From assembly GCA_002862095.1 (NCBI GenBank), contig PHSQ01000001.1, positions 620,001-684,000 of the forward strand: a DNA stretch of 64,000 nt, read 5' to 3'. The translations under genes and the position numbers were made by a program. Below the pieces are notes generated by a model. That model was given only the letters and a program-made list of their open reading frames with translations, made no database searches and was not told where the DNA came from. This DNA is from Methylocystis sp. KS32 (GTDB lineage Bacteria > Pseudomonadota > Alphaproteobacteria > Rhizobiales > Beijerinckiaceae). This document shows, one piece after another, positions 1 through 64,000 of this stretch; within the stretch, counting starts at the first letter, position 1; every line of letters begins with the position of its first letter.

Positions 1-251
1 GGCGCCTCCGGGGCTTCTGTCGACTCAGTCTTAGGAGTAGTCGCAGCACTCAGATGGGCTTTACACTCCGCGAAAAAGTCCTGCCAAGGCTGGCCGTTCA
101 GCTTGTTGTCCGTCTTAGCGGCTTGATATTGCGTGGCGCAGGCTTGCAATTCGGTGGTTTCTGCGCGCGCCGCGACTGCTGCGGCGAAGACCAGTCCTAC
201 GGTGAACAAGCCGATCGCGGCATGCAGAACGGCGGGTCGTCGGATCCACAT
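1..251 (-). CDS. Small secreted protein, C-terminus cut by window start
   Basis: An open frame on the minus strand starts with ATG at 251 and is still open at base 1, so the C-terminus is missing. An AGGAG sequence lies a suitable distance upstream of the ATG. The first 30 or so residues form a signal peptide (MWIRRPAVLHAAIGLFTVGL, then a small-residue stretch ending ARAE). The mature part has two cysteines in the pattern LQACATQYQAAK ... WQDFFAECKAHL, which resembles a family of short periplasmic proteins common in rhizobiales (PsiF-like Cys/Lys-rich repeats). No function can be assigned. Confidence 0.6.
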   Translation of the reverse strand, partial: MWIRRPAVLHAAIGLFTVGLVFAAAVAARAETTELQACATQYQAAKTDNKLNGQPWQDFFAECKAHLSAATTPKTESTEAPEA

Positions 252-404
252 ATGGAGGCGCTCCTAGATACGAGTGTGCTTCTTGCTGTTCCGGCGGGAA
301 TGAACCCGCGCGGGCTCATGACAGCAAGGTTCGCGCCAGTTCTCCGCAATGAGACCGTCGATGAGATAGGGGCGCGCCGGACGGATTTTGACCGTGCTTC
401 AAAG

Positions 405-444
405 TAAAAAAATAGCCCCGCGACCGCTTATGCGACCGCGGGGC
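405..444 (-). terminator. Rho-independent terminator of the BBP2-like porin
   Basis: A perfect 8-bp GC stem (415-422 with 437-444, GCCCCGCG/CGCGGGGC) is followed, on the minus strand, by a run of T (complement of 405-411). It lies 29 bp beyond the stop of the porin gene at 473. Confidence 0.85.
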
Positions 445-472
445 CTGCGCCGCTCGGATCGAACGGATCCGA

Positions 473-1840
473 TTATTTCAAGGTAAACGGCACCACTGCG
501 TCCAGACCGAACGTCACCTGTGAGCGCTTCGTTCCACCAGCAAAGGGCGTCACGTTATTCAGGGTTGTATCCCAACGAAGTTCCGGGCGCAGAATTACGT
601 TGGCGATATAGGGGTTCTTTGGCACCTGAGGCGTAATCGTGACGCCGGCCGTGAGGCTGAGGTAGGTCGTTCCACTGTTCTGCGGCCCGGCCGTAATCAC
701 TGATGGCGCCGCGAATCCATGCTCGATGTTCACGTAGTCGAAATTGCCTGGGTAGGCGCTAACGAAAAAGTTGTTGTTGTCGCGGAACACCTCCAAGCGG
801 CCGCCAATCTTGAATTGATCGTCGATCTTGTAGGTCACGTATTGAGCGATGCCGTAAGCCGAGACTCCCTGGCCGCGAAGGGTCATCGAATTCACGTTCC
901 AGCCGTTGTCGTGATAATAGGCCGAGTCCGTGATGAATGTGAGCCTGTCCGTCGCCTTCCAAACGACGTTGATGTCATTCAGATAACGCCAGGCGGTGTT
1001 TGGATTGCAGCCGCAGGAGGCGGACACGCCGCCAACGGCGCCGAACGGCCAGCCGACGAGGTAGGGGTCGGTTTGCTTCGGATTTTCGGGTCCGTCGTGC
1101 GTGGCGGCGTTGATAACCAAATTGCCGTCAAGCAGATTCAACGCGATCACGCCAAGGATCGAAGGCGAGTTGTTGTTGTCGCCTGGCCAGCCGATGCTCG
1201 TATTCTCGCCGGTGGTGACGCCAGTGGAAACGTCAAGCCAGGAGTTTACATGGTCCGTCGCTAAAACGCCGGTGTGCATAAAGGGGCCGGCGTTGAAGAT
1301 ATAGGTGTGAGAATAAAACGGATTGTCCGGCGCCGTAATGACCTCGACTCCCAGCGGCGTCACGAATTGGCCGATCTTGAGGTCGACGCCTCCTTGGCTG
1401 ATCGGCGAAACCCAGGGCAGATGCACAAGCCCATTCGCTTCGATCGGGGCGATTTGCGTGCGGCTGTTGATCGCGTAATCCAACTCGCCGAGATAATGCG
1501 TGTAACGCGCGTCTTCGCCTACGAGTCCCTGGAGCTTGAAGCCGAAGTCGTAACCGGTCGCCTTGGGATCGAGTGGGCGCTGGATGGTGAGAACGCCCTG
1601 ATTGAAGTTCGGAGTGTCGGCGCGGTCGTCGAAGAGGCGGCCAAAATTGATTTTGTTGGCGGGATTCGCAAAATTGACTGTCGTACTGCCCTCGAGGTCT
1701 CCGGTGATCGTCACCGTGTCCCAGAATGACGGGAGCGGAGCGGGGGGGGCGTCTGTCTTGGCGGCCTCCAGATCCGCGCCGAAGGCGGAACCGCCTACGA
1801 ACGTCGCCGCGGCCACGCCAACAAACAAGGACTTCTTCAT
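473..1840 (-). CDS. Outer membrane beta-barrel protein, BBP2/OmpL-like porin
   Basis: 455 residues. A cleavable signal peptide is clear (MKKSLFVGVAAATFVGGSAF, then GADLEAA). The rest is rich in alternating aromatic/polar strands, Asn, Gly and Asp, with few cysteines, as in a large barrel. The layout (FWDTVTITGDLEGS near the N-terminus, TPLGVEVITAPDNPFYSHTY mid-protein) matches the putative beta-barrel porin-2 family (PF07642). It probably acts as a passive outer membrane channel; the substrate is unknown. It has its own terminator and an AT-rich upstream region with a candidate promoter, so it is likely a single-gene transcript. Family assignment is by pattern, not by search. Confidence 0.75.
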   Translation of the reverse strand: MKKSLFVGVAAATFVGGSAFGADLEAAKTDAPPAPLPSFWDTVTITGDLEGSTTVNFANPANKINFGRLFDDRADTPNFNQGVLTIQRPLDPKATGYDFGFKLQGLVGEDARYTHYLGELDYAINSRTQIAPIEANGLVHLPWVSPISQGGVDLKIGQFVTPLGVEVITAPDNPFYSHTYIFNAGPFMHTGVLATDHVNSWLDVSTGVTTGENTSIGWPGDNNNSPSILGVIALNLLDGNLVINAATHDGPENPKQTDPYLVGWPFGAVGGVSASCGCNPNTAWRYLNDINVVWKATDRLTFITDSAYYHDNGWNVNSMTLRGQGVSAYGIAQYVTYKIDDQFKIGGRLEVFRDNNNFFVSAYPGNFDYVNIEHGFAAPSVITAGPQNSGTTYLSLTAGVTITPQVPKNPYIANVILRPELRWDTTLNNVTPFAGGTKRSQVTFGLDAVVPFTLK

Positions 1841-1929
1841 TTTTTAAACTCCGAATCTGGGAGGTTGCATCTCTTACAATTGTTTTGAAATCGCTTTAGC
1901 TTGCAAGCTCAAGATCTAATCTTTTGCCT

Positions 1930-1958
1930 TTAAATTAAGCAACTCCAGCCATTGTCAA
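1930..1958 (-). promoter_or_regulatory. Candidate sigma-70 promoter for the BBP2-like porin
   Basis: On the minus strand a perfect TTGACA (complement of 1953-1958) is followed after 15-17 bp by an AT-only TAATTTAA stretch. It lies about 100 bp upstream of the ATG at 1840, in the AT-rich stretch 1841-2047 that holds no gene. Confidence 0.35.
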
Positions 1959-2043
1959 ACTTTTATTCGACAGGGGCGACTAAAATGTCACATCTAGAGT
2001 TTATCCGAATTAATCAATTCGAATGAACTCTGATCGGTCACGT

Positions 2044-2374
2044 CTAATCATCCGCCGATCCGGCCCGAGGCGACTTCGCCTTGTGGGCGGTGCGCGCCGA
2101 TCGATATTTGGCGACGAGCGGCTCCGTCGTGGTTGAGTTGAAGCGATAGTTCAAGCCGAGGCGCATGAAATGGCCGTCGAAGACGCGCTTGCGGGCGACG
2201 GCGGACTTTTCCGTATCCCATGGCGAGCGGGTCGCTCGGCGTGTTCGAGCCGGAGAAGAAGATGGGGGATCGCCCTTTGAGCGCCAGTGGAGAGCGCACG
2301 AAACATAAGTAAGGTGAAGCGCTCGAAACGGCGGATCGACGGCTCCCCCGCGAAGGTCGGGGAGCCCGCCACAA
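2044..2374 (-). pseudogene. Decayed tail of an outer membrane barrel protein
   Basis: Directly beyond the stop of the next outer membrane protein gene, the minus strand carries a frame ending at TAG 2044-2046. It reads KRVFDGHFMRLGLNYRFNST and then a basic tail. GLNYRF is a typical end-of-barrel strand of alphaproteobacterial outer membrane proteins. Upstream of it the barrel-like sequence is in another frame and no start or signal peptide can be joined to it. I read it as the C-terminal remnant of a broken gene; the alternative is non-coding sequence with a chance match. Confidence 0.3.
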
Positions 2375-3382
2375 TCAGAAGGTGAACCGTGTCGAGACGA
2401 GCCAGGCGTGGTTATAGGTTGGCGTTACCGCGGGAGTGAGGATTCTCGGCTCGGGCGAGACCGCGACCTGATAGCCGGCGCCGATGACGAATTTGATGTC
2501 CTTTGTCATAGGAAAGCGACCCAAAATAACGCCCGGCGTCAGGACCACCTGGTTCATGCCGGCGCGCGGACCGCTCGTCCACCAGGTGTCGTTTACTTCC
2601 AGTTCGGGCCAGAAATATTCCCAGAGATGATATTGAAAGGTGACATTGGTGACGACCGAGACGCCAGTATTGTGCACATTGCTCAACGGTATCGGCACGC
2701 CGACCGTGGCCTGGAAATCGAAATCGCCCCAACCCTTGCCGCCCGCGAGCGTCGGGGTTATCACCCATGCGTCTTGTGGGACGAGGAGCGAGTTGGCGGT
2801 CGGCGCCTGGAAGCCGAGAAAACCGCTGACAATGTAATTTCCATCGTCTTCGTTGGCGCTCAAGAAACGATGTTTGAGCGTAAGGAAGTTCCAGTCCTGA
2901 AGACCCGACAGCGCGGGGGTGGCGACCGGAAATCCGCGGTCTTTCTTCGACCAATTCGATGTATAAAACTCATGGCGATCCGAGAGATCCGGGACGTTGA
3001 GCAGAATTTCGTCCGTCGTGGTCGGGATAAGCTCCAGCCCCTTGCCGCTGAAAAAATTGGTGGTCACGGCGCCGTTCTCCGTTTTTTGCCAGGACTGGTC
3101 GTAGCGAAATTCCTGTTCGAGGCGCGGCGTAATGGTCGCCAGAGGCGTCATCCAGTGCGGCTGTGTGTCTTTTGCTTCCTGGGCGCGCGTTTGCCAATTT
3201 TTTATGTAGTCGTCGATAGAGGTGAAGGGCTCGAGTGGAGCCGCCGCCGGCTGCGGGGCCGGAACGGGCGCGTCGTCCGCGCGCGCCATCGTCGCGGCCG
3301 CGCACAAGGCTCCAGCCGCAGCGGCCATTTGAAAAACTCGCGCCGCGAGTTTGCGATATTTGATCGCCGCTTTATTGCTCAT
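2375..3382 (-). CDS. Predicted outer membrane protein (transport-type barrel)
   Basis: 335 residues from the ATG at 3382, preferred because AAGGAA lies 7 bp upstream; an in-frame TTG at 3403 is the alternative. The N-terminus is basic, then hydrophobic with a signal-peptidase-like ATMARA|DDAP. A proline/alanine linker follows and then a barrel-like body that ends in RFTF, a C-terminal aromatic as expected for an outer membrane barrel. The body (LEQEFRYDQSW, then NVTFQYHLWEYFWPELEVND) looks like putative transporter/MetA-type barrels. The substrate is unknown. The region 3383-4143 upstream is a long promoter-side gap. Confidence 0.65.
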   Translation of the reverse strand: MSNKAAIKYRKLAARVFQMAAAAGALCAAATMARADDAPVPAPQPAAAPLEPFTSIDDYIKNWQTRAQEAKDTQPHWMTPLATITPRLEQEFRYDQSWQKTENGAVTTNFFSGKGLELIPTTTDEILLNVPDLSDRHEFYTSNWSKKDRGFPVATPALSGLQDWNFLTLKHRFLSANEDDGNYIVSGFLGFQAPTANSLLVPQDAWVITPTLAGGKGWGDFDFQATVGVPIPLSNVHNTGVSVVTNVTFQYHLWEYFWPELEVNDTWWTSGPRAGMNQVVLTPGVILGRFPMTKDIKFVIGAGYQVAVSPEPRILTPAVTPTYNHAWLVSTRFTF

Positions 3383-3403
3383 TTTCCGTTCCTTTTCGCC
3401 CAA

Positions 3404-4143
3404 GTTCGCCGCCGCGACTCCGCCATCGATTTCAGTCCAAATTTGTCTTGGATGCTTAGCGATAAGATTATCACCGCATTGGCGGGGCTATGCTATGCTC
3501 GGATAAATCTAGACGTCATATCGTCATATAAATCATTTTCCATTTCTTCGAGATAATTAGCAATTAGGAAAATGGTAAGCAATTAAAGTTTTTATATTTG
3601 TGATATAAATGCAACATGCTCGGATGCTCCCCGATAGCGTACGCGTCAAGTTTATTCATTTTCCGCCCCGCTCGAAAATTCGGCCCAGAAGCCTCGCCTC
3701 CCATTCGTTTCCACTTATTTCCTCCAGGAAACAGCAACCTATGGCACTGGCCGCTTGTCCTGGCGCGGCAGGGATCGAGACGAAATAGGCCGTCCGTTAT
3801 GTAAATCGATTACTAACTAAAAATTTCCGGATCGCAAGTCGAAAAAGCGTTGTTAAAACAAATTCGCAGCGCTAGTTGCATAACTGCAACGCCTGCACCA
3901 TGAGAATGCATTATGGTCAAAAAACTCGCTGGTTTTGCGCGGAAAAACGTCGCGGAACGTCTCGGGGGAAGTACAATAGAACTCCCCAATACACCTATTT
4001 AACTTTGCAATGACGCTAGAAGGCAATATAAATCGCTGTAAGTCAGGTCTGGCGCGGTTGACTGCGACGTAAAAACGCGGAGCACGCCCTCCCGCGTAAC
4101 CGGAGACGTTGAAACCTTCTTGGTTCGCGCGTGGAAAGGCGGA
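3404..4143. other. Long AT-rich intergenic region
   Basis: About 740 bp separate the outer membrane protein start from the hemN stop. The part 3440-4030 is clearly richer in A and T than its surroundings. I see no frame with a credible start and ribosome binding site, no RNA gene and no clear repeat. It probably holds the promoter of the outer membrane protein gene. Confidence 0.5.
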
Positions 4144-5493
4144 TCAAACCGCCGCGGAATGACGCGCGGCGCCCCTGCCGAGATATTCGTCGAAAGCGGC
4201 GGCCGCCAATCGCACCAATGGCCTGCCTGCGGGCGCCATGGTCACGCGGCGGCCCTCGACTTTCAGCAACCCCTGACGCTCGAGGGTTTCGAGTTCCGGC
4301 CTCGCCGAATCGAACGCTTCCCGAGCAAAGCCATGCTTTTGCGCAATTTTTCCGTATTCGACCACGAAATCGCACATCAACCGTTCGATCGCTTCTCCAC
4401 GCGCGATGTCTTCGCGCGTGAAGGCTAGACCGCGCGTGGTGGCGAAGCGTCCGGCCTCGATCGCTCTGCGCCAGCCGGCGTTGTCGGTGGCGTTGCCGAT
4501 AAAGCCTTGCGGCAGCCGTCCTATCGAGGAAACGCCGAACGGCAGCAGGGCGTCGGCGGCGTCGGTCGTGTACCCTTGGAAATTGCGCCGCATTCTTCCC
4601 TCGCGCGCCGCCCGCGCCAGCGGGTCGTCTGGCAAAGCGAAATGGTCGAGGCCGATCGCCTGATAACCGGCGGCTTCCAACGTGGCGCGCGCAATCTCGG
4701 CCTGGGCGAACCGCTCGGCGGCTCCCGCCAGCGCCGCCTCGTCGATCAGCTTTTGATGGGTCTTGAACCAGGGCACATGAGCATAGCCGAACACGGCGAG
4801 ACGCGAGGGCGCCAATCCCGCCGCCAATCTCGCGGTGTGGGCGACATCGTCGCGCGTTTGACGCGGCAGGCCGTACATGAGATCGAAATTCAGCGCGGTT
4901 ATGCCGCCCTCGCGCAACAAGCCGACAGCATGGGCGACCGTCTCGTAGGGTTGGACCCGGCCGGCCGCTTCCTGGACATGGCGATTGAAATCCTGAACCC
5001 CGAGGCTCGCGCGATTGACGCCCGCTCGCGCCAGGGCCTCGACCAATGGCTGCGTCAACAGGCGTGGGTCTAGCTCCACGGCGTGCTCGACGCCGGGATC
5101 GACTGCGAAATGCCGCCCGACGCATTCGGCGATTTCGACGAAGCGGGCCGGGCCAAGCATGCCGGGCGTCCCGCCGCCCCAATGGACGCCGACCACGCGT
5201 CGCGCTTTCGTCGCGGCTGCGACTAGCTCGATTTCCCGCATCAAGGTCTCCTTATAGACCGTGAGCGGCGCGTCCTGACGCAAGGCTTTCGTATGGCATC
5301 CGCAGTAAGCGCAAATCTCCGCGCAAAACGGCACATGAAAATAAAGCGACAAGGTCGCCTGTTCAGGCAATTCGGCGAGCCACGCGCCGGTCTGGTCGGT
5401 GCCGATCCGCGCCGAAAAATGCGGAGCCGTGGGGTAACTCGTATAACGCGGCGCGGCGCGCTCCGCGAGCGCGAGAGAGGCGGAATCCATCAA
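4144..5493 (-). CDS. hemN: Oxygen-independent coproporphyrinogen III oxidase
   Basis: 449 residues. Radical SAM enzyme that decarboxylates two propionates of coproporphyrinogen III to give protoporphyrinogen IX in anaerobic or microaerobic heme synthesis, in the cytoplasm. The N-terminus RYTSYPTAPHF is the HemN signature. The cluster motif YFHVPFCAEICAYCGCH gives Cys57, Cys61, Cys64 and Cys66, the three radical SAM ligands plus the conserved fourth cysteine. A glycine-rich GVHWGGGTPGML SAM-binding segment and LNFDLMYGLPRQT follow. Length is normal for HemN. I looked for an FNR/Anr-type box upstream and did not find a clean one. The gene stands alone. Confidence 0.95.
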   Translation of the reverse strand: MMDSASLALAERAAPRYTSYPTAPHFSARIGTDQTGAWLAELPEQATLSLYFHVPFCAEICAYCGCHTKALRQDAPLTVYKETLMREIELVAAATKARRVVGVHWGGGTPGMLGPARFVEIAECVGRHFAVDPGVEHAVELDPRLLTQPLVEALARAGVNRASLGVQDFNRHVQEAAGRVQPYETVAHAVGLLREGGITALNFDLMYGLPRQTRDDVAHTARLAAGLAPSRLAVFGYAHVPWFKTHQKLIDEAALAGAAERFAQAEIARATLEAAGYQAIGLDHFALPDDPLARAAREGRMRRNFQGYTTDAADALLPFGVSSIGRLPQGFIGNATDNAGWRRAIEAGRFATTRGLAFTREDIARGEAIERLMCDFVVEYGKIAQKHGFAREAFDSARPELETLERQGLLKVEGRRVTMAPAGRPLVRLAAAAFDEYLGRGAARHSAAV

Positions 5494-5855
5494 CGGTCTC
5501 GCTTGATTGGCTGCTGAACGAGAAAAAGTCGCGACGACCGCACCCTAACTTGTGGCGCGACCAATTTGAAGCTCGACCGCCGTACCGTCGCCGACTCCGA
5601 GCGCCGCCATGTGGCCCTGTCGAAAAATTTCCTTTCCGGCGCGCTTGCGCCTTCGCGACGCCCGGATTCGAAAACCGTCAGCGCCGCAGAAGCTTGAGCG
5701 AAGTAATGCCGCCGGGAGCCGCCGTTCGCCGCGCTTTTTAACGCGCTCGGATCAGTCGCCCCCTTTCAATTCATGCTATTCTGATGTTAGTCCTTGGCTT
5801 GAAAAATCAAAGGGACGGACGAGCCAGCCGACCCGAATTGTCCTGGAGAGAAACT

Positions 5856-6242
5856 TTGAGGGTTTTCACACCTTCGTCCGCCCGCACGCTCGGCTTTTTC
5901 ATTGCGATTGCGGCGCTCGCGCCGTTGAGCGCGGCGGCCCTGGATTCTCAGCCAAGCGGCGCGGCCGGCCGTTACGCCATCCTCAGGGCTGAAAACAGAG
6001 ACACCGGCTGCATGCTGACGCTCGAGACGCAACCGCGCGCTGGCGGATACAAGGCCCAGCTCGCTCCCGCCTGCCGCGACAATGGCATGGTCATCTTCGA
6101 CCCGATTGCTTGGAGCCTGGAGCGCGGACGCCTGGCTTTGACGGCGCGCAAAGGCCACAAAACTCATTTCGAGCGGCAACAGGACGGGACTTGGCGCCGC
6201 GACGCAAAGGAAGGCAAGGAACTGAGCCTCAAACCGCTCTGA
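5856..6242 (+). CDS. AprI/Inh-type metalloprotease-inhibitor-like secreted protein
   Basis: 128 residues if it starts at TTG 5856, which has GGAGAG five bases upstream; an ATG at 5784 in the same frame lacks such a site. Signal peptide: LGFFIAIAALAPLSAAA. The mature part has one Cys pair (GCMLTLE ... LAPACRDNG), then IFDPIAWSLERGRLALTARK and a final HFERQQDGTWRR. This is the pattern of the AprI/Inh alkaline-protease inhibitor family (PF02974), which also includes Omp19 of Brucella. Likely periplasmic, protecting against secreted proteases. Family call by motif only. Confidence 0.65.
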   Translation: MRVFTPSSARTLGFFIAIAALAPLSAAALDSQPSGAAGRYAILRAENRDTGCMLTLETQPRAGGYKAQLAPACRDNGMVIFDPIAWSLERGRLALTARKGHKTHFERQQDGTWRRDAKEGKELSLKPL

Positions 6243-6255
6243 CAGAAAGAAAAAG

Positions 6256-6283
6256 GGCCTTCCGGAACGAGGTCCGGAAGGCC
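6256..6283. terminator. Perfect 11-bp hairpin downstream of the inhibitor-like gene
   Basis: GGCCTTCCGGA (6256-6266) pairs perfectly with TCCGGAAGGCC (6273-6283) around a 6-base loop. It lies 13 bp after the stop at 6242. There is no T-run on the plus strand. On the minus strand a CTTTTT-type run follows, so it would work best as a minus-strand terminator, although no minus gene precedes it. Confidence 0.5.
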
Positions 6284-6626
6284 GCCCGTCGCCTGGGGCG
6301 GGGAGTGCGCGGCGACGGGAAATCCTAGCGATAGAAGGAGGAAACAGCCAAATATCGCCGCCAACTCGATATCAAACCGCCTGGGCGAAAAAGAAGCATT
6401 TAGGCTACAGTGGAAGTTTCGATGCGCACGTCCGCCGGAGCGCCACCACTATTGAAGGCAAGTTACAGTTCCCAGTCTGAACGCTACCTGACCGCGCCGT
6501 TCATATTCCAGTCAGGCGCGAAGGGCTCAAGTCGCCTACGAAAAACTGGTGGTGGAGCGGTGGGCGCTTCGGGCTTGGAAAGATCAAGCGGGCGTCCATG
6601 AACGGGCGCACGGAGGAGGCCCCCGA

Positions 6627-7283
6627 GTGACCAACAATCAAACGATCCGCCTGCTCATCGCCGAAGATCAGCCGATGATACGAAAAGCGTTCGTCTCACT
6701 GCTGGAGTTGGAGCCGGATATTACGGTCGTCGCCAGCGCCGCCGACGGGGCGGAAGCGATCAGCGCGGCCCGGGCTTTTCTGCCCGACGTCGTGCTCATG
6801 GACATTAAGATGCCTCGGATCGACGGCATCGCCGCGACGCGCGCCATTCTGGCCGAAAACCCGCATACGCGCGTCATCGTGCTCACCACTTTCGAAACCG
6901 ACGAGCTGGTGTTCGAGGCGATTCTCGCTGGCGCCCACGCCTATTTGCTCAAAGACGCCGAGGAGAGCGAAATTCTCGACGCCATCCGCGCCGCCGCCCG
7001 CGGGGAGGCGCGCCTCTCCCCCCGGATCGCGGAAAAGATAATCGGCGAATTTCGCCGCGTTAAATTTCCCGAAAGAGTCGGAGCCCAAGCGGAGCGGGAG
7101 CCGCTTACGGAGCGCGAAAAAGAAGTGCTCGCGGGAGTCGCGGCGGGCAAGGGCAACCGCCAAATCGCCAAGGAGTTGAAACTCGCGGAAGGCACGGTGA
7201 AAAATCACGTGAGCACCATTCTCGCCAAACTGCATCTGCGCAGCCGAACCGAACTCGCGATCAAAGTGCTCTCGGGAAAATAG
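6627..7283 (+). CDS. NarL/FixJ-family response regulator (REC-LuxR HTH)
   Basis: 218 residues from GTG 6627, which follows a strong GGAGGAGG; a longer frame from 6549 adds sequence foreign to the family. Receiver domain 7-125: acidic pair E13/D14, phospho-acceptor Asp59 in VVLMDIKMPRIDG, Thr in VLTTFETDE and Lys in YLLKD. LuxR-type helix-turn-helix 152-215: LTEREKEVLAGVAAGKGNRQ, then a recognition helix in AEGTVKNHVSTILAKL. It binds DNA once phosphorylated. No histidine kinase lies beside it, so the partner is elsewhere. It converges on the GTPase gene with a 15-bp gap. The 340 bp before it hold no gene I can support. Confidence 0.9.
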   Translation: MTNNQTIRLLIAEDQPMIRKAFVSLLELEPDITVVASAADGAEAISAARAFLPDVVLMDIKMPRIDGIAATRAILAENPHTRVIVLTTFETDELVFEAILAGAHAYLLKDAEESEILDAIRAAARGEARLSPRIAEKIIGEFRRVKFPERVGAQAEREPLTEREKEVLAGVAAGKGNRQIAKELKLAEGTVKNHVSTILAKLHLRSRTELAIKVLSGK

Positions 7284-7298
7284 TCTTTTCTCGATCGG

Positions 7299-7802
7299 CT
7301 ATTCCGTCCGCCGCCAGATCGCCGCCCCAAGCCGCTGAAACAGTTGGGGAACTCCTTGGCCGGTCTTGGCGCTCGTGTATAATTCCTCGGCGGAGGAGTG
7401 GACGGCGGGTCCGAGGTCGCGCGGCGGGGGCGCGAGGTCGATCTTGTTGATGATGATCATGATTGGCCGGCCCGGAAAGCGTTCCTCAAATCTGGCCGCG
7501 AGCGACGCCGACTTAACGATCGTGCTGGGACGAGATGCGTCCGCGACAATGATCGCTCCCGAGGCGCCCGCCACATAAACGGTGTCGAAAATACGATTCC
7601 CGAAATCCCCGTCGGTGTCCCAGAGCACCAATCGAAGCGTCTGCCCGCCGCATTCGGAGCCGAGTTCGAGATCGTGGGTGAGCACGTCGACGCCGATCGT
7701 GGTTTTGTAATCGCTCTCGAATTTGTCGAAGACATAGCGGCGCGCCAGAGAGGTTTTCCCGACGCCGATATCGCCCAGCAGCATGACTTTCGCTGATATC
7801 AT
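7299..7802 (-). CDS. Ras/Rab-like small GTPase
   Basis: 167 residues, single small-GTPase domain. All boxes are visible: P-loop GDIGVGKT (10-17), switch I Thr34/Thr35 in YKTTIGVDV, G3 WDTDGD (61-66), G4 NKID (119-122) and G5 TSAK (143-146). The residue matching Ras Gln61 is Asp66, so intrinsic hydrolysis may be slow and depend on a partner. There is no lipidation tail. It is the last gene of a three-gene operon; its ATG overlaps the TGA of the roadblock/OmpA gene. Prokaryotic relatives are MglA and other Ras-like GTPases that pair with roadblock proteins. I infer that its partner is the protein encoded immediately upstream. Confidence 0.9.
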   Translation of the reverse strand: MISAKVMLLGDIGVGKTSLARRYVFDKFESDYKTTIGVDVLTHDLELGSECGGQTLRLVLWDTDGDFGNRIFDTVYVAGASGAIIVADASRPSTIVKSASLAARFEERFPGRPIMIIINKIDLAPPPRDLGPAVHSSAEELYTSAKTGQGVPQLFQRLGAAIWRRTE

Positions 7803-9460
7803 CGAATTTCAAATTCACCTTCGAAGGGTCGCTCGAAAACAACGCGCCGGCTTCTGTTCGGGCCAACGCTGCCATCCGCGAGCGGCTCGAGCGCCGAACG
7901 CGACACCAGCGCGAGCTTCTCGCGTGGAACTCCGCGCTCGACGAGCATGGCGGCCACCTTCTCCGCGCGTTGGCGGGAGATGGCCGCGTTTGTCGCTTGA
8001 GATCCGCTCGGATCGGCGTAACCCGCCACCCGTAGATTTTCGCCCGTGCTTTTAAGAAGACTGGCGAGTTCGTCGAGACGAGCGCCCACGACGCCGGGAT
8101 CGGCCACATTGTCCTGTCTGTTGAAAAACACGGCGAAGTTTTCGATCAGCTTGTTCAATTTCGTGGCGGGCTTTTCCGCCTCCTGCTCGAGGCGGCGCAA
8201 TTCGCCTTGCGCCTGCTCCAATTCCTTTTGCAACGCGCCCACCGCCCGCTGAGCGTCCGCCGACGCCCCTAGCGCGCGCTGCATGTCCGCCAGGGCCGCC
8301 GCGGAGGCGAGCGCTACGACGTCGCGCTCGACGCGATAGGGCCGCGCGGCGGGAGCAATCATATCGAGAACGCGTTGCGGCTCATTCTCGTTGGGCGCTA
8401 GCCCGTGAAGCACGACTCGCTCGTTGTCATGATCCACTTCGAGCCGCAGCGGATATTCGGCGAGACCATGGTCCGCCGAATAGGCGGCGGCGTAGGCTTT
8501 TTCGATGCGATAATCGCGCAAGGCGCGCAAGGCGGGTTGGTAGGCGGCCCAGGCCAGCAGCGCAACGACGACAGCGGCGACGATTTTCAGCGGCGTTTTG
8601 CTCGAAGGCTTCGCGGATTCGTCTTTTAGCGCCACGTTGAGTTCGTCGCTCAGCGCTTGCGCGTCGACCGCTCCCCCGTCTTTTTCGTGAGTTTCGACGA
8701 TACCCAGAAAAGCCTCGTCGAGCCGGCGCTCGCGGGCGCTGGACAATTCTCCCGAAAACTCGGCCGCAACGATAACCCGCGCCGAAGCCCGCAGGAAGAC
8801 GTGGTTCGCGCCGAGATCGAGCATTCTCAATTCGCCGCCCCTGTCGGCGTAGACAGTGGCGGCGAATTCCGTGATGGCGGCGATGAGACCGCTGGTCAGT
8901 TCTTCGTGCTCGCCGCTATCGGCGGGCGCCTGGGGCCATGACGCCAGCACGCGGCCGCTGCCGCGCTCGAGAAGCAACGCCTGTTTAACGCTTGCGGCGT
9001 CCGCCTCCGCCAGCGCCACTTCGGCCATCGAGCGTCCCGTCATCAACGCGCGCAGACGCAGCCGCCAGACATTGGTCGACACCATCTCGTCGATGCGGCG
9101 ATTGAGAGATTCGACGAGTTCGCGAAAAGCGTTCGCGACCGCGGCCGTGACGAGGCGGCCCGTGATCGGGTAGAGCGCCTCGACCATCATTTCCTTGGAA
9201 TTCTTGATTTCGCTGCGAATCGCCGCCACGATCAAGGGTGCGACGACGCTCGCGAGTTCCCGATGTTGAGCGACTTCGGCCTTGCGCAGAGCGTCGACCA
9301 GAATTTCGGCGGTCGCGGCTTCGAGGCGCGATCTGTCGCCCACATAGCCGTCGAGGCGCACGAGCCCTTGTTCGACTTCGTCGAGGCGGCGGTTTTCGTC
9401 GCCTAAAAGAAGCTGCCTGAGCTTGTCGAAATTCTGGCGCGCCGCTCCGGAATCAGCCAT
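7799..9460 (-). CDS. Inner membrane protein: roadblock-like domain, TM helix, OmpA peptidoglycan-binding domain
   Basis: 553 residues from ATG 9460. Residues 1-145 are helical. Residues about 157-255 (VKQALLLERGSGRVLASWPQ, then LTSGLIAAITEFAATVYADR, ending in a helix) have the beta/helix order of roadblock/LC7 (MglB-like) domains. A single TM helix follows at 291-309 (KIVAAVVVALLAWAAY), then a BON-like stretch (337-382), a coiled coil (400-430) and an OmpA/MotB C-terminal domain (440-545) with the peptidoglycan motif NAAISRQRAEKVAAML and NRSRRV. Predicted topology: N-terminus cytoplasmic, OmpA periplasmic. It overlaps both neighbours (8 bp upstream, 4 bp downstream), so translation is coupled. 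The OmpA domain is sure; the roadblock call is my reading of the fold pattern. Confidence 0.8.
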   Translation of the reverse strand: MADSGAARQNFDKLRQLLLGDENRRLDEVEQGLVRLDGYVGDRSRLEAATAEILVDALRKAEVAQHRELASVVAPLIVAAIRSEIKNSKEMMVEALYPITGRLVTAAVANAFRELVESLNRRIDEMVSTNVWRLRLRALMTGRSMAEVALAEADAASVKQALLLERGSGRVLASWPQAPADSGEHEELTSGLIAAITEFAATVYADRGGELRMLDLGANHVFLRASARVIVAAEFSGELSSARERRLDEAFLGIVETHEKDGGAVDAQALSDELNVALKDESAKPSSKTPLKIVAAVVVALLAWAAYQPALRALRDYRIEKAYAAAYSADHGLAEYPLRLEVDHDNERVVLHGLAPNENEPQRVLDMIAPAARPYRVERDVVALASAAALADMQRALGASADAQRAVGALQKELEQAQGELRRLEQEAEKPATKLNKLIENFAVFFNRQDNVADPGVVGARLDELASLLKSTGENLRVAGYADPSGSQATNAAISRQRAEKVAAMLVERGVPREKLALVSRSALEPLADGSVGPNRSRRVVFERPFEGEFEIR

Positions 9461-9791
9461 TTCCGCCGCCTTTTCGCTGGGAGCCCAGATTTTGTACTGT
9501 GGCCCCGAGCTGCGCGATCGCCGAACCGACCGCGTGAAGCGACGCCGAATGATTTTCCTCGGTGTCTCGCGAAAGCTGGGTGATCTGGCTCTCCAGCGCG
9601 GCCAGCCGGGCCAGAAAATCGGCGCGCATCGCCTCGATTTTCGCTTCGAGCGCCTCGAAGTTCTGCTCGGCGGAACGTTTGGCCTCGCCAAACAGGAGCT
9701 CCCGCACCTGCTCCATCGGGTCGATCGGAAGCGCCTGTTTGCTCGGTACGCCGGTCTCCTCGTCTCCGGTCTCGTTCCCCGTGCGCGCCAT
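9453..9791 (-). CDS. Small coiled-coil protein, first gene of the GTPase operon
   Basis: 112 residues, ATG 9791 with AGGAG nine bases upstream. A short acidic/polar head (MARTGNETGDEETGVPSKQA) is followed by a long amphipathic helix (about 28-85: EQVRELLFGEAKRSAEQNFE ... LARLAALESQITQLSRDTEE) and a Gly/Lys tail. No signal peptide or membrane segment. It overlaps the start of the next gene by 8 bp, so all three genes are co-transcribed. No family recognised; it may oligomerise or act as an adaptor for the roadblock/OmpA protein. Confidence 0.75.
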   Translation of the reverse strand: MARTGNETGDEETGVPSKQALPIDPMEQVRELLFGEAKRSAEQNFEALEAKIEAMRADFLARLAALESQITQLSRDTEENHSASLHAVGSAIAQLGATVQNLGSQRKGGGNG

Positions 9792-10254
9792 GTCTGCTAA
9801 CTCCTGAAAACAGATAAATATCTACGATAAAGCCGGTTGTTTTACCGCCCGCCGGCGCCCGTTTACCTTTGGCGACTGCGCGGCGACGCGATCAAACCAA
9901 CGCCTCGTCACTCCGCCGGAAGCAAAAACAACCGATTGATCGAAGCTAGGTTTCTCTATCAAACACGCACCCGGCTGGAAACGTCAATTTTCTCAAAAAA
10001 CGGGAGGCTCAAACGCCCAGAGCGCCAGCTTCACGCAAGTTGGCGTAAATATAGGATTTTTTACTTCACGTCGAAGCATCGGTCGTCTTTGGTTAGCAAT
10101 AGTTTTTCCAAGCCGCGGCGTCTCGCCCTGGCGAAAGTCACTGTAGGCCATGACTATTAGCACTTACAGCACAGCAAGCGCGGGCGCAGTTTCACCTTAG
10201 ACTTCCTGGACGCGGCTCCGTTGCGCGCCCGGGGAGGGGGTAGGAAATAAAGAA
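9792..10254. other. Intergenic region between divergent operons
   Basis: About 460 bp between the start of the GTPase operon (minus) and the IHF-like gene (plus). I see no credible gene, hairpin or repeat. It must carry the two divergent promoters. Confidence 0.5.
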
Positions 10255-10683
10255 ATGATAGAGTGTGATTTAATGTCCGCCGCCGCCGACCAAAGCTCTT
10301 CCAAACCCGCCGTGGCGAATTCCGAAGGCGCGCAATGGCCGAACGACACGCTGACGCGCCTCGATATAGCGGAGGCGATTTTCCAACGCTGCCAGGGCCT
10401 GTCGAAACGCGAGGCCAAGCGGCTGGTCGATTCGGTCATCGAGGAGATGATCGGAGTTTTAACCCGGGGCGAGACCCTCAAGCTTCACGATTTCGGATCC
10501 TTCGTCGTGCGTAAGAAAGGCGAGCGGGCGGGACGGAACCCGCGCACCGGCGCCAGAGTCCCGATCGAGCCGCGAAAGGTGGTGGTCTTCAAGGCTTCGC
10601 CCAATATGAAGGCTACGGTGAACGGCTCGAACCAGCCGAAAAGCCATCGGCGCAAGGGAGCGAAAAGCGCAAAACAGCGTTGA
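10255..10683 (+). CDS. IHF-alpha-like DNA-bending protein with N- and C-terminal extensions
   Basis: 142 residues; the core (31-122) is an HU/IHF fold: TLTRLDIAEAIFQRCQGLSK, EEMIGVLTRGETLKLHDFGS, then the DNA-binding arm GRNPRTGARVPIEPRKVVVF. RNPRTG and the FGSF segment are IHF-alpha-like. Start at ATG 10255 has AGGAAA upstream; ATG 10273 is possible. The usual length is about 100 residues. Here about 30 polar residues precede the core and a basic tail (NQPKSHRRKGAKSAKQR) follows. It probably bends DNA as a homo- or heterodimer. It may be a paralogue of the canonical ihfA, so I give no gene symbol. Confidence 0.8.
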   Translation: MIECDLMSAAADQSSSKPAVANSEGAQWPNDTLTRLDIAEAIFQRCQGLSKREAKRLVDSVIEEMIGVLTRGETLKLHDFGSFVVRKKGERAGRNPRTGARVPIEPRKVVVFKASPNMKATVNGSNQPKSHRRKGAKSAKQR

Positions 10684-10717
10684 AGCGAAAACGCGAAGCC
10701 TTCGCGGCGAGTCCGAC

Positions 10718-12229
10718 TCAAGGCAATGCGCCGCGCATGAGCTTCCCATTGGCGTTGCGCGGCAGGGCCTCGATAAGCATCGCCGCTCTCGGGCGCTTGT
10801 AGCTTGCGAGATGCCGAGCGCAATGATCGAGGATCTCGGCCTCGGTTAGGTCATAGTCGCCGCGCGCGACGACAAAGGCCTTGATGATGCTGGCGCCCGG
10901 ATCGCGGCCAGGGCGCTCGGCGACCGCCGCATCGACAATATAGGGATGTTCGAGAAGGCATCGCTCGACCTCGGCGGGCGCCACGCGATAGCCGCCGGCG
11001 TTCATAATCTCGTCGGCGCGCCCATGCAGCCAGACATAGCCCTCGGGGTCCATCTCCACGAGATCGCCGGAAACGAACCATTCTCCGCGCAACGCCTCTC
11101 GTTCCTCGTCGGGACGCTTCCAATATCCGAGCATGAGGCCCGGCTCGTCCCGATGCACCGCCATCAAACCAATTTCGCCGCCCGGCAAAGGCGTCTCGCC
11201 GCCCTCGCGGGGAAGCACCGCGACGCGACGGCCGGGCTGTGGCCGGCCGGGCGATCCGGGCCGCGCCGGCGTCGTGGGGCCGCTGGAGATGAAGGTGGAG
11301 ATTTCGCTCATGCCATAGGCTTCGAAAATCTCCTTGCCGGTGTGCGCCCGCCATTGGGCCAGCAAATCCGGGGTCAGCGTCGCCCCGGCGGAGAGCCCGT
11401 GGCGAAGGCTGCGAAGATCCTTCGCCTCATCCGACGCGTATTTGAGAATCTGACGGTAGACGCCGGGGACGGCTGCGAAGATCGTCGCTTCGCACTGCTT
11501 CACGAGGCGCGGCCATACCGCCGGGTCGGGGCGGCCATTATAGAGAACCGCCTGGGCCCCGCAGGCGAGAGGGTCCACAACCCCGACGCCAAGAGTATAG
11601 GTCCAGTTTATCGCTCCGGCATGGAGCATCACGTCGGTTGGTTCGAGCCCCATCCAATGCCGATACATCACCCGCCGCGCCCAGGCGGCGCGATGGGCGT
11701 GGATCACGCCCTTGGGCCGGCTCGTGGTTCCCGAGGTGTAAACCATATAGGCGGGGTCGTTCGCCCCAGTATCCGCGTAATCCACGAGGGGCGCGGCCTC
11801 CTGCAGGCGCGAAAGCTCGGCGGGCGGGAGAACGCGCAAGCCTGCGGCGTCGTAAGTTTCGTGGACGAAGGCTTCGCCAAGGACCAGCGCCGAGGCGCCG
11901 CAGTCGGCGCGAAGAAAACCGGCCTCTTCGAAAGTGAGTTGCGCCGAGGCGAGCAAAGCCACGTAGCCAGCCGCTATCGCCCCAAAATAGGCGAGCGCGG
12001 CGTCCGCCTCGTTGCCCATACGAATCATGACCCGCGCCTTGGGCGGCAACCCGAGCGAAATGAAGCCCGCCGCCAGCCGGCGGACCTTTTCGTCGAACTC
12101 GCCATAGGTCCAACGCAGCACGTTTTCGTCGCCAACGATGCTCAGCGCGATTTTGTTGGGCTGCCGGCGCGCGTTTTCCGCGAGGCAATAGCGGGCGAGG
12201 TTGAAACGGTCTGGCGCCGGTTCGCGCAT
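10718..12229 (-). CDS. Acyl-CoA synthetase / aromatic acid-CoA ligase (AMP-forming)
   Basis: 503 residues, ANL superfamily. Motifs in order: phosphate loop YTSGTTSRPKG (about 163-173), aromatic/adenine motif EAYGMSE (about 309), WFVSGDL with the ribose-binding Asp, the hinge region GRADEIMNAGGYRV, and the catalytic lysine near the C-terminus in RNANGKLMRG. It activates a carboxylic acid to an acyl-adenylate and then a CoA thioester in the cytoplasm. Overall pattern is closest to benzoate/2-aminobenzoate-CoA ligases, but substrate cannot be read from sequence. It lies 32 bp downstream of prs on the same strand, so it may be co-transcribed. Confidence 0.88.
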   Translation of the reverse strand: MREPAPDRFNLARYCLAENARRQPNKIALSIVGDENVLRWTYGEFDEKVRRLAAGFISLGLPPKARVMIRMGNEADAALAYFGAIAAGYVALLASAQLTFEEAGFLRADCGASALVLGEAFVHETYDAAGLRVLPPAELSRLQEAAPLVDYADTGANDPAYMVYTSGTTSRPKGVIHAHRAAWARRVMYRHWMGLEPTDVMLHAGAINWTYTLGVGVVDPLACGAQAVLYNGRPDPAVWPRLVKQCEATIFAAVPGVYRQILKYASDEAKDLRSLRHGLSAGATLTPDLLAQWRAHTGKEIFEAYGMSEISTFISSGPTTPARPGSPGRPQPGRRVAVLPREGGETPLPGGEIGLMAVHRDEPGLMLGYWKRPDEEREALRGEWFVSGDLVEMDPEGYVWLHGRADEIMNAGGYRVAPAEVERCLLEHPYIVDAAVAERPGRDPGASIIKAFVVARGDYDLTEAEILDHCARHLASYKRPRAAMLIEALPRNANGKLMRGALP

Positions 12230-12261
12230 GTGAGGTTGTTCCGGTTTTGTCGGCTGCGGAC

Positions 12262-13203
12262 CTAATCGAACAGGCTTGAAACGCTCTCTTCCTTCGCCGT
12301 ACGGGCGATGGCCTCGCCGATCAGGTGGCCGATCGGGATGACGCGGATGTTATGCGCCGCCTCGACCTCGGGGGTCGGCTTGATCGTGTCCGTGATGACC
12401 AGTTCGAGCAACTTGGATTTTGCGATCCGCTCCGCGGCTTGTCCGGAAAGCACGCCATGAGTGATATAGGCGGAGGCCGAGACCGCGCCAGCGGCGAGCA
12501 GCGCCTCGCCGGCGTTGCAAAGCGTTCCGCCCGAATCGACGATATCGTCGATGAGGATGCAATTGTGGTCCCGGACGTCGCCGATGATATTCATGACCTC
12601 GGACTCGCCCGCCCGCTCGCGGCGCTTGTCCACGATGGCGAGCGGCGCGTCGATCCTCTTGGCCAGCGCCCTCGCGCGCACCACGCCTCCGGTGTCGGGC
12701 GAAACCACCATTACATTCTTCAGCTTGGAATGCGACTTGATGTCCGCGACAATGACGGGCGCGGCGAAAAGATTATCCGTCGGGATGTCGAAGAAGCCTT
12801 GCAACTGCCCCGCGTGCAGATCGACGGTCAACACGCGATCAGCCCCCGCGCGGGTGATGAGATTGGAGACCAGCTTGGCGGAAATCGGCGTGCGCGGACC
12901 CTGTTTGCGATCTTGCCGGGCGTAGCCGAAATAAGGAATCACCGCCGTTATGCGCCGCGCCGAGGCCCGGCGCAGAGCGTCGATCATGATCAACAATTCC
13001 ATCAGGTGGTCATTCGCCGGAGCGGAAGTGGACTGTATGACGAAGACATCCTGCCCACGCACGTTCTCGAGCACCTCGACCCAGATTTCCTGATCGGCAA
13101 AACGCCGTACGACGGCCCGACAAAGCGAAACGCGCAGATGCCCCGCGATCGCTTCCGCCAACGCCCGGTTGGAATTGCCTGCGATAAGTTTCATCGCCGC
13201 CAT
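12262..13203 (-). CDS. prs: Ribose-phosphate pyrophosphokinase (PRPP synthetase)
   Basis: 313 residues, the usual length for class I enzymes. It makes PRPP from ribose 5-phosphate and ATP for nucleotide, histidine and tryptophan synthesis in the cytoplasm. Motifs: [10 protein letters not shown] and the flexible ATP loop [25 protein letters not shown], the ribose-phosphate and PRPP-binding loop [17 protein letters not shown], and [12 protein letters not shown]. Start at ATG 13203; ATG 13194 gives the more usual MKLIAGN start and cannot be excluded. Confidence 0.95.
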
Positions 13204-13310
13204 CGACTATCCTCGATCATTGAACCAGCGGCCTCATAGCAGCCGGGCGTCGCGCGAACAATACGACGAAACGATGACCGAGCATTTTCAAATGCTCGGC
13301 GCGCTCACGG

Positions 13311-13963
13311 CAGAGCCATGAATTGTTAATGCGTCGAGGCGGGAAAGAGATTTCAAGGGCCTGGAGGGGGAGATCCTTGGATGAGGGCGAATTTTCTGGA
13401 CCACATCAAGGAAATTGAGGACGGCCGCATTCCGGGGATGCCGAGCTATCCGCCCCATTGACGCCATCGGGACGCAAAAGGCCATCGCCGCCAGGATCAT
13501 CGAGAAAAAGGCCGATTACGTTGTTGCCAGGAAGGAAAATCAGGGCACGCGGCACGCCGGCTGGCTCGCCGAGCGCCATCCACAGTGGACGGGCTCGCAG
13601 TCGATCGCCGCGCTCCCATGCCTGCGCATGGGCAAGAAAACCGCCGCCGTCTCCAAGGAAACGCGTTTTTCTACATCTCCTCCCCGCCACCCGAGCCAGC
13701 GCGGCTCCTTGCCGCCACGCGTCGACATTGGCGCATAGAAAACAATCCGCATTGGAGGCTCGATGTCGCGTTTCGCGAAGACGAACCCCGAACCGGCAAG
13801 GGCCACAGCGCCAAAAACCTCGCCATCATGCGACACGCCGCGCTCGACATGCTCAACCGCGAACCGACCAAATCCCAATCAAACCAAAGCGCCTCAAAGC
13901 CGCCATCAACCCAGACTTCCGCGCCGCCCTCCTAAAATGTTAACGATTCATGATCCCGACCTG
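13311..13963 (+). mobile_element. Internally deleted ISAs1-family element, copy 1
   Basis: 653 bp, nearly identical (about 7 mismatches, no gaps, counted by eye) to 19988-20640 in the same orientation. Ends are imperfect inverted repeats: CAGAGC..CATGAATTGTTAA on the left, and the reverse complement of the right end reads CAGGTC..ATCATGAATCGTTAA. Inside, the start of an ISAs1 transposase (ATG 13381, LDHIKEIEDGRIPGMPSYPP) runs directly into the mid part (DAIGTQKAIAARIIEKKADY) through a deletion. Frame-shifted C-terminal pieces follow (WRIENNPHWRLDVAFRED, then KPKRLKAAINPDFRAAL). It cannot make a transposase, so any movement needed a full element elsewhere. No unambiguous target duplication. 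Confidence 0.8.
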
Positions 13964-14322
13964 GACACGGCGTCGATTGCGCTTGCTTTATATCGCGGGC
14001 CGATATAGAGATGGTTGCAATACAAAACGCTCGGCGCGCGCAGGCGGCGCCGCTATACACAAATTCCCCAGACGAACCCTTGAAAAGACCTCATCCCAGA
14101 GGATGAGACGGCGGCGGAATCCCCGGAAAACAAACAAGCTTCAACCACGGACGCGCCCCCCAAGACACGCCGGTCTTCGGCGAGTTTGCAATTTGTAAGC
14201 TCCGGCATCACTCTTGGCGTTTCTTCGCGGCTCTTGGCCACCCCCTTGCTGGCGAAGCGGAATCATGTCCCGGCGCTTCGCCCAGTTTGTTGTTTACTGG
14301 GGCAAAACCAAAGGAAATAAAA

Positions 14323-14433
14323 ATGAAAAGAGATACCGGCGCGATTTTGAAACAGCTCGTGTGGATTGTGGGCGGAATCGCCTGCCTCTTCGCGCTCATC
14401 CACTTCGCTCCCATCATTTCGCACGGCGGTTGA
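14323..14433 (+). CDS. Small single-pass membrane protein, 36 aa
   Basis: ATG 14323 follows AAGGAAAT at a good distance. The product starts with a basic head (MKRDTGAILKQ), then one hydrophobic helix (LVWIVGGIACLFALIHFAPI) and ends ISHGG. The head-positive, single-helix plan is typical of small inner membrane proteins. No family recognised. It stands alone about 115 bp before the PEBP gene and 360 bp after the ISAs1 remnant; the gap between holds nothing else I can support. Confidence 0.5.
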   Translation: MKRDTGAILKQLVWIVGGIACLFALIHFAPIISHGG

Positions 14434-14548
14434 CGCAAGAGGACGCGAGGGCGGTTTTCCTTCCTCGCGCCCCTCTTCTCGCAGGCGACATAGGCGCCGC
14501 AATCCGCTATGCCTTGCCGACATGAATTCCAAAGGGCAGGAGCACAGC

Positions 14549-15106
14549 ATGAAGCGCGGCCTCATTCCTTTCGTATCAGCTTCCCTTCTCGCCTTTTCGG
14601 CGAGCGCCGCCAGCGCCTTCGAGGTTAAGAGCCCGGACCTCGTCTCGGGCAAGCCGATGGCCGAAAAATTCGTATACAACTCCTTCGGTTGCAAGGGCGA
14701 GAACGTCTCGCCAGCGCTGGAATGGAGCGACCCGCCGACCGGAACCAAGAGCTTCGCGGTGCTGGTCCACGACCCCGACGCCCCGACCGGCGGCGCGGGC
14801 TTCTGGCATTGGCTCGTGATCGACATTCCGGCTTCCGCGCGCGGCCTGCCCGAAGGCGCGGGCTCCGCCGACGGCAAGAAACTGCCGGCGGGCGCGAAAC
14901 AGCTCGACACCGATTTCGGCGACGCGGGCTATGGCGGCCCCTGTCCGCCGCCTGGCCACGGCGCGCATCGCTATAATTTCACCGTCTACGCGCTTCCGGT
15001 CGAAAAGCTCGATCTGCCGGCCAACGCCCGGACCGCCATCGTCGGCTTCACCGTCAACGGCAAGGCGCTGGCCAAGGCGACGCTGACGGCGACCTACGGC
15101 CGCTGA
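14549..15106 (+). CDS. Secreted YbhB/YbcL-type (PEBP/Raf kinase inhibitor-like) protein
   Basis: 185 residues from ATG 14549 (GGGCAGGAG upstream). Signal peptide MKRGLIPFVSASLLAFSASA. The body has the PEBP marks: CKGENVSPALEWSDPP (ligand-pocket entry), FAVLVHDPDAPTGG, WHWLVIDIPAS, a Gly/Pro-rich GGPCPPPGHGAHRYNFTVYA and a short C-terminal helix. Periplasmic; the natural ligand of bacterial PEBPs is not established. Only 2 bp separate it from cbiB, so they are probably co-transcribed. Confidence 0.88.
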   Translation: MKRGLIPFVSASLLAFSASAASAFEVKSPDLVSGKPMAEKFVYNSFGCKGENVSPALEWSDPPTGTKSFAVLVHDPDAPTGGAGFWHWLVIDIPASARGLPEGAGSADGKKLPAGAKQLDTDFGDAGYGGPCPPPGHGAHRYNFTVYALPVEKLDLPANARTAIVGFTVNGKALAKATLTATYGR

Positions 15107-15108
15107 GC

Positions 15109-16071
15109 TTGCCTTTCGGCTCGACGCTCGCGGCGCTCGCGACCGAGGCGGCTCTCGGCTATCCGGGGGTTCTGTTCGCGCGGATCGGCCATCCCGTGGT
15201 CTGGATCGGCGCGGCGATCGAGGCGCTGGAGACGCGCCTCAATCGTGGTTCGCCGCCGCGCCGCCGCGCCAACGGAATTTTTACGGCGGCGCTGCTGCTG
15301 GCGGGCGCCTTCGTCATCGGCGGCGCGCTGCAAGCCGCGCTGCTCGCGCTCCCCTTTGGCGTCATTCCGCTCGCGCTCGTCTCCTCCAGCCTGCTGGCGC
15401 AAAGGAGCCTTCACGATCATGTCGCGGAGGTCGCTGGCGCCGCGGGGTTTTCGCTGGAGGAAGGCCGCGCGGCGGTTGCGAGGATCGTGGGGCGCGACGT
15501 CTCGCGACTCGACGAGGCCGGCGTCGCCCGCGCCGCCATCGAGAGCCTCGCCGAGAATTTCTCCGACGGCGTCGTCGCGCCGGCGCTGTGGATGGCGCTG
15601 TTCGGCCTGCCCGGCGCACTGGCCTATAAGGCGATCAATACCGCCGACAGCATGATCGGCCATCGCTCGGCGCGCTACGTCGATTTCGGCTGGGCTTCGG
15701 CGCGGCTCGACGATCTCCTGAATCTCCCGGCCTCGCGGCTCGCGGCTCTGCTGCTGGCGCTGGCCTCTGGGCGCGGGGCGCGCGAAGCCTTGCGGGCGAT
15801 GGGCCGCGACGCGAAAAAACACGCCTCGCCCAACGCCGGCTGGCCCGAGGCGGCGATGGCCGGCGCGCTCGGCCTCAAACTCGGCGGCCCGCGCGCCTAT
15901 GGCGAGCGCGAGGTCGCGGGGGCGCCCCTGGGCGACGGGCGCTTTGAGGCCAACGTCAGCGACATCCGCCGCGCGCTGACGCTTTACCAACTGGCGCTGG
16001 CGGGCTTATGGGGGCTGATGGCGGTTGGGGCGGCGGCCGGGCTTCGAACGGGTTCCCTTCCGCTGTCTTGA
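15109..16071 (+). CDS. cbiB: Adenosylcobinamide-phosphate synthase
   Basis: 320 residues, TTG start two bases after the PEBP stop. CbiB/CobD attaches the aminopropanol (phosphate) arm to adenosylcobyric acid in cobalamin synthesis; it is an integral inner membrane protein. Visible marks: [15 protein letters not shown] near the N-terminus, several hydrophobic helices, [32 protein letters not shown] and [15 protein letters not shown], all conserved in the family. No other cobalamin gene and no cobalamin riboswitch-like structure is present nearby. Also named cobD in some genomes. Confidence 0.92.
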
Positions 16072-16186
16072 CACCTTCGCCCCGGCGCTACATTGCTTCG
16101 GCCAATCCGGCGCGTCTCGCGCTCTTTCGCAGCTCCGCGAACGGCCCAAAGGCCGCGACGGACGCCAGACAGGAAAAGACGCAGAA

Positions 16187-17155
16187 ATGAACATACAGCA
16201 ACGCTCCGCGAAGGCGCCGCTCAAGATTCTGCTGTGCTCGCCGCGCGGTTTTTGCGCCGGGGTGGTGCGGGCCATCGACGCGGTCGAGCGCGCGCTCTCC
16301 ATGTATGGCGCGCCGGTCTATGTGCGCCACGAGATCGTCCACAACCGCTATGTGGTCGAGGCGCTGAAGGCCAAGGGCGCGATCTTCGTCGAGGAGCTGG
16401 AGGAAGTCCCCGACACCAAGGCGCCGGTGATCTTTTCCGCCCACGGCGTCGCGAAGTCGGTCTCGGCCGCCGCCGCCGAGCGCAATTTCCTGGCCATAGA
16501 CGCCACTTGCCCGCTGGTCACCAAGGTCCATCGCGAGGCGGAAATCCATCATAAGCGCGGGCGGCGCGTGCTGCTCGTCGGCCACGCCGGCCACCCCGAG
16601 GTCGTCGGCACGATGGGCCAATTGCCTGATGGCGCCGTTCTTCTGGTCGAGTCGGTCGAGGACGCTCTGAACATTGAGATCGAGGGCGAGCACAACCTCT
16701 CCTATGTCACCCAGACCACGCTCTCGCTCGATGATTCGCGCGCGGTGATCGAGGCGCTGACAAAGCGTTTTCCCTCCATCGTCGGCCCCCACAAGGAAGA
16801 CATCTGCTACGCCACCACCAACCGCCAGGCCGCGGTGCGCCAGGTCGCGCCGCGGGTGGACGCGATGATCGTCGTCGGTTCGCCCAACTCCTCTAATTCG
16901 CAGCGCCTGCGCGAGGTCGCCGAGCGCTCCGGCGCGCCGGCCCAGCTGGTGCAGGGACGAAGCGAAATCGACTGGACGCTTTTCGACAAGATCGGCTCGC
17001 TGGGCATCACCGCAGGGGCGTCCGCGCCCGAGGTTCTGGTCGAAGAAATCATGGACGCCTTCGCCGAGCGTTACGACGTCGCGGTCGAGACGGTTTCGGC
17101 GGCCGACGAGAGCGTGTCCTTTCCCCTGCCTCGCGAGCTCAGGGCGATGGCCTGA
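16187..17155 (+). CDS. ispH: 4-hydroxy-3-methylbut-2-enyl diphosphate reductase
   Basis: 322 residues from ATG 16187, preceded by AGGAAAAG; a longer frame from 16025 overlaps cbiB and is unlikely. Last step of the MEP pathway: an Fe-S enzyme that reduces HMBPP to IPP and DMAPP. The three cluster cysteines are in [10 protein letters not shown] (Cys23), [11 protein letters not shown] and [11 protein letters not shown]; the catalytic Glu lies in the conserved TQTTLSLDD region. First gene of the ispH-thrB-rnhA block common in rhizobiales. As an essential gene it lies between two direct copies of an ISAs1 remnant. Confidence 0.96.
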
Positions 17156-17230
17156 CCGCGCCGCGAGGGGGTAAGCCGATCATCATGGCGATCATGGCCG
17201 GCGTTCTCCGGCCGAACACCGGCGGGGGTC

Positions 17231-18196
17231 ATGGCCGTATATACGGAAGTCGACGACGAGGAGCTGACCGCCTTCCTCGCCAACTACGACATCGGCGAGC
17301 TTTTGTCCTGCAAGGGCATCGCCGAGGGTGTAGAAAACTCGAATTTCTATCTCCACGCCAGCGCGGGCAGCTTCATCCTGACGCTTTATGAAAAGCGCGT
17401 GAGCGAAGCGGACCTGCCGTTTTTTCTTGGCCTCATGGAGCATCTTTCGGCGGCCGGCCTGGTTTGTCCGCAGCCGGTGCGCAATCACGCCGGCTCGGCG
17501 CTGGGGCGGCTCGCGGGCCGGCCGGCGGCGATCGTCACTTTCCTCAACGGCCTCTCCATACATCATCCCGAGGAAGCCCATTGCGCCGCACTCGGCGAAA
17601 GGCTGGCGCAACTCCATCTCGCCGGCGCGAGCTTCGCGCCGCGCAGATCGAACGCGCTGTCGGTGGACGGCTGGCGGCCTTTGTTCGAACCCTATAGCCC
17701 AAGGGCCGACGAGATCGCGCCCGGACTTGGCGACATGATCGCGGCGGAACTCGACTATCTCGAGAGCCGATGGCCGGGGGATTTGCCCTCCGGCGTCATC
17801 CACGCCGATCTGTTTCCCGACAATGTGCTCTTTCTTGGCGAGAAAGTGTCGGGCCTGATCGACTTCTATTTCGCCTGCAACGACGCGCTCGCCTATGATT
17901 TCGCGATTTGCCTCAACGCCTGGTGCTTCGATTCCACGGCAAGATACCAGCCCGCCAAGGGCCGCGCGCTGTTCGACGCCTATAATCGTCTGCGACCGCT
18001 CGATTCCGCGGAATTGTCGGCCTTGCCCGTGCTCGCCCGCGGCGCCGCCATGCGCTTTCTTCTCACGCGCTTCGTCGATGCGCTGAACGTGCCGCCCGGC
18101 GCGCTGGTGCGCCCAAAAGACCCGCGCGAATATCTCGCCAAGCTCGTGTTCCATGGAACCGTCGCCGGCGCGCGCGACTACGGCTTTGCCGAGTGA
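17231..18196 (+). CDS. thrB: Homoserine kinase, APH-fold type
   Basis: 321 residues. It phosphorylates homoserine in threonine synthesis. This is the aminoglycoside-phosphotransferase-fold ThrB of alphaproteobacteria, not the GHMP type. Marks: start [29 protein letters not shown], catalytic loop [11 protein letters not shown], and the metal-binding [11 protein letters not shown] 17231 follows a purine-rich GGGGGTC. It lies 75 bp after ispH and 7 bp before rnhA on the same strand. Confidence 0.95.
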
Positions 18197-18203
18197 CGCC
18201 GCC

Positions 18204-18650
18204 ATGACGACGCGACGGGTGAGCATCTGGACCGATGGCGCCTGCTCCGGCAATCCGGGGCCGGGCGGTTATGGCGCCATTTTGCAGTTCAACGGCCAAG
18301 AAAAAGAGATCAGCGGCGGCGAGCCTCAAACGACCAATAATCGCATGGAGTTGATGGCCGCCATCGTCGCGCTGGAAGCGCTGACAAGGCCTTGCGCGAT
18401 CGATTTGCACACGGATTCGCAGTATGTGCGTAATGGCGTCACGCAATGGCTGCGCGCATGGAAAGCGCGAGGCTGGAAGACAGCGGACAAAAAACCGGTG
18501 AAGAATGTTGAGCTGTGGCGACGGCTCGAGGACGCGGAAGCGCGCCATAACGTCGCCTGGCATTGGGTCCGTGGGCACGCCGGAGACGAAATGAACGAGC
18601 GCGCGGACGCTCTCGCCCGCGCCGGCATGGCCCCCTATCTCTTGAAATGA
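18204..18650 (+). CDS. rnhA: Ribonuclease HI
   Basis: 148 residues. It cuts the RNA strand of RNA-DNA hybrids. Catalytic residues can be placed: Asp11 ([14 protein letters not shown]), Glu49 (NNRMELMAA), Asp71 (HTDSQYV) and Asp135 (NERADALAR), with His125 in the flexible WVRGHAGD loop. The basic handle [15 protein letters not shown] is present. ATG 18204 lies 7 bp after the thrB stop; an ATG at 18153 inside thrB is an unlikely alternative. A weak CCCG/CGGG hairpin followed by TTTTT at 18703-18724 may end the transcript. Confidence 0.96.
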
Positions 18651-18917
18651 CGCGCGCATCGGCTTGACGAAGCAATTCGATCGACAGGAAATCGCGCGCA
18701 AACCCGAAAGGCGGGCGGCTTTTTATCGAGGGCGTCGAACGCTTTTTTTTAGAAATTAGTCCTAAACGCTTAGCTCAGTTAGAGGTTAATTCCAATAAAA
18801 CTTTGTCCTCGAACTTAACCGGATGCTGATACATTTGTGGTGTTATCCTCCCCTTGAGGACAACATCGACGAGCGATGCGCGGCCCAGGTTGGCGCTCGC
18901 CGGCGCGGGAGAAAAAA

Positions 18918-19271
18918 ATGAACACCGCCGAATATCATGCCCTTCAAAGAACCGTAGGCGAGTTGCTGGATCTCAAGGCGGCGTTTCTCACCCGCTTCGA
19001 GGACGCCGTAATCTCGTCCTTGCCGCCGGACATCCGGGATCTCGTCGAGTCGGCGATCGAACGCGAAACGGATTGCGAATACAAAAGTCCGGTATTGAAC
19101 GCGATCCGGCGACACGCTTTCCCTTCGCGCGTGAGCGTGTTGCAGGACGACTGCGCCGCTTGGACTCACGAGGTGATCGACGACGCGGTGACGACCGCGA
19201 GCTACGAAGTCATCGAACTCGTCGCCAACGGCCGAGCTCGCCACCGAGCTCTTCAAAGCCAAGCCGCATAA
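18918..19271 (+). CDS. Hypothetical protein, 117 aa
   Basis: Start at ATG 18918, with GGGAGAAAAA upstream. Mostly helical, soluble and acidic in the middle (MNTAEYHALQRTVGELLDLK, then DLVESAIERETDCEYKSPVL), without signal peptide or membrane helix; Cys residues in DCEY and DDCAAW. I do not recognise a family. A clear terminator follows 8 bp after the stop, so it is the end of a transcript. Confidence 0.65.
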   Translation: MNTAEYHALQRTVGELLDLKAAFLTRFEDAVISSLPPDIRDLVESAIERETDCEYKSPVLNAIRRHAFPSRVSVLQDDCAAWTHEVIDDAVTTASYEVIELVANGRARHRALQSQAA

Positions 19272-19279
19272 TTCCCGCC

Positions 19280-19303
19280 GCCGGATCGACCGGCTTTTTT
19301 TTT
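19280..19303 (+). terminator. Rho-independent terminator
   Basis: GCCGG (19280-19284), a 5-base loop, CCGGC (19290-19294) and then nine T. It sits 8 bp after the stop at 19271 on the plus strand. Confidence 0.85.
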
Positions 19304-19372
19304 ACCTCCGTCGCCCGCGATCTTTCATACTCGCGCCACCCGGCGACGGAGAGGCGTCTCGCGCTTGACGAT

Positions 19373-19828
19373 TTAGATCGTCCTCGGCGCGACCGGCGTG
19401 GGCTCGACGACTGGTGCAAGCGCTTCACCGAAACGCTCCGCGAGGGACGGCATGACCTCCCTGATCCTCGCCGCGCCTTCCACGCCCACCAAGGCTTCGG
19501 CCCGGAGCAGAATTTCATTCGCGAGTCCGATGATCTGCTTTTGATCGAGGCCAAGATTCATGAGCCGGCCAGCGAGTATGTTCGTGTCGGCGCGACCGCG
19601 CCCCATGAAGCTCGTCATGCCTTCGATCGCGACCGTCACGCCACCGTCTCCCCGCGCGAGCGCGGCCTCAATGGCTTGATGAGCCCTTGGCATCTTCTCG
19701 ATGAATTCCGCGACATGCCCCTGCGGCGCCTCGTTGCGCAGGAACAGCAGCACATAGCCGATTGCGGCCCTCGCGATGGAAGGATCCAGGCCCGTCGTGT
19801 CCATCACGTCCCTGGTCAGCTTTTCCAT
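19373..19828 (-). CDS. Hypothetical helical protein, DUF2267/DUF2780-like
   Basis: 151 residues from ATG 19828, which has AAGGGAG upstream; an earlier in-frame start at 19855 lacks one. Helical throughout. The head MEKLTRDVMDTTGLDPSIAR, then AIGYVLLFLRNEAPQGHVAE and later MNLGLDQKQIIGLANEILLR, resembles small DUF2267/DUF2780-type proteins in which a homolog of a tubulin-like four-helix repeat occurs. That resemblance is only by pattern. No signal peptide. Stands alone between the terminator and the second ISAs1 remnant. Confidence 0.6.
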   Translation of the reverse strand: MEKLTRDVMDTTGLDPSIARAAIGYVLLFLRNEAPQGHVAEFIEKMPRAHQAIEAALARGDGGVTVAIEGMTSFMGRGRADTNILAGRLMNLGLDQKQIIGLANEILLRAEALVGVEGAARIREVMPSLAERFGEALAPVVEPTPVAPRTI

Positions 19829-19987
19829 GACACTAACTCCCTTGCGATATAACATGAGGCAAATGTCGCACCGGCAAGCGGTTTCAAGCCGACCATTAAG
19901 CTCGAAGCGCCAATCAATCCGCCCATCTCAAGCGTCGCCGCGCGACGTCCTTGGCCGCTCGGGTCCCCCGCGACGCCGATATCACGG

Positions 19988-20640
19988 CAGAGCCCTGAAT
20001 TGTTAATGCGTCGAGGCGGGAAAGGGATTCCAAGGGCCTGGAGGGGGAGATCCTTGGATGAGGGCGAATTTTCTGGACCACATCAAGGAAATTGAGGACG
20101 GCCGCATTCCGGGGATGCCGAGCTATCCGCCCCATTGACGCCATCGGGACGCAAAAGGCCATCGCCGCCAGGATCATCGAGAAAAAGGCCGATTACGTTG
20201 TTGCCAGGAAGGAAAATCAGGGCACGCGGCACGCCGGCTGGCTCGCCGAGCGCCATCCACAGTGGACGGGCTCGCAGTCGATCGCCGCGCTCCCATGCCT
20301 GCGCATGGGCAAGAAAACCGCCGCCGTCTCCAAGGAAACGCGTTTTTCTACATCTCCTCCCCGCCACCCGAGCCAGCGCGGCTCCTTGCCGCCACGCGTC
20401 GACATTGGCGCATAGAAAACAATCCGCATTGGAGGCTCGATGTCGCGTTTCGCGAAGACGAACCCCGAACCGGCAAGGGCCACAGCGCCAAAAACCTCGC
20501 CATCATGCGACACGCCGCGCTCGACATGCTCAACCGCGAACCGACCAAATCCCAATCAAACCAAAGCGCCTCAAAGTCGCCATCAACCCAGACTTCCGCG
20601 CCGCCCTCCGGAAATGTTAACGATTCATGATCCGGACCTG
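19988..20640 (+). mobile_element. Internally deleted ISAs1-family element, copy 2
   Basis: Same 653-bp element as at 13311-13963, same orientation, same internal deletion and same frameshifts, with only a handful of mismatches and no gaps. The shared sequence extends 6 bp left of the CAG end (TCACGG) in both copies. Because the deletion is shared, the second copy arose after the deletion, by transposition in trans or by duplication. Confidence 0.8.
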
Positions 20641-20748
20641 ACGGTGATATAGTCTGCGCCTGACGGCGCCGCTTGATGGCGCTATGATGCGACTTATTTA
20701 ACGAATGCGAGCGTGGAGAAGCCGGAACGTCGTAGTTGGGACCGAAGC

Positions 20749-20919
20749 ATGAAGGGACGTATTCATCACGACGACTCCATGTTTGTTCGAGTGGTTGCGC
20801 TCGCCAGCGCCTTGGCTTTCGTCGTGGTGCTATTTTTCAAATTTGTCGATTGGCTGGGCCCATATTCCGGCGGACTGAGTTCGCCGGAGGTCGGAAAAGA
20901 CGTATCGAGGACGAGATAA
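20749..20919 (+). CDS. Small single-pass membrane protein, 56 aa
   Basis: Start at ATG 20749 (an in-frame GTG at 20713 would add 12 residues). Head MKGRIHHDDSMF, then one strong helix VRVVALASALAFVVVLFFKF, then a short polar tail. The ribosome binding site is weak. It precedes the phasin-like gene by 71 bp and may be co-transcribed. No known family. Confidence 0.4.
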   Translation: MKGRIHHDDSMFVRVVALASALAFVVVLFFKFVDWLGPYSGGLSSPEVGKDVSRTR

Positions 20920-20990
20920 AACCCGCAAGCGCGTCGCGGGAATTAATCCAGGAGCCGTCCTTGCGCGCGGACGGCGACGGGAGAAAAGCA

Positions 20991-21284
20991 ATGGGCGGCG
21001 AAGCTTTCAATCTCGACAGGAATCCATTTTGGGCGCTGTTCCTGGGGTCGCAATCGTTCCATGCGCGAATGCTTGAGCTTTCTGCGGCCAATCTTCTTTT
21101 TCAGATAAAATTCTGCAGCGATCTCGCGCGCGCCGCGCGCTCTCCCTCCGAAATCTCGGAGGTTGTGGTCAATACGATCCGCGACCAGTTCGAGGCCATT
21201 TCCGAGCAAATAGAAGAGCTATCCGTGACGGCGCGGAGCGTCACGCTCGACGATGACGAGATCGCGCCCTTGCTCGGAGATTAG
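20991..21284 (+). CDS. Phasin-like small protein
   Basis: 97 residues from ATG 20991, with GGGAGAAAAG directly upstream. Helical and amphipathic: LELSAANLLFQIKFCSDLAR, then SPSEISEVVVNTIRDQFEAI and EQIEELSVTARSV. The spacing of helix, Ala/Arg linker, SPSE and a second helix is the layout of phasins that coat polyhydroxybutyrate granules, though the protein is short for that family. No phb gene is nearby. An alternative is an unrelated helical protein. Confidence 0.5.
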   Translation: MGGEAFNLDRNPFWALFLGSQSFHARMLELSAANLLFQIKFCSDLARAARSPSEISEVVVNTIRDQFEAISEQIEELSVTARSVTLDDDEIAPLLGD

Positions 21285-21490
21285 GCGGGCGCCTTTCCTG
21301 AATATCCGCCGACGACCATGGTCTTGGCGTCGCCGAGACGTATATCGGCGCCGAGACGGTGGAGGATTAAAAATGTCTACATTCCGAAATGAAACGCTCG
21401 CGCTAATGTCCGCGCCATCCGATGTAGCGAGGCGCGCCAAGCGGGGAAGGCGGAGCGAAGGCTCCGCGATATTAGGCGGAAGCGGATCGC

Positions 21491-21871
21491 TTATGCGGGT
21501 GGGGCTTTCCATAGGACGAAATGAACATCCTCCCCGTCGGCCTCATCCGAAGCGGTGCGGGCGGCGCCAAGAGTCTCCGCGATTTCAATCATTTCAGCCT
21601 TGCTGGGGGGAACGACGCGCATGAGGTCCGCAGGCGGCGAAAGCCAGTCTCGCATACTGACGTCTCGAGGTTTGAAGGACTTCTCGATATGCTCGAGTTC
21701 GCCATCAAGATCGGCCTCGCTCAGTCCCGCGCCGGCTTCCGGCGGCCAACTCCAGTCGATCTTCAAATAAGCTTCGCCGCCGGCGATTTTGACAGTAACC
21801 GCATGAGGTCGCCATCCAAGCACGGATTTGTCTTCCAACGCACGCGAGACCGCTTCCCTTAATGTCAACAT
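21491..21871 (-). CDS. Hypothetical protein, 126 aa
   Basis: Start at ATG 21871. Sequence begins MLTLREAVSRALEDKSVLGW, has a beta-like stretch AVTVKIAGGEAYLKIDWSWP, an acidic middle and ends VHFVLWKAPPA. Soluble, no signal peptide. I do not recognise it. A short plus-strand frame from ATG 21373 with GGAGG upstream runs into its 3' end from the other side; I treat that one as unproven. Confidence 0.5.
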   Translation of the reverse strand: MLTLREAVSRALEDKSVLGWRPHAVTVKIAGGEAYLKIDWSWPPEAGAGLSEADLDGELEHIEKSFKPRDVSMRDWLSPPADLMRVVPPSKAEMIEIAETLGAARTASDEADGEDVHFVLWKAPPA

Positions 21872-22110
21872 CGCCGAATTTCTCTTTATATAGCTGGGCT
21901 TTGCGCCAATTTGCGTCGCCCGCTTCACACTTTTTTGAAAAGCCGCAATTCGCGCGCCGCGAAACCCTGGCTCCGGCCTCGCCCTGCCTCTCATCTTGCG
22001 GACGCGGTTAACGCGCGAGCGATTTCCTCCCGACAAAATCCTTGGGCCACGGAAAGGGAGGCATGAGTTTAACCAAGGCGCTGGCCGGGCGAGCGGACAT
22101 GCGCGGAATT

Positions 22111-23169
22111 CTATTTGTTCTGTTCGACGTGCTGGCGCCCTTCGTCGATCGCGCTCGACACCAGAGCATAAACCGCCATATCTTCGTGTATCAGATCGCC
22201 GACGGGACTGATTTTCTTGAGCGTTTCCGCAAGTTCCTTCACCTGTCCGAATGGGGAAATCGCGCAATCTGCGAGAATATCGCTTTCCATCAGTTCGCCG
22301 AGCAGGGCTTTGAAAATTCCGAATTTCTCGCGCGTTCCAACGACGTCGAAAGTCGCGAGATTGTCCAGCGCCTTCGCGATGTGCATGTCGCGCGGCGGCT
22401 CGCCCATGTCGCAGGCGAGAGCCCTTGTGGTGGGACTTACCAGCGCGTCCCGCTGCCGATCCGTGAGATCGCGAAAAGCCGATTTCATCTGCTTTGGATC
22501 GGTCAGAGACAGGCCTCGCACAAACTCCAGCAGCGGCTCCGCTCCGGCGAGATATTGCTGCACGACCGATTCCTTGCCGGTTCGGATCGCCAGGCTCAAC
22601 AGCAATAGCCGCTCCGCGAGTTCTTCATGAGGCTCGCGGAGCAGCGCCGCGCGAACGAAATCCTTCTCCTTGAGAAAAAAATCATATTTTCCATAGGACA
22701 GCTTGCCCCCCGCGAACATCGAAGCGCTGGTGGGATTGGTCAGAATGGAGATATTGGTCTCGAGGCCGTGGCGTTCGCACCCGCGATAGGCGAGCCCGAA
22801 TTTCCTTTCGAATGCCTCATAAATATCCTGCTGAGGAATAACCGCGGCGTCGAAAAGATAGAACCTTTTTTCTATCTTTTCTCCGCTCGACCACCGTCTA
22901 TAAATCGGAAGATTGCTCCCCGCCTCCCCAATCGTAACGTCTGTGAGTTCAGGCAAATCCGGCAGGATTTCGGCGCTCAGATTGAAGCCGACCTGTTCAG
23001 TGGCGCTCATTCCAAGCTCGCGGATGCCTGGTCGAGGAACATTGGCGGCGAATTTGATCTCCGCCCGACCTGGAACCTGGACGACGAAAGAGGGTGTCGC
23101 CGAGGGATTATCGAGAATCAGCCAGCCGCAAATCGAATCGCCTTTATCCACGTCAACAGTGAACTTCAT
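22111..23169 (-). CDS. Divergent sulfotransferase-like protein with N-terminal beta domain
   Basis: 352 residues from ATG 23169. Residues 1-75 look like a beta-sandwich (SICGWLILDNPSATPSFVVQ, then EIKFAANVPRPGIRELG and GFNLSAEI), a module seen beside sulfotransferases and methyltransferases of surface glycans. The rest follows the outline of bacterial sulfotransferases: KDFVRAALLREPHEELAERL in the place of the usual RDPVER segment, SPTTRALACDMGEP, and ALDNLATFDVVGTREKFGIF near the C-terminus. The 5'-phosphosulfate loop (HIPKTAGT) is not visible, so it may be inactive or belong to another family. It is divergent from the SGNH hydrolase gene with a 342-bp gap. Confidence 0.45.
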   Translation of the reverse strand: MKFTVDVDKGDSICGWLILDNPSATPSFVVQVPGRAEIKFAANVPRPGIRELGMSATEQVGFNLSAEILPDLPELTDVTIGEAGSNLPIYRRWSSGEKIEKRFYLFDAAVIPQQDIYEAFERKFGLAYRGCERHGLETNISILTNPTSASMFAGGKLSYGKYDFFLKEKDFVRAALLREPHEELAERLLLLSLAIRTGKESVVQQYLAGAEPLLEFVRGLSLTDPKQMKSAFRDLTDRQRDALVSPTTRALACDMGEPPRDMHIAKALDNLATFDVVGTREKFGIFKALLGELMESDILADCAISPFGQVKELAETLKKISPVGDLIHEDMAVYALVSSAIDEGRQHVEQNK

Positions 23170-23511
23170 TCGCCTCGTCCCGAGCGCCACGCCAATAGCG
23201 AGGTTTTAGAGCATGTCATTAAAAACGTCGAACGACTTCCTTGATCAGGACATGCGACAACTATTTGAATTAGAACGGTTCCCTGTCGATCGCGTCGGCC
23301 CACGCGACCGGAAAGGACTCCAAATGCCTCGCCTTGACTTTTCATATAAGCCCCGTAGTTGTCCCCTACCGCTTGTTGGCTCCCGCGCCGCGCCGGCCCT
23401 CGAATCATAGCCCATTTCAAAACGAAGCCACGCGTTTTCAAAAAACGAGGCCCTCGGCGAGAAGGCAGAAGTGAATAGATTATCACGACCAAAACCGCCA
23501 GGACGGGATGA

Positions 23512-24630
23512 ATGAGGATCCTGACGCTCGGCGGCTCCAATACCGGAATAAAAATTGGATGGGCGGCCCATCTGAAATCGCTCGCGCCCGAATACGAAAT
23601 CGCGAATCGTTTTCTTGGCGGCGTCGGGTCCTTGTTCGGGCTGCTGACGCTGCTGCGGCTTCCCGAGGAAGACAGGCCGGACGTCATCGTCTTCGAATAC
23701 ACGTTGAACGACACTTTGCTTTTTGTCGGTCAATTGATCCATCCAGATTTCACCGCGAAAGTGCTGCACGAGATCATGACGATCTGCGCTCGGCGAAACA
23801 TTTCCTTGCTGTTTTTGTGTTTGTGCGTGCGGCCTTGCGAGGGAGAGAGCATATCGGAAGGGTCGCAATATATGTTCGATTTATACAAAAACGCGGCGAC
23901 GTCGCGAGGCGCGCCCTGCATTATGTTGACTGACGTCGCACCCGACTTTTCCTTCTCCGACTATGTCGATTCGGTCCATCTCGCCGCAGAACTCTCGCAA
24001 CGTGTCGCGGAAGCGGTCGCGACACGTTTGAAGCAACCCATGGCGCCGCCAAACGGCAAGGATCGAGAAAAATCGTTCTTCCTCGCCGACGTGGCTTCCG
24101 CGCGCGTGGTCGGACCGCACGCGCGGGAATATCTGCAATCTCCCGTATTCAGCGGCGCGTTCCTTTTGTTGAAGCGGGGCGGCAGGATTTATCTGGACAT
24201 TCCCGGTCGTATCGTCGCGATCATGTTGAGATCCACGGAAAACAGCGGAATCTACAGAATACGGGCGGGACGCGCGCTTATCGCGAAGAATGCGCAATCG
24301 GTCATCCGCAAGGACGTGCCCGAGTTGATGACCCTCCATTATGTTACGGCGACAATGCCCGAGACTTTCCGAACAATTATCGATCTTCCGAAGGACGAGC
24401 GCGAACTGCGCGCGATAAAATACGACGCGACATTCATGGAATGCGATTGCGCGGCGCCTTTCGTGGATCAGTCGATCGAGATTAACAGCGCGATCTTTTA
24501 CCGAGACCCCGATCGGCCGCATCGATTGAAGCGGCGCTTTTTCCGCCTTTGGAAAATTTATGTGCGTATCGAGGCGGAGGCGCAACAGCTTGGCGAGAGG
24601 ATTCGCGGCTTGTTTTTCGGCCGATCCTGA
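23512..24630 (+). CDS. SGNH/GDSL-type hydrolase with C-terminal beta domain
   Basis: 372 residues. Block I is MRILTLGGSNTG (nucleophile Ser in GGSN), block III has the Asn in EYTLNDTLL, and block V is DYVDSVHLAAELSQ with the Asp-His pair. So residues 1-175 form an SGNH esterase. The last 190 residues have beta character (IYLDIPGRIVAIMLRSTENS) without a known domain. No signal peptide, so it likely acts in the cytoplasm, perhaps on nucleotide-linked or lipid-linked glycans. It is divergent from the sulfotransferase-like gene; a joint role in modifying a surface polysaccharide is inference. Confidence 0.7.
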   Translation: MRILTLGGSNTGIKIGWAAHLKSLAPEYEIANRFLGGVGSLFGLLTLLRLPEEDRPDVIVFEYTLNDTLLFVGQLIHPDFTAKVLHEIMTICARRNISLLFLCLCVRPCEGESISEGSQYMFDLYKNAATSRGAPCIMLTDVAPDFSFSDYVDSVHLAAELSQRVAEAVATRLKQPMAPPNGKDREKSFFLADVASARVVGPHAREYLQSPVFSGAFLLLKRGGRIYLDIPGRIVAIMLRSTENSGIYRIRAGRALIAKNAQSVIRKDVPELMTLHYVTATMPETFRTIIDLPKDERELRAIKYDATFMECDCAAPFVDQSIEINSAIFYRDPDRPHRLKRRFFRLWKIYVRIEAEAQQLGERIRGLFFGRS

Positions 24631-24709
24631 ACCAGCAAGGGGCGTTCGCCATTGTCACACGGCTGCGATTTTTTCGGTCTAAGCCAGTCGGAAATTGGAG
24701 GAACGGCCG

Positions 24710-24919
24710 ATGAGCTGCGTGTGGATCAAATTGACGTCACAGGACACCGGGAAGGCCGTGTTCGTGAATCTCGTCAACACCAGCGCTATCGAGACCCACA
24801 AAAAGGGCGCGTTGATCTGGCTCGTTTCCGGCGACAAGGACGTCACACTATATGTGACGGAGACGCCAGACGAGATTTTGCAGCGGGCGGGTGAAATCGA
24901 ACGCGAGGACGAACTTTGA
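24710..24919 (+). CDS. Small conserved-looking protein, FlbD-like pattern
   Basis: 69 residues from ATG 24710 with GGAGGAA upstream. SCVWIKLTSQDTGKAVFVNL, then a beta strand with SAIETHKKGALIWLV and TLYVTETPDEILQRA. The succession I-K-L-T, N at the end of strand 2, I-E, and V-x-E-T-P-x-E-I recalls FlbD-type small proteins, but no flagellar gene is near. Function unknown. It follows the SGNH gene by 79 bp. Confidence 0.6.
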   Translation: MSCVWIKLTSQDTGKAVFVNLVNTSAIETHKKGALIWLVSGDKDVTLYVTETPDEILQRAGEIEREDEL

Positions 24920-25015
24920 AAGGGCGTTCTCCTTCGTTGGGAGAATTTCCACAACGACGAATTGAGGGGCGACGCCGCCTTTCCAGAGGGGCGCCCGACC
25001 CCAGCTCTCTCGCCC

Positions 25016-25501
25016 TCATTCCAGAAGGCGCTTCCACTGATCGGCGATAAAGCCGCGCTGGTCCAAATTTTTGGATTGCTTGACGCGCGCCTTGCCGCCC
25101 ACGCAGCCCCATATGTTTATCGCGCCGTGGCCTGTGACAACCATGGGAACCGCCTCCACCTCGGGGTTCTGCCTGCAATAGGCCGTAACATTCGGCATGA
25201 TGCGCCGCACGTCGGCCTTGGCGCAGGTCAGGTTCGCGCCGCGATTGCAAAGCCACGCCGCGCCGTTCATGTAACGGTAGACCGTGGTCTTCCTCACCCA
25301 ATTGGCGTCGGCGTTCCGCAATTCCAGCAGCGCTGTCGCCTGCCCAACCATTGCGGCCGGAATAGGCATCGTGCGATCATCGACCCTCGCCGAGGCGCAG
25401 TGTGAAATGGGGCTTTCCGCCAACGCCGGATTCACACTGGACAAGAACCCAATCGCCACGAATGAGCGCGAAAACTTTTTGAAGAGCGACGACGTGAGCA
25501 T
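25016..25501 (-). CDS. Secreted hypothetical protein with four or more cysteines
   Basis: 161 residues from ATG 25501, with GAGGAA close upstream. Signal peptide MLTSSLFKKFSRSFVAIGFL ... ALA|ESP. The mature protein holds Cys residues in SHCAS, WLCNRG, LTCAK, TAYCRQ and IWGCVGG, likely paired, and a distinctive end HGAINIWGCVGGKARVKQSK then FIADQWKRL. Periplasmic. I do not recognise a named family, though the composition resembles lysozyme-inhibitor-type periplasmic proteins. Confidence 0.65.
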   Translation of the reverse strand: MLTSSLFKKFSRSFVAIGFLSSVNPALAESPISHCASARVDDRTMPIPAAMVGQATALLELRNADANWVRKTTVYRYMNGAAWLCNRGANLTCAKADVRRIMPNVTAYCRQNPEVEAVPMVVTGHGAINIWGCVGGKARVKQSKNLDQRGFIADQWKRLLE

Positions 25502-26008
25502 TAATTCCTCGCAAGCGAGTTTTCCATTGTGGAGTCTAACACCCGAGCAAACTGGATGCCGCATTCGAGTCGCGAACGGCATCGCCAGCAGGCATTTTGG
25601 CTCTCGAAGCAGGCCCCGCTCCGCCTTTTCGGCCTCCGCCGCAAGGTCCGCGCATTGTCGCCCGCGTTGCATGGCCGAGTTGGCGCCGAGCTCCAGTCGA
25701 AAAAGCGGCCCGCCCGCGCTGGAGCGAGCGGACCGCGTTTAAAAATTCGCCGTTTAAAACAAGAGCCTTCTACCCATCTTGTGTGACGCGCATACGACAT
25801 CGCGACGACACATTCGATCCGTCAAACCAAAGTTCCGCTACCACCACCGCGGCGCCAGGCGGAAACCGGAGAGGAACAGGGAAGCGGGTGGCAGCCGAGC
25901 AAAGCCAGCGCCACTCTCTCTCGCTCTCTCGCCAAGGGTGGCGTCGCGCCCCCGCGGAACCGAGGGCCTTGTCCAAATTTCGACGGCTGGCTTCTCTCCG
26001 GCTCCCGA

Positions 26009-26452
26009 TCAGCTTGCGCTCCGGGCGAAGGCGACGATCGCCGCGCGGCCGAGCGCCCCGCTCTGGCGCTTGATTTCGCGACCGCGAGAGAAAAGGATCA
26101 TGGTGGGAATGCCCCGGACGCCAAAACGGGCGGCGATGTCGGGCAGGCGTTCGGTGTCGACCTTGGCGAGACGGATCCTCGGCTGGAGTTCGCGCGCGGC
26201 GGCTTCGAATTCCGGCGCCATCGCGCGACAGGGGCCACACCACGTCGCCCAGAAATCGACCAGGACCGGCAATTCGGTCTTGCCGATCATCCGGTCGAAG
26301 TCTCCCGTGTTTTCCAGTTCGACCGGATGGCCGGCGAATAGGGGCTTATGACAATGTCCGCAGTCCGGCAGGTCTCCGGATTCAAGCCGAGCTTGCGGGG
26401 CCTTGTTGAGCCCGCCGCAGTTGGGGCAAACGATGATGACGCCATGATCCAA
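26009..26452 (-). CDS. trxC: Thioredoxin 2 (TrxC) with N-terminal zinc ribbon
   Basis: 147 residues if it starts at TTG 26452, which has TTGGAGC upstream; this matches the usual TrxC length of about 145, while the longer frame up to 26614 adds unlike sequence. The N-terminus carries the two Cys pairs of TrxC (VCPNCGGLN and DCGHCHKPLF). The thioredoxin fold follows with active site WATWCGPCRAMAP and the cis-Pro in RGIPTMILF. Cytoplasmic disulfide reductase, part of the oxidative stress defence in relatives. Confidence 0.9.
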   Translation of the reverse strand: MDHGVIIVCPNCGGLNKAPQARLESGDLPDCGHCHKPLFAGHPVELENTGDFDRMIGKTELPVLVDFWATWCGPCRAMAPEFEAAARELQPRIRLAKVDTERLPDIAARFGVRGIPTMILFSRGREIKRQSGALGRAAIVAFARSAS

Positions 26453-26633
26453 GATTATGCTCCAACGAAATTCGAAAGATACGCCGCCGCGCCGCGCCAC
26501 CATGCGCCTCGATCGCGGAATTTCGTCTGATGATTTAATCATCCAGATGGACGCCGACCAGAAGCCGGGCGACGCTTTCGGATAAAAAAGACTAAACTGA
26601 ATGCGGGCCGGCAATCTGGATGAGGAGCCGCTT

Positions 26634-27113
26634 ATGACAATCGCCTACGAGCCGATTGGCGTCGTCCACAGTCCCTTCAAAAGGCTCGACGAAATGCCCG
26701 TGCAACCCATAAGCGCCGCCAGCGGCGCGGGGGTTGTCGAAATCCTTCCCCAATTCGCCGAAGGCCTCTGCGATCTGGACGGCTTTTCGCATCTGGTCCT
26801 GCTCTATCATTTTCACGAGGCCCCTCGCCGCTCGCTCACCGTCACCCCTTTTTTAGACGCAAAGCCTCATGGCGTGTTCGCCACAAGGGCTCCATCGCGC
26901 CCCAATCCCATCGGCTTCTCGATCATCAAGCTCATGGCGATCGAGAACAACGCGCTTCGGGTCGAGCAGTTGGACGTTCTCGACGGAACGCCGGTTTTGG
27001 ACATCAAGCCGCATGTGCCCGCGTTCGACTGCCGGCCGGACGCGCGCATCGGCTGGTTCGAGCAGTCCAAAGGACTATTCTCCGGCAAACTATCCGACAA
27101 ACGCTTCATTTGA
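26634..27113 (+). CDS. trmO: tRNA (N6-threonylcarbamoyladenosine37-N6)-methyltransferase
   Basis: 159 residues from ATG 26634 with GAGGAG upstream. TrmO/TsaA (UPF0066) family: start YEPIGVVHSPFKRLDEMPVQ, then ICDLDGFSHLVLLYHFH-type segment, HGVFATRAPSRPNPIGFSII with the conserved RPN, and LDVLDGTPVLDIKPHVP. It methylates the t6A base at position 37 of certain tRNAs using SAM. Stands alone, convergent with kup. Confidence 0.93.
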   Translation: MTIAYEPIGVVHSPFKRLDEMPVQPISAASGAGVVEILPQFAEGLCDLDGFSHLVLLYHFHEAPRRSLTVTPFLDAKPHGVFATRAPSRPNPIGFSIIKLMAIENNALRVEQLDVLDGTPVLDIKPHVPAFDCRPDARIGWFEQSKGLFSGKLSDKRFI

Positions 27114-27161
27114 CCCGCAAAACTTGGCTCGGAGCTATCGGCGAACGGACGGCGGGCGATG

Positions 27162-29135
27162 CTATTGGACGCGGACCGGCACGATTTCGGCCGAAAGCTG
27201 GACTTGGTCGCCGAGACCATAAGCGTAATAGGCGGGGCGAGAGACTTGGCGCAGGAATATGAACAGGCTCAGACGCAGCCGCTCGAGCGGATTCATCTTT
27301 TTGGCCGCGATCAGATTTTCGCGGCAGACATGAACGGTCCATTCTTGCGGATCGGGCGAAAGCTCGATTTCCTTGTGCTGGGCCATCGCCGCCACGTAAC
27401 TTTCGACATTTGGCTCCTCCATGAAACCGAAGCTGAGTTCGACGCCGACGACGCTGCCGCGATTATTGTCGCGGTCGAATACGGTGACATGGCAGCGCTT
27501 GCGGTGGATGTAGGGTGTCTTTGGATGCATCACGCGCAGGAAGATCAGATTGCGCGGAAAGACGCCATAGCGCTGCCATAGCAGACCTATCAGCGCGGGC
27601 GCCTGATCGGAAGGATGATGAACGGGAATCGGCGCCATGATCAGCGCGTTTCGTTCGAGAAAATTAGTGCACGAGCGGTGCAACTCGACCACTTTGCTCA
27701 TGGTCAGGGTCGAGCGGGCCGCATAGGCGGCGAAGGTCGCCTTTCGGCCCCATCGCCAGGTCGTCATGACGAGGAACGCCAAGAGCCCGACCGAAAGCGG
27801 CACGAAACCGCCCTCGAGAAATTTCATCGAGCTCGCGACGAGAAAAGCGCCGTTGACGGCGGTCAGCGCCCCCCAGACCACGAACACGGGAATTTTGCGC
27901 CATCGCCAATAGCGGCGCGCCACGACGAACATGGCGAGGGAGGTGATCAGCATCACGCCCGCGACGGCGAGCCCATAGGCCGCAGCCAGGGCTGAAGAGG
28001 ACCCAAACGCCAGCACCAGCGCGACGCAACTGAGATATAGCGTCCAGTTGATGAAGGGGATGTAGATTTGCCCGGCGTGATCGCTGTGAGTGTGCCGCAC
28101 GTTGATGCGGGGGAAAAGGCCCAGGCCGATCGCCTGCCAGGTCAAGGAAAAGGCGCCTGTAATAAGGGCCTGCGACGCGACGATCGTCGCCAGCGTCGCC
28201 AGCGCGACAAGCGGCGGCAACATCGCCGCGGGCGCCAGACTGTAAAATAACTTGCCGCCGGCGATGGGTTCGCCGCCGAGAAGATACGCCCCCTGCCCGA
28301 GATAATTGAGCAGCAACGCGGGAAAGACGACTGTGAACCAACTCACGCGAATGGGTCGCGCGCAAAAGTGCCCGAGGTCGGCGTACATGGCCTCTCCGCC
28401 AGTGATGACCAGCATCAAGGCGCTCAGGATCAATAAGGCTTCGCCGATCCCCGCGTGAGACAGGAAGTCCAGACCATAGAGGGGATTGAAGGCCGCCAGA
28501 ATCCCCGGCTCTCGCATGATCGAGACGCCGCCGAGCACGGCGATGACGGCGAACCACACCAGCAACAAAGGGCCGAAGATGGCGCCGACGCCCGAAGAGC
28601 CTTTGAACTGAATCGCGAACAGCCCCGTGAGCAAGGCCACGGTTATCGGCGCGACATAGGGCGCGAAGGCCGGAGTCACGACGTTGAGTCCTTCCACGGC
28701 GGACAGGACGCTGATCGCAGGCGTAATCATGCCGTCGCCAAACAGCAGTCCCGCGCCCAGCATCAGCAACCACAGCAGCGGCCGGGCGCCCTTGCTCTTG
28801 TATTTGTGCAGCAGGCCGTAAAGCGCGAAGACGCCGCCCTCGCCGTCGTTTTCCGCACGCAGCACCAGCAATGCGTATTTTATCGCGACGACGACCGTGA
28901 TCGTCCAAATGGCGAGGGAAATCGCGCCAACGACATTTTGCGGCGTCGGCGCCACCCGGGCGGGGCCAGCGAAAATCTGATCGATCGCGTAAAGCGGCGA
29001 GGTCCCTATGTCGCCGAAGACGACGCCCAAGGCTCCGAGCGCTAGGGTCGCAAGACTGCCGCGCGGACCATGCGCGGGCGTCTCTTCCGGAAGCGCGCCG
29101 ACGCCAACTTCGGGAGAGAGGCTAGACTCGGTCAT
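27162..29135 (-). CDS. kup: Low-affinity potassium transporter Kup
   Basis: 657 residues. N-terminal family mark LGALGVVFGDIGTSPLYAID, then about 12 hydrophobic helices, with GGVFALYGLLHKYK and GDGMITPAISVLSAVEGLNV, all typical of KUP/HAK/KT proton-potassium symporters in the inner membrane. The C-terminal 150 residues form a cytoplasmic domain (VFDRDNNRGSVVGVELSFGF, then YYAYGLGDQVQLSAEIVPV). Length is normal. Monocistronic by context. Confidence 0.95.
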   Translation of the reverse strand: MTESSLSPEVGVGALPEETPAHGPRGSLATLALGALGVVFGDIGTSPLYAIDQIFAGPARVAPTPQNVVGAISLAIWTITVVVAIKYALLVLRAENDGEGGVFALYGLLHKYKSKGARPLLWLLMLGAGLLFGDGMITPAISVLSAVEGLNVVTPAFAPYVAPITVALLTGLFAIQFKGSSGVGAIFGPLLLVWFAVIAVLGGVSIMREPGILAAFNPLYGLDFLSHAGIGEALLILSALMLVITGGEAMYADLGHFCARPIRVSWFTVVFPALLLNYLGQGAYLLGGEPIAGGKLFYSLAPAAMLPPLVALATLATIVASQALITGAFSLTWQAIGLGLFPRINVRHTHSDHAGQIYIPFINWTLYLSCVALVLAFGSSSALAAAYGLAVAGVMLITSLAMFVVARRYWRWRKIPVFVVWGALTAVNGAFLVASSMKFLEGGFVPLSVGLLAFLVMTTWRWGRKATFAAYAARSTLTMSKVVELHRSCTNFLERNALIMAPIPVHHPSDQAPALIGLLWQRYGVFPRNLIFLRVMHPKTPYIHRKRCHVTVFDRDNNRGSVVGVELSFGFMEEPNVESYVAAMAQHKEIELSPDPQEWTVHVCRENLIAAKKMNPLERLRLSLFIFLRQVSRPAYYAYGLGDQVQLSAEIVPVRVQ

Positions 29136-29223
29136 TTTCAGGCGCTTTCGATGTTATCGGGATTTGAAAAGAGCGTGCAACAGATCGCGCGGCTTGGATA
29201 TGCGGCGTCGGCTTGCGAACTCG

Positions 29224-29356
29224 TTAGAGCGAATTTTCGCAAAAGTTGATAGGCTTTTGCGATAAGAATTCCCTCCAACATTATGATGTTTAGCGACTTC
29301 TTACCGTTCGAACGCTTCCGTTCGAACGGAACGCGCACCAACGCCTATTGCTCTAG
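29224..29356 (+). repeat. MITE-like repeat, copy C (divergent)
   Basis: 133 bp with ends TTAGAGC and GCTCTAG. The left third (GCGAATTTTCGC, then AAAAGTTGATAGGCTTTTGCG) and the CTTCTTACCGTTCGAACG block parallel copies A (37246-37363) and B (52462-52580). Inner hairpins: CGTTCGAACG palindromes. Its right end overlaps the last 12 bp of the cytochrome c'-like gene. Confidence 0.5.
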
Positions 29357-29806
29357 CTCGATTTTGTAGCTCGCGTGGCAGCCCACGCAAGCCCCGAGTT
29401 GATCGGCCAGTTTTCCGTATAAATCGGGAAGTGCGCCGCGCTGCTCCATGGCATTGGCCATATCGTCGAATCCCTCGTGCATCGACCTTCCGGCCGACCT
29501 GAATTCGAGCGGCATTTTGGCCATCAATCCGATTGGAATTCGCGCTGCGTCATGTCGACTGGCGCTCCGCGCCGCCTGCGCCGCCCGCGCGTAATCCGCC
29601 TGGGAAAGGGCCTGCGTAATCTCTTGGACCGAAGCCAACATCATTCTCATTTCAGCCAACACGAAATCTCTCTCCGTCCTCGAAAGAAGAACCGCCGTTC
29701 GTCCGTCGGGCGAGGAGATCGCGCGCCCCTTTACGAAAAAGAAGCCGGCGGCGAGCGCCGTGACGACCCAGAGGAGAATGGCGACGGTTGCGAGCGCTTT
29801 GGTCAT
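29345..29806 (-). CDS. Cytochrome c'-like protein with C-terminal CXXCH
   Basis: 153 residues from ATG 29806 (GGGAGA upstream; earlier in-frame starts at 29839 and 29824 possible). N-terminal hydrophobic anchor or signal ALATVAILLWVVTALAAGFF. The middle is a helical bundle (LAEMRMMLASVQEITQALSQ, then LMAKMPLEFRSAGRSMHEGF). One heme-binding motif, CVGCH, lies 11 residues before the end, as in cytochrome c'-type four-helix proteins. Periplasmic, probably membrane-anchored; may bind NO or act as electron carrier. The last codons (ELEQ stop) lie within a MITE-like repeat end. Confidence 0.8.
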   Translation of the reverse strand: MTKALATVAILLWVVTALAAGFFFVKGRAISSPDGRTAVLLSRTERDFVLAEMRMMLASVQEITQALSQADYARAAQAARSASRHDAARIPIGLMAKMPLEFRSAGRSMHEGFDDMANAMEQRGALPDLYGKLADQLGACVGCHASYKIELEQ

Positions 29807-30057
29807 GAGGTCTCCCGGAATCATCTTGAGGAGGCCCACAGGCCTTCGGGGCGGACTACGCCGTGTTCATGGCGGGACATTGGCCGCTTGCGGGAACCTA
29901 TCCTCCGCGTGGCCGACATATTATCTTATCGCAGCTTCCCGGAAAATTGGGAATTTATATGAGACTATGTCTCGGATCGTTGGTCGATCCCCAAATATCT
30001 ATGTTGGCTAGCGCCGCCGCAAGGGGCTAAATTCGACGGACATGGACAGGTGACGTC

Positions 30058-30177
30058 ATGAATTACAAAATTGGAATAATCGTTCTCGGCGTGGGGCTGT
30101 TTATCGCCGCGATGATTCCCTACGCCTATGAACCGAGATGCGCCACGGCCGAATGCACTCCGACCCGGCCCTATTAG
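30058..30177 (+). CDS. Small membrane protein, 39 aa
   Basis: ATG 30058, product MNYKIGIIVLGVGLFIAAMI, then PYAYEPRCATAECTPTRPY. One hydrophobic helix followed by a short tail with two Cys six residues apart. A weak GACAGG lies upstream. It is convergent with psiE with a 41-bp gap. No family recognised. Confidence 0.45.
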   Translation: MNYKIGIIVLGVGLFIAAMIPYAYEPRCATAECTPTRPY

Positions 30178-30218
30178 GTCGTCGCCGGGGCGACCGCGAG
30201 TCGAGGCGCGCCGACGTT

Positions 30219-30695
30219 TCATTCGCGCGACGTCTCGCGTTCGTCCGAGGTCGAGAAATGAAACGAAGCGTAGCGGATGACGAACACCGCCAGCGCAAGG
30301 ATGAGCGTGCCGCCGGCCAGTATGAGAATACCGATGTCGGGCGAGGTTTCTTTCTGCACATAGCCGATCATATGCCGGGTTAGCGCGGTGATTCCGACAT
30401 AGAGCAGGAAGCGCACCGGCATATGATTGGTTTTGAAGTATATGCCGACCATCGATCCGATTTCGAGGTAGATAAAAAGCAGCAGCAAGTCCTCGATCGA
30501 AGCATGACCTTTTTCCGCCATGACGAGAAAGGCTTTGACCGCGGCCCAGACCGTCGCGCCGCCGATGGCGAACAGCCCGAGGAAATGGAATGTTTCGGAC
30601 AGGAAATTTCCGATAGGGTCCACGCGCTCGCGGATCCGTCGCGTCACGTTTGTCCTTGGCGCAACCTCGTCGTTCACGTTCAGCGCATCCTTCAT
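30219..30695 (-). CDS. PsiE-like phosphate-starvation-inducible membrane protein
   Basis: 158 residues from ATG 30695 (an in-frame start at 30710 adds five). Four hydrophobic helices: FHFLGLFAIGGATVWAAVKA, EDLLLLFIYLEIGSMVGIYF, VRFLLYVGITALTRHMIGY and ILILAGGTLILALAVFVI. The IYLEIGSMVGIYFKTNHMPV segment and the R-x-x-x-G motif in helix 3 match the PsiE family (PF06146). Inner membrane; function unknown even in E. coli. Alone on its strand. Confidence 0.85.
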   Translation of the reverse strand: MKDALNVNDEVAPRTNVTRRIRERVDPIGNFLSETFHFLGLFAIGGATVWAAVKAFLVMAEKGHASIEDLLLLFIYLEIGSMVGIYFKTNHMPVRFLLYVGITALTRHMIGYVQKETSPDIGILILAGGTLILALAVFVIRYASFHFSTSDERETSRE

Positions 30696-30903
30696 GGGTT
30701 TTGCGCGCAAGACCGCTTGTTCTTCGCGCCAGTCAGCCTTCCTGAACCCGCTCCCTTCGACCGTGAAGCGCTATGAAATTTGTCCTGGCGGCAAGCAAAC
30801 GTCCGAGACATCGTCTCATTCTCCGCCGATCGAGGCCGAAACTCCAGGTCCCAAACGACGAAAGCCAATGCGGAGCCGGTTGGGCCGGGGGAGCGCGACG
30901 TCT

Positions 30904-32076
30904 TCAGAGGTAGGTGAGCCACCACCAATCCTTGCGACGTTGCTTGAGCGCGGCGAACCCGCGGCACAAGGGATAGAGCGCGACGACGACGAGCGCCCAG
31001 GCCAGATAGGCCCCGCCGAGTCCCGCGCCAAATTCGGGGGGCGGCTTGCCGGCGCTCACAAAGCCGGCGACGTTGGCGAATGAATAGCCGCGCGTCAATG
31101 CGAGAATTATTGCCCCGCCGAGCCCGAGGTATAGGTGCAGCACATAGAAGAACAGAGGCGTTCGCCCAAGCGTCGCCAGCGCCGCGCCGATGGGGCCCGA
31201 TAGTCGCTCCAGCGTCGGCAGGATCAGCGCCGCGCCGCTCAGCGTGATCAGGAGATAGAGGAACGAAGGCGGATATTTCGTCACGTTGAGGAAGGACAGG
31301 AGCGTGAAAACGGGTTCGCGTTGCGATGTCCAGGCTCCGGGGTCGCCATAAAAATTGCCGCCGCGCAGTAGGACGAAGACCGCCAACGCCGTCAGACCGC
31401 TGGCGTGAAGGATATGGTCTCGTCTTGCTGTTGGCCGAAGAAACAATGGGCCTATCCCATAACCGAGCGCCACCACGCCAATCCAGGGCAGCGCCGGATA
31501 GAGCACGCCCCCCGGCGCGCCGAGCGGCAGCGCTCCGGGTTCATGCAAGAGGCGCCACCAAGGCCCCCAGTCGCCCAGCGCCTTGGCGTGAATCCCGTCG
31601 AGCAGATTATGTGTCGATATAATCGCCGCGCCGACGCCGAGCACGGCCTGCGGCGGCAGACGCGAAAGGGGGGAGAGCGCTAGCAATCCACAGCCGATGC
31701 CATAGAGCGTGCCGAGCATGACCCTTCCGCTTCCCAGCGTCCATACGGGACTGACGACGAAGACGTCTAGGAAGATTAGCCACAGCCCGCGCGAGGCGAG
31801 AAAAAGAGACAGCCGACGCGGGTCGGCGAGGCGTGCGCCATAGAGATAGGCGCTGACGCCGGCGAGCAGCGCGAAGGTCGGCGCGCAGAAATGCGTGACA
31901 AAGCGGGTGAAGAAAAGAAACGGATAAGTGCGCGCGAGGTCTGTCGGGCTGAAGCGGATGGCGTTGGCGTCGAAAAAGTCGCGCATATGGTCCAGCGCCA
32001 TCAGGACCATGACCAGGCCTCTTAGCCGGTCGATCTCGGGGATACGGCTTTCATCCCTGGCGACGTCGATCTCCAC
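30904..32076 (-). CDS. DUF1624/HGSNAT-like integral membrane acyltransferase
   Basis: 390 residues with about ten hydrophobic helices. N-terminus RIPEIDRLRGLVMVLMALDH is the mark of the DUF1624/heparan-alpha-glucosaminide N-acetyltransferase-like family (EhD-x-R-G and DHxR). Then YPFLFFTRFVTHFCAPTFAL and a C-terminal LGRTPLFFYVLHLYLG. It likely transfers acyl groups across the inner membrane to a glycan or lipid. No partner gene nearby. The 355 bp between it and cyoA carry both promoters and no gene. Confidence 0.85.
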   Translation of the reverse strand: MEIDVARDESRIPEIDRLRGLVMVLMALDHMRDFFDANAIRFSPTDLARTYPFLFFTRFVTHFCAPTFALLAGVSAYLYGARLADPRRLSLFLASRGLWLIFLDVFVVSPVWTLGSGRVMLGTLYGIGCGLLALSPLSRLPPQAVLGVGAAIISTHNLLDGIHAKALGDWGPWWRLLHEPGALPLGAPGGVLYPALPWIGVVALGYGIGPLFLRPTARRDHILHASGLTALAVFVLLRGGNFYGDPGAWTSQREPVFTLLSFLNVTKYPPSFLYLLITLSGAALILPTLERLSGPIGAALATLGRTPLFFYVLHLYLGLGGAIILALTRGYSFANVAGFVSAGKPPPEFGAGLGGAYLAWALVVVALYPLCRGFAALKQRRKDWWWLTYL

Positions 32077-32431
32077 TACGCCCTCCTATTCCATCGAATG
32101 CGAGCGGTCTTGGCGATCCGGTCGTGGTTGACGAGCGCGCTCACGGAGGCCCGCGACTTGTTTCAAGACAGCGCGGAAACCAATCGTCTGGCGCCGAATT
32201 GCTCGCGCAAATTTAGAAGACATTTTTCTATTCGGCCAGGACGAGCCGATATCTTAATCATAAGGCGCTCCCGCGGCGGCCCAAACTAGCGTTGGCGGCA
32301 TGTTTTGCGCCGGCGCGAGCGCTCACGCGAAAAACATCTCGCGGCAGGGGGTGACGACCGCGGCTTTTGGGTTTAGGTTGCGCTGCAGCGAAGCGAAAAA
32401 ATCCGCACAATTTGCTTTCCGGAGGGCCCGC

Positions 32432-33307
32432 ATGGCGCGTTTCCGATTCCCAAGACCGGCGCTTTTCGCCGGGAGTGGGAAGAGATCTTCCGTTTTGCTC
32501 GGCCTCTCTCCGCTACTCGGCGGCGTGCTCGATCCGCAGGGGCCGGCGGCCTCCGGCAATGCGCAGATTCTGCTCAACGCCGTCGCGATCATGATGGCCA
32601 TCGTGGCTCCGACCATCGTCGCGACGATGGTCTTCGGATGGTGGTTTCGCGCCTCGAACAAGAGGGCGACATATCTCCCGAACTGGGACTATTCCGGTCG
32701 TCTCGAACTCATCGTGTGGGGTATTCCGCTGCTCGTCGTATTGTTTTTGAGCGGCGTGACATGGATCGGTTCGCACGATCTCGATCCGGCCCGTCCCATC
32801 GCCTCTCCAACGAGGCCGATCGAAGTGCGGGTCGTCTCGCTCGATTGGAAATGGCTGTTCATCTATCCCGAGGAGGGCGTGGCCAGCGTGAACGAAATCG
32901 CGTTGCCGGCGGGCCGGCCAGCGCATTTTTCGCTCACTTCCGGCACGGTCATGAACGGTTTTTTCGTGCCGCAACTCGGCGGCATGATCGCCACGATGAA
33001 CGGCATGGTGACGCAACTCAACCTGCAAGCCGATCGGCCGGGCGACTATTACGGCCAATCCACCCAATTCAGCGGCGGGGGCTTTTCCGACATGCATTTC
33101 CTGCTGCGCGCGCTTCCGCCGACGTCCTTCGCGCAATGGGTCGAAGACGCCCGAAAATCCACGAAGATTCTGGACGAGGACGCCTATCTCGCCATGGCGA
33201 GAGAGAAAGCGGCGGCGCCCCGAGCACTTTACGGCTCGATCGACAAAGCCCTTTTCGAAAACATCGCCGCGCGCCGTCTGTTGGTGGAAACGCCCGAAAC
33301 CGAGTAA
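32432..33307 (+). CDS. cyoA: Cytochrome o ubiquinol oxidase subunit II
   Basis: 291 residues from ATG 32432, with GGAGGG upstream. Heme-copper oxidase subunit II: signal region, two TM helices (ILLNAVAIMMAIVAPTIVAT, then ELIVWGIPLLVVLFLSGVTW) and a periplasmic cupredoxin fold. The Cys/His ligands of the CuA centre are absent (TSGTVMNGFFVPQLGGMIAT in their place), which identifies a quinol rather than cytochrome c oxidase. YGQSTQFSGGGFSDMHF is a CyoA mark. The lipobox Cys found in many CyoA is not visible. First gene of the cyo operon. Confidence 0.92.
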   Translation: MARFRFPRPALFAGSGKRSSVLLGLSPLLGGVLDPQGPAASGNAQILLNAVAIMMAIVAPTIVATMVFGWWFRASNKRATYLPNWDYSGRLELIVWGIPLLVVLFLSGVTWIGSHDLDPARPIASPTRPIEVRVVSLDWKWLFIYPEEGVASVNEIALPAGRPAHFSLTSGTVMNGFFVPQLGGMIATMNGMVTQLNLQADRPGDYYGQSTQFSGGGFSDMHFLLRALPPTSFAQWVEDARKSTKILDEDAYLAMAREKAAAPRALYGSIDKALFENIAARRLLVETPETE

Positions 33308-33331
33308 GGCGGCGACGCCGATGAAGATGGA

Positions 33332-35350
33332 GTGATCATGTTTGGCAAGCTCACATGGGCCGCGATTCCTTGGGATCAACCGATCCCCCTCTTCGCCGGC
33401 GCCTTCGTCGTCGTCGCCGCGCTCGCTGTCCTGCTCTGGATTGGAGTTAAAGGCTACTTCCCTTATCTCTGGAACGAATGGATCACGAGCGTCGACCATA
33501 AGCGGATCGGCGTCATGTACGTGCTGCTCGGGCTCGTCATGTTGCTGCGCGGCTTCGTCGACGCGGTGATGATGCGCACGCAGCAGGCTGTCGCCTATCA
33601 GGCGCCTGGTTATCTGCCGCCCCATCACTACGACCAGATATTCTCGGCGCATGGCACGATCATGATCTTCTTCGCGGCGATGCCGATAGTTATCGGGCTG
33701 ATGAATTTCGTCGTCCCATTGCAACTCGGCGCGCGCGACGTCGCCTTTCCGACGTTGAACTCCACCGGGTTCTGGCTTACCGCGAGCGGCGCGCTGCTCG
33801 TGAACATCTCGCTCGTCGTGGGCGAGTTCGCCCAGACCGGCTGGCTGCCCTACCCGCCCTTGTCGGAACTTCCCTATTCTCCGGGCGTCGGCGTCGATTA
33901 TTATCTCTGGGCGCTTCTGATTTCCGGCGTCGGCACGCTGATGACCGGCATAAATTTCGTCACGACGATCCTGAAAATCCGGGCGCCGGGCATGAGCTAC
34001 ATGCGCATGTCGATGTTCTGCTGGACCGCGCTCGCCTCGAACATGCTGATCGTCGCTGCCTTTCCGATCCTGACGGCGACGCTGATCATGATCGTGCTCG
34101 ATCGTTATCTCGGTTTCCATTTCTTCACCAACGACGGCGGCGGCAATATGGCCATGTTCGTCAATTTGATCTGGGCCTGGGGACATCCCGAGGTCTACAT
34201 CCTGGTGTTGCCGGCATTCGGCGTTTTCTCCGAGGTGATCTCGACCTTCTCCGGCAAACCCCTTTTCGGCTATCGTTCCATGGTGATCGCCACACTGGGC
34301 ATCTGCATCATATCGTTCGTCGTCTGGCTGCATCACTTTTTCACGATGGGCGCCGGCGGCGACGTCAACGCGGTGTTCGGCATCGCGACCAGCATCATCG
34401 CCGTGGTCACGGGCGTGAAGATATACAACTGGCTGTTCACGATGTATGGCGGACGCATCCGCTACAATACGCCGATGTTGTGGTCGCTCGGGTTTCTGGT
34501 CACCTTCGTCGTCGGCGGGATGACCGGCGTGCTGCTCGCCGTGCCGCCGGCGGATTTCGCGCTCCACAACAGCCTCTTCGTCATCGCCCATTTCCACAAT
34601 GTGATCATCGGCGGCGTGCTTTTCGCAGCCTTCGCCGGCGTCACTTTTTGGTTTCCCAAGGCCTTTGGCTTCCGTTTGCACGAAGGCTGGGGCGTGGCGG
34701 TGTTCTGGTTCACGACTATCGGATTTTACGTGACCTTTTTCCCGCTCTATGTCGCCGGCCTGCTGGGGATGACGCGCCGTTTGCAACATTTCGACGTGGC
34801 GGCGTGGCGGCCCTGGGTGCTGATCGCGAGCGCCGGCGTCGCCATCTCGGCGCTTGGCATGATCTGCCAGATCGTTCAGCTTGTCGTCAGCATCCGCCGG
34901 CGCGCCGAACTTCTCGATCCGACTGGCGATCCCTGGAATGGACGCTCGCTCGAATGGGCGACGGCGTCGCCGCCGCCCGTATTCAACTTCGCCTTCCTAC
35001 CGCAAGTGAACGACCAGGAGCCCTATTGGGCCATCAAGCAGCGCGCCATCGAAACCCAGCATCTCGCGGCCGTTGGCGAATATCTGCCGATCGAGATGCC
35101 CAGAAACAGCGCCACCGGGTTCTTGACTTCCTTCTTTGCGACCCTGACCGGCTTCGGCCTGATCTGGCACATATGGTGGATGGTGATCGCGGGCCTCGTT
35201 GCCGCTTACGCCGGCTTCGTCTGGTTCGCCTGGCGCGACGAAGACGAATACGAAATACCGGCGAGCGAAGTGCAAAGACTGGATGGCGAACGGCGACGGG
35301 CGCGGGAAGAATGGCTGGCGCGCGAGGGCAACCTGGGAGGCGTGGCATGA
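33332..35350 (+). CDS. cyoB: Cytochrome o ubiquinol oxidase subunit I
   Basis: 672 residues from GTG 33332 (ATG 33338 also possible). Proton-pumping catalytic subunit. Heme and CuB ligands: His in FSAHGTIMIFF, the cross-linked His-Tyr in WGHPEVYILVLPAFG, His-His in WLHHFFTMGAGGDVN, and HFHNVIIGG near helix X. Residues KRIGVMYVLLGLVMLLRG mark the N-terminal region. About 15 helices, as in CyoB. It ends 4 bp inside cyoC (ATGA overlap). Confidence 0.95.
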   Translation: MIMFGKLTWAAIPWDQPIPLFAGAFVVVAALAVLLWIGVKGYFPYLWNEWITSVDHKRIGVMYVLLGLVMLLRGFVDAVMMRTQQAVAYQAPGYLPPHHYDQIFSAHGTIMIFFAAMPIVIGLMNFVVPLQLGARDVAFPTLNSTGFWLTASGALLVNISLVVGEFAQTGWLPYPPLSELPYSPGVGVDYYLWALLISGVGTLMTGINFVTTILKIRAPGMSYMRMSMFCWTALASNMLIVAAFPILTATLIMIVLDRYLGFHFFTNDGGGNMAMFVNLIWAWGHPEVYILVLPAFGVFSEVISTFSGKPLFGYRSMVIATLGICIISFVVWLHHFFTMGAGGDVNAVFGIATSIIAVVTGVKIYNWLFTMYGGRIRYNTPMLWSLGFLVTFVVGGMTGVLLAVPPADFALHNSLFVIAHFHNVIIGGVLFAAFAGVTFWFPKAFGFRLHEGWGVAVFWFTTIGFYVTFFPLYVAGLLGMTRRLQHFDVAAWRPWVLIASAGVAISALGMICQIVQLVVSIRRRAELLDPTGDPWNGRSLEWATASPPPVFNFAFLPQVNDQEPYWAIKQRAIETQHLAAVGEYLPIEMPRNSATGFLTSFFATLTGFGLIWHIWWMVIAGLVAAYAGFVWFAWRDEDEYEIPASEVQRLDGERRRAREEWLAREGNLGGVA

Positions 35351-35994
35351 CGGCGACGGCGATACTCACCCCGTCCGAAGGCGCGGCGCTGGCGATCCAC
35401 GGCGCGCCCGGCCACGGCGAAGGCGGTCCGGCGTCTAAATTTGTTGTCGTAAGCTATGGCTTCTGGATTTTCCTGCTGAGCGACATCGTGATGTTCGCCG
35501 GGTTTTTCGCGGCGCACGCGGTGTTGCAGAACGCGATCGACGGAGGACCCGCCGGCTCCGCTCTCTTCCATCGCAATACCGTCGCTCTGGAGACGGCCTG
35601 CCTGCTGCTCTCGAGCTTCGCTTGCGGATTATCCTGGGCGGGCGCCTCAGCCCGTCGCATGGCGTGGACGCAATCGGCGCTGTTCGTCACCGGGCTTCTC
35701 GGCGCCGGCTTCCTCGCGCTGGAGGCGCGGGAATTCGCCGAAATGATCGGGGCCGGGGCCGGCCCGCAACGCAGCGCCTTTCTCTCTTCTTTCTTCGCGC
35801 TCGTCGGCTGTCATGGCGCGCATGTCAGCGTCGGGCTGTTGTGGCTCGCCACCATGATGGCGCAGTTGCGGATCAAGGGCTTTCGCGCCCAAATCCAGCG
35901 GCGGTTGCTGTGTTTCAACCTGTTCTGGCACATGCTGGACATTGTCTGGGTGGCGATCTTCACGCTGGTTTACCTTTTGGGAGGCGCGCGATGA
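35347..35994 (+). CDS. cyoC: Cytochrome o ubiquinol oxidase subunit III
   Basis: 215 residues. Five-helix subunit III: GFWIFLLSDIVMFAGFFAAH, ETACLLLSSFACGLSWAGAS, EAREFAEMIGAGAGPQRSAF, SFFALVGCHGAHVSVGLLWL and FWHMLDIVWVAIFTLVYLLG. The Glu/His/Trp pattern is conserved. ATG overlaps the cyoB stop and its own stop overlaps the next ATG, so translation of the operon is coupled. Confidence 0.94.
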   Translation: MTATAILTPSEGAALAIHGAPGHGEGGPASKFVVVSYGFWIFLLSDIVMFAGFFAAHAVLQNAIDGGPAGSALFHRNTVALETACLLLSSFACGLSWAGASARRMAWTQSALFVTGLLGAGFLALEAREFAEMIGAGAGPQRSAFLSSFFALVGCHGAHVSVGLLWLATMMAQLRIKGFRAQIQRRLLCFNLFWHMLDIVWVAIFTLVYLLGGAR

Positions 35995-37112
35995 CCCTTG
36001 AGGCCGAATCAAACGCCGCTGGGGACGCAGCGCCGGGCCAACCGGAAGACTCCAGCGAGGGGTCGGGCGAGGCTGTCATCAGCTATTCCATCGGGTTAGC
36101 GCTCTCGGCCCTGTTGACCGCCGCCGCTTTTTATCTCGACGCCTCCGGCTGGCTCTGGGCTCCGAGCATACCCGTCGCGCTCTCGGTCCTCGCGATCGCG
36201 CAGGTCGGCGTGCATCTCGTGTTCTTTCTTCATCTCACCTCGTCGCCCGACAGCGTCAATAATTCGTTGGCCTTGGCCTTTGGGACGTTGATCGTCGCGC
36301 TCGTCATTGTCGGCACGCTATGGATCATGGCGCATATGAACGAGAACATGCCCCAAATGACGGAGACGACGGCGCCGGTTCGAGGCGCCCATGCCAAGAT
36401 CGTGCGCGGCGTCGTCGAATTTGGCGAAGACGTTCCCGTGGGCGCGGCGGTGGAGGGGGTCGTTCGATCGGTCGCCTGCGACGTCGCGACCAAGGTGAGG
36501 GAAGGTCAAATCTGCGCGACGATGGATCAGGCGCCATTCGAACGCGCCATCGCGCAAAGGCAGGATGAAACTCGCACGTGGGAAGACCGCGAGAAGCTCG
36601 CCGAGGCGGGGATGAAGAAGGCGGAGATGATCGTCGCGCGCCCTTCGTCGAAGAACGGCGCCGCCAAGGAGCGTCTGAAGGCCGCGCAGGCGCGGGTCGA
36701 GGAGGAGCGACGCGGGCTGACAGAGGCGCGGAAGGCGCTCGACGCGGCCAAAGCCGCGCTCGATCAAACCAATGTGCGCGCGCCAATAGACGGGGTGGTG
36801 CGGGCGCGCAATGTGGAGCCAGGAAGCGAGGTCGGCCCGCGAACGAAGGCGCCTCTCTTTGTCGTTGCGAAAACGCCGGATCCGGCCGAGATCGGCGTTT
36901 TTGTCACAGCCAATCGGGCCGCGAATTTGAGAGTGGGAGAGAAGCTGAACTTCACTGTCGATCGATTGCGGGGACGGCGCTTCGAAGGCGAAGTCGTGAG
37001 TCTCGAACCATCCACGGAGCCCGCTGGATACACAGTCCGCATCGCCACGCCGAATGCGGACCGCGCGCTCGATGCGGGGGAGGAAGCGACCGTCGTCCTA
37101 CCGCCCGACTAA
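35991..37112 (+). CDS. CyoD (subunit IV) fused to a periplasmic adaptor (HlyD/RND MFP) domain
   Basis: 373 residues, uninterrupted frame. Residues 1-118 are CyoD-like: three helices at about 28-49, 59-81 (SVLAIAQVGVHLVFFLHL) and 91-115 (LIVALVIVGTLWIMAHMNEN). CyoD normally ends here at about 110-130 residues. Residues 140-371 are a membrane-fusion/adaptor protein: first lipoyl half (VGAAVEGVVRSVACDVATKV, REGQICATMDQAPFERAIAQ), a coiled-coil hairpin (181-260), second lipoyl half (TNVRAPIDGVVRARNVEPGS) and a beta-barrel part (EIGVFVTANRAANLRVGEKL). CyoD's C-terminus is periplasmic, so the adaptor would sit in the periplasm. ATG overlaps the cyoC stop. No efflux pump gene and no cyoE follow. Confidence 0.85.
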   Translation: MTLEAESNAAGDAAPGQPEDSSEGSGEAVISYSIGLALSALLTAAAFYLDASGWLWAPSIPVALSVLAIAQVGVHLVFFLHLTSSPDSVNNSLALAFGTLIVALVIVGTLWIMAHMNENMPQMTETTAPVRGAHAKIVRGVVEFGEDVPVGAAVEGVVRSVACDVATKVREGQICATMDQAPFERAIAQRQDETRTWEDREKLAEAGMKKAEMIVARPSSKNGAAKERLKAAQARVEEERRGLTEARKALDAAKAALDQTNVRAPIDGVVRARNVEPGSEVGPRTKAPLFVVAKTPDPAEIGVFVTANRAANLRVGEKLNFTVDRLRGRRFEGEVVSLEPSTEPAGYTVRIATPNADRALDAGEEATVVLPPD

Positions 37113-37120
37113 ACCGTAGG

Positions 37121-37579
37121 TCAGGGGGTTGCCCCGACTTTGTCCGCGCTAAGCCGGCGATCGCGGTTCTTCGAAAAGGACGAAGCGTCGAAAAGCTCCT
37201 CGTCCATCGACAGCGCGACGAACCGGCGGAACAGAAGATCGAACTCTGGAGCAAAATCCGAAAAAGTTGATAGACTTTTTCGACAAGATTTTGCTCCAGC
37301 TTTTTGAAACTGGAGCGATTTCTTATCGACCAGACGATTCCGTCTGGTCGATAAGCGCTCTAGCCGCTCGACGAACTGACGTTCCGAACGCAGCGTGTAG
37401 AGCATCTGCAGCAGCGACGCCCGTGGAAGCCGCTTCGGCGGGATCGAGGGGCGACCGCCCGATTTGTCGAGCGTTTCGAAATGCGAATCCATCGCGGCGA
37501 GCGAGGCGCTCACCATGTCGCGCATCGCCCGAAGCGGATGCGCCTTCGGGATGCGCGTCTCGTTGTCGACATAGCACAA
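37121..37579 (-). pseudogene. IS5-family transposase N-terminal remnant, split by a MITE
   Basis: The minus strand reads HPLRAMRDMVSASLAAMDSH, GGRPSIPPKRLPRASLLQML, YTLRSERQFVERL, then after an inserted repeat DLLFRRFVALSMDEELFDAS and SFSKNRDRRLSADK. This is the start of an IS5-type transposase (RPSIPP, LRSER, FRxFVxL, FSKNRDRLL) with the catalytic part missing. The insert at 37246-37363 keeps the frame open but is foreign. It begins 9 bp after the cyoD-fusion stop, in the opposite direction. Confidence 0.75.
37246..37363 (+). repeat. MITE-like repeat, copy A (inside an IS5 remnant)
   Basis: 118 bp, ends CTGGAGC and GCTCTAG. It matches copy B (52462-52580, opposite orientation) along its whole length with few differences. 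It holds nested hairpins: GAGCAAAATCC with GGATTTTGCTC-like partner, GCTCCAG with CTGGAGC, and CCAGACG with CGTCTGG. It interrupts the IS5 transposase remnant. Confidence 0.8.
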
Positions 37580-37683
37580 TCAGACGCTTCGCGTCACGCA
37601 GCGACGCCCCCCATGGTTCCAACATCGTCTCGATCGACGCTCTCGACATCCCGTGACCCCCATGACAATTCATGGCCCTCGCC

Positions 37684-37764
37684 GTCATTGCGACGAGGCG
37701 GAGCCGACGAAGTGATCCAGGGGGCTACCCCGACTCTGGACTGCTTCGCTCCGCTCGCGATGAC
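37684..37764. repeat. REP-like palindromic intergenic element
   Basis: An 81-bp imperfect palindrome: GTCATTGCGACGAGGCGGAG at the left and TCCGCTCGCGATGAC at the right, with GATCCAG/CTGGA in the stem and a Gly-C-rich loop. Such GTCATTGCGA...TCGCAATGAC elements are frequent in rhizobiales genomes. It lies between the IS5 remnant and pgi. Confidence 0.7.
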
Positions 37765-37811
37765 GACTCTCCCGAGGTTCGTCTTGTGACTGGGTAGAAC
37801 TGGAAAGTCGC

Positions 37812-39452
37812 TCAGCCATGACGCCGCCGCCAGTCTATAAGGCCGGCGGTTGAGCCGTCGAGAGCAATGGTCGGGGCGCTCTTGTCCTCGACGATGGGCG
37901 CGAGGCGATTGGCCAACTCCTTGCCGAGCTCCACGCCCCATTGGTCGAAGGGGTTGATGTCCCAGATCGCCGACTGCACGAATACCTTGTGCTCGTAGAG
38001 CGCGACGAGCCGGCCCAGCGCGCGCGGATCGAGCCGGCGGTAAAGCAGCGTGCTGGAAGGCCGGTCTCCCGAAAAGACCTTGTGCGGCGCGAGGCGCTCG
38101 ATCTCCGCCTCGTCGCGGCCGTCCTTGCGTAACAATTCCTTGGCCTCTTCGAGAGTCCGCCCGCGCATGAAGGCTTCGCTTTGGGCGAGGCAATTGGCGA
38201 ACAACAGTGCGTGATGATGGGCGTCGGCCTCGACCGGCTCCGTCGCGAGCAGAAAATCGATCGGCGTGACGTCGGTTCCCTGATGCAATAGCTGGAAGAA
38301 GGCGTGCTGGCCATTGGTGCCGGGTTCGCCGAAGACGATGGGGGCGGTCGCGGCCGCGACCGGCGCGCCGTCTCGCGTGACCGATTTGCCGTTCGATTCC
38401 ATGTCGAGCTGTTGCAGATAGGCGGGAAAGCGCGCCAACCTCTGGTCATAAGGAATGACGGCGTGCGCCGCGCGGCCCAGCACATTGCGATGCCACACGC
38501 CCAGCAGGCCCATCAGCGCCGGAATGTTTTCATCGAGCGGCGCCTCCTGGAAATGCATGTCGATGTCATGGCCGCCACGCAAAAATCCGGTGAAATTTTC
38601 CGGCCCTATGCTGATGGCGAGCGCGAGGCCGATCGTCGACCACATCGAATAGCGGCCGCCGACCCAGTCCCAGAAGCCGAAAACGCGCGAAGGCTCGATG
38701 CCGAATTGCGCCACCTTGTCGAGGCGGGTGGACACGGCGGCGAAATGCCGCCTGACCGCGGCTTCGCCGAGCGCTGCGACCACGCGCGCCCGCGCGCTGG
38801 CGGCGTTGGTCATCGTCTCCTGTGTCGTGAAGGTTTTTGAGGAAACGATAAAGAGCGTGCGCGAGAGATCGAGCGGCGCCAGCGTGTCGGCGAGATCGGC
38901 GCCGTCGACATTGGCGACGAAATGAGCGCGCGGCCCGCCCGCGCCAAAGGGCGACAGCGCGCGGGCAGCCATCGCGGGTCCGAGATCAGAGCCGCCGATG
39001 CCGATATTGACGACGTCGGTGAAGGGCAGGCCGCTCGCCCCCGTCAACTGGCCTTGGCGTATAGCGCGGGCGAAGGCGAACATCTTTTCGCGTTCGGCCT
39101 CGATCTCGCGGCGCATATCGACGCCTTGCACGAGGATGGGGCCGCCGGAGAGATCGCGCAGCCCCATGTGCATCGCCGCGCGCCCCTCGGTGTTGTTGAC
39201 CGGTTCGCCAGCGAAGAGGGCGGCGCGCCGGGCGGGCAGTTCCCGCGCCTTTGCGAGCGCGACGAGAAGATCCAATGTTTCGCGCGTGATTTTATGTTTC
39301 GAGAAATCGAACAGCAGACCGTCGAGCGAGACCGAGAAATTTTCGAAACGCTTGGGGTTTTGGGCAAAAAATTCGCGCACATGCGCCCGCGCCAATTCGC
39401 GGGCATGGGCGTCGAGAGCTTTAAGGGCGGTGGCGACGGCGGTGTGCGGCAT
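37812..39452 (-). CDS. pgi: Glucose-6-phosphate isomerase
   Basis: 546 residues, full length. It interconverts glucose 6-phosphate and fructose 6-phosphate. Family signatures: VNIGIGGSDLGPAMAARAL, FIVSSKTFTTQETMTNA, FGFWDWVGGRYSMWSTIGLA, LQQLDMESNGKSVTRDG, GEPGTNGQHAFFQLLHQGT with the catalytic His, and the second signature in the QSAIWDINPFDQWGVELGK end. Cytoplasmic. It stands alone, downstream of a region with a decayed cytochrome. Confidence 0.96.
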   Translation of the reverse strand: MPHTAVATALKALDAHARELARAHVREFFAQNPKRFENFSVSLDGLLFDFSKHKITRETLDLLVALAKARELPARRAALFAGEPVNNTEGRAAMHMGLRDLSGGPILVQGVDMRREIEAEREKMFAFARAIRQGQLTGASGLPFTDVVNIGIGGSDLGPAMAARALSPFGAGGPRAHFVANVDGADLADTLAPLDLSRTLFIVSSKTFTTQETMTNAASARARVVAALGEAAVRRHFAAVSTRLDKVAQFGIEPSRVFGFWDWVGGRYSMWSTIGLALAISIGPENFTGFLRGGHDIDMHFQEAPLDENIPALMGLLGVWHRNVLGRAAHAVIPYDQRLARFPAYLQQLDMESNGKSVTRDGAPVAAATAPIVFGEPGTNGQHAFFQLLHQGTDVTPIDFLLATEPVEADAHHHALLFANCLAQSEAFMRGRTLEEAKELLRKDGRDEAEIERLAPHKVFSGDRPSSTLLYRRLDPRALGRLVALYEHKVFVQSAIWDINPFDQWGVELGKELANRLAPIVEDKSAPTIALDGSTAGLIDWRRRHG

Positions 39453-39599
39453 GGAAGCGCCTTTAGGTGCGGGTGTCGATCAGGAAACGCGGCGCGCGAT
39501 TCGCGCTGGCTCCATAATAGCAAATTGAGCGGCCGCGCTCTCTGGTCGATCACGGCGCAACTCGCCGACGCCTTGAAATTCTGGGAACAAGGCGCGCAG

Positions 39600-39923
39600 T
39601 GGAATTCAATCAGGCGCAAGGGGTTAAACACCCGCGCCGCGTCGCGGTCCCCGGCGGCTCGCCCTACGACCACGACGCAAGGGCGTCCGAAGGCCGAGGT
39701 CTTTGCCTGGTGCGAGCTCTTCGACGCCATCATGCGCATGGGCGTCCCGAAACCACCTGCTTTCGCCTGGTGGCCGGCGCGGCTCGACGCGGTGGGCGTG
39801 ATCGCAGACTCCGGCAACAGCCGTTGCGGGCACGACTTTGGCGCATAGCTCGGCGAGGACGACAAGAAAGCCCTGCTCGCGTATCTGAAGTCGCTCCGAT
39901 CGTGCGAGGCGAAAGAAGCATAA
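39600..39923 (+). pseudogene. Decayed di-heme cytochrome C-terminus
   Basis: One frame reads ADSGNSRCGHDFGA, an in-frame TAG at 39846-39848, then LGEDDKKALLAYLKSLRSCE and TAA at 39921-39923. The pattern N-x-G-H-(E/D)-(F/Y)-G, then E-E-D-K-x-A-L-x-x-Y-L-K-S-L is the usual end of RoxA/peroxidase-type c cytochromes. The N-terminal and heme parts are missing and no start or ribosome binding site fits. I read it as a gene remnant. Confidence 0.4.
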
Positions 39924-40068
39924 CTGCGGAGCGCCGGCCTCTGGGGCCGCTTTCGCGCCCTGTTTTCGCGCCTGCGCGTATATGCCACTATCGTCTTCCT
40001 TGAACGCCGAATCGGTTTTTGGCGTATAGACTCAGGCAATCCCATCAAAAATTGACGAAGGCGGCGTT

Positions 40069-41217
40069 ATGTCCTGGAATAAGCCCAAGCACGGATTGGC
40101 TTTCACCCTTGTCCACTGGCTGTTGGCGCTGGCGGTTCTGGCCTCGCTCGGGCTCGGCTGGCGCGCTCATTTCTTGCCCATGAGCGGCGACGAACGCGCC
40201 CTCGTCGATGAATTGCACATATCGCTTGGGCTCACCGCCGCCGGCCTGCTCGTCGTGGCGGTTTTGCTCCAGATCTTTTCCCGCCAACCCGCGCCGCCGA
40301 GCGCCGCGCCGCACTGGAGCGAGGCGGCGGCTCCGTGGCTCAACGCGCTGCTTTATCTGCTCGTCGCGGTCATGGTCGCGAGCGGCTATCTGGGGCTGGT
40401 TTTCACTGGCGAGACGATCGAGTTCTGGGGCGCGCCTTTGCCGAACTGGGGCGAGCCGAACGACCGGCTGGTCGAACTGAGCTCGAACGTGCATCGAATC
40501 GCGGCCTACATGCTCGTGGCGGTTCTCCTCGCCCATATCGTCGTCGCCGTCGCGGGGGCGCTGCGCCGCTCCGAGGCGAAAGGCGTCGGCGGATTTCCCG
40601 CGCCGCTCGCCGCGGATTCGCTCGCCGAGAGAATCGGGCGCGATCTCGCGAGAAAAATGAATCTTCTCGGCTGGGCGGGTTTCTGGCTTCAGTTCGTTTT
40701 CGCCTTTCTCTCGGGGCTGCTGTTGCAAATCGCCACGGCCGGGCGGATGCTCAGCGCCGCTAACGCCGGAATCGGCGACGCGCTTTCATGGAGCGGTTGC
40801 GCGCTCCTCGTGCTTCTGTTTACCTGCGCGCTGATGTTTTATTACACGAGGCGGGCGCATCGGCTTGCGGCGGCGCCGCAATATTGTCTCGATAAAAACG
40901 ACAACTCCGGCCTGTGGTATCTCACGGCGGGCATCGGGCTCGGCCTTCTGGGGCTTCTGTCATCCTTCGGCGGCGTAGCGCTGAGCATCGTCCTGCTCAT
41001 CGCCAAGACCGTGTCGCAACCGCCGGGCATCGCCATCACCGATCCCACCAAAATCATCAGGGCGCTCGACATTTTCGTTCTGCTGATGAGCTTTCTGCTC
41101 CTGATCGCCCATTTCATCGGCTTTGGAATTAGCCTGTGGCTGCGCGTCTCTCTCGCCAGCGCCCGCGGGCGTTATCGCAAGGGGAGCGCAAAAGCGGGTG
41201 ATCTGTCCAACAGTTGA
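40069..41217 (+). CDS. Cytochrome b561-like domain fused to a DUF3611-like domain
   Basis: 382 residues, eight hydrophobic helices. Residues 1-170 resemble prokaryotic cytochrome b561: HGLAFTLVHWLLALAVLASL (heme His), DELHISLGLTAAGLLVVAVL, and SSNVHRIAAYMLVAVLLAHI (two His). Residues 195-365 resemble DUF3611, a cyanobacterial/plastid-type membrane family: KMNLLGWAGFWLQFVFAFLS, TAGIGLGLLGLLSSFGGVAL, DPTKIIRALDIFVLLMSFLL and IAHFIGFGISLWLR. Inner membrane, probably a quinol or ascorbate-type electron-transfer protein. The DUF3611 match is from memory of the family pattern. Confidence 0.7.
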   Translation: MSWNKPKHGLAFTLVHWLLALAVLASLGLGWRAHFLPMSGDERALVDELHISLGLTAAGLLVVAVLLQIFSRQPAPPSAAPHWSEAAAPWLNALLYLLVAVMVASGYLGLVFTGETIEFWGAPLPNWGEPNDRLVELSSNVHRIAAYMLVAVLLAHIVVAVAGALRRSEAKGVGGFPAPLAADSLAERIGRDLARKMNLLGWAGFWLQFVFAFLSGLLLQIATAGRMLSAANAGIGDALSWSGCALLVLLFTCALMFYYTRRAHRLAAAPQYCLDKNDNSGLWYLTAGIGLGLLGLLSSFGGVALSIVLLIAKTVSQPPGIAITDPTKIIRALDIFVLLMSFLLLIAHFIGFGISLWLRVSLASARGRYRKGSAKAGDLSNS

Positions 41218-41385
41218 GAGATATTGCGCGATGGTATCGTAATACTTGTAAGCCGCGCTTTTAACCCATCTTATTCAGCCATGGGGTGATTTTGGGCTGG
41301 TAAGTGTCGCGTAAGATGCTGATTTAGGGTGTATGGATCGGTTGCTTACGCCGATCCTTCACACCTCGTCGCAGCCACGCCCGCC

Positions 41386-41522
41386 ATGGCCGAATATACC
41401 CGTTTTCGTTTCGAGCCGTTGGCCGCAAGAAGATCTCCTCCGCTTTCGACGGGGGACGCATCACCGCGGATGCTGACATGATGCTTTTGGGGCAAGCCGA
41501 ACGTCGTCCGGGGCTGGCGGGG
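41386..41522 (+). pseudogene. IS1380-family transposase N-terminal remnant
   Basis: From ATG 41386 the translation is AEYTRFRFEPLAARK; after a one-base frameshift it continues ISSAFDGGRITADADMMLLG and QAERRPGLA. This is the start of IS1380-type transposases (FxFxxxxxxxxxxFDGGxxTSDAGxxLL). The rest of the element is gone. Confidence 0.55.
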
Positions 41523-41567
41523 TTACCGTGACACTCCACTCTATTGACTTGCAAGAGGGGCTTTCAG

Positions 41568-41991
41568 TTAGAGCGCGATCCGATCCTGTCGATTCAATAT
41601 TCTGGCCAGGATGGCCATATCTGAAGTGGCGCTCCTGTGGCGAGAGCGCGGCGAGGAATTGGGGGGCGGATCATCGCGCCGTCGATGGATATTCGCAAGA
41701 AAGTCATGAAGGCGATCAAGGGCGGGATGTCGCGTCGCCAGGCGGCGGCGCGGTTCGACATTGGTCCGAATGACGGTGAATTACGGAAATGCGGTGACAC
41801 GCCCGTCTTTCTCCTTTAAATAGCCGATACAACTCAAAATCGCCCGCCTCGAAAAACACGGTTGCGCGACAATTGCCACGCTGGGTGACATGATGCGGAC
41901 GGCCGGGGACCACGATAGGGGTGATGCCGGTCATATACTCTCGGTAGCGCTGAACAGATATAAGGTAAATACGGGCGTGTCACCGTAATTC
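41568..41991 (+). repeat. 424-bp direct repeat, copy 1 (IS630 fragment plus RAYT mini-element)
   Basis: Repeated at 43270-43693 in the same orientation with the same length. The left 210 bp starts TTAGAGCGCGATCC and encodes the start of an IS630-type transposase (MDIRKKVMKAIKGGMSRRQA then ARFDIG). It is interrupted at 41778 by the mini-element. The left part is essentially identical between copies, while the right (mini-element) part differs at many positions. TA at the left edge fits the IS630 target. Confidence 0.8.
41778..41991 (-). mobile_element. RAYT-derived mini-element, copy 1
   Basis: 214 bp between inverted ends GAATTACGG...GGTGACACGCCCGT and ACGGGCGTGTCACCGTAATTC. On the minus strand it encodes the start of a REP-associated tyrosine transposase: MTGITPIVVPGRPHHVTQRG, then NCRATVFFEAGDFELYRLFK. 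The catalytic tyrosine region is missing, so it is non-autonomous. Confidence 0.7.
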
Positions 41992-42335
41992 CAAGCTGGA
42001 CCTGCGTAAGATTAGCCCGGTGCCTGAATTCAATCAGAAGCTCCAGAAAAACAGCGTAATCCCGAGTGTGAATGCTCTTCCGCATCATGCAGTGTGAGAG
42101 TGCATGCGATTTTCGAATAGTCCAAAATGGAATGTTGATTCAGCGTGCCGGGCGCCAACTTCCAGCCTCTCGTCGATCATCCGGCGCTTATCCAAGCCAC
42201 CCGCCCTCAGCACCGACGGTTCTCGCCGGCGGCTTACTCACAGGCAAGCAGACAACGCCGGGAATTTTACCTTCCCCAGCCGACCCCATCGCCTTCGAGT
42301 CATTGCATTTCGGGAGGGCACTCAATCTGTCTTAG

Positions 42336-43269
42336 AGTCTGTCCGCGAACATCATGTTGGATTGCATAGCTTTCTGAGCATGAGGCGGATTGAGGCGATG
42401 CGCAGAAATGCGAGCGCCTTTCGGTTGAGGCATTCCCAATCCTTAGCCAATCTTCGACACCGACCGAGCCAGGAAAAAGTTCGTTCGACGACCCACCGCC
42501 TTGGCAAGACCTCGAAGCCTTTCGCTGTGTCAGAACGCTTGACGATTTCCGTCACGAGGCTTGGCAAAGCTTTCTTCTGCGCCTCGCAAAAGATTGGTCC
42601 CTGATATCCGCCATCGGCGAACAGCTTTTGCAGAAACGGAAATCTCCCAAACATTGTGCGCAGAACAAGAACGCCGCCGTCTCGATCCTGAATGTCGGCC
42701 GGATGAACGATCGCATGAAGCAGCAGGCCTATCGTGTCGACGAGAATATGCCGCTTCTTGCCGTTGATCTTCTTGCCCGCATCATAGCCGTGCGGATCAA
42801 TGCAGCGCCCCCTTTTTCCGCCGCTTTCACGCTCTGGCTGTCGATGACGGCGGCGGTCGGGCTGGCGTCACGCCCGGCGGCCTCGCGACACTTCACGTAA
42901 AGCGCGTGGTGGAGACGATCGAGCGTGCCGTCATAGGTCCAAAGGTCGAAATAGCCGTAAACTGTGCTCTTGGGCGGCAAATCCTTCGGGATCGCGCGCC
43001 ACTGACAGCCCGTCGAGAGAACATACATGAGTCCGTTCACGACCTGCCGCATGTCCACCCTGCGCTTGCCGCCGCCGCGCTTTGCCGGCGGGATCAAGGG
43101 GGCGATCAATGCCCACTCCGCGTCCGTGACGTCGCTGGGATAACGCAGACCGCTACGGTCGTAGCGCGCGCGATTTTCGTTCGTCCACATCGGCGACCCC
43201 TTCGAGAATCAGGCCGCCACATCGAATCATAAAAGACTCATTCGACTCAACTTCTGCTCGGACAGACAC
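42336..43269 (-). mobile_element. IS5-family (IS427-type) insertion sequence with frameshifted transposase
   Basis: 934 bp with inverted ends AGTCTGTCCG and (reverse complement of right end) GTGTCTGTCCG. Direct repeats TTAG at 42332-42335 and 43270-43273 match the YTAR target duplication of the IS427 subgroup. The transposase lies in two frames (next entry). Confidence 0.8.
42352..43190 (-). CDS. IS5/IS427-type transposase in two overlapping frames
   Basis: The first frame (43190-42729) runs SDVTDAEWALIAPLIPPAKR, RWRAI-type N-terminus and up to VIDSQSVKAAEKGG (first catalytic Asp). At the run A5G5 (complement of 42808-42817) a -1 shift brings in IDPHGYDAGKKINGKKRHIL, then LFADGGYQGPIF with the second Asp and RRWVVERTFSWLGRCRRLAK with the Glu, ending at 42352. 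Joined, it gives a normal-length DDE transposase. IS427-type elements are known to use frameshifting, so this may be functional; a simple homopolymer indel is the alternative. Confidence 0.75.
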
Positions 43270-43693
43270 TTAGAGCGCGATCCGATCCTGTCGATTCAAT
43301 ATTCTGGCCAGGATGGCCATATCTGAAGTGGCGCTCCTGTGGCGAGAGCGCGGCGAGGAATTGGGGGGCGGATCATCGCGCCGTCGATGGATATTCGCAA
43401 GAAAGTCATGAAGGCGATCAAGGGCGGGATGTCGCGTCGCCAGGCGGCGGCGCGGTTCGACATTGGTCCGAATGACGGTGAATTACGGAAATGCGGTGAC
43501 ACGCCCGTCTTTCTCCTTTAAATAGCCGATACAACTCATAATCGCCCGCCACGAGAAACACGGTCGCGCGACAATTGTCACGCTGGGTGCCATGATGCGG
43601 AAGGCCGGGGACAACGATACGGGCGATGCGGGTGATGTGCTCTCGGTAGCATCGAACAGATATAAAGTAAATACGGGCGTGTCACCGTAATTC
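43270..43693 (+). repeat. 424-bp direct repeat, copy 2 (IS630 fragment plus RAYT mini-element)
   Basis: Same unit as 41568-41991, offset by 1702 bp. Its first four bases are also the right target duplication (TTAG) of the IS427-type element. Confidence 0.8.
43480..43693 (-). mobile_element. RAYT-derived mini-element, copy 2
   Basis: 214 bp, same ends as copy 1. Internal sequence differs from copy 1 at a dozen or more sites while the IS630 part beside it does not, which points to independent history or gene conversion. Confidence 0.7.
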
Positions 43694-43991
43694 CCAACCG
43701 AACGCAATTAGAAAAGGTGTCAGGAATACACCGCCGCCCTTGCCAGCCGGCCCGGAGAGAAGGACGGGATCCGCGCTAAAGAGGGTAGCGGAGAAAAGCC
43801 CAACGGAGTGAGTTTCGACTGCGTCGAGTGGCGTCAAAATCCAGCAGAAGTTGAGTCCCGAATTTTTGCGCGCGGCGTAATCATCGCCGCGCTATAAACA
43901 GGGGCGCGCGCATCGGTCTTTTGTTCGATGGGTGGAAATCTCTAGCTTGCCGCGGTTGACGGTAGCAGATCCCATTTCGAGGAATTCACGA

Positions 43992-44651
43992 ATGGACCGC
44001 ATACTCGTAATCGTTCGTCATGGTCAGAGCGAATGGAATTTGAAAAATCAGTTTACTGGATGGAAGAACCCTGATCTCACCCCGCGGGGGATCGAGGAGG
44101 CGCGACGAGTTGGGCGTGAACTCAAGAAGCTCGATCTGCACTTCAATATCGCATTTACCTCGCTCTTGCTGCGCGCCAGGCATACGCTTGCTCTCATTTT
44201 CGAAGAGCTCGGCCAATCGAACATTTCGAGCATTAGCGACCGGGCCTTGAACGAACGTCACTACGGCGATCTCTCGGGATTGAACAAAGAAGAAGCGAGC
44301 CGCCAATGGGGCGCGGAGCAGGTGCGCCTCTGGCGTCGATCTTATGATGTGGCTCCGCCCGGCGGCGAAAGTCTGAAGGATACGGCGGCGCGGGTTTTGC
44401 CTTTCTATTGTCAGCAAATTTTACCCCATGCCCTGAGAGGCGAGCGCGTGCTGGTCGTCGCGCACGGCAATTCCCTGCGCACGCTTGCGATGGTGCTGGA
44501 TCATCTTACGCCGGAGACTGTCACGTCTCTTGAACTCGCGACGGGCGTGGTCATCGTCTACCGTCTCAACGCCGATTCGACGGTCGCTTCCAGACGGGAA
44601 CTGAAGGAGGACATACAGTCAGCTGACATTCGAAGGGATGAAATTCTTTGA
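43992..44651 (+). CDS. gpmA: 2,3-bisphosphoglycerate-dependent phosphoglycerate mutase
   Basis: 219 residues from ATG 43992. It interconverts 3- and 2-phosphoglycerate in glycolysis. Marks: [20 protein letters not shown] (phospho-His), [52 protein letters not shown] and [15 protein letters not shown] (second His). Shorter than E. coli GpmA but of the usual alphaproteobacterial length. Start supported by the family alignment; an upstream in-frame ATG at 43932 is less likely. It is a housekeeping gene surrounded by IS remains. The 335 bp after it hold no gene I can support. Confidence 0.94.
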
Positions 44652-44986
44652 TCTCATGGCGGAATAGATCATCCTGCATTGGGTCGAATCCTTCGGCCAG
44701 CTCGCGATGCGCAGGCGTGCGGTACAACGCTCACTTCCGAAGCCGAGATCGTATTGGTGGTCTGGCATATTTCGATACGCCAATGTCATCGAGCCCGAAT
44801 GTGCGCTCGTCGCCATCAATACTGGCGATGCCCCGCAAGCGTTTAAGATGCCGAGACGCTGATCGTGAATTGTTCCAGCGCAACTTCATGCGCAGGTGGC
44901 GACTGCGTGAAACTTTTCGCGGCCGTGAGCAATGAAAAATTCAGATGCCCTCACTGGAATTACGGTGACACGCCCGGAATTACGGG

Positions 44987-45176
44987 AATTACGGTGACAC
45001 GCCCGTCTTTCCGCTTTAAATAGCCGATACAACTGATAATCGCCCGCCACGAAAAACACGGTTGCGCGACAATTGCCACGCTGGATGAGATGATGCGGAA
45101 GGCCGGGGACAACGAAACGGGCGACGCGGGTCATATATTCTCGGCAGCATCGAACAGATATAAGGTAAATACGGGC
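44987..45176 (-). mobile_element. RAYT-derived mini-element, copy 3, right end truncated
   Basis: Starts with GAATTACGGTGACACGCCCG, preceded by a partial duplicate of the same end from 44957. The minus strand encodes MTRVARFVVPGLPHHLIQRG then NCRATVFFVAGDYQLYRLFK, the N-terminus of a RAYT transposase. The right inverted end is cut after ACGGGC, where unrelated sequence begins. Confidence 0.7.
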
Positions 45177-45323
45177 AGCACGACGGCGGGCGGCACTGGG
45201 CGATCGGACAGGAGAATGAGCAGATAGGGGCGGTCCCGGAATATGTTGGCATACATGTGGTAGACCGAATTGAGAGCTACCCCGTCCACCAGCCCAAAAC
45301 CGTGTCTAAGTCGTTGATTTATT

Positions 45324-45399
45324 TGGTGAGCGCGCCGGGGCTCGAACCCGGGACCCCCTGATTAAAAGTCAGATGCTCTACCGACTGAGCTACGCGCTC
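45324..45399 (-). tRNA. tRNA-Lys (anticodon TTT)
   Basis: Minus strand, 76 nt with encoded CCA. Acceptor stem GAGCGCG with CGCGCTC, D-arm GCTCAGTCGGTAGAGC, anticodon arm TGACTTTTAATCA with TTT, T-arm CGGGTTCGAGCCCCG. It sits in the IS-rich region, where tRNA genes are often integration points, but no integrase is seen. Confidence 0.97.
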
Positions 45400-46075
45400 T
45401 TTAGTTGTGTTCCGTCTTTGGCGTGGGCGTTTTGAACCGTTGCGCCCGCGCCGGAAAGAGTGGTCGGCCACTTTTTCGCTCCGGCCGCAGGGTTGGCCGG
45501 ACTACGACGATCCACTATCTCCCCCCGCCCCACGGGTCAACCCCGCGCGCGGAAGAGAAACCGAGACAAAGGCGGTTTTGATCGGACCAAAGGCGCAAAA
45601 AATAATCGCGTAAGCCCTTGCCCGGCCGATCGTCAAGCGAAGGCAAGTAGCCTATCACGGCACGGACGTTTGGTTAACGCGATTTTAGGGTGGTTCTGGG
45701 TTGACGCCGTGTCGCGACGCCCTGGTCTGTCTGATTCGGGCAGGGAGCGCGACCATGGACGATCTGATTTTCCAGCTTGCCGATGAGGAAATCCCTCGCG
45801 ACCGGCGGGCCTTGTTGCTTCTGTAACGGGCCTTTCGTTGTCAACCCCTCACGTTCTTCCCTTCGCCGCTTCACTCTTCTGTTCGTGGTCGGCGCCGAAG
45901 CTCAGCGGGCCGCCACTTGATGGGATAAGATGAGGATGAGGCCGGCCAATCTAGTTGGGCGTGGTCGTGAGCCACTGAGCGCCTTGCGGTCTGACCTCGT
46001 CCATCGTCCCGGCGAGGGACGAACGCTCCGGGAAGGCTGGTGCTCGCCCGCCCGAAACTCTTGCGTTTCTCCTCC
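45400..46075. other. Region without a supported gene
   Basis: About 675 bp upstream of tRNA-Lys on its strand. I see no frame with family resemblance. The last part (45955-46075) is the 3' end of the IS110-type remnant, including a GTMDEVRPQ-like tail often seen near the end of such elements. Confidence 0.4.
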
Positions 46076-46676
46076 TTATGCCGCCGTCGGAGCTGGGCAA
46101 GCCGCGCGCCTTGCGTCGAACGGCGTCCCGTCGATCCACATGCGATGCAGGATCACGCCGAGCTTGCGCGCCAGCGCCACTTTCGCCTTCTTCATGCCGG
46201 CGCGCTTGGCGAGCTTCATCGCCCAGCTGTTGAGGCCGCCGCCCTTCACCGGTCGTGTCAGTATGACATTGGCGGCTTCATAAAGCGCCGTCAGCAGCGC
46301 CCGCGTCTCCTGCGCCGCCATCGACTTGCAATAGACCGGGCGAAACCAGCCAAGCCGCATCAGCTGGGCGATGCCGCGCGCGTCGTTGCGATCGGTCTTG
46401 ACCGGCATCGTCTTGAGCGCAATCCGCACATGCCGCGTCTCCAGCAACTCCACCGCCAAGCCCGCCTCCTTCATCGCCGCGTAAAGCCATTGCGACAACG
46501 GCCCAGCCTCCAGGCCGATCCGCGCCAGATCGAGCCCGAGCGAAGCGAACCAGCCGATCAGCGCCGCCGGCTCGCTGGCGATCCGCCTCCCGCACGATCT
46601 TGCCGGCGCCGTCCACAATGCAAACGCTCGATGCTTCCAAAGACACGTCTATCCCGGCATAGTGGTCCATGGTCAT
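46076..46676 (-). pseudogene. IS110-family transposase, internally deleted and frameshifted
   Basis: The start MDHYAGIDVSLEASSVCIVD (DEDD-type first Asp) and the next part SEPAALIGWFASLGLDLARI are in different frames. The latter continues to VKTDRNDARGIAQLMRLGWF and SMAAQETRALLTA, and then jumps to LYEAANVILTRPVKGGGLNS and KLAKRAGMKKAKVALARKLG. The central DNA-handling region is lost. Not functional. Confidence 0.85.
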
Positions 46677-46793
46677 CCTCCGACGAGGCTTGGAGCGGGC
46701 GAAAGTCCGACTCCGTCAATGACACCATCATTCTGGGGGATGGCCACCTCACCGCAAAGCCGAAGCCCTCAGCGGCCCGTTACGCCATCTAGC

Positions 46794-47171
46794 GACCAAT
46801 GGCCAACGGTTCGTCAGATTTGTCGCGTGACCCGTTTGCGTTGCCGAAAGGTCGATGGAAAATGGCAAACGCCGCATCAGGAAATCGTCTATCTCGTCAC
46901 CAGCCTGACGGCCTGCCAAGCCACTCCGAAGGCGCGGCTCCAAATCAACCGCGAGCATTGGGGCATCGAGATCATGCGCCGCAACAAGGACGTTATTCTT
47001 GGCGAGGATGGTTATGCCAGCCGGCTCGACAACGCGCCTGGCGACGTCTTCTCGCTCATCGGCCTGACGCTCAAAATCCTCAAAACGATTTCACGCTCCA
47101 ACACGCGCGCAATCGAGCTTTTTCAGGATGACCGTAACCGTGCTGTCCGCCTATTCTCAACTTTTCACTGA
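46794..47171 (+). pseudogene. ISAs1-type transposase C-terminal fragment
   Basis: The frame reads CRKVDGKWQTPHQEIVYLVT, LQINREHWGIEIMRRNKDVI and LGEDGYASRLDNAPGDVFSL to TFH stop. HWGIE followed about ten residues later by V-x-x-GED is the C-terminal mark of ISAs1/H-repeat-type transposases. The N-terminal two thirds are absent. It is a different lineage from the two deleted ISAs1 copies. Confidence 0.65.
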
Positions 47172-47297
47172 ATCGCCTTGATTACATGGGTTCTCAATGA
47201 GTCAGGGTATAAAAAAGCCACGAACTCGGCCCTGATCGTCGGGCTCATTACGAAGGATTAGCGGATCGCCGATCTCGCGGAGAATTTCATCCATGAG

Positions 47298-48229
47298 AAC
47301 CCGACTCGAATTTCAAATCTGACCGGCATTCGCCCTCGCCAGCCGGCGCATGAGCAGGAAAGCCAGGGCCAGTTGCAGCCAGGCGAGAGCGGATTCGATG
47401 GTCGCCTCGAAGTCTTTTGACAGACGGCGAGCGCGATTGATCCAGCCGAGCGTTCGCTCGACGACCCAGCGTTTCGGCAGCACGACAAATCCTTTCACCT
47501 CTTTGTCGGTTCGCTTGACGACGGTGATGGAAATACGGCTCGCCTCGAAGGCAGCGCGCTGGGCTTCATCACCTTGATAACCCCCGTCGACGAAAGACAT
47601 TTTCACCCACGGGCTCTTGCGATGCACGGCTTTCAGCAACGGCGCGAGAGCGTCGCGATCCTGCACGTCGGCGGTCGTGATCTGGCATTCGATAGGCAGA
47701 CCAATCGTGTCGACGGCGAGATGGCGCTTGCGGCCCTTGACCTTCTTGCCCGCATCGAAACCACGAGGGCCGCCGGCTTCCGTCGTCTTGACCGACTGGC
47801 TGTCGACGACAACCGCCGTCGGCGCGGCTTGACGGCCTTCCGCCTCGCGGGCGTCCATTACCAGAACGCTGATGATTTGCGCCCACAAGCCGCTGTCGCG
47901 CCATGCGTAGAAGCGGTTTTGCACGGTCGTGAACGGCGGAAAATCCTTTGGCAAATACCGCCAGGGGCATCCGCAACGGATCAAATAAAACAAGGCGTTG
48001 AGAATGATCTGGGAATCTGTCGGCTTGCGTCCGCGCCGTTTGGGAGGCGGCAGCAGCGGCGCGATCAGCGCCAACTCGGCCTCCGACATATCGCTTGAAT
48101 AGCGCGCCCGAATGACTTCATACTTCGCCCGATCGGCCTCGTTCCAAGGCATCGCGAATCTCCCAAAGTTGTTGCAAACCAAGGGAATCAAGGGCCGCGA
48201 GGCCGGTCAACCAATTTCAGGTCAGGCTC
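47298..48229 (-). mobile_element. Intact IS5-family insertion sequence
   Basis: About 932 bp. Imperfect inverted ends (ACCCGACTCGAATTTC left; GCCTGACCTGAAATT as reverse complement of the right). TGAG is found directly outside both ends (47294-47297 and 48230-48233), a 4-bp target duplication as in IS5 elements. Confidence 0.75.
47313..48152 (-). CDS. IS5-family transposase, apparently intact
   Basis: 279 residues from ATG 48152 (upstream in-frame start at 48191 is less typical). Start MPWNEADRAKYEVIRARYSS, then SEAELALIAPLLPPPKRRGR, CPWRYLPKDFPPFTTVQNRF. Catalytic residues: Asp in VVVDSQSVKTTEAGG, Asp in SFVDGGYQGDEAQ, Glu in PKRWVVERTLGWINRARRLS. No frameshift or stop, so it may be active. 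Confidence 0.92.
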   Translation of the reverse strand: MPWNEADRAKYEVIRARYSSDMSEAELALIAPLLPPPKRRGRKPTDSQIILNALFYLIRCGCPWRYLPKDFPPFTTVQNRFYAWRDSGLWAQIISVLVMDAREAEGRQAAPTAVVVDSQSVKTTEAGGPRGFDAGKKVKGRKRHLAVDTIGLPIECQITTADVQDRDALAPLLKAVHRKSPWVKMSFVDGGYQGDEAQRAAFEASRISITVVKRTDKEVKGFVVLPKRWVVERTLGWINRARRLSKDFEATIESALAWLQLALAFLLMRRLARANAGQI

Positions 48230-48584
48230 TGAGGCAAGCTTCGATACCACCGAAAAGATTGCGCCGTCGAAGAATATCTGGGTTGGCGAGACGCCTTTTT
48301 TAAATCTAGCCGGCAGTCGCTGTTCGCGTTCAAAACTGTTTTACGCTTGCTGCATCCGATTTTTAAATTTCACGAAAATCGCGAATTGCGACGTTGGCGA
48401 CAATTCCGGCCTTGGCGACTTGCTTTTGATCATGGTTGGCCCCATCTTAATAATATCGGATTTCCGGCCGGGTGAACTTGCTTTCACGCTTCGTGCGCGC
48501 CGGCTCGTGACTTCCTCCCCAGAACTACGATCGAAAAGGGCGCGTAAGAGTCCCCAATTTTTCGTTTCCTGGAAGGGGCTAGTC
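48230..48584. other. Intergenic region upstream of cspA-like gene
   Basis: About 350 bp. The first part belongs to the sequence split by the IS5 element. The rest, AT-rich, is the promoter and probably the long 5' leader of the cold-shock gene, as is usual for cspA. No other gene seen. Confidence 0.4.
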
Positions 48585-48797
48585 ATGCAGACAGGCAAAG
48601 TGAAATGGTTCAACGGGCAAAAAGGATTCGGCTTTATCGAGCCGGAAGCCGGAGGCAATGACGTGTTCGTCCATATGCGCGCGGTCGAGCGAGCGGGTTT
48701 GAACGGTCTGGCCGAAGGCCAAAAGGTCTCATACAAATTGCTCGTCGATAGCCGCACCGGCAAGGCCGCCGCGGATCAGCTGAAATTGGTCGCCTGA
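48585..48797 (+). CDS. Cold-shock domain protein, first copy
   Basis: 70 residues from ATG 48585 with GGAAGGGG upstream. CspA fold: GKVKWFNGQKGFGFIEPEAG (RNP1), DVFVHMRAV (RNP2), then LNGLAEGQKVSYKLLVDSRT. Single-stranded nucleic acid binding, RNA chaperone. Followed by two small genes and then the broken rpsU; a second copy lies at 52031. Confidence 0.95.
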   Translation: MQTGKVKWFNGQKGFGFIEPEAGGNDVFVHMRAVERAGLNGLAEGQKVSYKLLVDSRTGKAAADQLKLVA

Positions 48798-48873
48798 TTC
48801 GTTAAATGCGGCGAGCCGACAAAAGCCGCCGGCCGGCCAAAGCGCCGGCTGACAACGTGAAAGGGAAGCATTC

Positions 48874-49134
48874 ATGAGCGACCTCACCAACGCCGGCAGG
48901 CGCTTTCGCGGCAGTCAAATCGTTTCGACGGCGAGCCATAAATACGCTGTCGGCGCATCCGTGACCTGCGCCATGGGTTATCGATCGGAAAAGGCGCTGT
49001 TTCGGGTTGTCCGGCATCTGCCGGACGGTGGTCAGGGGTTGCAGTACCGGCTTAAAAGCGTCTCCGACGGACATGAGCGCATGGCGTTCGAAGCCGCCCT
49101 GGAAAATCCGCCGACTGGAGATCTCGCGAAGTAG
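48874..49134 (+). CDS. Small conserved-type protein, 86 aa
   Basis: ATG 48874 after GGGAAGC. MSDLTNAGRRFRGSQIVSTA, a short beta protein: VGASVTCAMGYRSEKALFRV, VRHLPDGGQGLQYRLKSVSD, GHERMAFEAALENP. The F-x-V-V-R-x-L-P-D-G-G-x-G-L-Q-Y-R pattern recurs in small rhizobiales proteins. No known function. Between cspA and the next small gene, likely one transcript. Confidence 0.7.
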   Translation: MSDLTNAGRRFRGSQIVSTASHKYAVGASVTCAMGYRSEKALFRVVRHLPDGGQGLQYRLKSVSDGHERMAFEAALENPPTGDLAK

Positions 49135-49152
49135 TGAAGACGGAGGCGGACG

Positions 49153-49416
49153 ATGGACGCTCTGGACTATGGAATGGAAGCGGGCCTCTATTTCCCGAGA
49201 ACCGTGAACGCCAGGCAAAAATCATTGAGTTTCCGTCGTTTTGGTCACGCCTCAGAGGCCATTCGTTATGCCGTTGAGGAACTCACGCCAAAAATCCTCA
49301 CGAGTTGCTCGCTGGAAGTGAACGGGCTGTATTATTTCGGACGCGAAATTCAACCGCTTTACGATAGCAGTGCTTTCCCCTTGCGCCGCCGGTCGAAGCA
49401 GCACGCCGAAGTTTAG
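49153..49416 (+). CDS. Small conserved-type protein, 87 aa
   Basis: ATG 49153 with GACGGAGGCGG upstream, 18 bp after the previous stop. MDALDYGMEAGLYFPRTVNA, then FGHASEAIRYAVEELTPKIL and SCSLEVNGLYYFGREIQPLY. The A-x-E-A-I-R-Y-A-V-E-E-L ... C-x-L-E-V pattern is that of small rhizobiales proteins of unknown role, often near S21/CspA genes. Confidence 0.7.
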   Translation: MDALDYGMEAGLYFPRTVNARQKSLSFRRFGHASEAIRYAVEELTPKILTSCSLEVNGLYYFGREIQPLYDSSAFPLRRRSKQHAEV

Positions 49417-49701
49417 GTCGATTGAAAAAAAACTTTGTCGCTTTTTCCCTATGATGCTCGACGACGCTTTGGTGGCCTAAAATCATCGAGCCGTTGACGC
49501 CGGGTCCGACCGTCGCGGGGATGATCGGCGTGGATCGAGAAGCGTGGGATTTGTCCCCGGCGCGAGCGATGGCGGCCAGGAAGGTTTCGAGTGCGGGAAC
49601 TCGTCGAACTGGCGACGCTCGAATGAGTGGACACATCATGGTCGGGGATACGCGGCCACCCTCGGATAGGAGATGTTTTGCAGGTTTTCGTCAAAGACAA
49701 C

Positions 49702-51371
49702 CAGACCGTGTGAAAAGACCTCGCCGCCAGCGTGACCGAGCGTCCGGCGTCGAGCTATGGCGGGTTTTCGCCATAGCGCCGAAAATTCCGCTCCCGACGC
49801 TCGCCGAGGGGGTCCTGTGGCGTCCGGGCGGGCCCTTCGGCCGCCATAGGTCGGAAATAGCCCTCCCTCAGGCCCGCACGGCCTTCATCAGCACCTCTAT
49901 CCCGAGGATGTTCAGCGCCCTTCGCAAATTGTAGACGAGCGCCGTCAGGCTGAACTCGGCGCGGACCTTTTCGAGGCCTTTCATCAGGAATGCGCCCTGG
50001 TTCATCCATTGCTTGATCGTGCCGAAGGGATGTTCGACGATCTCGCGGCGCGTGTTCAAAATCTCCGGCCGCGCCTTCAATCGCTCCGCCACGCGGTCCA
50101 GAACCGCCTCGTTTTCCAGACGGGAGACCTTGCGCCAGTCGGTCGTGCAGCGCGATTTGAGCGGGCAGGCAAGGCACGCCGCGCGGTTGCAATAGTTGAA
50201 CCTCTTCAGGTCCCGCTGCCGGCTTTCATAACGCGTCGCAAGAACCTGTCCCGCCGGACATATGTAGGCATCCTTTTCCGCGTCGTACCGGAACTCGTCC
50301 TTGCGAAAGAGGCCATTGCGAGCGGCATATCCGCGTTGTGGCTTCGGCACGTGCGGCGTCATTCCCGCCTTCTCGCAGGCCTCGATGTCCTCGATCTTGA
50401 AATAGCCCCTGTCGGCGACGACATCGATCTTCTCGACTTCGAGCGTCTCGCGCGCGGCCCCGGCTGTTTGTGTCAAAAGGCCCATGTCGAGGACCTGGTT
50501 CGTCACTTCCTGTTCGACGATCAGCTTGTTCTTCGCGTCCACCGCGATCTGGACGTTGTAGCCGACGGCGACCTTCGTGTGCTTCGCCATGGCGCGGCTG
50601 TCGGGATCGGTCAGCGATATCTGGTCCTCGCCGCTGGCTTCCAGACCCGCCAGCAAATCCTTGTAGCGTTCGCGTTTCGCGCGCAGCGCCTCGATCTTTT
50701 CGGCGAGGTTCTTCGTGCGCGAGCCGCCGGTTCCGGATTCCGTCACGTCGCCTTCGTCGAGGCGTTTCAGATATTCGTCGAGACGCTCGTCCACGTTCTT
50801 GATGAACTTCTCCAGCGAGTTTTTCGTGTAGTTGCGGTCCTTGTTGTTGACCGCCTTGATCCGCGTGCCATCGACGCCAAGCAACTCGCGCCCGAACAGA
50901 TCGAGCTTACGGCAGAGAACCACGAACTGGCGGAACACCGCGCGAAAGGCCTTGCGATTGTCGGCGCGAAAGTCGGCGATGGTTTTGAAGTCGGGCTTCA
51001 AGGTACGCAGCAGCCATATGACTTCGACGTTGCGATGGCATTCGGCTTCCAGCCGTCGGCTCGAACGAACGCGGTTGAGATAGCCGTAGATGTAGAGCTT
51101 CAGCAGATCGCCGGGCGCGTAGCCGGGCCGTCCCGTCTTCTCCGGCGCGACACGCGCGAACCCGGCCGCCGCGAGATCGAGCCCGTCCACGAAGGCGTCG
51201 ATGAAGCGGACGGGATTGTCGGGGCCGACGTAATCGTCGATCGCCTCGGGAAACAAAAGGGTTTGCGAACGGTCGATTCCGGATATGTGCGCCATGACGC
51301 GATTCTACCAGGTCGTCGCCGCCAGCGGAATCCAGGCGCGAAAATTTCAACGCGGGTTTTCACACGGTCTG
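49702..51371 (-). mobile_element. Intact IS1182-family insertion sequence in rpsU
   Basis: 1670 bp. Perfect 15-bp inverted ends CAGACCGTGTGAAAA and TTTTCACACGGTCTG. Target duplication CAAC at 49698-49701 and 51372-51375. One full transposase gene inside. The perfect ends and duplication suggest a recent insertion. Confidence 0.92.
49868..51295 (-). CDS. IS1182-family transposase, intact
   Basis: 475 residues. N-terminal DUF772-type region: SQTLLFPEAIDDYVGPDNPV, YIYGYLNRVRSSRRLEAECH. DDE core: Asp in ELLGVDGTRIKAVNNKDRNY, a coiled-coil insert with KNLAEKIEALRAKRERYKDL, DPDSRAMAKHTKVAVGYNVQ, Asp in DVVADRGYFKIEDIEACEKA. A Cys cluster (CNRAACLACPLKSRC) and the Glu in REIVEHPFGTIKQWM complete it. 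No stop or shift. Confidence 0.95.
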   Translation of the reverse strand: MAHISGIDRSQTLLFPEAIDDYVGPDNPVRFIDAFVDGLDLAAAGFARVAPEKTGRPGYAPGDLLKLYIYGYLNRVRSSRRLEAECHRNVEVIWLLRTLKPDFKTIADFRADNRKAFRAVFRQFVVLCRKLDLFGRELLGVDGTRIKAVNNKDRNYTKNSLEKFIKNVDERLDEYLKRLDEGDVTESGTGGSRTKNLAEKIEALRAKRERYKDLLAGLEASGEDQISLTDPDSRAMAKHTKVAVGYNVQIAVDAKNKLIVEQEVTNQVLDMGLLTQTAGAARETLEVEKIDVVADRGYFKIEDIEACEKAGMTPHVPKPQRGYAARNGLFRKDEFRYDAEKDAYICPAGQVLATRYESRQRDLKRFNYCNRAACLACPLKSRCTTDWRKVSRLENEAVLDRVAERLKARPEILNTRREIVEHPFGTIKQWMNQGAFLMKGLEKVRAEFSLTALVYNLRRALNILGIEVLMKAVRA

Positions 51372-51606
51372 CAACAATATCGATCAGGCCTTGAGGGTGC
51401 TCAAAAAGCGGATGCAGCGAGAGGGCGTCTTTCGCGAAATGAAACGGCGCAGGGCTTACGAAAAGCCGTCAGAACGGCGGATACGCGAAGTGGCCGAAGC
51501 GTTGCGCCGAAGTCGCAAGGCGGCGCGAAAAAAAGCTCAGTTCGAGGGGCTTATCGCGGCGCCGAAACGGGTCGCGAAGAAGGTGCCTCCTTCGTCTCTA
51601 CGCTGA

Positions 51607-52030
51607 TAGCTCGAATTCCCGGACGAAGCTATGGTCGTCGTGTCGCGCGAGCGAGGCGCGGCCAAGGCGTTTGACGGCGTCGCTCGACGCTCGGAGCGAC
51701 GAGGAAATCACCCGCGCAAAATCCGCCCGAGGCGAAGCGGCTCTCGTCGGGAGCGCCCTTTTGCCGGCCGGACGGCTTCGTGTCGGCGAGCAAATCCAGA
51801 CAGGCAGCAGGACAAGAAGGGCAATTTTAAGAGAGCATTTTGCAAAAACACTTCGTTCGGTCTTGCAATAGACATAATCCGCGCTTATTTAGCGACTTGA
51901 TCTTGGACGGCTGGTTTCTCTCTAGTGCGCTACCGCGCATCGACGACGCTTCCCTTCAATTTCGACCCCCTGCTGTGCGACTCGCCTGTTGCACATGCGA
52001 AAACTATCGCGCGATTGAAGGAAAATCGTC
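51607..52030. other. Region without a supported gene, before second cspA
   Basis: 424 bp between the rpsU remnant and the second cold-shock gene. No credible frame; the last 200 bp are likely the promoter and leader of the cold-shock gene. Confidence 0.4.
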
Positions 52031-52240
52031 ATGACTACCGGAACAGTGAAATGGTTCAACGCCACCAAGGGCTTCGGCTTCATCCAGCCTGACAATGGCG
52101 GCGCGGATGTGTTCGTCCATATTTCCGCGGTAGAGCGCGCGGGAATGCAGACGCTCGCAGAAGGGCAGAAGATCGAGTTTGATCTCGTCCGTGACGATAG
52201 ATCTGGAAAAAGCTCGGCCGGAAATCTGCGCGCCGCGTGA
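52031..52240 (+). CDS. Cold-shock domain protein, second copy
   Basis: 69 residues, ATG 52031 with AAGGAAAA upstream. [20 protein letters not shown] (RNP1), [20 protein letters not shown] (RNP2), then [16 protein letters not shown]. Paralogue of the protein at 48585. Both flank the broken rpsU. Confidence 0.95.
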
Positions 52241-52461
52241 ATGGTCGCCTCTCTCATCGACCATGGAGGTATTGGCGATGAGCGGAGGTTTGGCCTAAAA
52301 TCATAGCGAAAGGCTCGCCGTCCTGCTTGGGCGGGATTTGAGATCCAAAACCGCGTCGTTCGAGCGAGGCGTTACGCGTTTAGGATCGAGCGGCGAAAGC
52401 GAAATCAGCTACTCTGCCCGGCCTTGAACGAGGTTTGTCTTTATTTCCGGTCGAGCGGACG

Positions 52462-52580
52462 CTAGAGCGGTTTCCGACCAGACGGAATCGTCTGGTAGAT
52501 TAAGAAATCGCTCCAGCTTCAAAAATCTGGAGCAAAATCCAATCGAAAAAGTCTATCAACTTGTTTGGATTTTGCTCTAG
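52462..52580 (-). repeat. MITE-like repeat, copy B
   Basis: 119 bp with perfect 7-bp terminal inverted repeats CTAGAGC/GCTCTAG. Nested hairpins: CCAGACG/CGTCTGG, GCTCCAG/CTGGAGC, GAGCAAAATCC/GGATTTTGCTC. It is the reverse orientation of copy A (37246-37363) and lies in an intergenic region before a secreted-protein gene. Confidence 0.8.
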
Positions 52581-52650
52581 GTGAAACCGCGCGGCGCGGC
52601 GCGCTCATTCCGCGAAAATAAAACACCGAAAATAAAACACCGGAGGAAAT

Positions 52651-53040
52651 ATGAATAAGCTTGCTTTCGCCACCGTCGCCGCAATCATCGCTTTTAGCGC
52701 GCCGGCCCTGGCCGCCGCTCAAAAATGGAACGTCACCGAAGAACGCGCCTCCGGCATCAAGACTGGCCAGGGAACCTGGGCCGTGACGACTGACGGCGAC
52801 AAGTTGACAGGTACGGCCGCCTTGCAGCTCGACAATGGCCAGCCGCTTACCTACAGCCTCGATGGCGCGATCAAGGACGGCGTCTATACCGTGAAGCTGG
52901 AGAATCGCACCGACGACAAGAAGGGCTGCGTCTGGACTGGACACGCCCAGAACGCGACGGCTGACGGGAGGTCAAAGGGCTTCGTTGGCGATCTGGTTTG
53001 CGACGGCGCCAAGATGATCATCCGCGCGAACGGAATGTAA
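52651..53040 (+). CDS. Secreted hypothetical protein, 129 aa
   Basis: ATG 52651 with GGAGGAAA upstream. Signal peptide MNKLAFATVAAIIAFSAPAL AAA. The mature part is beta-rich: WNVTEERASGIKTGQGTWAV, LTGTAALQLDNGQPLTYSLD, then VYTVKLENRTDDKKGCVWTG and DLVCDGAKMIIRA, with one Cys pair. Periplasmic, unknown role. Ends with a strong terminator. Confidence 0.75.
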   Translation: MNKLAFATVAAIIAFSAPALAAAQKWNVTEERASGIKTGQGTWAVTTDGDKLTGTAALQLDNGQPLTYSLDGAIKDGVYTVKLENRTDDKKGCVWTGHAQNATADGRSKGFVGDLVCDGAKMIIRANGM

Positions 53041-53073
53041 AGCAGGCGTTACGCTTAGGCCCATCGGCTTCGA

Positions 53074-53108
53074 CCTCACGGCCGCCAATGGCGTCCGTGA
53101 GGTTTTTT
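53074..53108 (+). terminator. Rho-independent terminator
   Basis: CCTCACGG (53074-53081) pairs with CCGTGAGG (53095-53102), followed by six T. 33 bp after the stop of the secreted protein gene. Confidence 0.93.
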
Positions 53109-53175
53109 GCGCTTTGGCGCTACCGTGATTGAATGAGGGCGACCGTCCGTGGTTTAGACTGGCCGCGCGCGCGCC

Positions 53176-53271
53176 TCATGGCTCGCCCCAAATATCCTGA
53201 CGAATCGTTTCTGTGACGACGAAGATTTCCAAAGCCTCAGGCCGGAAATTCGTTCGCTTTATCGTGGCCAT
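53176..53271 (-). CDS. Possible 31-aa small protein
   Basis: ATG 53271 follows GGAGGGAAATC, a good ribosome binding site. Product MATIKRTNFRPEALEIFVVT then ETIRQDIWGEP. No family. It is divergent from the O-GlcNAc-transferase-like gene. Too short to be sure. Confidence 0.3.
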   Translation of the reverse strand: MATIKRTNFRPEALEIFVVTETIRQDIWGEP

Positions 53272-53435
53272 GATTTCCCTCCGCGCCCCCCCGGTAGAAG
53301 GGCCGCGCCGAAAGTGGTCGCCTTGGCTTGCGTCACTGGCGCCGGCTTTGCACCTTGCGTGCTGGCGGTCCTCCAAAGCCGATATTTCGCGACTGGGGCC
53401 CGCACGCATGGCCAGGTCGCCGCCGGAAAGGCACA

Positions 53436-54791
53436 ATGCGCACTTTCATCCGAGCCCGCCAAATGTGCGAGTGGCTCGACTTCGACCATCGGCAGGCGTT
53501 CGCCCGCGCCCGATTGGCCGAACCGAAGGGCAAACGTCTACCGCCATTCGTGCTTCTCGCGGAACCAGGTCTTTCCGCCGCCGAACAACACGCCTGCGCG
53601 GAAATATGGATGCGCGAGCGGCGGGTGACCGCGGCGGTGGTCCGGGAAAAGCTCGCCTTTTGTTTTCCTGCTTGCGGTGAAGCCCGCGGGAAAATCAAAC
53701 TGGGCTACCTTTCCAACGACTTTCAGAATCACGCCACGGCGCTCCTGCTCATCGAAACGCTCGAAGCTCATGATCGTTCGCTTTTCGAACTGCACGCCTA
53801 TTCCTACGGGAAAGACGACGGCAAGGAAATGCGGGCCAGATTACGGGGCGCCTTCGATCGCTTTAACGACATTGGTCCATTCTCCGACGAAGAGGCGGCG
53901 CGGGCGATCTACCGTGACGAGATAGACATTCTCATCGACTTGAAGGGCTTTACCCAAGACACGCGGACATCGATCCTTGCCTTGCGTCCCGCTCCTATAC
54001 AAGTGAACTATCTTGGCTATCCGGGAACCCTGGGGCCCGGTCTTTGCGACTACATCATTACGGACGCATTTTGTACTCCCGCCGCCAGCGCTGGGGATTA
54101 CGCCGAGTCCTTCGCCCTCCTTCCGCATTCTTACCAGCCGCACGGGCGTCGCCTCGCGGTAAGGGACGCGCCGACCCGCGCCTCGGCTGGGCTACCCGAA
54201 GAGGGCTTCGTGTTTTGCTGCTTCAACCAGGCGTTTAAATTCACTCCAGCCGTCTTCGAGATCTGGTGTCGTCTGCTCCACTGCGTTCCCGGCAGCGTTC
54301 TATGGCTTCTTGCGACCCCCGAAGCCGAGGGAAATCTGCGCAACGAAGCATGGAAGCGCGGCGTGAATGGATCGCGCCTCATTTTCGCGCCCGACTTGCC
54401 GCAAGACGAACACCTCGCCCGTCTCCAACTCGCCGATCTCGTGCTCGACACCGCGCCCTATGGCGCCCATACGACCGCCAGCGACGCGCTTTATGTCGGG
54501 GCGCCGTTGGTGACTCGGCCAGGAGATACATTCGCGTCGCGAGTCGCGGGCAGCCTGCTGCGTGCGGTGGGGCTTCCCGAATTGATCGTTGAAAATAAAG
54601 ACGATTACTTCGATCTTGCCTTTTCGCTGGCCACGGAACCCCTGCGGCTTAGCGGGTTGAGGTCAAAGCTCCTAGGCAACAGCTCGAGCGCGCCGCTCTT
54701 CGACGTCGACGCCTATGCGCGCGCGCTCGAAGCGCTTTTTCTCCGGATGTGGGGTAGACACTGCGCGGGATCGCCTCCCGCCGCGATATGA
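53436..54791 (+). CDS. O-GlcNAc-transferase-like glycosyltransferase (GT41), without TPR repeats
   Basis: 451 residues from ATG 53436, with GGAAAGG 5 bp upstream. SPINDLY/OGT catalytic domain: IKLGYLSNDFQNHATALLLI, DIGPFSDEEAARAIYRDEID, ILIDLKGFTQDTRTSILALR, PAPIQVNYLGYPGTLGPGLC and YIITDAFCTPA; then FCCFNQAFKFTPAVFEIWCR, LPQDEHLARLQLADLVLDTA, and PYGAHTTASDALYVGAPLVT. It would transfer a sugar from a UDP-sugar to Ser/Thr of a protein. Usual bacterial relatives carry TPR repeats before the domain; here only about 60 residues precede it. Precedes the sulfotransferase by 270 bp. Confidence 0.88.
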   Translation: MRTFIRARQMCEWLDFDHRQAFARARLAEPKGKRLPPFVLLAEPGLSAAEQHACAEIWMRERRVTAAVVREKLAFCFPACGEARGKIKLGYLSNDFQNHATALLLIETLEAHDRSLFELHAYSYGKDDGKEMRARLRGAFDRFNDIGPFSDEEAARAIYRDEIDILIDLKGFTQDTRTSILALRPAPIQVNYLGYPGTLGPGLCDYIITDAFCTPAASAGDYAESFALLPHSYQPHGRRLAVRDAPTRASAGLPEEGFVFCCFNQAFKFTPAVFEIWCRLLHCVPGSVLWLLATPEAEGNLRNEAWKRGVNGSRLIFAPDLPQDEHLARLQLADLVLDTAPYGAHTTASDALYVGAPLVTRPGDTFASRVAGSLLRAVGLPELIVENKDDYFDLAFSLATEPLRLSGLRSKLLGNSSSAPLFDVDAYARALEALFLRMWGRHCAGSPPAAI

Positions 54792-55061
54792 GTTTTTCGA
54801 GGTTCCTCCCCAGAGCTGGACAAACGTAGACATAGTCAGGACAAATTTCAGGCGACGCCTTTGCGTTATCTTGCTCATGAGCGCCCCCGCTCTTCCGCGA
54901 GGGGGCGGCGGTTTGCCGAAGCGGAGCTTCTCGTACCCGGAAACCGGGGTTCAAGCCCCCGCCATCGGCGCGGCGACAGGATCCACTTCGGCCGCGTTTG
55001 GCTCCGCTGGAGGGGCCGGCTTGGCGAACGCGGGGTGGGTTCGCGCTCGGGAGCGCCCTCA

Positions 55062-56060
55062 TTGAATTCGGATTCCGATACGCCTCTGCTGGTCTATGTT
55101 CATGTTCCCAAGACGGGAGGTATGACGGTCAAGCGGATGCTCCGCGAGTTGTCACCCTGCGGAGTCGACGCCTTTCACCTTCATGCGCTCAAGCCTGGCT
55201 CCATTGAAATAGCGCGACAAAGCGACTGGATCAGCGGCCACCTCGGCCGCGACACATTCAGCGGCCACCTTACCGGACTGGGTCGAGAAATCGACTTTTT
55301 CGCAACGGTCAGGGAGCCGATCGCCCAGATCCGCTCGCACTTGAATTACAGCTTCCACCGGTGGAAATCGCTGGATTACTACGACAAGCACAGCCTCCAC
55401 GAGCAACGCCTCGACGCGGATGTCATGACGACCGATTTCCTCGATCCCGTCTCGGTGATCAAGCTCCTTTTGACCTGGCGCGAACTCTTTCTCAATCTTC
55501 AATCCCGTCTCGTGATAGGGAAAGATTTCGAGGACATGAGCGAGAGCGAGGTCGACGAAAGGCTCGCGATCTACAAATTCATCGCAACTGATCGAACCCT
55601 TCCTCAACTCGTGGATCATTTCGGCTTTTTCCAAAACAAGAAAATGGGTGCGCCGCCTGTTGTGAACAAGGCGACCTATTCCTTCGACCCCGCGATCTTC
55701 GAACATCCCGATCTGAGACGATTTCTTCGTCACCATCACCGCCACGACATTCGGCTGTATCAAAAAATATGTCAGCGTGACTGGGGCTGCCCCCCGGAGC
55801 CATTCCGTCCGTCCTTTCCTTTCGATAAGGCTTTCACCGAGGAAAACTTTGACGAGCAGAGCTACCTGGCTTTCAATCCGGAGGTCAGACTTGGCGTGGA
55901 AGCCGGCGTTTGGGTGTCTGGATGGGATCATTTTGACAAGCACGGCCGCGTCGAGGGGCGTGGCGTCCGTCGGCGTTACCCGCCCTTGGCCGACGCGGAA
56001 GGCCAGAATAACCAAACAGGGGCCTCCCCGGCGTCGGCTCCAGCCCCGTTGCGGGATTGA
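55062..56060 (+). CDS. Sulfotransferase-family protein with C-terminal surface-glycan module
   Basis: 332 residues from TTG 55062 (GGGAG 8 bp upstream). The PAPS 5'-phosphosulfate loop is clear: LVYVHVPKTGGMTVKRMLRE. The 3'-phosphate segment is FATVREPIAQIRSHLNYSFH. After residue 250 a distinct segment YLAFNPEVRLGVEAGVWVSG then WDHFDKHGRVEGRG occurs, a module often attached to glycan-modifying enzymes in rhizobiales. Cytoplasmic; it probably sulfates a surface carbohydrate or related acceptor. Confidence 0.8.
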   Translation: MNSDSDTPLLVYVHVPKTGGMTVKRMLRELSPCGVDAFHLHALKPGSIEIARQSDWISGHLGRDTFSGHLTGLGREIDFFATVREPIAQIRSHLNYSFHRWKSLDYYDKHSLHEQRLDADVMTTDFLDPVSVIKLLLTWRELFLNLQSRLVIGKDFEDMSESEVDERLAIYKFIATDRTLPQLVDHFGFFQNKKMGAPPVVNKATYSFDPAIFEHPDLRRFLRHHHRHDIRLYQKICQRDWGCPPEPFRPSFPFDKAFTEENFDEQSYLAFNPEVRLGVEAGVWVSGWDHFDKHGRVEGRGVRRRYPPLADAEGQNNQTGASPASAPAPLRD

Positions 56061-56218
56061 TGAAGTCCGCCGGGACGACCATCCTGTAAATCGAGACTTC
56101 ATGAATTATGTTCATGCAGGGTTGTCCCTCGACGCTCAAGGCATGGATCACACCCATGCTCCTCAGAGCCCTCTTTCAGTTGCGGCGATGGCGGATCCCG
56201 TCGTTTGGAGTTGCGAAA

Positions 56219-57115
56219 ATGAATCTATTGCGAAAGATCGCGCTCGTCGTTGCGTCTGCTCTTTTTGGCGCGGCCTCCGTCCGGGCCGAGCCCAATCGGT
56301 CGGTCATCCCGGTTACGTTGACTCAATCGGACTATGGCGGGGGACGAATTTATCTCCCTGTTCGCTTTGGCGACGTCGTGGGAACCATGCGCCTCGACAC
56401 AGGGGCCTCGATAACTCGCATTACGCTCGCGCCCTGGAACAAGGACTTACCGTCGCTGGGCCAAAGCGCGTCCACGGGCGCTTCCGGAAAGACGACTCTT
56501 TGCGAGGACGTGGAAGCGAAAAATGTGGAGATCAAGGCCCAGGAAGGAAACAACATCGGCAGACATAACTACGTCGTTTCGCGTTGCGCGGCGAGCGACG
56601 GCGACGACCTTTTGGGATTGGATTTTTTCAAAGGCGCTCGCTTCAGCCTGAATTTCGATCGGCGGGAACTCGTGTTCTTTGGCGAAAAAAATCTTGCGGG
56701 CGCGCCGCAGCCGCTTCGCTTGCTTGGCCCCCAACAGCGCCTGATTGGCCTCGAAGTGAAAGCGGTAGACGCCACGGCGAACGGATTACTCGATACGGGC
56801 GCGGAAATTTCCGCTGTCGATCGGCGGTTTGTCATCAAGCACAAAAAGCTGTTCACGCTGGTGAAGAACAAAGGCAAAGCGAGCGAAGCCGCCGGCAAGG
56901 ATTTATCGGCTAGGATTTACAAGATCAAACAGCTTGATCTCGGCGAGGGGCGGATTCTTCGCGACGTCTATGCGCTGGCCTATGATTTCGGCGTCCTGCG
57001 AGAGGCTCTTGGCGGGCGAACGCCATTCATCCTCGGCTACAATGTGATCAGCAAATTTAACTGGGAATTCGATTTCACGTCGTCATCGCCGACCTTTAAC
57101 GCGAAACCGAGATGA
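56219..57115 (+). CDS. Secreted retropepsin-like aspartic protease
   Basis: 298 residues from ATG 56219; upstream in-frame starts add non-signal sequence. Signal peptide MNLLRKIALVVASALFGAAS VRA. Two aspartyl-protease-type motifs: VVGTMRLDTGASITRITL (about 60) and ATANGLLDTGAEISAVDRRF (about 188), each with hydrophobic-hydrophobic-Asp-Thr-Gly-Ala. Then DLLGLDFFKGARFSLNFDRR and FILGYNVISKFNWEFDF. Two DTGA lobes in one chain suggest a pepsin-like fold. Periplasmic. Confidence 0.75.
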   Translation: MNLLRKIALVVASALFGAASVRAEPNRSVIPVTLTQSDYGGGRIYLPVRFGDVVGTMRLDTGASITRITLAPWNKDLPSLGQSASTGASGKTTLCEDVEAKNVEIKAQEGNNIGRHNYVVSRCAASDGDDLLGLDFFKGARFSLNFDRRELVFFGEKNLAGAPQPLRLLGPQQRLIGLEVKAVDATANGLLDTGAEISAVDRRFVIKHKKLFTLVKNKGKASEAAGKDLSARIYKIKQLDLGEGRILRDVYALAYDFGVLREALGGRTPFILGYNVISKFNWEFDFTSSSPTFNAKPR

Positions 57116-57200
57116 ACGGCCGCCGCCCCGACCAATGCGGGCGTTTTTATCGCAAGCGCGAGACTTATGACGCATTCCAGGCCCATTCAAGCCTATTGCC

Positions 57201-57485
57201 TCAGCGGCATTGATCGTTCAGTATTCTAGCAATTCTGAGATTATAGAGGTGTCCGCCTGTTTCAATCCCGATGGACTCGCCGGGCTCTAAAGTGAAAAGC
57301 CCTTGCGGGGCGATGAGCGTAACCTTCCTAATTGGAGTCCACGCTCCATTCAACAGCTGCCGAAAATCCTCGCAATGGATTCCAGTCTGTTCCGGCGGCG
57401 GCGAAGGGGGAATTACGAATTGCGCAGAGGCGTTCATCGTGGAGCCCGTCAATATCAGCAGCGAAGCGGCGTGTCCGTGTTTCAT
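57201..57485 (-). CDS. Small secreted protein, paralogue of 59503-59781
   Basis: 94 residues from ATG 57485 (an earlier in-frame start at 57533 overlaps the porin gene). Signal peptide MKHGHAASLLILTGSTMNAS. Mature: IHCEDFRQLLNGAWTPIRKV, LFTLEPGESIGIETGGHLYN, ILNDQCR. The C-x-DFR...G-W-x-x-x-R...F-x-x-x-P-G-E...L-x-x-x-C-R pattern is shared with 59503-59781. Last gene of a likely porin operon. Confidence 0.6.
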   Translation of the reverse strand: MKHGHAASLLILTGSTMNASAQFVIPPSPPPEQTGIHCEDFRQLLNGAWTPIRKVTLIAPQGLFTLEPGESIGIETGGHLYNLRIARILNDQCR

Positions 57486-57526
57486 GATTGTCGTCTTCTT
57501 TTGGCGCGAGATGGGGGTGAGCCGAC

Positions 57527-59275
57527 TCACCAATCGATTTGCGTGCGCACCAGGAAGCTATTCGGGTGCGCGCCATTGAGATAAGGTCGGCTATAGGGCG
57601 CCGAAAGCGCCATCACCCTGGTCCAATTGGCCATCACGCGTACGCCCGGCTCAGGGCGCCAGTTGAGGCCGACGGTGATGTCCTCTTCCCTGCCGCCAAG
57701 AACACTCGAGTTGAAGATGAGTGTTTTCGCTCTGGTCGTTGGGGCGAGCGCGATCAAATTGCTGAAAAAGACCCCCTGATAGGGGCCGCTGTTGAGATCG
57801 ACCTCGCTGAAGCGCCCCGTGAGCGCCCAGGCCCCCAAGCCGCCCTCGCTAAGCGGATGTTTGATTTGGATCTGACGGAACCCGCCGCCGTTGGTGTTGC
57901 TGTCGACCTGGTAGGCGGTCGCCTTCGATTCCCCGGTCAGGAAATACATGGCAGAAACATAATAGCCGCTATAGTTCACCGACGCTCCGCCGGGCGAAAG
58001 AATCCCCGCCATATTGGCTTCGAGAATGCGCGAATCATCGCGGTTGTATTGCGCATTCATATATTCCGCCTGAATGCTGGCCGGCCCGTAGGCCGCGACG
58101 CTTTCAAGCCCGAAACCCAGCATGTTCTTCACGCAATGGCCGGCGACAGGGGGATTTCCCGCAATGCCGTAAGCGCCGCAGGAAAGGTCCGGCGCGCCGA
58201 GAAGATTGGTCTTTAGTATATTGCTTTCCATATAGGTGTTGGCGCCCGGCGTCATCACGCGGTCGTCATTGCCGGCGGTGGAGTCGCCGGGATTGTGGTA
58301 ACGCCCCGAGACGCCAATGTGCAGCAGCCGATCTTCAGACCAAACAGGCGCAAATGTGGCGCGCGCCGTCACGTCGAAATATTGAGTTCCGCCGCTCGTG
58401 GCCCAGCCCGTCTTGGAATTGACCCAGAGCGGAACCGAATAGTCGGCGGTCGGCTTCAGGGCGGCGTCCTCGACGCTGGTGCTGCTGATAGCGGCCTTGA
58501 ACGTCCAATTGGCGCCATGCGTCAGGGCTGCGATGCCGATGTGACGCTGCGCACCGAAGGCGTCGGACATCAAGGAGCGCTCGACGAAGTCAATGTAATT
58601 CTTTGATTCCGTGCGCTCCATGCCATGCGGCAGATAGAAGTTGCCGACCTGGATTTCGATCGGGTTGTCCAGGAACGACGGCTTTAACTCCGGGTGCAAT
58701 AGCGCGATATAGGCGTCGCGTATGCCGCCGAGGGCGCCGACGGTCGCGGCGTTGCCGCCGCCGACAAAATCATATTGGAATTTGTATTCCCAGATATTGC
58801 GCAACCGGCCCTCGACCTGGAGACGCGCCTGGGCGAGATTCGCGGTTTCCGAGAGGCCTCTTTCTGGCTCGGTCGACCCCCCGCCATCGACAAACATGCG
58901 GCCGCCGAGATGGAAGATGTCGGCATGGTCGAGCGACTGAATGGTCAGGCCGTGACTGAGGTCGACAAAGAACGGCAGCGGCGCGTGACCGGACCGGGCA
59001 TGATCCGGCTCCCGTAGCGGAGCCCGAGCGACTTTCCTTTTGCGGTCTTCGGTCCGCGCCTCCTTCAATTTCCGATCCTGCTCGATAGTCTTGCCGTCAT
59101 AACGCCGCAGGCGGGCCTTGAGCGATTGAACCTCGCCAATGGTTTGTTCTAGCTTCCTTTTCAACTCACGGATTTCGGCCAAGGCGTCCTCCGCCCTAGC
59201 GCTGGTAATGGGATACGTCGCTGCGACGCCAAAAGCTGCCGCCGCGAGAGTCACGCTTTTGGCAATCGTTTTCAT
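57527..59275 (-). CDS. Phosphate-selective porin O/P-type outer membrane porin
   Basis: 582 residues from ATG 59275. Signal peptide MKTIAKSVTLAAAAFGVAAT, then a coiled coil (LAEIRELKRKLEQTIGEVQS, typical of OprP/OprO-type porins) and a long barrel: GRMFVDGGGSTEPE, ARLQVEGRLRNIWEYKFQYD, IQVGNFYLPHGMERTESKNY and a final FLVRTQIDW with C-terminal Trp, the outer membrane assembly signal. Likely trimeric anion channel; phosphate or another anion. In relatives such genes are often phosphate-starvation genes, but no Pho box was found by eye. Confidence 0.85.
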   Translation of the reverse strand: MKTIAKSVTLAAAAFGVAATYPITSARAEDALAEIRELKRKLEQTIGEVQSLKARLRRYDGKTIEQDRKLKEARTEDRKRKVARAPLREPDHARSGHAPLPFFVDLSHGLTIQSLDHADIFHLGGRMFVDGGGSTEPERGLSETANLAQARLQVEGRLRNIWEYKFQYDFVGGGNAATVGALGGIRDAYIALLHPELKPSFLDNPIEIQVGNFYLPHGMERTESKNYIDFVERSLMSDAFGAQRHIGIAALTHGANWTFKAAISSTSVEDAALKPTADYSVPLWVNSKTGWATSGGTQYFDVTARATFAPVWSEDRLLHIGVSGRYHNPGDSTAGNDDRVMTPGANTYMESNILKTNLLGAPDLSCGAYGIAGNPPVAGHCVKNMLGFGLESVAAYGPASIQAEYMNAQYNRDDSRILEANMAGILSPGGASVNYSGYYVSAMYFLTGESKATAYQVDSNTNGGGFRQIQIKHPLSEGGLGAWALTGRFSEVDLNSGPYQGVFFSNLIALAPTTRAKTLIFNSSVLGGREEDITVGLNWRPEPGVRVMANWTRVMALSAPYSRPYLNGAHPNSFLVRTQIDW

Positions 59276-59502
59276 TTTCCGCCCCACCAATTGCGCCCTC
59301 GCGGCATAACCGCGCGAGCCTAATCAGGAGGAGCCCAGGAGAAGCCCAAAGGGCGACTTAGTCAACTAGTTCTATAGACAATACCGTTTTTATGTAACAT
59401 CTATTGAGGTAATGCCACACTGGCGACCGCTGGCGTCAACGCCGCCCGATCGGACCGACGACAGCAATGACGCATTGACTTGGCGCAAAGCGCCGCCGCC
59501 CT

Positions 59503-59781
59503 TCAGCGACGGCATTTTTCGTCGAGCGTCTCGGCGACCTTGACGCCATAATTCGTCGTCCCGCCCAATTGAATCCGGAATATCTCTCCCGGTTGAACGG
59601 CGAAAGGGCCTCTGGGTCCATGGATTTTGGTGGGTCGGACAACGACCCACGACCCATCCTGTTTGCGACGAAAATCGGCGCAGGAGATCGCGACTCCGTC
59701 TCCGGAAGCTTGGGCAGTGGTGGCGCCAGGTCCCAGAACCAGGACGAGGAGGGTCGCTAGAATACGATGATAGAGCCTCAT
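59503..59781 (-). CDS. Small secreted protein, paralogue of 57201-57485
   Basis: 92 residues, ATG 59781 with AGGAA upstream. Signal peptide MRLYHRILATLLVLVLGPGA TTAQA. Mature: ISCADFRRKQDGSWVVVRPT, GPFAVQPGEIFRIQLGG, AETLDEKCRR. About half of the mature residues, including both Cys, match 57201-57485. It lies 227 bp upstream of the porin on the same strand. The 450 bp upstream of it have no supported gene. Confidence 0.65.
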   Translation of the reverse strand: MRLYHRILATLLVLVLGPGATTAQASGDGVAISCADFRRKQDGSWVVVRPTKIHGPRGPFAVQPGEIFRIQLGGTTNYGVKVAETLDEKCRR

Positions 59782-60036
59782 GTCGACAAATTCCTAGACG
59801 AAGGGCGCCGCGTCGGGCCAGGCGTCTCATTTCCTGTCTTGCGTCTCGGCGGTCGACACGAACGCCATGTGATTTCCGCCATGTGACTTCGCCGAATCCG
59901 CTTTCAAGATCGGGATGGTTGATCGGAGCAATGCGCTCATCGTAAATCGCAGGCTTGACCCGCAATGCCCACCGACAGGATTTGAGCGACAAATCTCGTC
60001 GTCATTCATAGGGCTGTGGAAAGGCTCCGCAACCTA

Positions 60037-60066
60037 TTGACAATAAGTTAACGCTCCTGTTTAAGC
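60037..60066 (+). promoter_or_regulatory. Candidate promoter for the efflux operon
   Basis: TTGACA at 60037-60042 followed after 17 bp by a TTTAAG-type AT stretch. It lies 200 bp upstream of the MFS gene. The -10 match is weak. Confidence 0.25.
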
Positions 60067-60271
60067 TCTAAAAAGGCGATGGAGTTCGCCTTATAACCGC
60101 CTGTAACGCGTATCGCGGCTTATAGGCTGATGACTCCTACCAGCAAAACGCACGGTAGTAGTCTATGCCGAAAACAACCATACCTTCAGGAATCGGTCTC
60201 TCGCCAGCAGTGAAAGTCATTGCCGCGACTCTTATTGCGCCCGCACGTCGATGGAAGATCGAGCGACTGCC

Positions 60272-61867
60272 ATGACGGACGAAACGGATCATACGCCGCT
60301 GAGCGGTTGGCGATTGTTTCTTTTCAATGTTGTGTTGGCTGTTGGGAATGTCGTTGTTTTGTCGAATATTCCTGGCTACACGATCACGGTTCCGTATGTT
60401 TCGGGGGATTTGGGCGGGGTGACGCCGAGTTTTGGTTCGTGGGCGACGTCGGATCATATGGTTGGGATTGCGTTGGGTCTGCCTTTTGCGCGGTGGTTTT
60501 CGGGTCGGTTTGGCGATTATCGGGTCTATGCGGTCTGCTTTGTTTTATACGCTGTCGTTTCTTTTGTGTGCGCGTCGAGCGCGACCTTGTGGCTGTTTTT
60601 GCCGGCGCGGATTCTGCTTGGCTTTATTGGCGGGGTGATCTTGCCCTTGGGGCAAACGCTGGCGCTTAGCGAGGTTCCCGAGGCTGCGCGCACGATTGTG
60701 ATCGGATTGTGGGGCGTATTGAGCATGGCTCCCTTCACGATCGGCTCGTTGGTCTCGGGGTGGTTTGCGGAGTTCATGAGTTGGCGCACGATGTTCCTTT
60801 CGAACATCGCGATTTCGCTTTTCATCGCGGGCGTGGTCGGCTCTTTGCTTTACGCGCGCGGTTTCAGGCGGCGGATCACGCGCTTCGACGGGGTTGGGTT
60901 TGTTCTGCTGGCGGCGACGATTTATGGCGCGCAGACGATTTTCAACATGGGCAATGATTTCGACTGGTTCGCGTCGCCGATTTTGCGGATCGCGCTTGTC
61001 GTTGCGGCGATCGGCTTGCCGTCCTTCGTGTTTTGGGAGTTGGGCGAGCGCCACCCGGTTCTGGATGTGCGTCTCTTCGCCCATCGCAATTACGCGATAG
61101 CGACGGCTTGCTCGGTGATCGGCTTTCTCGTGATCCAGGGGCTTTTGTCTCTGATGGTGGGTCAGTTGCAGTTGCTCAACGGCTATTCGTCGTCGCTGGC
61201 GGGGCTGGTTTATGTTCTGATGTTCGTTTTGGCGGCTCCCTTCGTGGCGATCATGCATGTGCTGAACCGCGACATCGACGTGCGGCTGGTTTCGTTTTTC
61301 TGTTTTATCGGGCTTTCGGTGACGCTGACCTGGTTTGGGCTTTTCGACAAGCTGGCGTCGTTCGATCAAATTTCCTGGCCGATCCTGTTTTTCGGTTTTT
61401 TCATCGCGAGTTTTTTCGCGCCGCTGGCGGCGCTGGGGATGCATGGGCTGTCGGGATCGAAACTGATCCGGGCGGCGGAGGAGCTGGCGTTGTTGCGCAC
61501 GATGGCGGGGGCTTTCGGCATTGCGCTGCTGGCGGTGGTTCAGTTTCGGCGGCTGCCGTTTCATCAACTTGATCTTGCCGATCATTTTGGCGGGCGGCGT
61601 TTCGCTTCGCTCGATCTTCTGGGGCAATTCATCGACAAACTGCAGAACGCCGGGGTGAACCCCGCCGCGGTTAACCAGCAGCTTGGAAACATGATGCGGG
61701 AGCAATCGGCGCTTCTGGCGATGAACGACGCTTTTTTGCTTGGCGCGGTGGCGTTCGCGGCGTTGACGGTTTTGATATGGTTCGCGCGTCCGACGCTGAT
61801 CCCGGCGTTCTTGCGGCGGGAGGAGTTGCGGCGTCTGCGGGCCGAAGAACTCATGGAGCAGCCATGA
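60272..61867 (+). CDS. MFS drug-efflux permease, EmrB/DHA2 type
   Basis: 531 residues from ATG 60272 (ATG 60251 also possible). 14 hydrophobic helices. DHA2 marks: ITVPYVSGDLGGVTPSFGSW, GLPFARWFSGRFGDYRVYAV (motif A), LPARILLGFIGGVILPLGQT (motif B) and APFTIGSLVSGWFAEFMSWR (motif C). Inner membrane, proton-driven efflux of a hydrophobic compound. Its stop overlaps the next ATG. Its codons end in G or T far more often than those of its neighbours, giving a T-rich coding strand. Confidence 0.9.
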   Translation: MTDETDHTPLSGWRLFLFNVVLAVGNVVVLSNIPGYTITVPYVSGDLGGVTPSFGSWATSDHMVGIALGLPFARWFSGRFGDYRVYAVCFVLYAVVSFVCASSATLWLFLPARILLGFIGGVILPLGQTLALSEVPEAARTIVIGLWGVLSMAPFTIGSLVSGWFAEFMSWRTMFLSNIAISLFIAGVVGSLLYARGFRRRITRFDGVGFVLLAATIYGAQTIFNMGNDFDWFASPILRIALVVAAIGLPSFVFWELGERHPVLDVRLFAHRNYAIATACSVIGFLVIQGLLSLMVGQLQLLNGYSSSLAGLVYVLMFVLAAPFVAIMHVLNRDIDVRLVSFFCFIGLSVTLTWFGLFDKLASFDQISWPILFFGFFIASFFAPLAALGMHGLSGSKLIRAAEELALLRTMAGAFGIALLAVVQFRRLPFHQLDLADHFGGRRFASLDLLGQFIDKLQNAGVNPAAVNQQLGNMMREQSALLAMNDAFLLGAVAFAALTVLIWFARPTLIPAFLRREELRRLRAEELMEQP

Positions 61868-63435
61868 GGCGGAGGGCGGCCGCGATCGCCGTCTGCGTCA
61901 TGGCGCCGCTTGTCGGCGGCTGTGCGCCGACCGGGCGCGAGGAGCGGGCGGCGTTCATCGCGCCGCCTGCGATGGAGCATACGCTGGAGCAATCGGGCTC
62001 CGGCCGATCGAGCGCGGGGGCGACCCATGAATTGGCTCCTCCTTCATGGCCGACCCATGAATGGTGGCGCCAGTTCAAGAGCGCGGAGCTTGATGGCCTG
62101 ATCGCGACGGCTCTCGGCGAGAACCAGAACCTGAAGAAATCGATCGACCGTCTGAAGCAGGCCGACGCGATCACCCAGATCGAGGGTTCGAAACTTCTGC
62201 CCTTCGTGGGGTCGGAAATGGGGATGCAGCAGTATCGCATTCCGAGCCACGGCGTCGTGGCGTCGTATAATCCGGCCATCGCGGGCTTCGAGAAGACCGT
62301 GGGCTATATCAACCCGATGTCGATGTATTACGAGTTCGACTTCTGGGGTAAGAACCGCGCGGCGCTCGACGCGGCGTTGGGCGAGCAGGCGGCGGAGGAG
62401 GCGGAGCTCGCGGAGACGCGGCTTGTGCTGACGACGGCGATTGCGCGGGCTTATTTCCGCGGTCTTGCGGCGGCGCGTCAGCTCGAACTGGCGCGGGAGA
62501 TGGTTCGGCTGCGGCGCGAGGCGCTGTCGATCGCCGAGACGCGGTTCAAGACCGGCCTCGACATCGAGGACGCGAGCGCGGCGGCGCGGATCGAGCTCGA
62601 GAATGCGATCAAGCGCGAGGCGGGCGCGGCGGCGCTGCTGGCGTTGCAGCAGGATCTGGCGGCGAGACTGAGCGGGCAGGGTCCGGACGCTGGGCGCGGG
62701 CTGTTCGCGGCGGGAGCGGCCACGATCGCGAGCGCGCCGCCGGTTCCAAAGTCGTTGCCGGTGGAACTGCTCATTCATCGCCCCGATCTCGCGGCGGCGA
62801 TGCACCGCGCGGCGGCGGCGGCGCAGCGCATCCATCACGCCAAGGCGGAATTCATGCCATCGGTGGACATAGCGGTGACGACCGGGCTCCAGGCTTCGCA
62901 GCATTCGACTCATATCGACAAGCTCGGAACTTATCTTTTTCGCGCCTCGGCGTTCAATTATCTGGTGCAGCCGGGCTTTCATCTCCCCTTGTTCGAGGGC
63001 GGACAGCTGAGCGGGCGGCTGGAGGAGCGGCGCTCGGAATATGACGAGGCGATCGATGGCTATAATGAAACGCTGCTCGAGGCGGCGCAGCAGGTCGCGG
63101 ACAGCCTGACGAATGTGAAGGAGACGCGGGCCGTGGCGGAGGCGCAGGCGCGGGCGGTCGCGGCCGCGAGGGCGAAACTGGATCTTGCCCGGGTGCGCTG
63201 GAACAACGGGCTGAAGGATCGCCGCGAGATCATCGCCAACGACCATGACGCGCTGCAGGAAGCCTATTTCGAGCGCGCCTTCGAGGCGGATTATCTTTCC
63301 GCGCGGGTGGACCTGGTTCAGGCCTTGGGCGGGGGCTACGAACAGGGACCCGATCCTCGCGACATTCGCGTCGCGCCCGAGGACGACGGACTGTCGCCTT
63401 ACGTGAACTTCATCGAGTCCCTCGGCGGAGGCTGA
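61864..63435 (+). CDS. Outer membrane efflux lipoprotein, NodT/OprM type
   Basis: 523 residues from ATG 61864, overlapping the MFS stop by 4 bp. Lipoprotein signal with lipobox VGGC|AP at about 20. Two repeats of the outer membrane factor fold: WWRQFKSAELDGLIATALGE, LKKSIDRLKQADAITQIEGS, FDFWGKNRAALDAALGEQAA, then LPVELLIHRPDLAAAMHRAA and LPLFEGGQLSGRLEERRSEY. It forms the trimeric exit duct of a tripartite pump. Confidence 0.92.
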   Translation: MRRRAAAIAVCVMAPLVGGCAPTGREERAAFIAPPAMEHTLEQSGSGRSSAGATHELAPPSWPTHEWWRQFKSAELDGLIATALGENQNLKKSIDRLKQADAITQIEGSKLLPFVGSEMGMQQYRIPSHGVVASYNPAIAGFEKTVGYINPMSMYYEFDFWGKNRAALDAALGEQAAEEAELAETRLVLTTAIARAYFRGLAAARQLELAREMVRLRREALSIAETRFKTGLDIEDASAAARIELENAIKREAGAAALLALQQDLAARLSGQGPDAGRGLFAAGAATIASAPPVPKSLPVELLIHRPDLAAAMHRAAAAAQRIHHAKAEFMPSVDIAVTTGLQASQHSTHIDKLGTYLFRASAFNYLVQPGFHLPLFEGGQLSGRLEERRSEYDEAIDGYNETLLEAAQQVADSLTNVKETRAVAEAQARAVAAARAKLDLARVRWNNGLKDRREIIANDHDALQEAYFERAFEADYLSARVDLVQALGGGYEQGPDPRDIRVAPEDDGLSPYVNFIESLGGG

Positions 63436-63548
63436 CGCGCTTTCCGCTTGGATGGAGCGATCCGAGCGAATTGGCCCGAGAGCCTGTCGCCGCGGAGACC
63501 CGAAAAGAGCGTGACGATTTTTGTGAACGAGCAGGGCCGGACGGAATA

Positions 63549-64000
63549 ATGCCGCTGAACCGAAAACAGATTCGCACCCGCAGAAACATCGGATTGATCG
63601 CCGTCGCGGCGACGGCGATGGCGACGGGATTGTATTTCGCCGTCTCCTGGGTGACGAAGGACCGCTTCGTGGTCGAAACCGACAACGCCTTCGTGACCGG
63701 AAACCTCATTCCGGTTTACGCCGACGCCACCGGGGTAGTGGCGCAGGTTTTGGCGGAAGAAACGCAAAATGTGGAGCGCGGCGATCTTCTGATCCGGCTC
63801 GACGCGCAAAGAGCGAGCGCGGCGCTCGACCAGGCGGGAAGCGATCTGGCGCGCGCGGTGCGCTCGGTCGGCGCCCTGTTCGAGAACCGGCGTCAGGCCT
63901 GCGAACGGATCGCGTCCCGCATCGCCGCGCGCGACAGGGTGCGTCACGATCTCGTTCGCTATCAACAGGCGACGCCGAGCGGCTCGGTGTCGCAACAGGT
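63549..64000 (+). CDS. EmrA/HlyD-type membrane fusion protein, cut by window end
   Basis: 150 residues present, C-terminus beyond the window. TM anchor NIGLIAVAATAMATGLYFAV, then TDNAFVTGNLIPVYADATGV and VERGDLLIRLDAQRASAALD, the lipoyl half and start of the coiled coil typical of EmrA. It links the MFS permease to the outer membrane factor. Third gene of the pump operon, 113 bp after the lipoprotein gene. Confidence 0.9.
   Translation, partial: MPLNRKQIRTRRNIGLIAVAATAMATGLYFAVSWVTKDRFVVETDNAFVTGNLIPVYADATGVVAQVLAEETQNVERGDLLIRLDAQRASAALDQAGSDLARAVRSVGALFENRRQACERIASRIAARDRVRHDLVRYQQATPSGSVSQQ

Follow-up and report, generated by a model that had tools for sequence, protein, structure and literature searches.

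The window analysed here, a stretch of 64,000 nucleotides from the genome of Methylocystis sp. KS32, holds a quinol oxidase locus in the gene order cyoABCD, in which the last gene, after cyoA, cyoB and cyoC, encodes a CyoD subunit joined to an efflux-type adaptor (Table 1). The start of cyoA is uncertain, the TIGR01433 match beginning only at residue 75 of the frame, and the translation of cyoB contains motifs, spotted by eye, which we take from the E. coli enzyme to be the haem and copper ligands. The fusion gene is a single open frame on the plus strand of 373 codons plus a stop; its start overlaps the cyoC stop as ATGA and is preceded by GGGAGG. The frame and its coupling to cyoC thus agree with the preliminary description of this DNA. 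Directly behind the fusion gene lies a convergent transposase domain (DUF772; positions 37124-37579, minus strand), and further downstream (40069-41217) a cytochrome b561-type domain and DUF3611 share one frame.

Table 1. Features of the cyo locus in the window, and the F1 alpha-adaptor fusion elsewhere in the same genome
Feature	Position	Strand	Basis
cyoA, quinol oxidase subunit II	32300..33307	+	TIGR01433, 268.0 bits (cut-off 266.2)
cyoB, quinol oxidase subunit I	33332..35350	+	TIGR02843, 1006.1 bits (just below cut-off 1020.35)
cyoC, quinol oxidase subunit III	35368..35994	+	TIGR02842, 214.0 bits (just below cut-off 223.75)
cyoD-adaptor fusion gene, 373 aa	35991..37112	+	Frame, profile matches, alignment with relatives, AlphaFold model
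CyoD domain, residues 29-120	36075..36350	+	TIGR02847; model helices 25-51, 59-83 and 88-119
Junction, residues 121-135	36351..36395	+	Low-confidence linker (pLDDT <50 at 120-133); no extra helix in model
First lipoyl half, residues 136-179	36396..36527	+	HlyD_D23 match; model strands
Cys163 codon	36477..36479	+	Invariant across the fused and standalone members compared
Cys175 codon	36513..36515	+	Invariant partner of Cys163
Alpha-helical hairpin, residues 181-258	36531..36764	+	Model; tip shortened, complete RLS motif absent
Second lipoyl half, residues 260-294	36768..36872	+	HlyD_3 match; model
Beta-barrel part, residues 297-371	36879..37103	+	TIGR01730 match up to residue 370; model strands
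N-type F1 alpha-adaptor fusion, window's genome	G000:C1:271305-272696; L204:7294-9864	minus	NCBIfam 'alternate F1F0 ATPase', 863 bits, plus adaptor

When the single translation was searched against domain profiles, both halves scored above the curated cut-offs. The N-terminal part matched COX4_pro (residues 34-105, 42.9 bits, cut-off 28.9) and the CyoD family TIGR02847 (29-120, 91.5 bits, cut-off 81.45), and the C-terminal part matched HlyD_D23 (148-362, 49.9 bits, cut-off 30), HlyD_3 (262-352, 41.9 bits, cut-off 22.2) and RND_mfp TIGR01730 (139-370, 104.4 bits, cut-off 94.9). The AlphaFold model places three helices in residues 25-119, followed by a lipoyl half, a hairpin, the second lipoyl half and a barrel; its confidence is mostly pLDDT 77-98 in the adaptor part and lower, about 50-70, in the CyoD part. 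MacA and AcrA were the closest structural matches. The heme-copper oxidase subunit IV and the HlyD/RND-type adaptor that the preliminary description had recognised in the two halves were therefore both borne out. Compared with cytochrome bo3 CyoD (TIGR02847, PF03626; structure solved within bo3, e.g. 6wti), the window protein has the same whole domain, the cyoABCD gene order and three predicted helices, but it is 373 residues long instead of about 110-130, an adaptor of about 240 residues being added. Ahead of the junction the CyoD part has an HMNENM-like end, as in E. coli. At the level of sequence it is certain that the gene encodes a single protein, in which a whole CyoD of the cytochrome bo3 type is extended at its C-terminus by a MacA-derived adaptor.

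The same architecture was found in related genomes: complete CyoD-adaptor fusions occurred in 12 copies in 11 genomes, which belong to three genera of a single family; the carriers G251 and G274 are single-contig genomes. In Methylocystis, the genus of the window, CyoD was present in 7 of 39 genomes, always as a fusion or its remains; four copies were complete, one was cut by a contig end (G020), one had a frame ending before the barrel (G028), and one (G008) starts with TTG and contains an internal TAA. The genus holding Methylocapsa acidiphila B2 contributed six complete copies from five genomes, and a third related genus two genomes; the carriers of a complete fusion include Methylocystis sp. 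H62 and M. acidiphila B2 itself. Across the family sample, 112 of 298 genomes had a CyoD match. Those read were the 30 best, all remaining frames of at least 344 residues, a few shorter ones and one of 340 residues; the shorter frames outside this set are too short for a whole adaptor, so truncated fusions among them could be missed. The other CyoD proteins read, from outside the three genera and also from two Methylocapsa-group genomes, G184 and G162 (both of its copies), ended within 35 residues of the domain. An initial scan of named genomes revealed no fusion; in the named-genome scan in which 80 of 526 loci were kept and all 80 read for the CyoD tail, four were fused. Two of these were complete (L109 and L110) and two, from Methylocystaceae MAGs, were a broken (L111) and a cut copy (L112) with tails of 89 and 85 residues, compared with at most 24 in the unfused loci. 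In the order search (397 genomes, up to four candidates each) the window's was the sole full-length CyoD fusion among the matches listed, and in the class search (385 genomes, E up to 1e-30, up to six candidates each) no frame above 800 residues was listed outside the window's genome.

Since the same open fusion frame is conserved in other genomes, the window fusion is neither a product of chance nor a local frame error, the latter having been named in the preliminary description as what could overturn it. An internal start giving two separate proteins is conceivable, yet nothing else in favour of an artefact was found, the open frame recurs in independent genomes, including two that are single contigs, no Shine-Dalgarno-like sequence precedes any of the five in-frame start codons in the stretch scanned around the junction (36291-36420), and a separate adaptor would lack an anchor of its own, so that the probability of an artefact is negligible. 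G028 has a fusion that lacks the barrel, the fusion of G008 is broken and G184 has a plain CyoD, so some lineages can do without the module. G251 has two cyo operons (L077 and L078) whose cyoB rows in the tree are identical and whose adaptor modules are clearly different, the RLS motif described below being kept in L077 and not in L078; this suggests module exchange or fast change.

The adaptor subfamily is not confined to the oxidase, which goes beyond what the preliminary description had in view. Several of the best adaptor relatives within Methylocystis sit in very long frames, and in the same genera the subfamily, whose first lipoyl half carries an invariant cysteine pair, is fused C-terminally to P-type ATPases, to the alpha subunit of N-type F1 and to AHSA1-like and four-TM proteins. 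The fusion loci read comprised 46 with P-type ATPases, three with F1 alpha, three with AHSA1, two with four-TM proteins and one without class, and a further search of relatives added two P-type ATPase fusions. Nine of the 46 P-type ATPases were identified by Pfam search and most others by the DKTGT motif; L239 and L240, cut by contig ends, were placed with them by hand, and L241 starts inside the ATPase. The P-type ATPase fusions span several classes, some with hemerythrin. In L234 (820-5703, minus) and L235 (1672-6468, plus) an N-terminal AI-2E transporter, a P-type ATPase and the adaptor form one chain of about 1600 residues; an AI-2E gene also lies near the P-type ATPase locus of Methylocella tundrae and Methylocapsa polymorpha. 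The heavy-metal ATPase of Methylocella tundrae is 68% identical over residues 32-760 and stops short of the adaptor. That of Methylocapsa polymorpha matches along residues 34-1082 in two pieces, and the plasmid table gives the adaptor gene alone there, so this copy may be split or broken. The AHSA1 fusions (L265, L285 and L286) combine an AHSA1-like domain with a predicted TM helix and the module, and in L279 and L280 a four-TM protein with no Pfam match of its own is joined to the module.

Within the window's genome, 18 adaptor-family loci were found. Four of these carry the cysteine pair, all four on ion pumps: CyoD, N-type F1 alpha, a heavy-metal P-type ATPase with hemerythrin and another P-type ATPase. 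In one of these four, the P-type ATPase on C3, the adaptor is weak (56 bits; HlyD_D23 27.5, below the cut-off of 30, and HlyD_3 23.6, above 22.2). The F1 alpha fusion is followed directly by the gamma gene, while the housekeeping F1 alpha of the same genome has a normal C-terminal end; N-type F1 alpha-adaptor fusions were also found in G034 (L242) and G025 (L243), and among the best 12 of 1286 plasmid records the matches were confined to residues 4-524. The window's genome (assembly 92.8% complete) yielded no standalone MacA with the cysteine pair, a result in favour of the modules associating with each other or with another partner.

Long frames outside the three genera were read in part. Two candidate counter-examples from pmoA-negative relatives in a Methylocapsa-group genus, G136 and G101 (1463 and 1475 residues), turned out to be RND pumps with an adaptor that lacks the pair, the G101 frame matching ACR_tran and HlyD_D23 and that of G136 being assigned by likeness. 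These chains resemble the fusions in joining a transporter to an adaptor, but their host is an exporter, which CyoD and F1 alpha are not. Eleven further long frames (617-1138 residues) from the order, family and class searches, and L292 (896 residues, G327), likewise had adaptors without the pair; the eleven showed no P-type ATPase motif, and the sequence ahead of their adaptor was unlike a fused domain. The occurrence of one adaptor subfamily on many hosts makes the odd oxidase one case of a shared module. Sequence data thus outline a fusion family in Methylocystis, the Methylocapsa group and the third genus, in which several proteins of the inner membrane or the cytosol, most of them ion pumps, carry one cysteine-pair module.

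The relationships of the modules were examined in a careful tree of 60 of the 83 rows (23 were dropped, L246 among them) and in a quick tree. In the careful tree the fused modules formed one supported clade (100/97) beside standalone MacA-like adaptors; both standalone adaptors tested had a MacB-like neighbour, whose 519-522 bits lie below the model cut-off of 966. In the quick tree the P-type ATPase module L246 fell outside the fused clade, and a single clade of all fused rows, L246 included, was not rejected by the AU test (p 0.79). The CyoD modules of the Methylocapsa set were nested with a P-type ATPase module in the careful tree (100/98), and those of Methylocystis and the third genus stood apart (97/84). 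None of 200 bootstrap trees (0%) united both CyoD sets, but in the AU test on the quick tree a single CyoD-module clade was not rejected (p 0.79), the constrained tree being better than the unconstrained one. For cyoB, a single clade of all carriers plus G184 was rejected (AU p 0.002; quick tree, 39 rows). Because the CyoD modules fall into two supported clades and the cyoB genes of the carriers do not form one, it is likely, although not proven, that these sequences record two separate fusions of CyoD to the module.

The module differs from MacA of MacAB-TolC (3fpp, 5nik, 9qgy) in that it has no N-terminal anchor of its own, CyoD standing in its place, and no adjacent MacB; in addition, its hairpin is shortened, the RLS motif incomplete and the cysteine pair present. 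According to passages of PMC3391258, RxxxLxxxxxxS is the TolC-binding motif of MacA, AcrA and MexA, with T at the last position in HlyD. We scored this motif at the aligned columns of one automatic alignment. It was complete in 8 of 12 standalone and 4 of 6 outgroup adaptors but in only 4 of 65 fused rows; with T allowed, the counts were 8/12, 6/6 and 5/65, and both R and L were kept in 11/12, 6/6 and 11/65, respectively. The four complete fused motifs belong to one CyoD fusion (L077) and three P-type ATPases (L206, L211 and L212), and a fourth P-type ATPase fusion has RLT. The window fusion is gapped at these columns, and the motif is incomplete in 11 of the 12 CyoD fusions. L250 and L253 (scores 66 and 56), L292 and the short adaptor of L206 were omitted from the tree and the motif counts; L281 was counted as standalone, although it is cut by a contig end and placed among the fused modules. 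The difference between standalone (8/12) and fused rows (4/65) makes export through TolC unlikely.

The cysteine pair showed the opposite pattern, being present in 12 of 12 standalone and 65 of 65 fused rows (77/77 together) and in none of the six outgroup adaptors, which are of other types; Cys163 and Cys175 were invariant in the 13 fusions aligned. Within the first lipoyl half the two cysteines are probably linked by a structural disulfide. Among the CyoD modules, mean pairwise identity was highest in the lipoyl halves (0.52 and 0.54), intermediate in the hairpin legs (0.40) and the barrel (0.39) and lowest in the tip (0.18). We infer from this pattern a docking end freed from its old constraint and a lipoyl body that was kept. 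However, identity was lowest at the tip in the standalone and outgroup sets as well (0.44 and 0.28, respectively), and when the 65 fused rows were taken together, tip and barrel hardly differed (0.27 and 0.29); thus, part of the decay may be general.

Predicted topology was assessed by a hydropathy rule, in which the best 19-residue mean from 80 residues upstream of the adaptor had to be at least 1.4 with at most one charge. By this rule a TM helix lies ahead of the adaptor in 11/11 standalone members, 3/3 F1 alpha fusions, 6/6 fusions of other kinds and 38/46 P-type ATPases. Five of the eight P-type ATPases failing it had their best segment 55-61 residues upstream with two or three charges; L234 had two charges, L257 reached 1.34 and L250 had none. 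The F1 alpha fusion has a proline-rich linker and one hydrophobic stretch (569-587) before the adaptor, so that this F1 alpha subunit would cross the membrane through its added module. The P-type ATPase and F1 alpha fusions thus resemble the CyoD fusion in adaptor clade, cysteine pair, C-terminal position and predicted periplasmic location, and most of them differ in bringing a TM helix before the adaptor, whereas in the CyoD fusion the model has no extra helix between the two parts. CyoD normally has its C-terminus in the periplasm, and a subunit that already ends there would need no added helix. A periplasmic location of the module in most hosts read is therefore well supported by prediction.

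In the 15 related cyo loci compared with the window, which include the unfused one of G184 and several that are short or at contig ends, only cyoABC recurs widely. No exporter or outer-membrane factor gene recurs beside the fusion in these loci and the window; the non-recurring neighbours searched for domains were eight in the window. Genes for a PQQ dehydrogenase-like and a patatin-like protein lie near the cyo operon in both L070 (G005) and L085 (G229), i.e. in both genera, and a K+ transporter near the cyo locus is common to the window, L072 and L073.

The distribution was also compared with that of pmoA, the marker of the copper enzyme pMMO. A pmoA match was found in all 11 genomes with a complete CyoD fusion (fragmentary in G287), in none of the three whose copies are cut, truncated or broken, and in one (G184) of the 13 tested genomes with a CyoD that is plain as far as read. 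A strict link to methanotrophy is rejected by the pmoA-positive genomes G164, G184, G227 and G304, in which no long-frame adaptor fusion was among the matches listed, and by the pmoA-negative G001 and G028, which have P-type ATPase fusions. In five pmoA-negative relatives of the Methylocapsa group, no cysteine-pair pump fusion was among the matches listed. The link to pmoA is an association only, because kinship confounds it.

Efflux adaptors are usually regarded as parts of exporters, and no described class is known in which such an adaptor forms part of a respiratory oxidase or of F1 alpha. Among the titles and abstracts listed in searches of the open-access literature, none described such adaptor fusions; the term 'P-type ATPase' does not occur in the portion of PMC8277102 that was searched.

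As to function, a role of the module as a periplasmic tether or scaffold has, in our judgement, an even chance of being correct. The lipoyl and barrel body would act as the tether, through which the pump complexes could self-associate or cluster at shared sites of the envelope or of the intracytoplasmic membrane, the outer-membrane docking tip having been given up. The MacA lipoyl and barrel bodies pack side by side into rings. A periplasmic brace for the oxidase, as proposed in the preliminary description, is possible. More speculatively, and with only a slender chance of being right, the cysteine-pair modules of different pumps might co-assemble, so that the quinol oxidase, the N-type ATPase and the P-type ATPases would share mixed periplasmic rings in a physical ion-pump supercomplex, joined from its periplasmic side, in methanotrophs, which have stacked intracytoplasmic membranes.

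Alternatively, the cysteine pair could sense redox conditions in the periplasm or a metal, for instance copper, and so adjust the attached pump. The restriction of the pair to the fused and standalone rows (77/77 compared with 0/6 in the outgroup), the heavy-metal P-type ATPases as one host class and the pmoA matches in 11/11 genomes with complete CyoD fusions speak for such a role. At the same time, standalone MacA-like adaptors have the pair as well, which separates it from the fusions and leaves room for a purely structural role, and some hosts (N-type F1 alpha, AHSA1) are not metal-linked. Sensing is thus a rather unlikely function. The adaptor could also connect its ion pump with an outer-membrane channel of the TolC type, through which ions or by-products would leave the periplasm. 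This would suit its MacA- and AcrA-like fold, it would be sensible for metal-exporting ATPases, and the RLS motif is complete in L206, L211, L212 and one CyoD fusion. However, it is complete in 4/65 fused rows only, the window hairpin is shortened, the oxidase has no solute to export, the AHSA1 fusions showed no transporter domain, and no exporter or outer-membrane factor gene recurs beside the cyo loci compared. We therefore consider trans-envelope export improbable, and the export complex to which the preliminary description had tied the oxidase received little support. A marginally poorer prospect is that the module is mobile, a gene fragment that landed behind other genes and was tolerated with no common function. 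The sporadic distribution, the many hosts, the diverged copies and the truncated or broken ones in G028 and G008 would fit this. Nevertheless, the frames have stayed open and the cysteines invariant despite large divergence, the predicted topology is periplasmic in most hosts read, and the same oxidase subunit was probably fused twice independently.

In this fusion family one adaptor lineage has turned into a C-terminal module of unrelated energy-converting complexes, a respiratory oxidase among them, and this points to an undescribed periplasmic link between, or control of, unrelated pumps. The idea is testable in culturable strains. If the module gathers or controls pumps, this would be a new way of organising bioenergetic membranes and may bear on the membrane layout of these methanotrophs.
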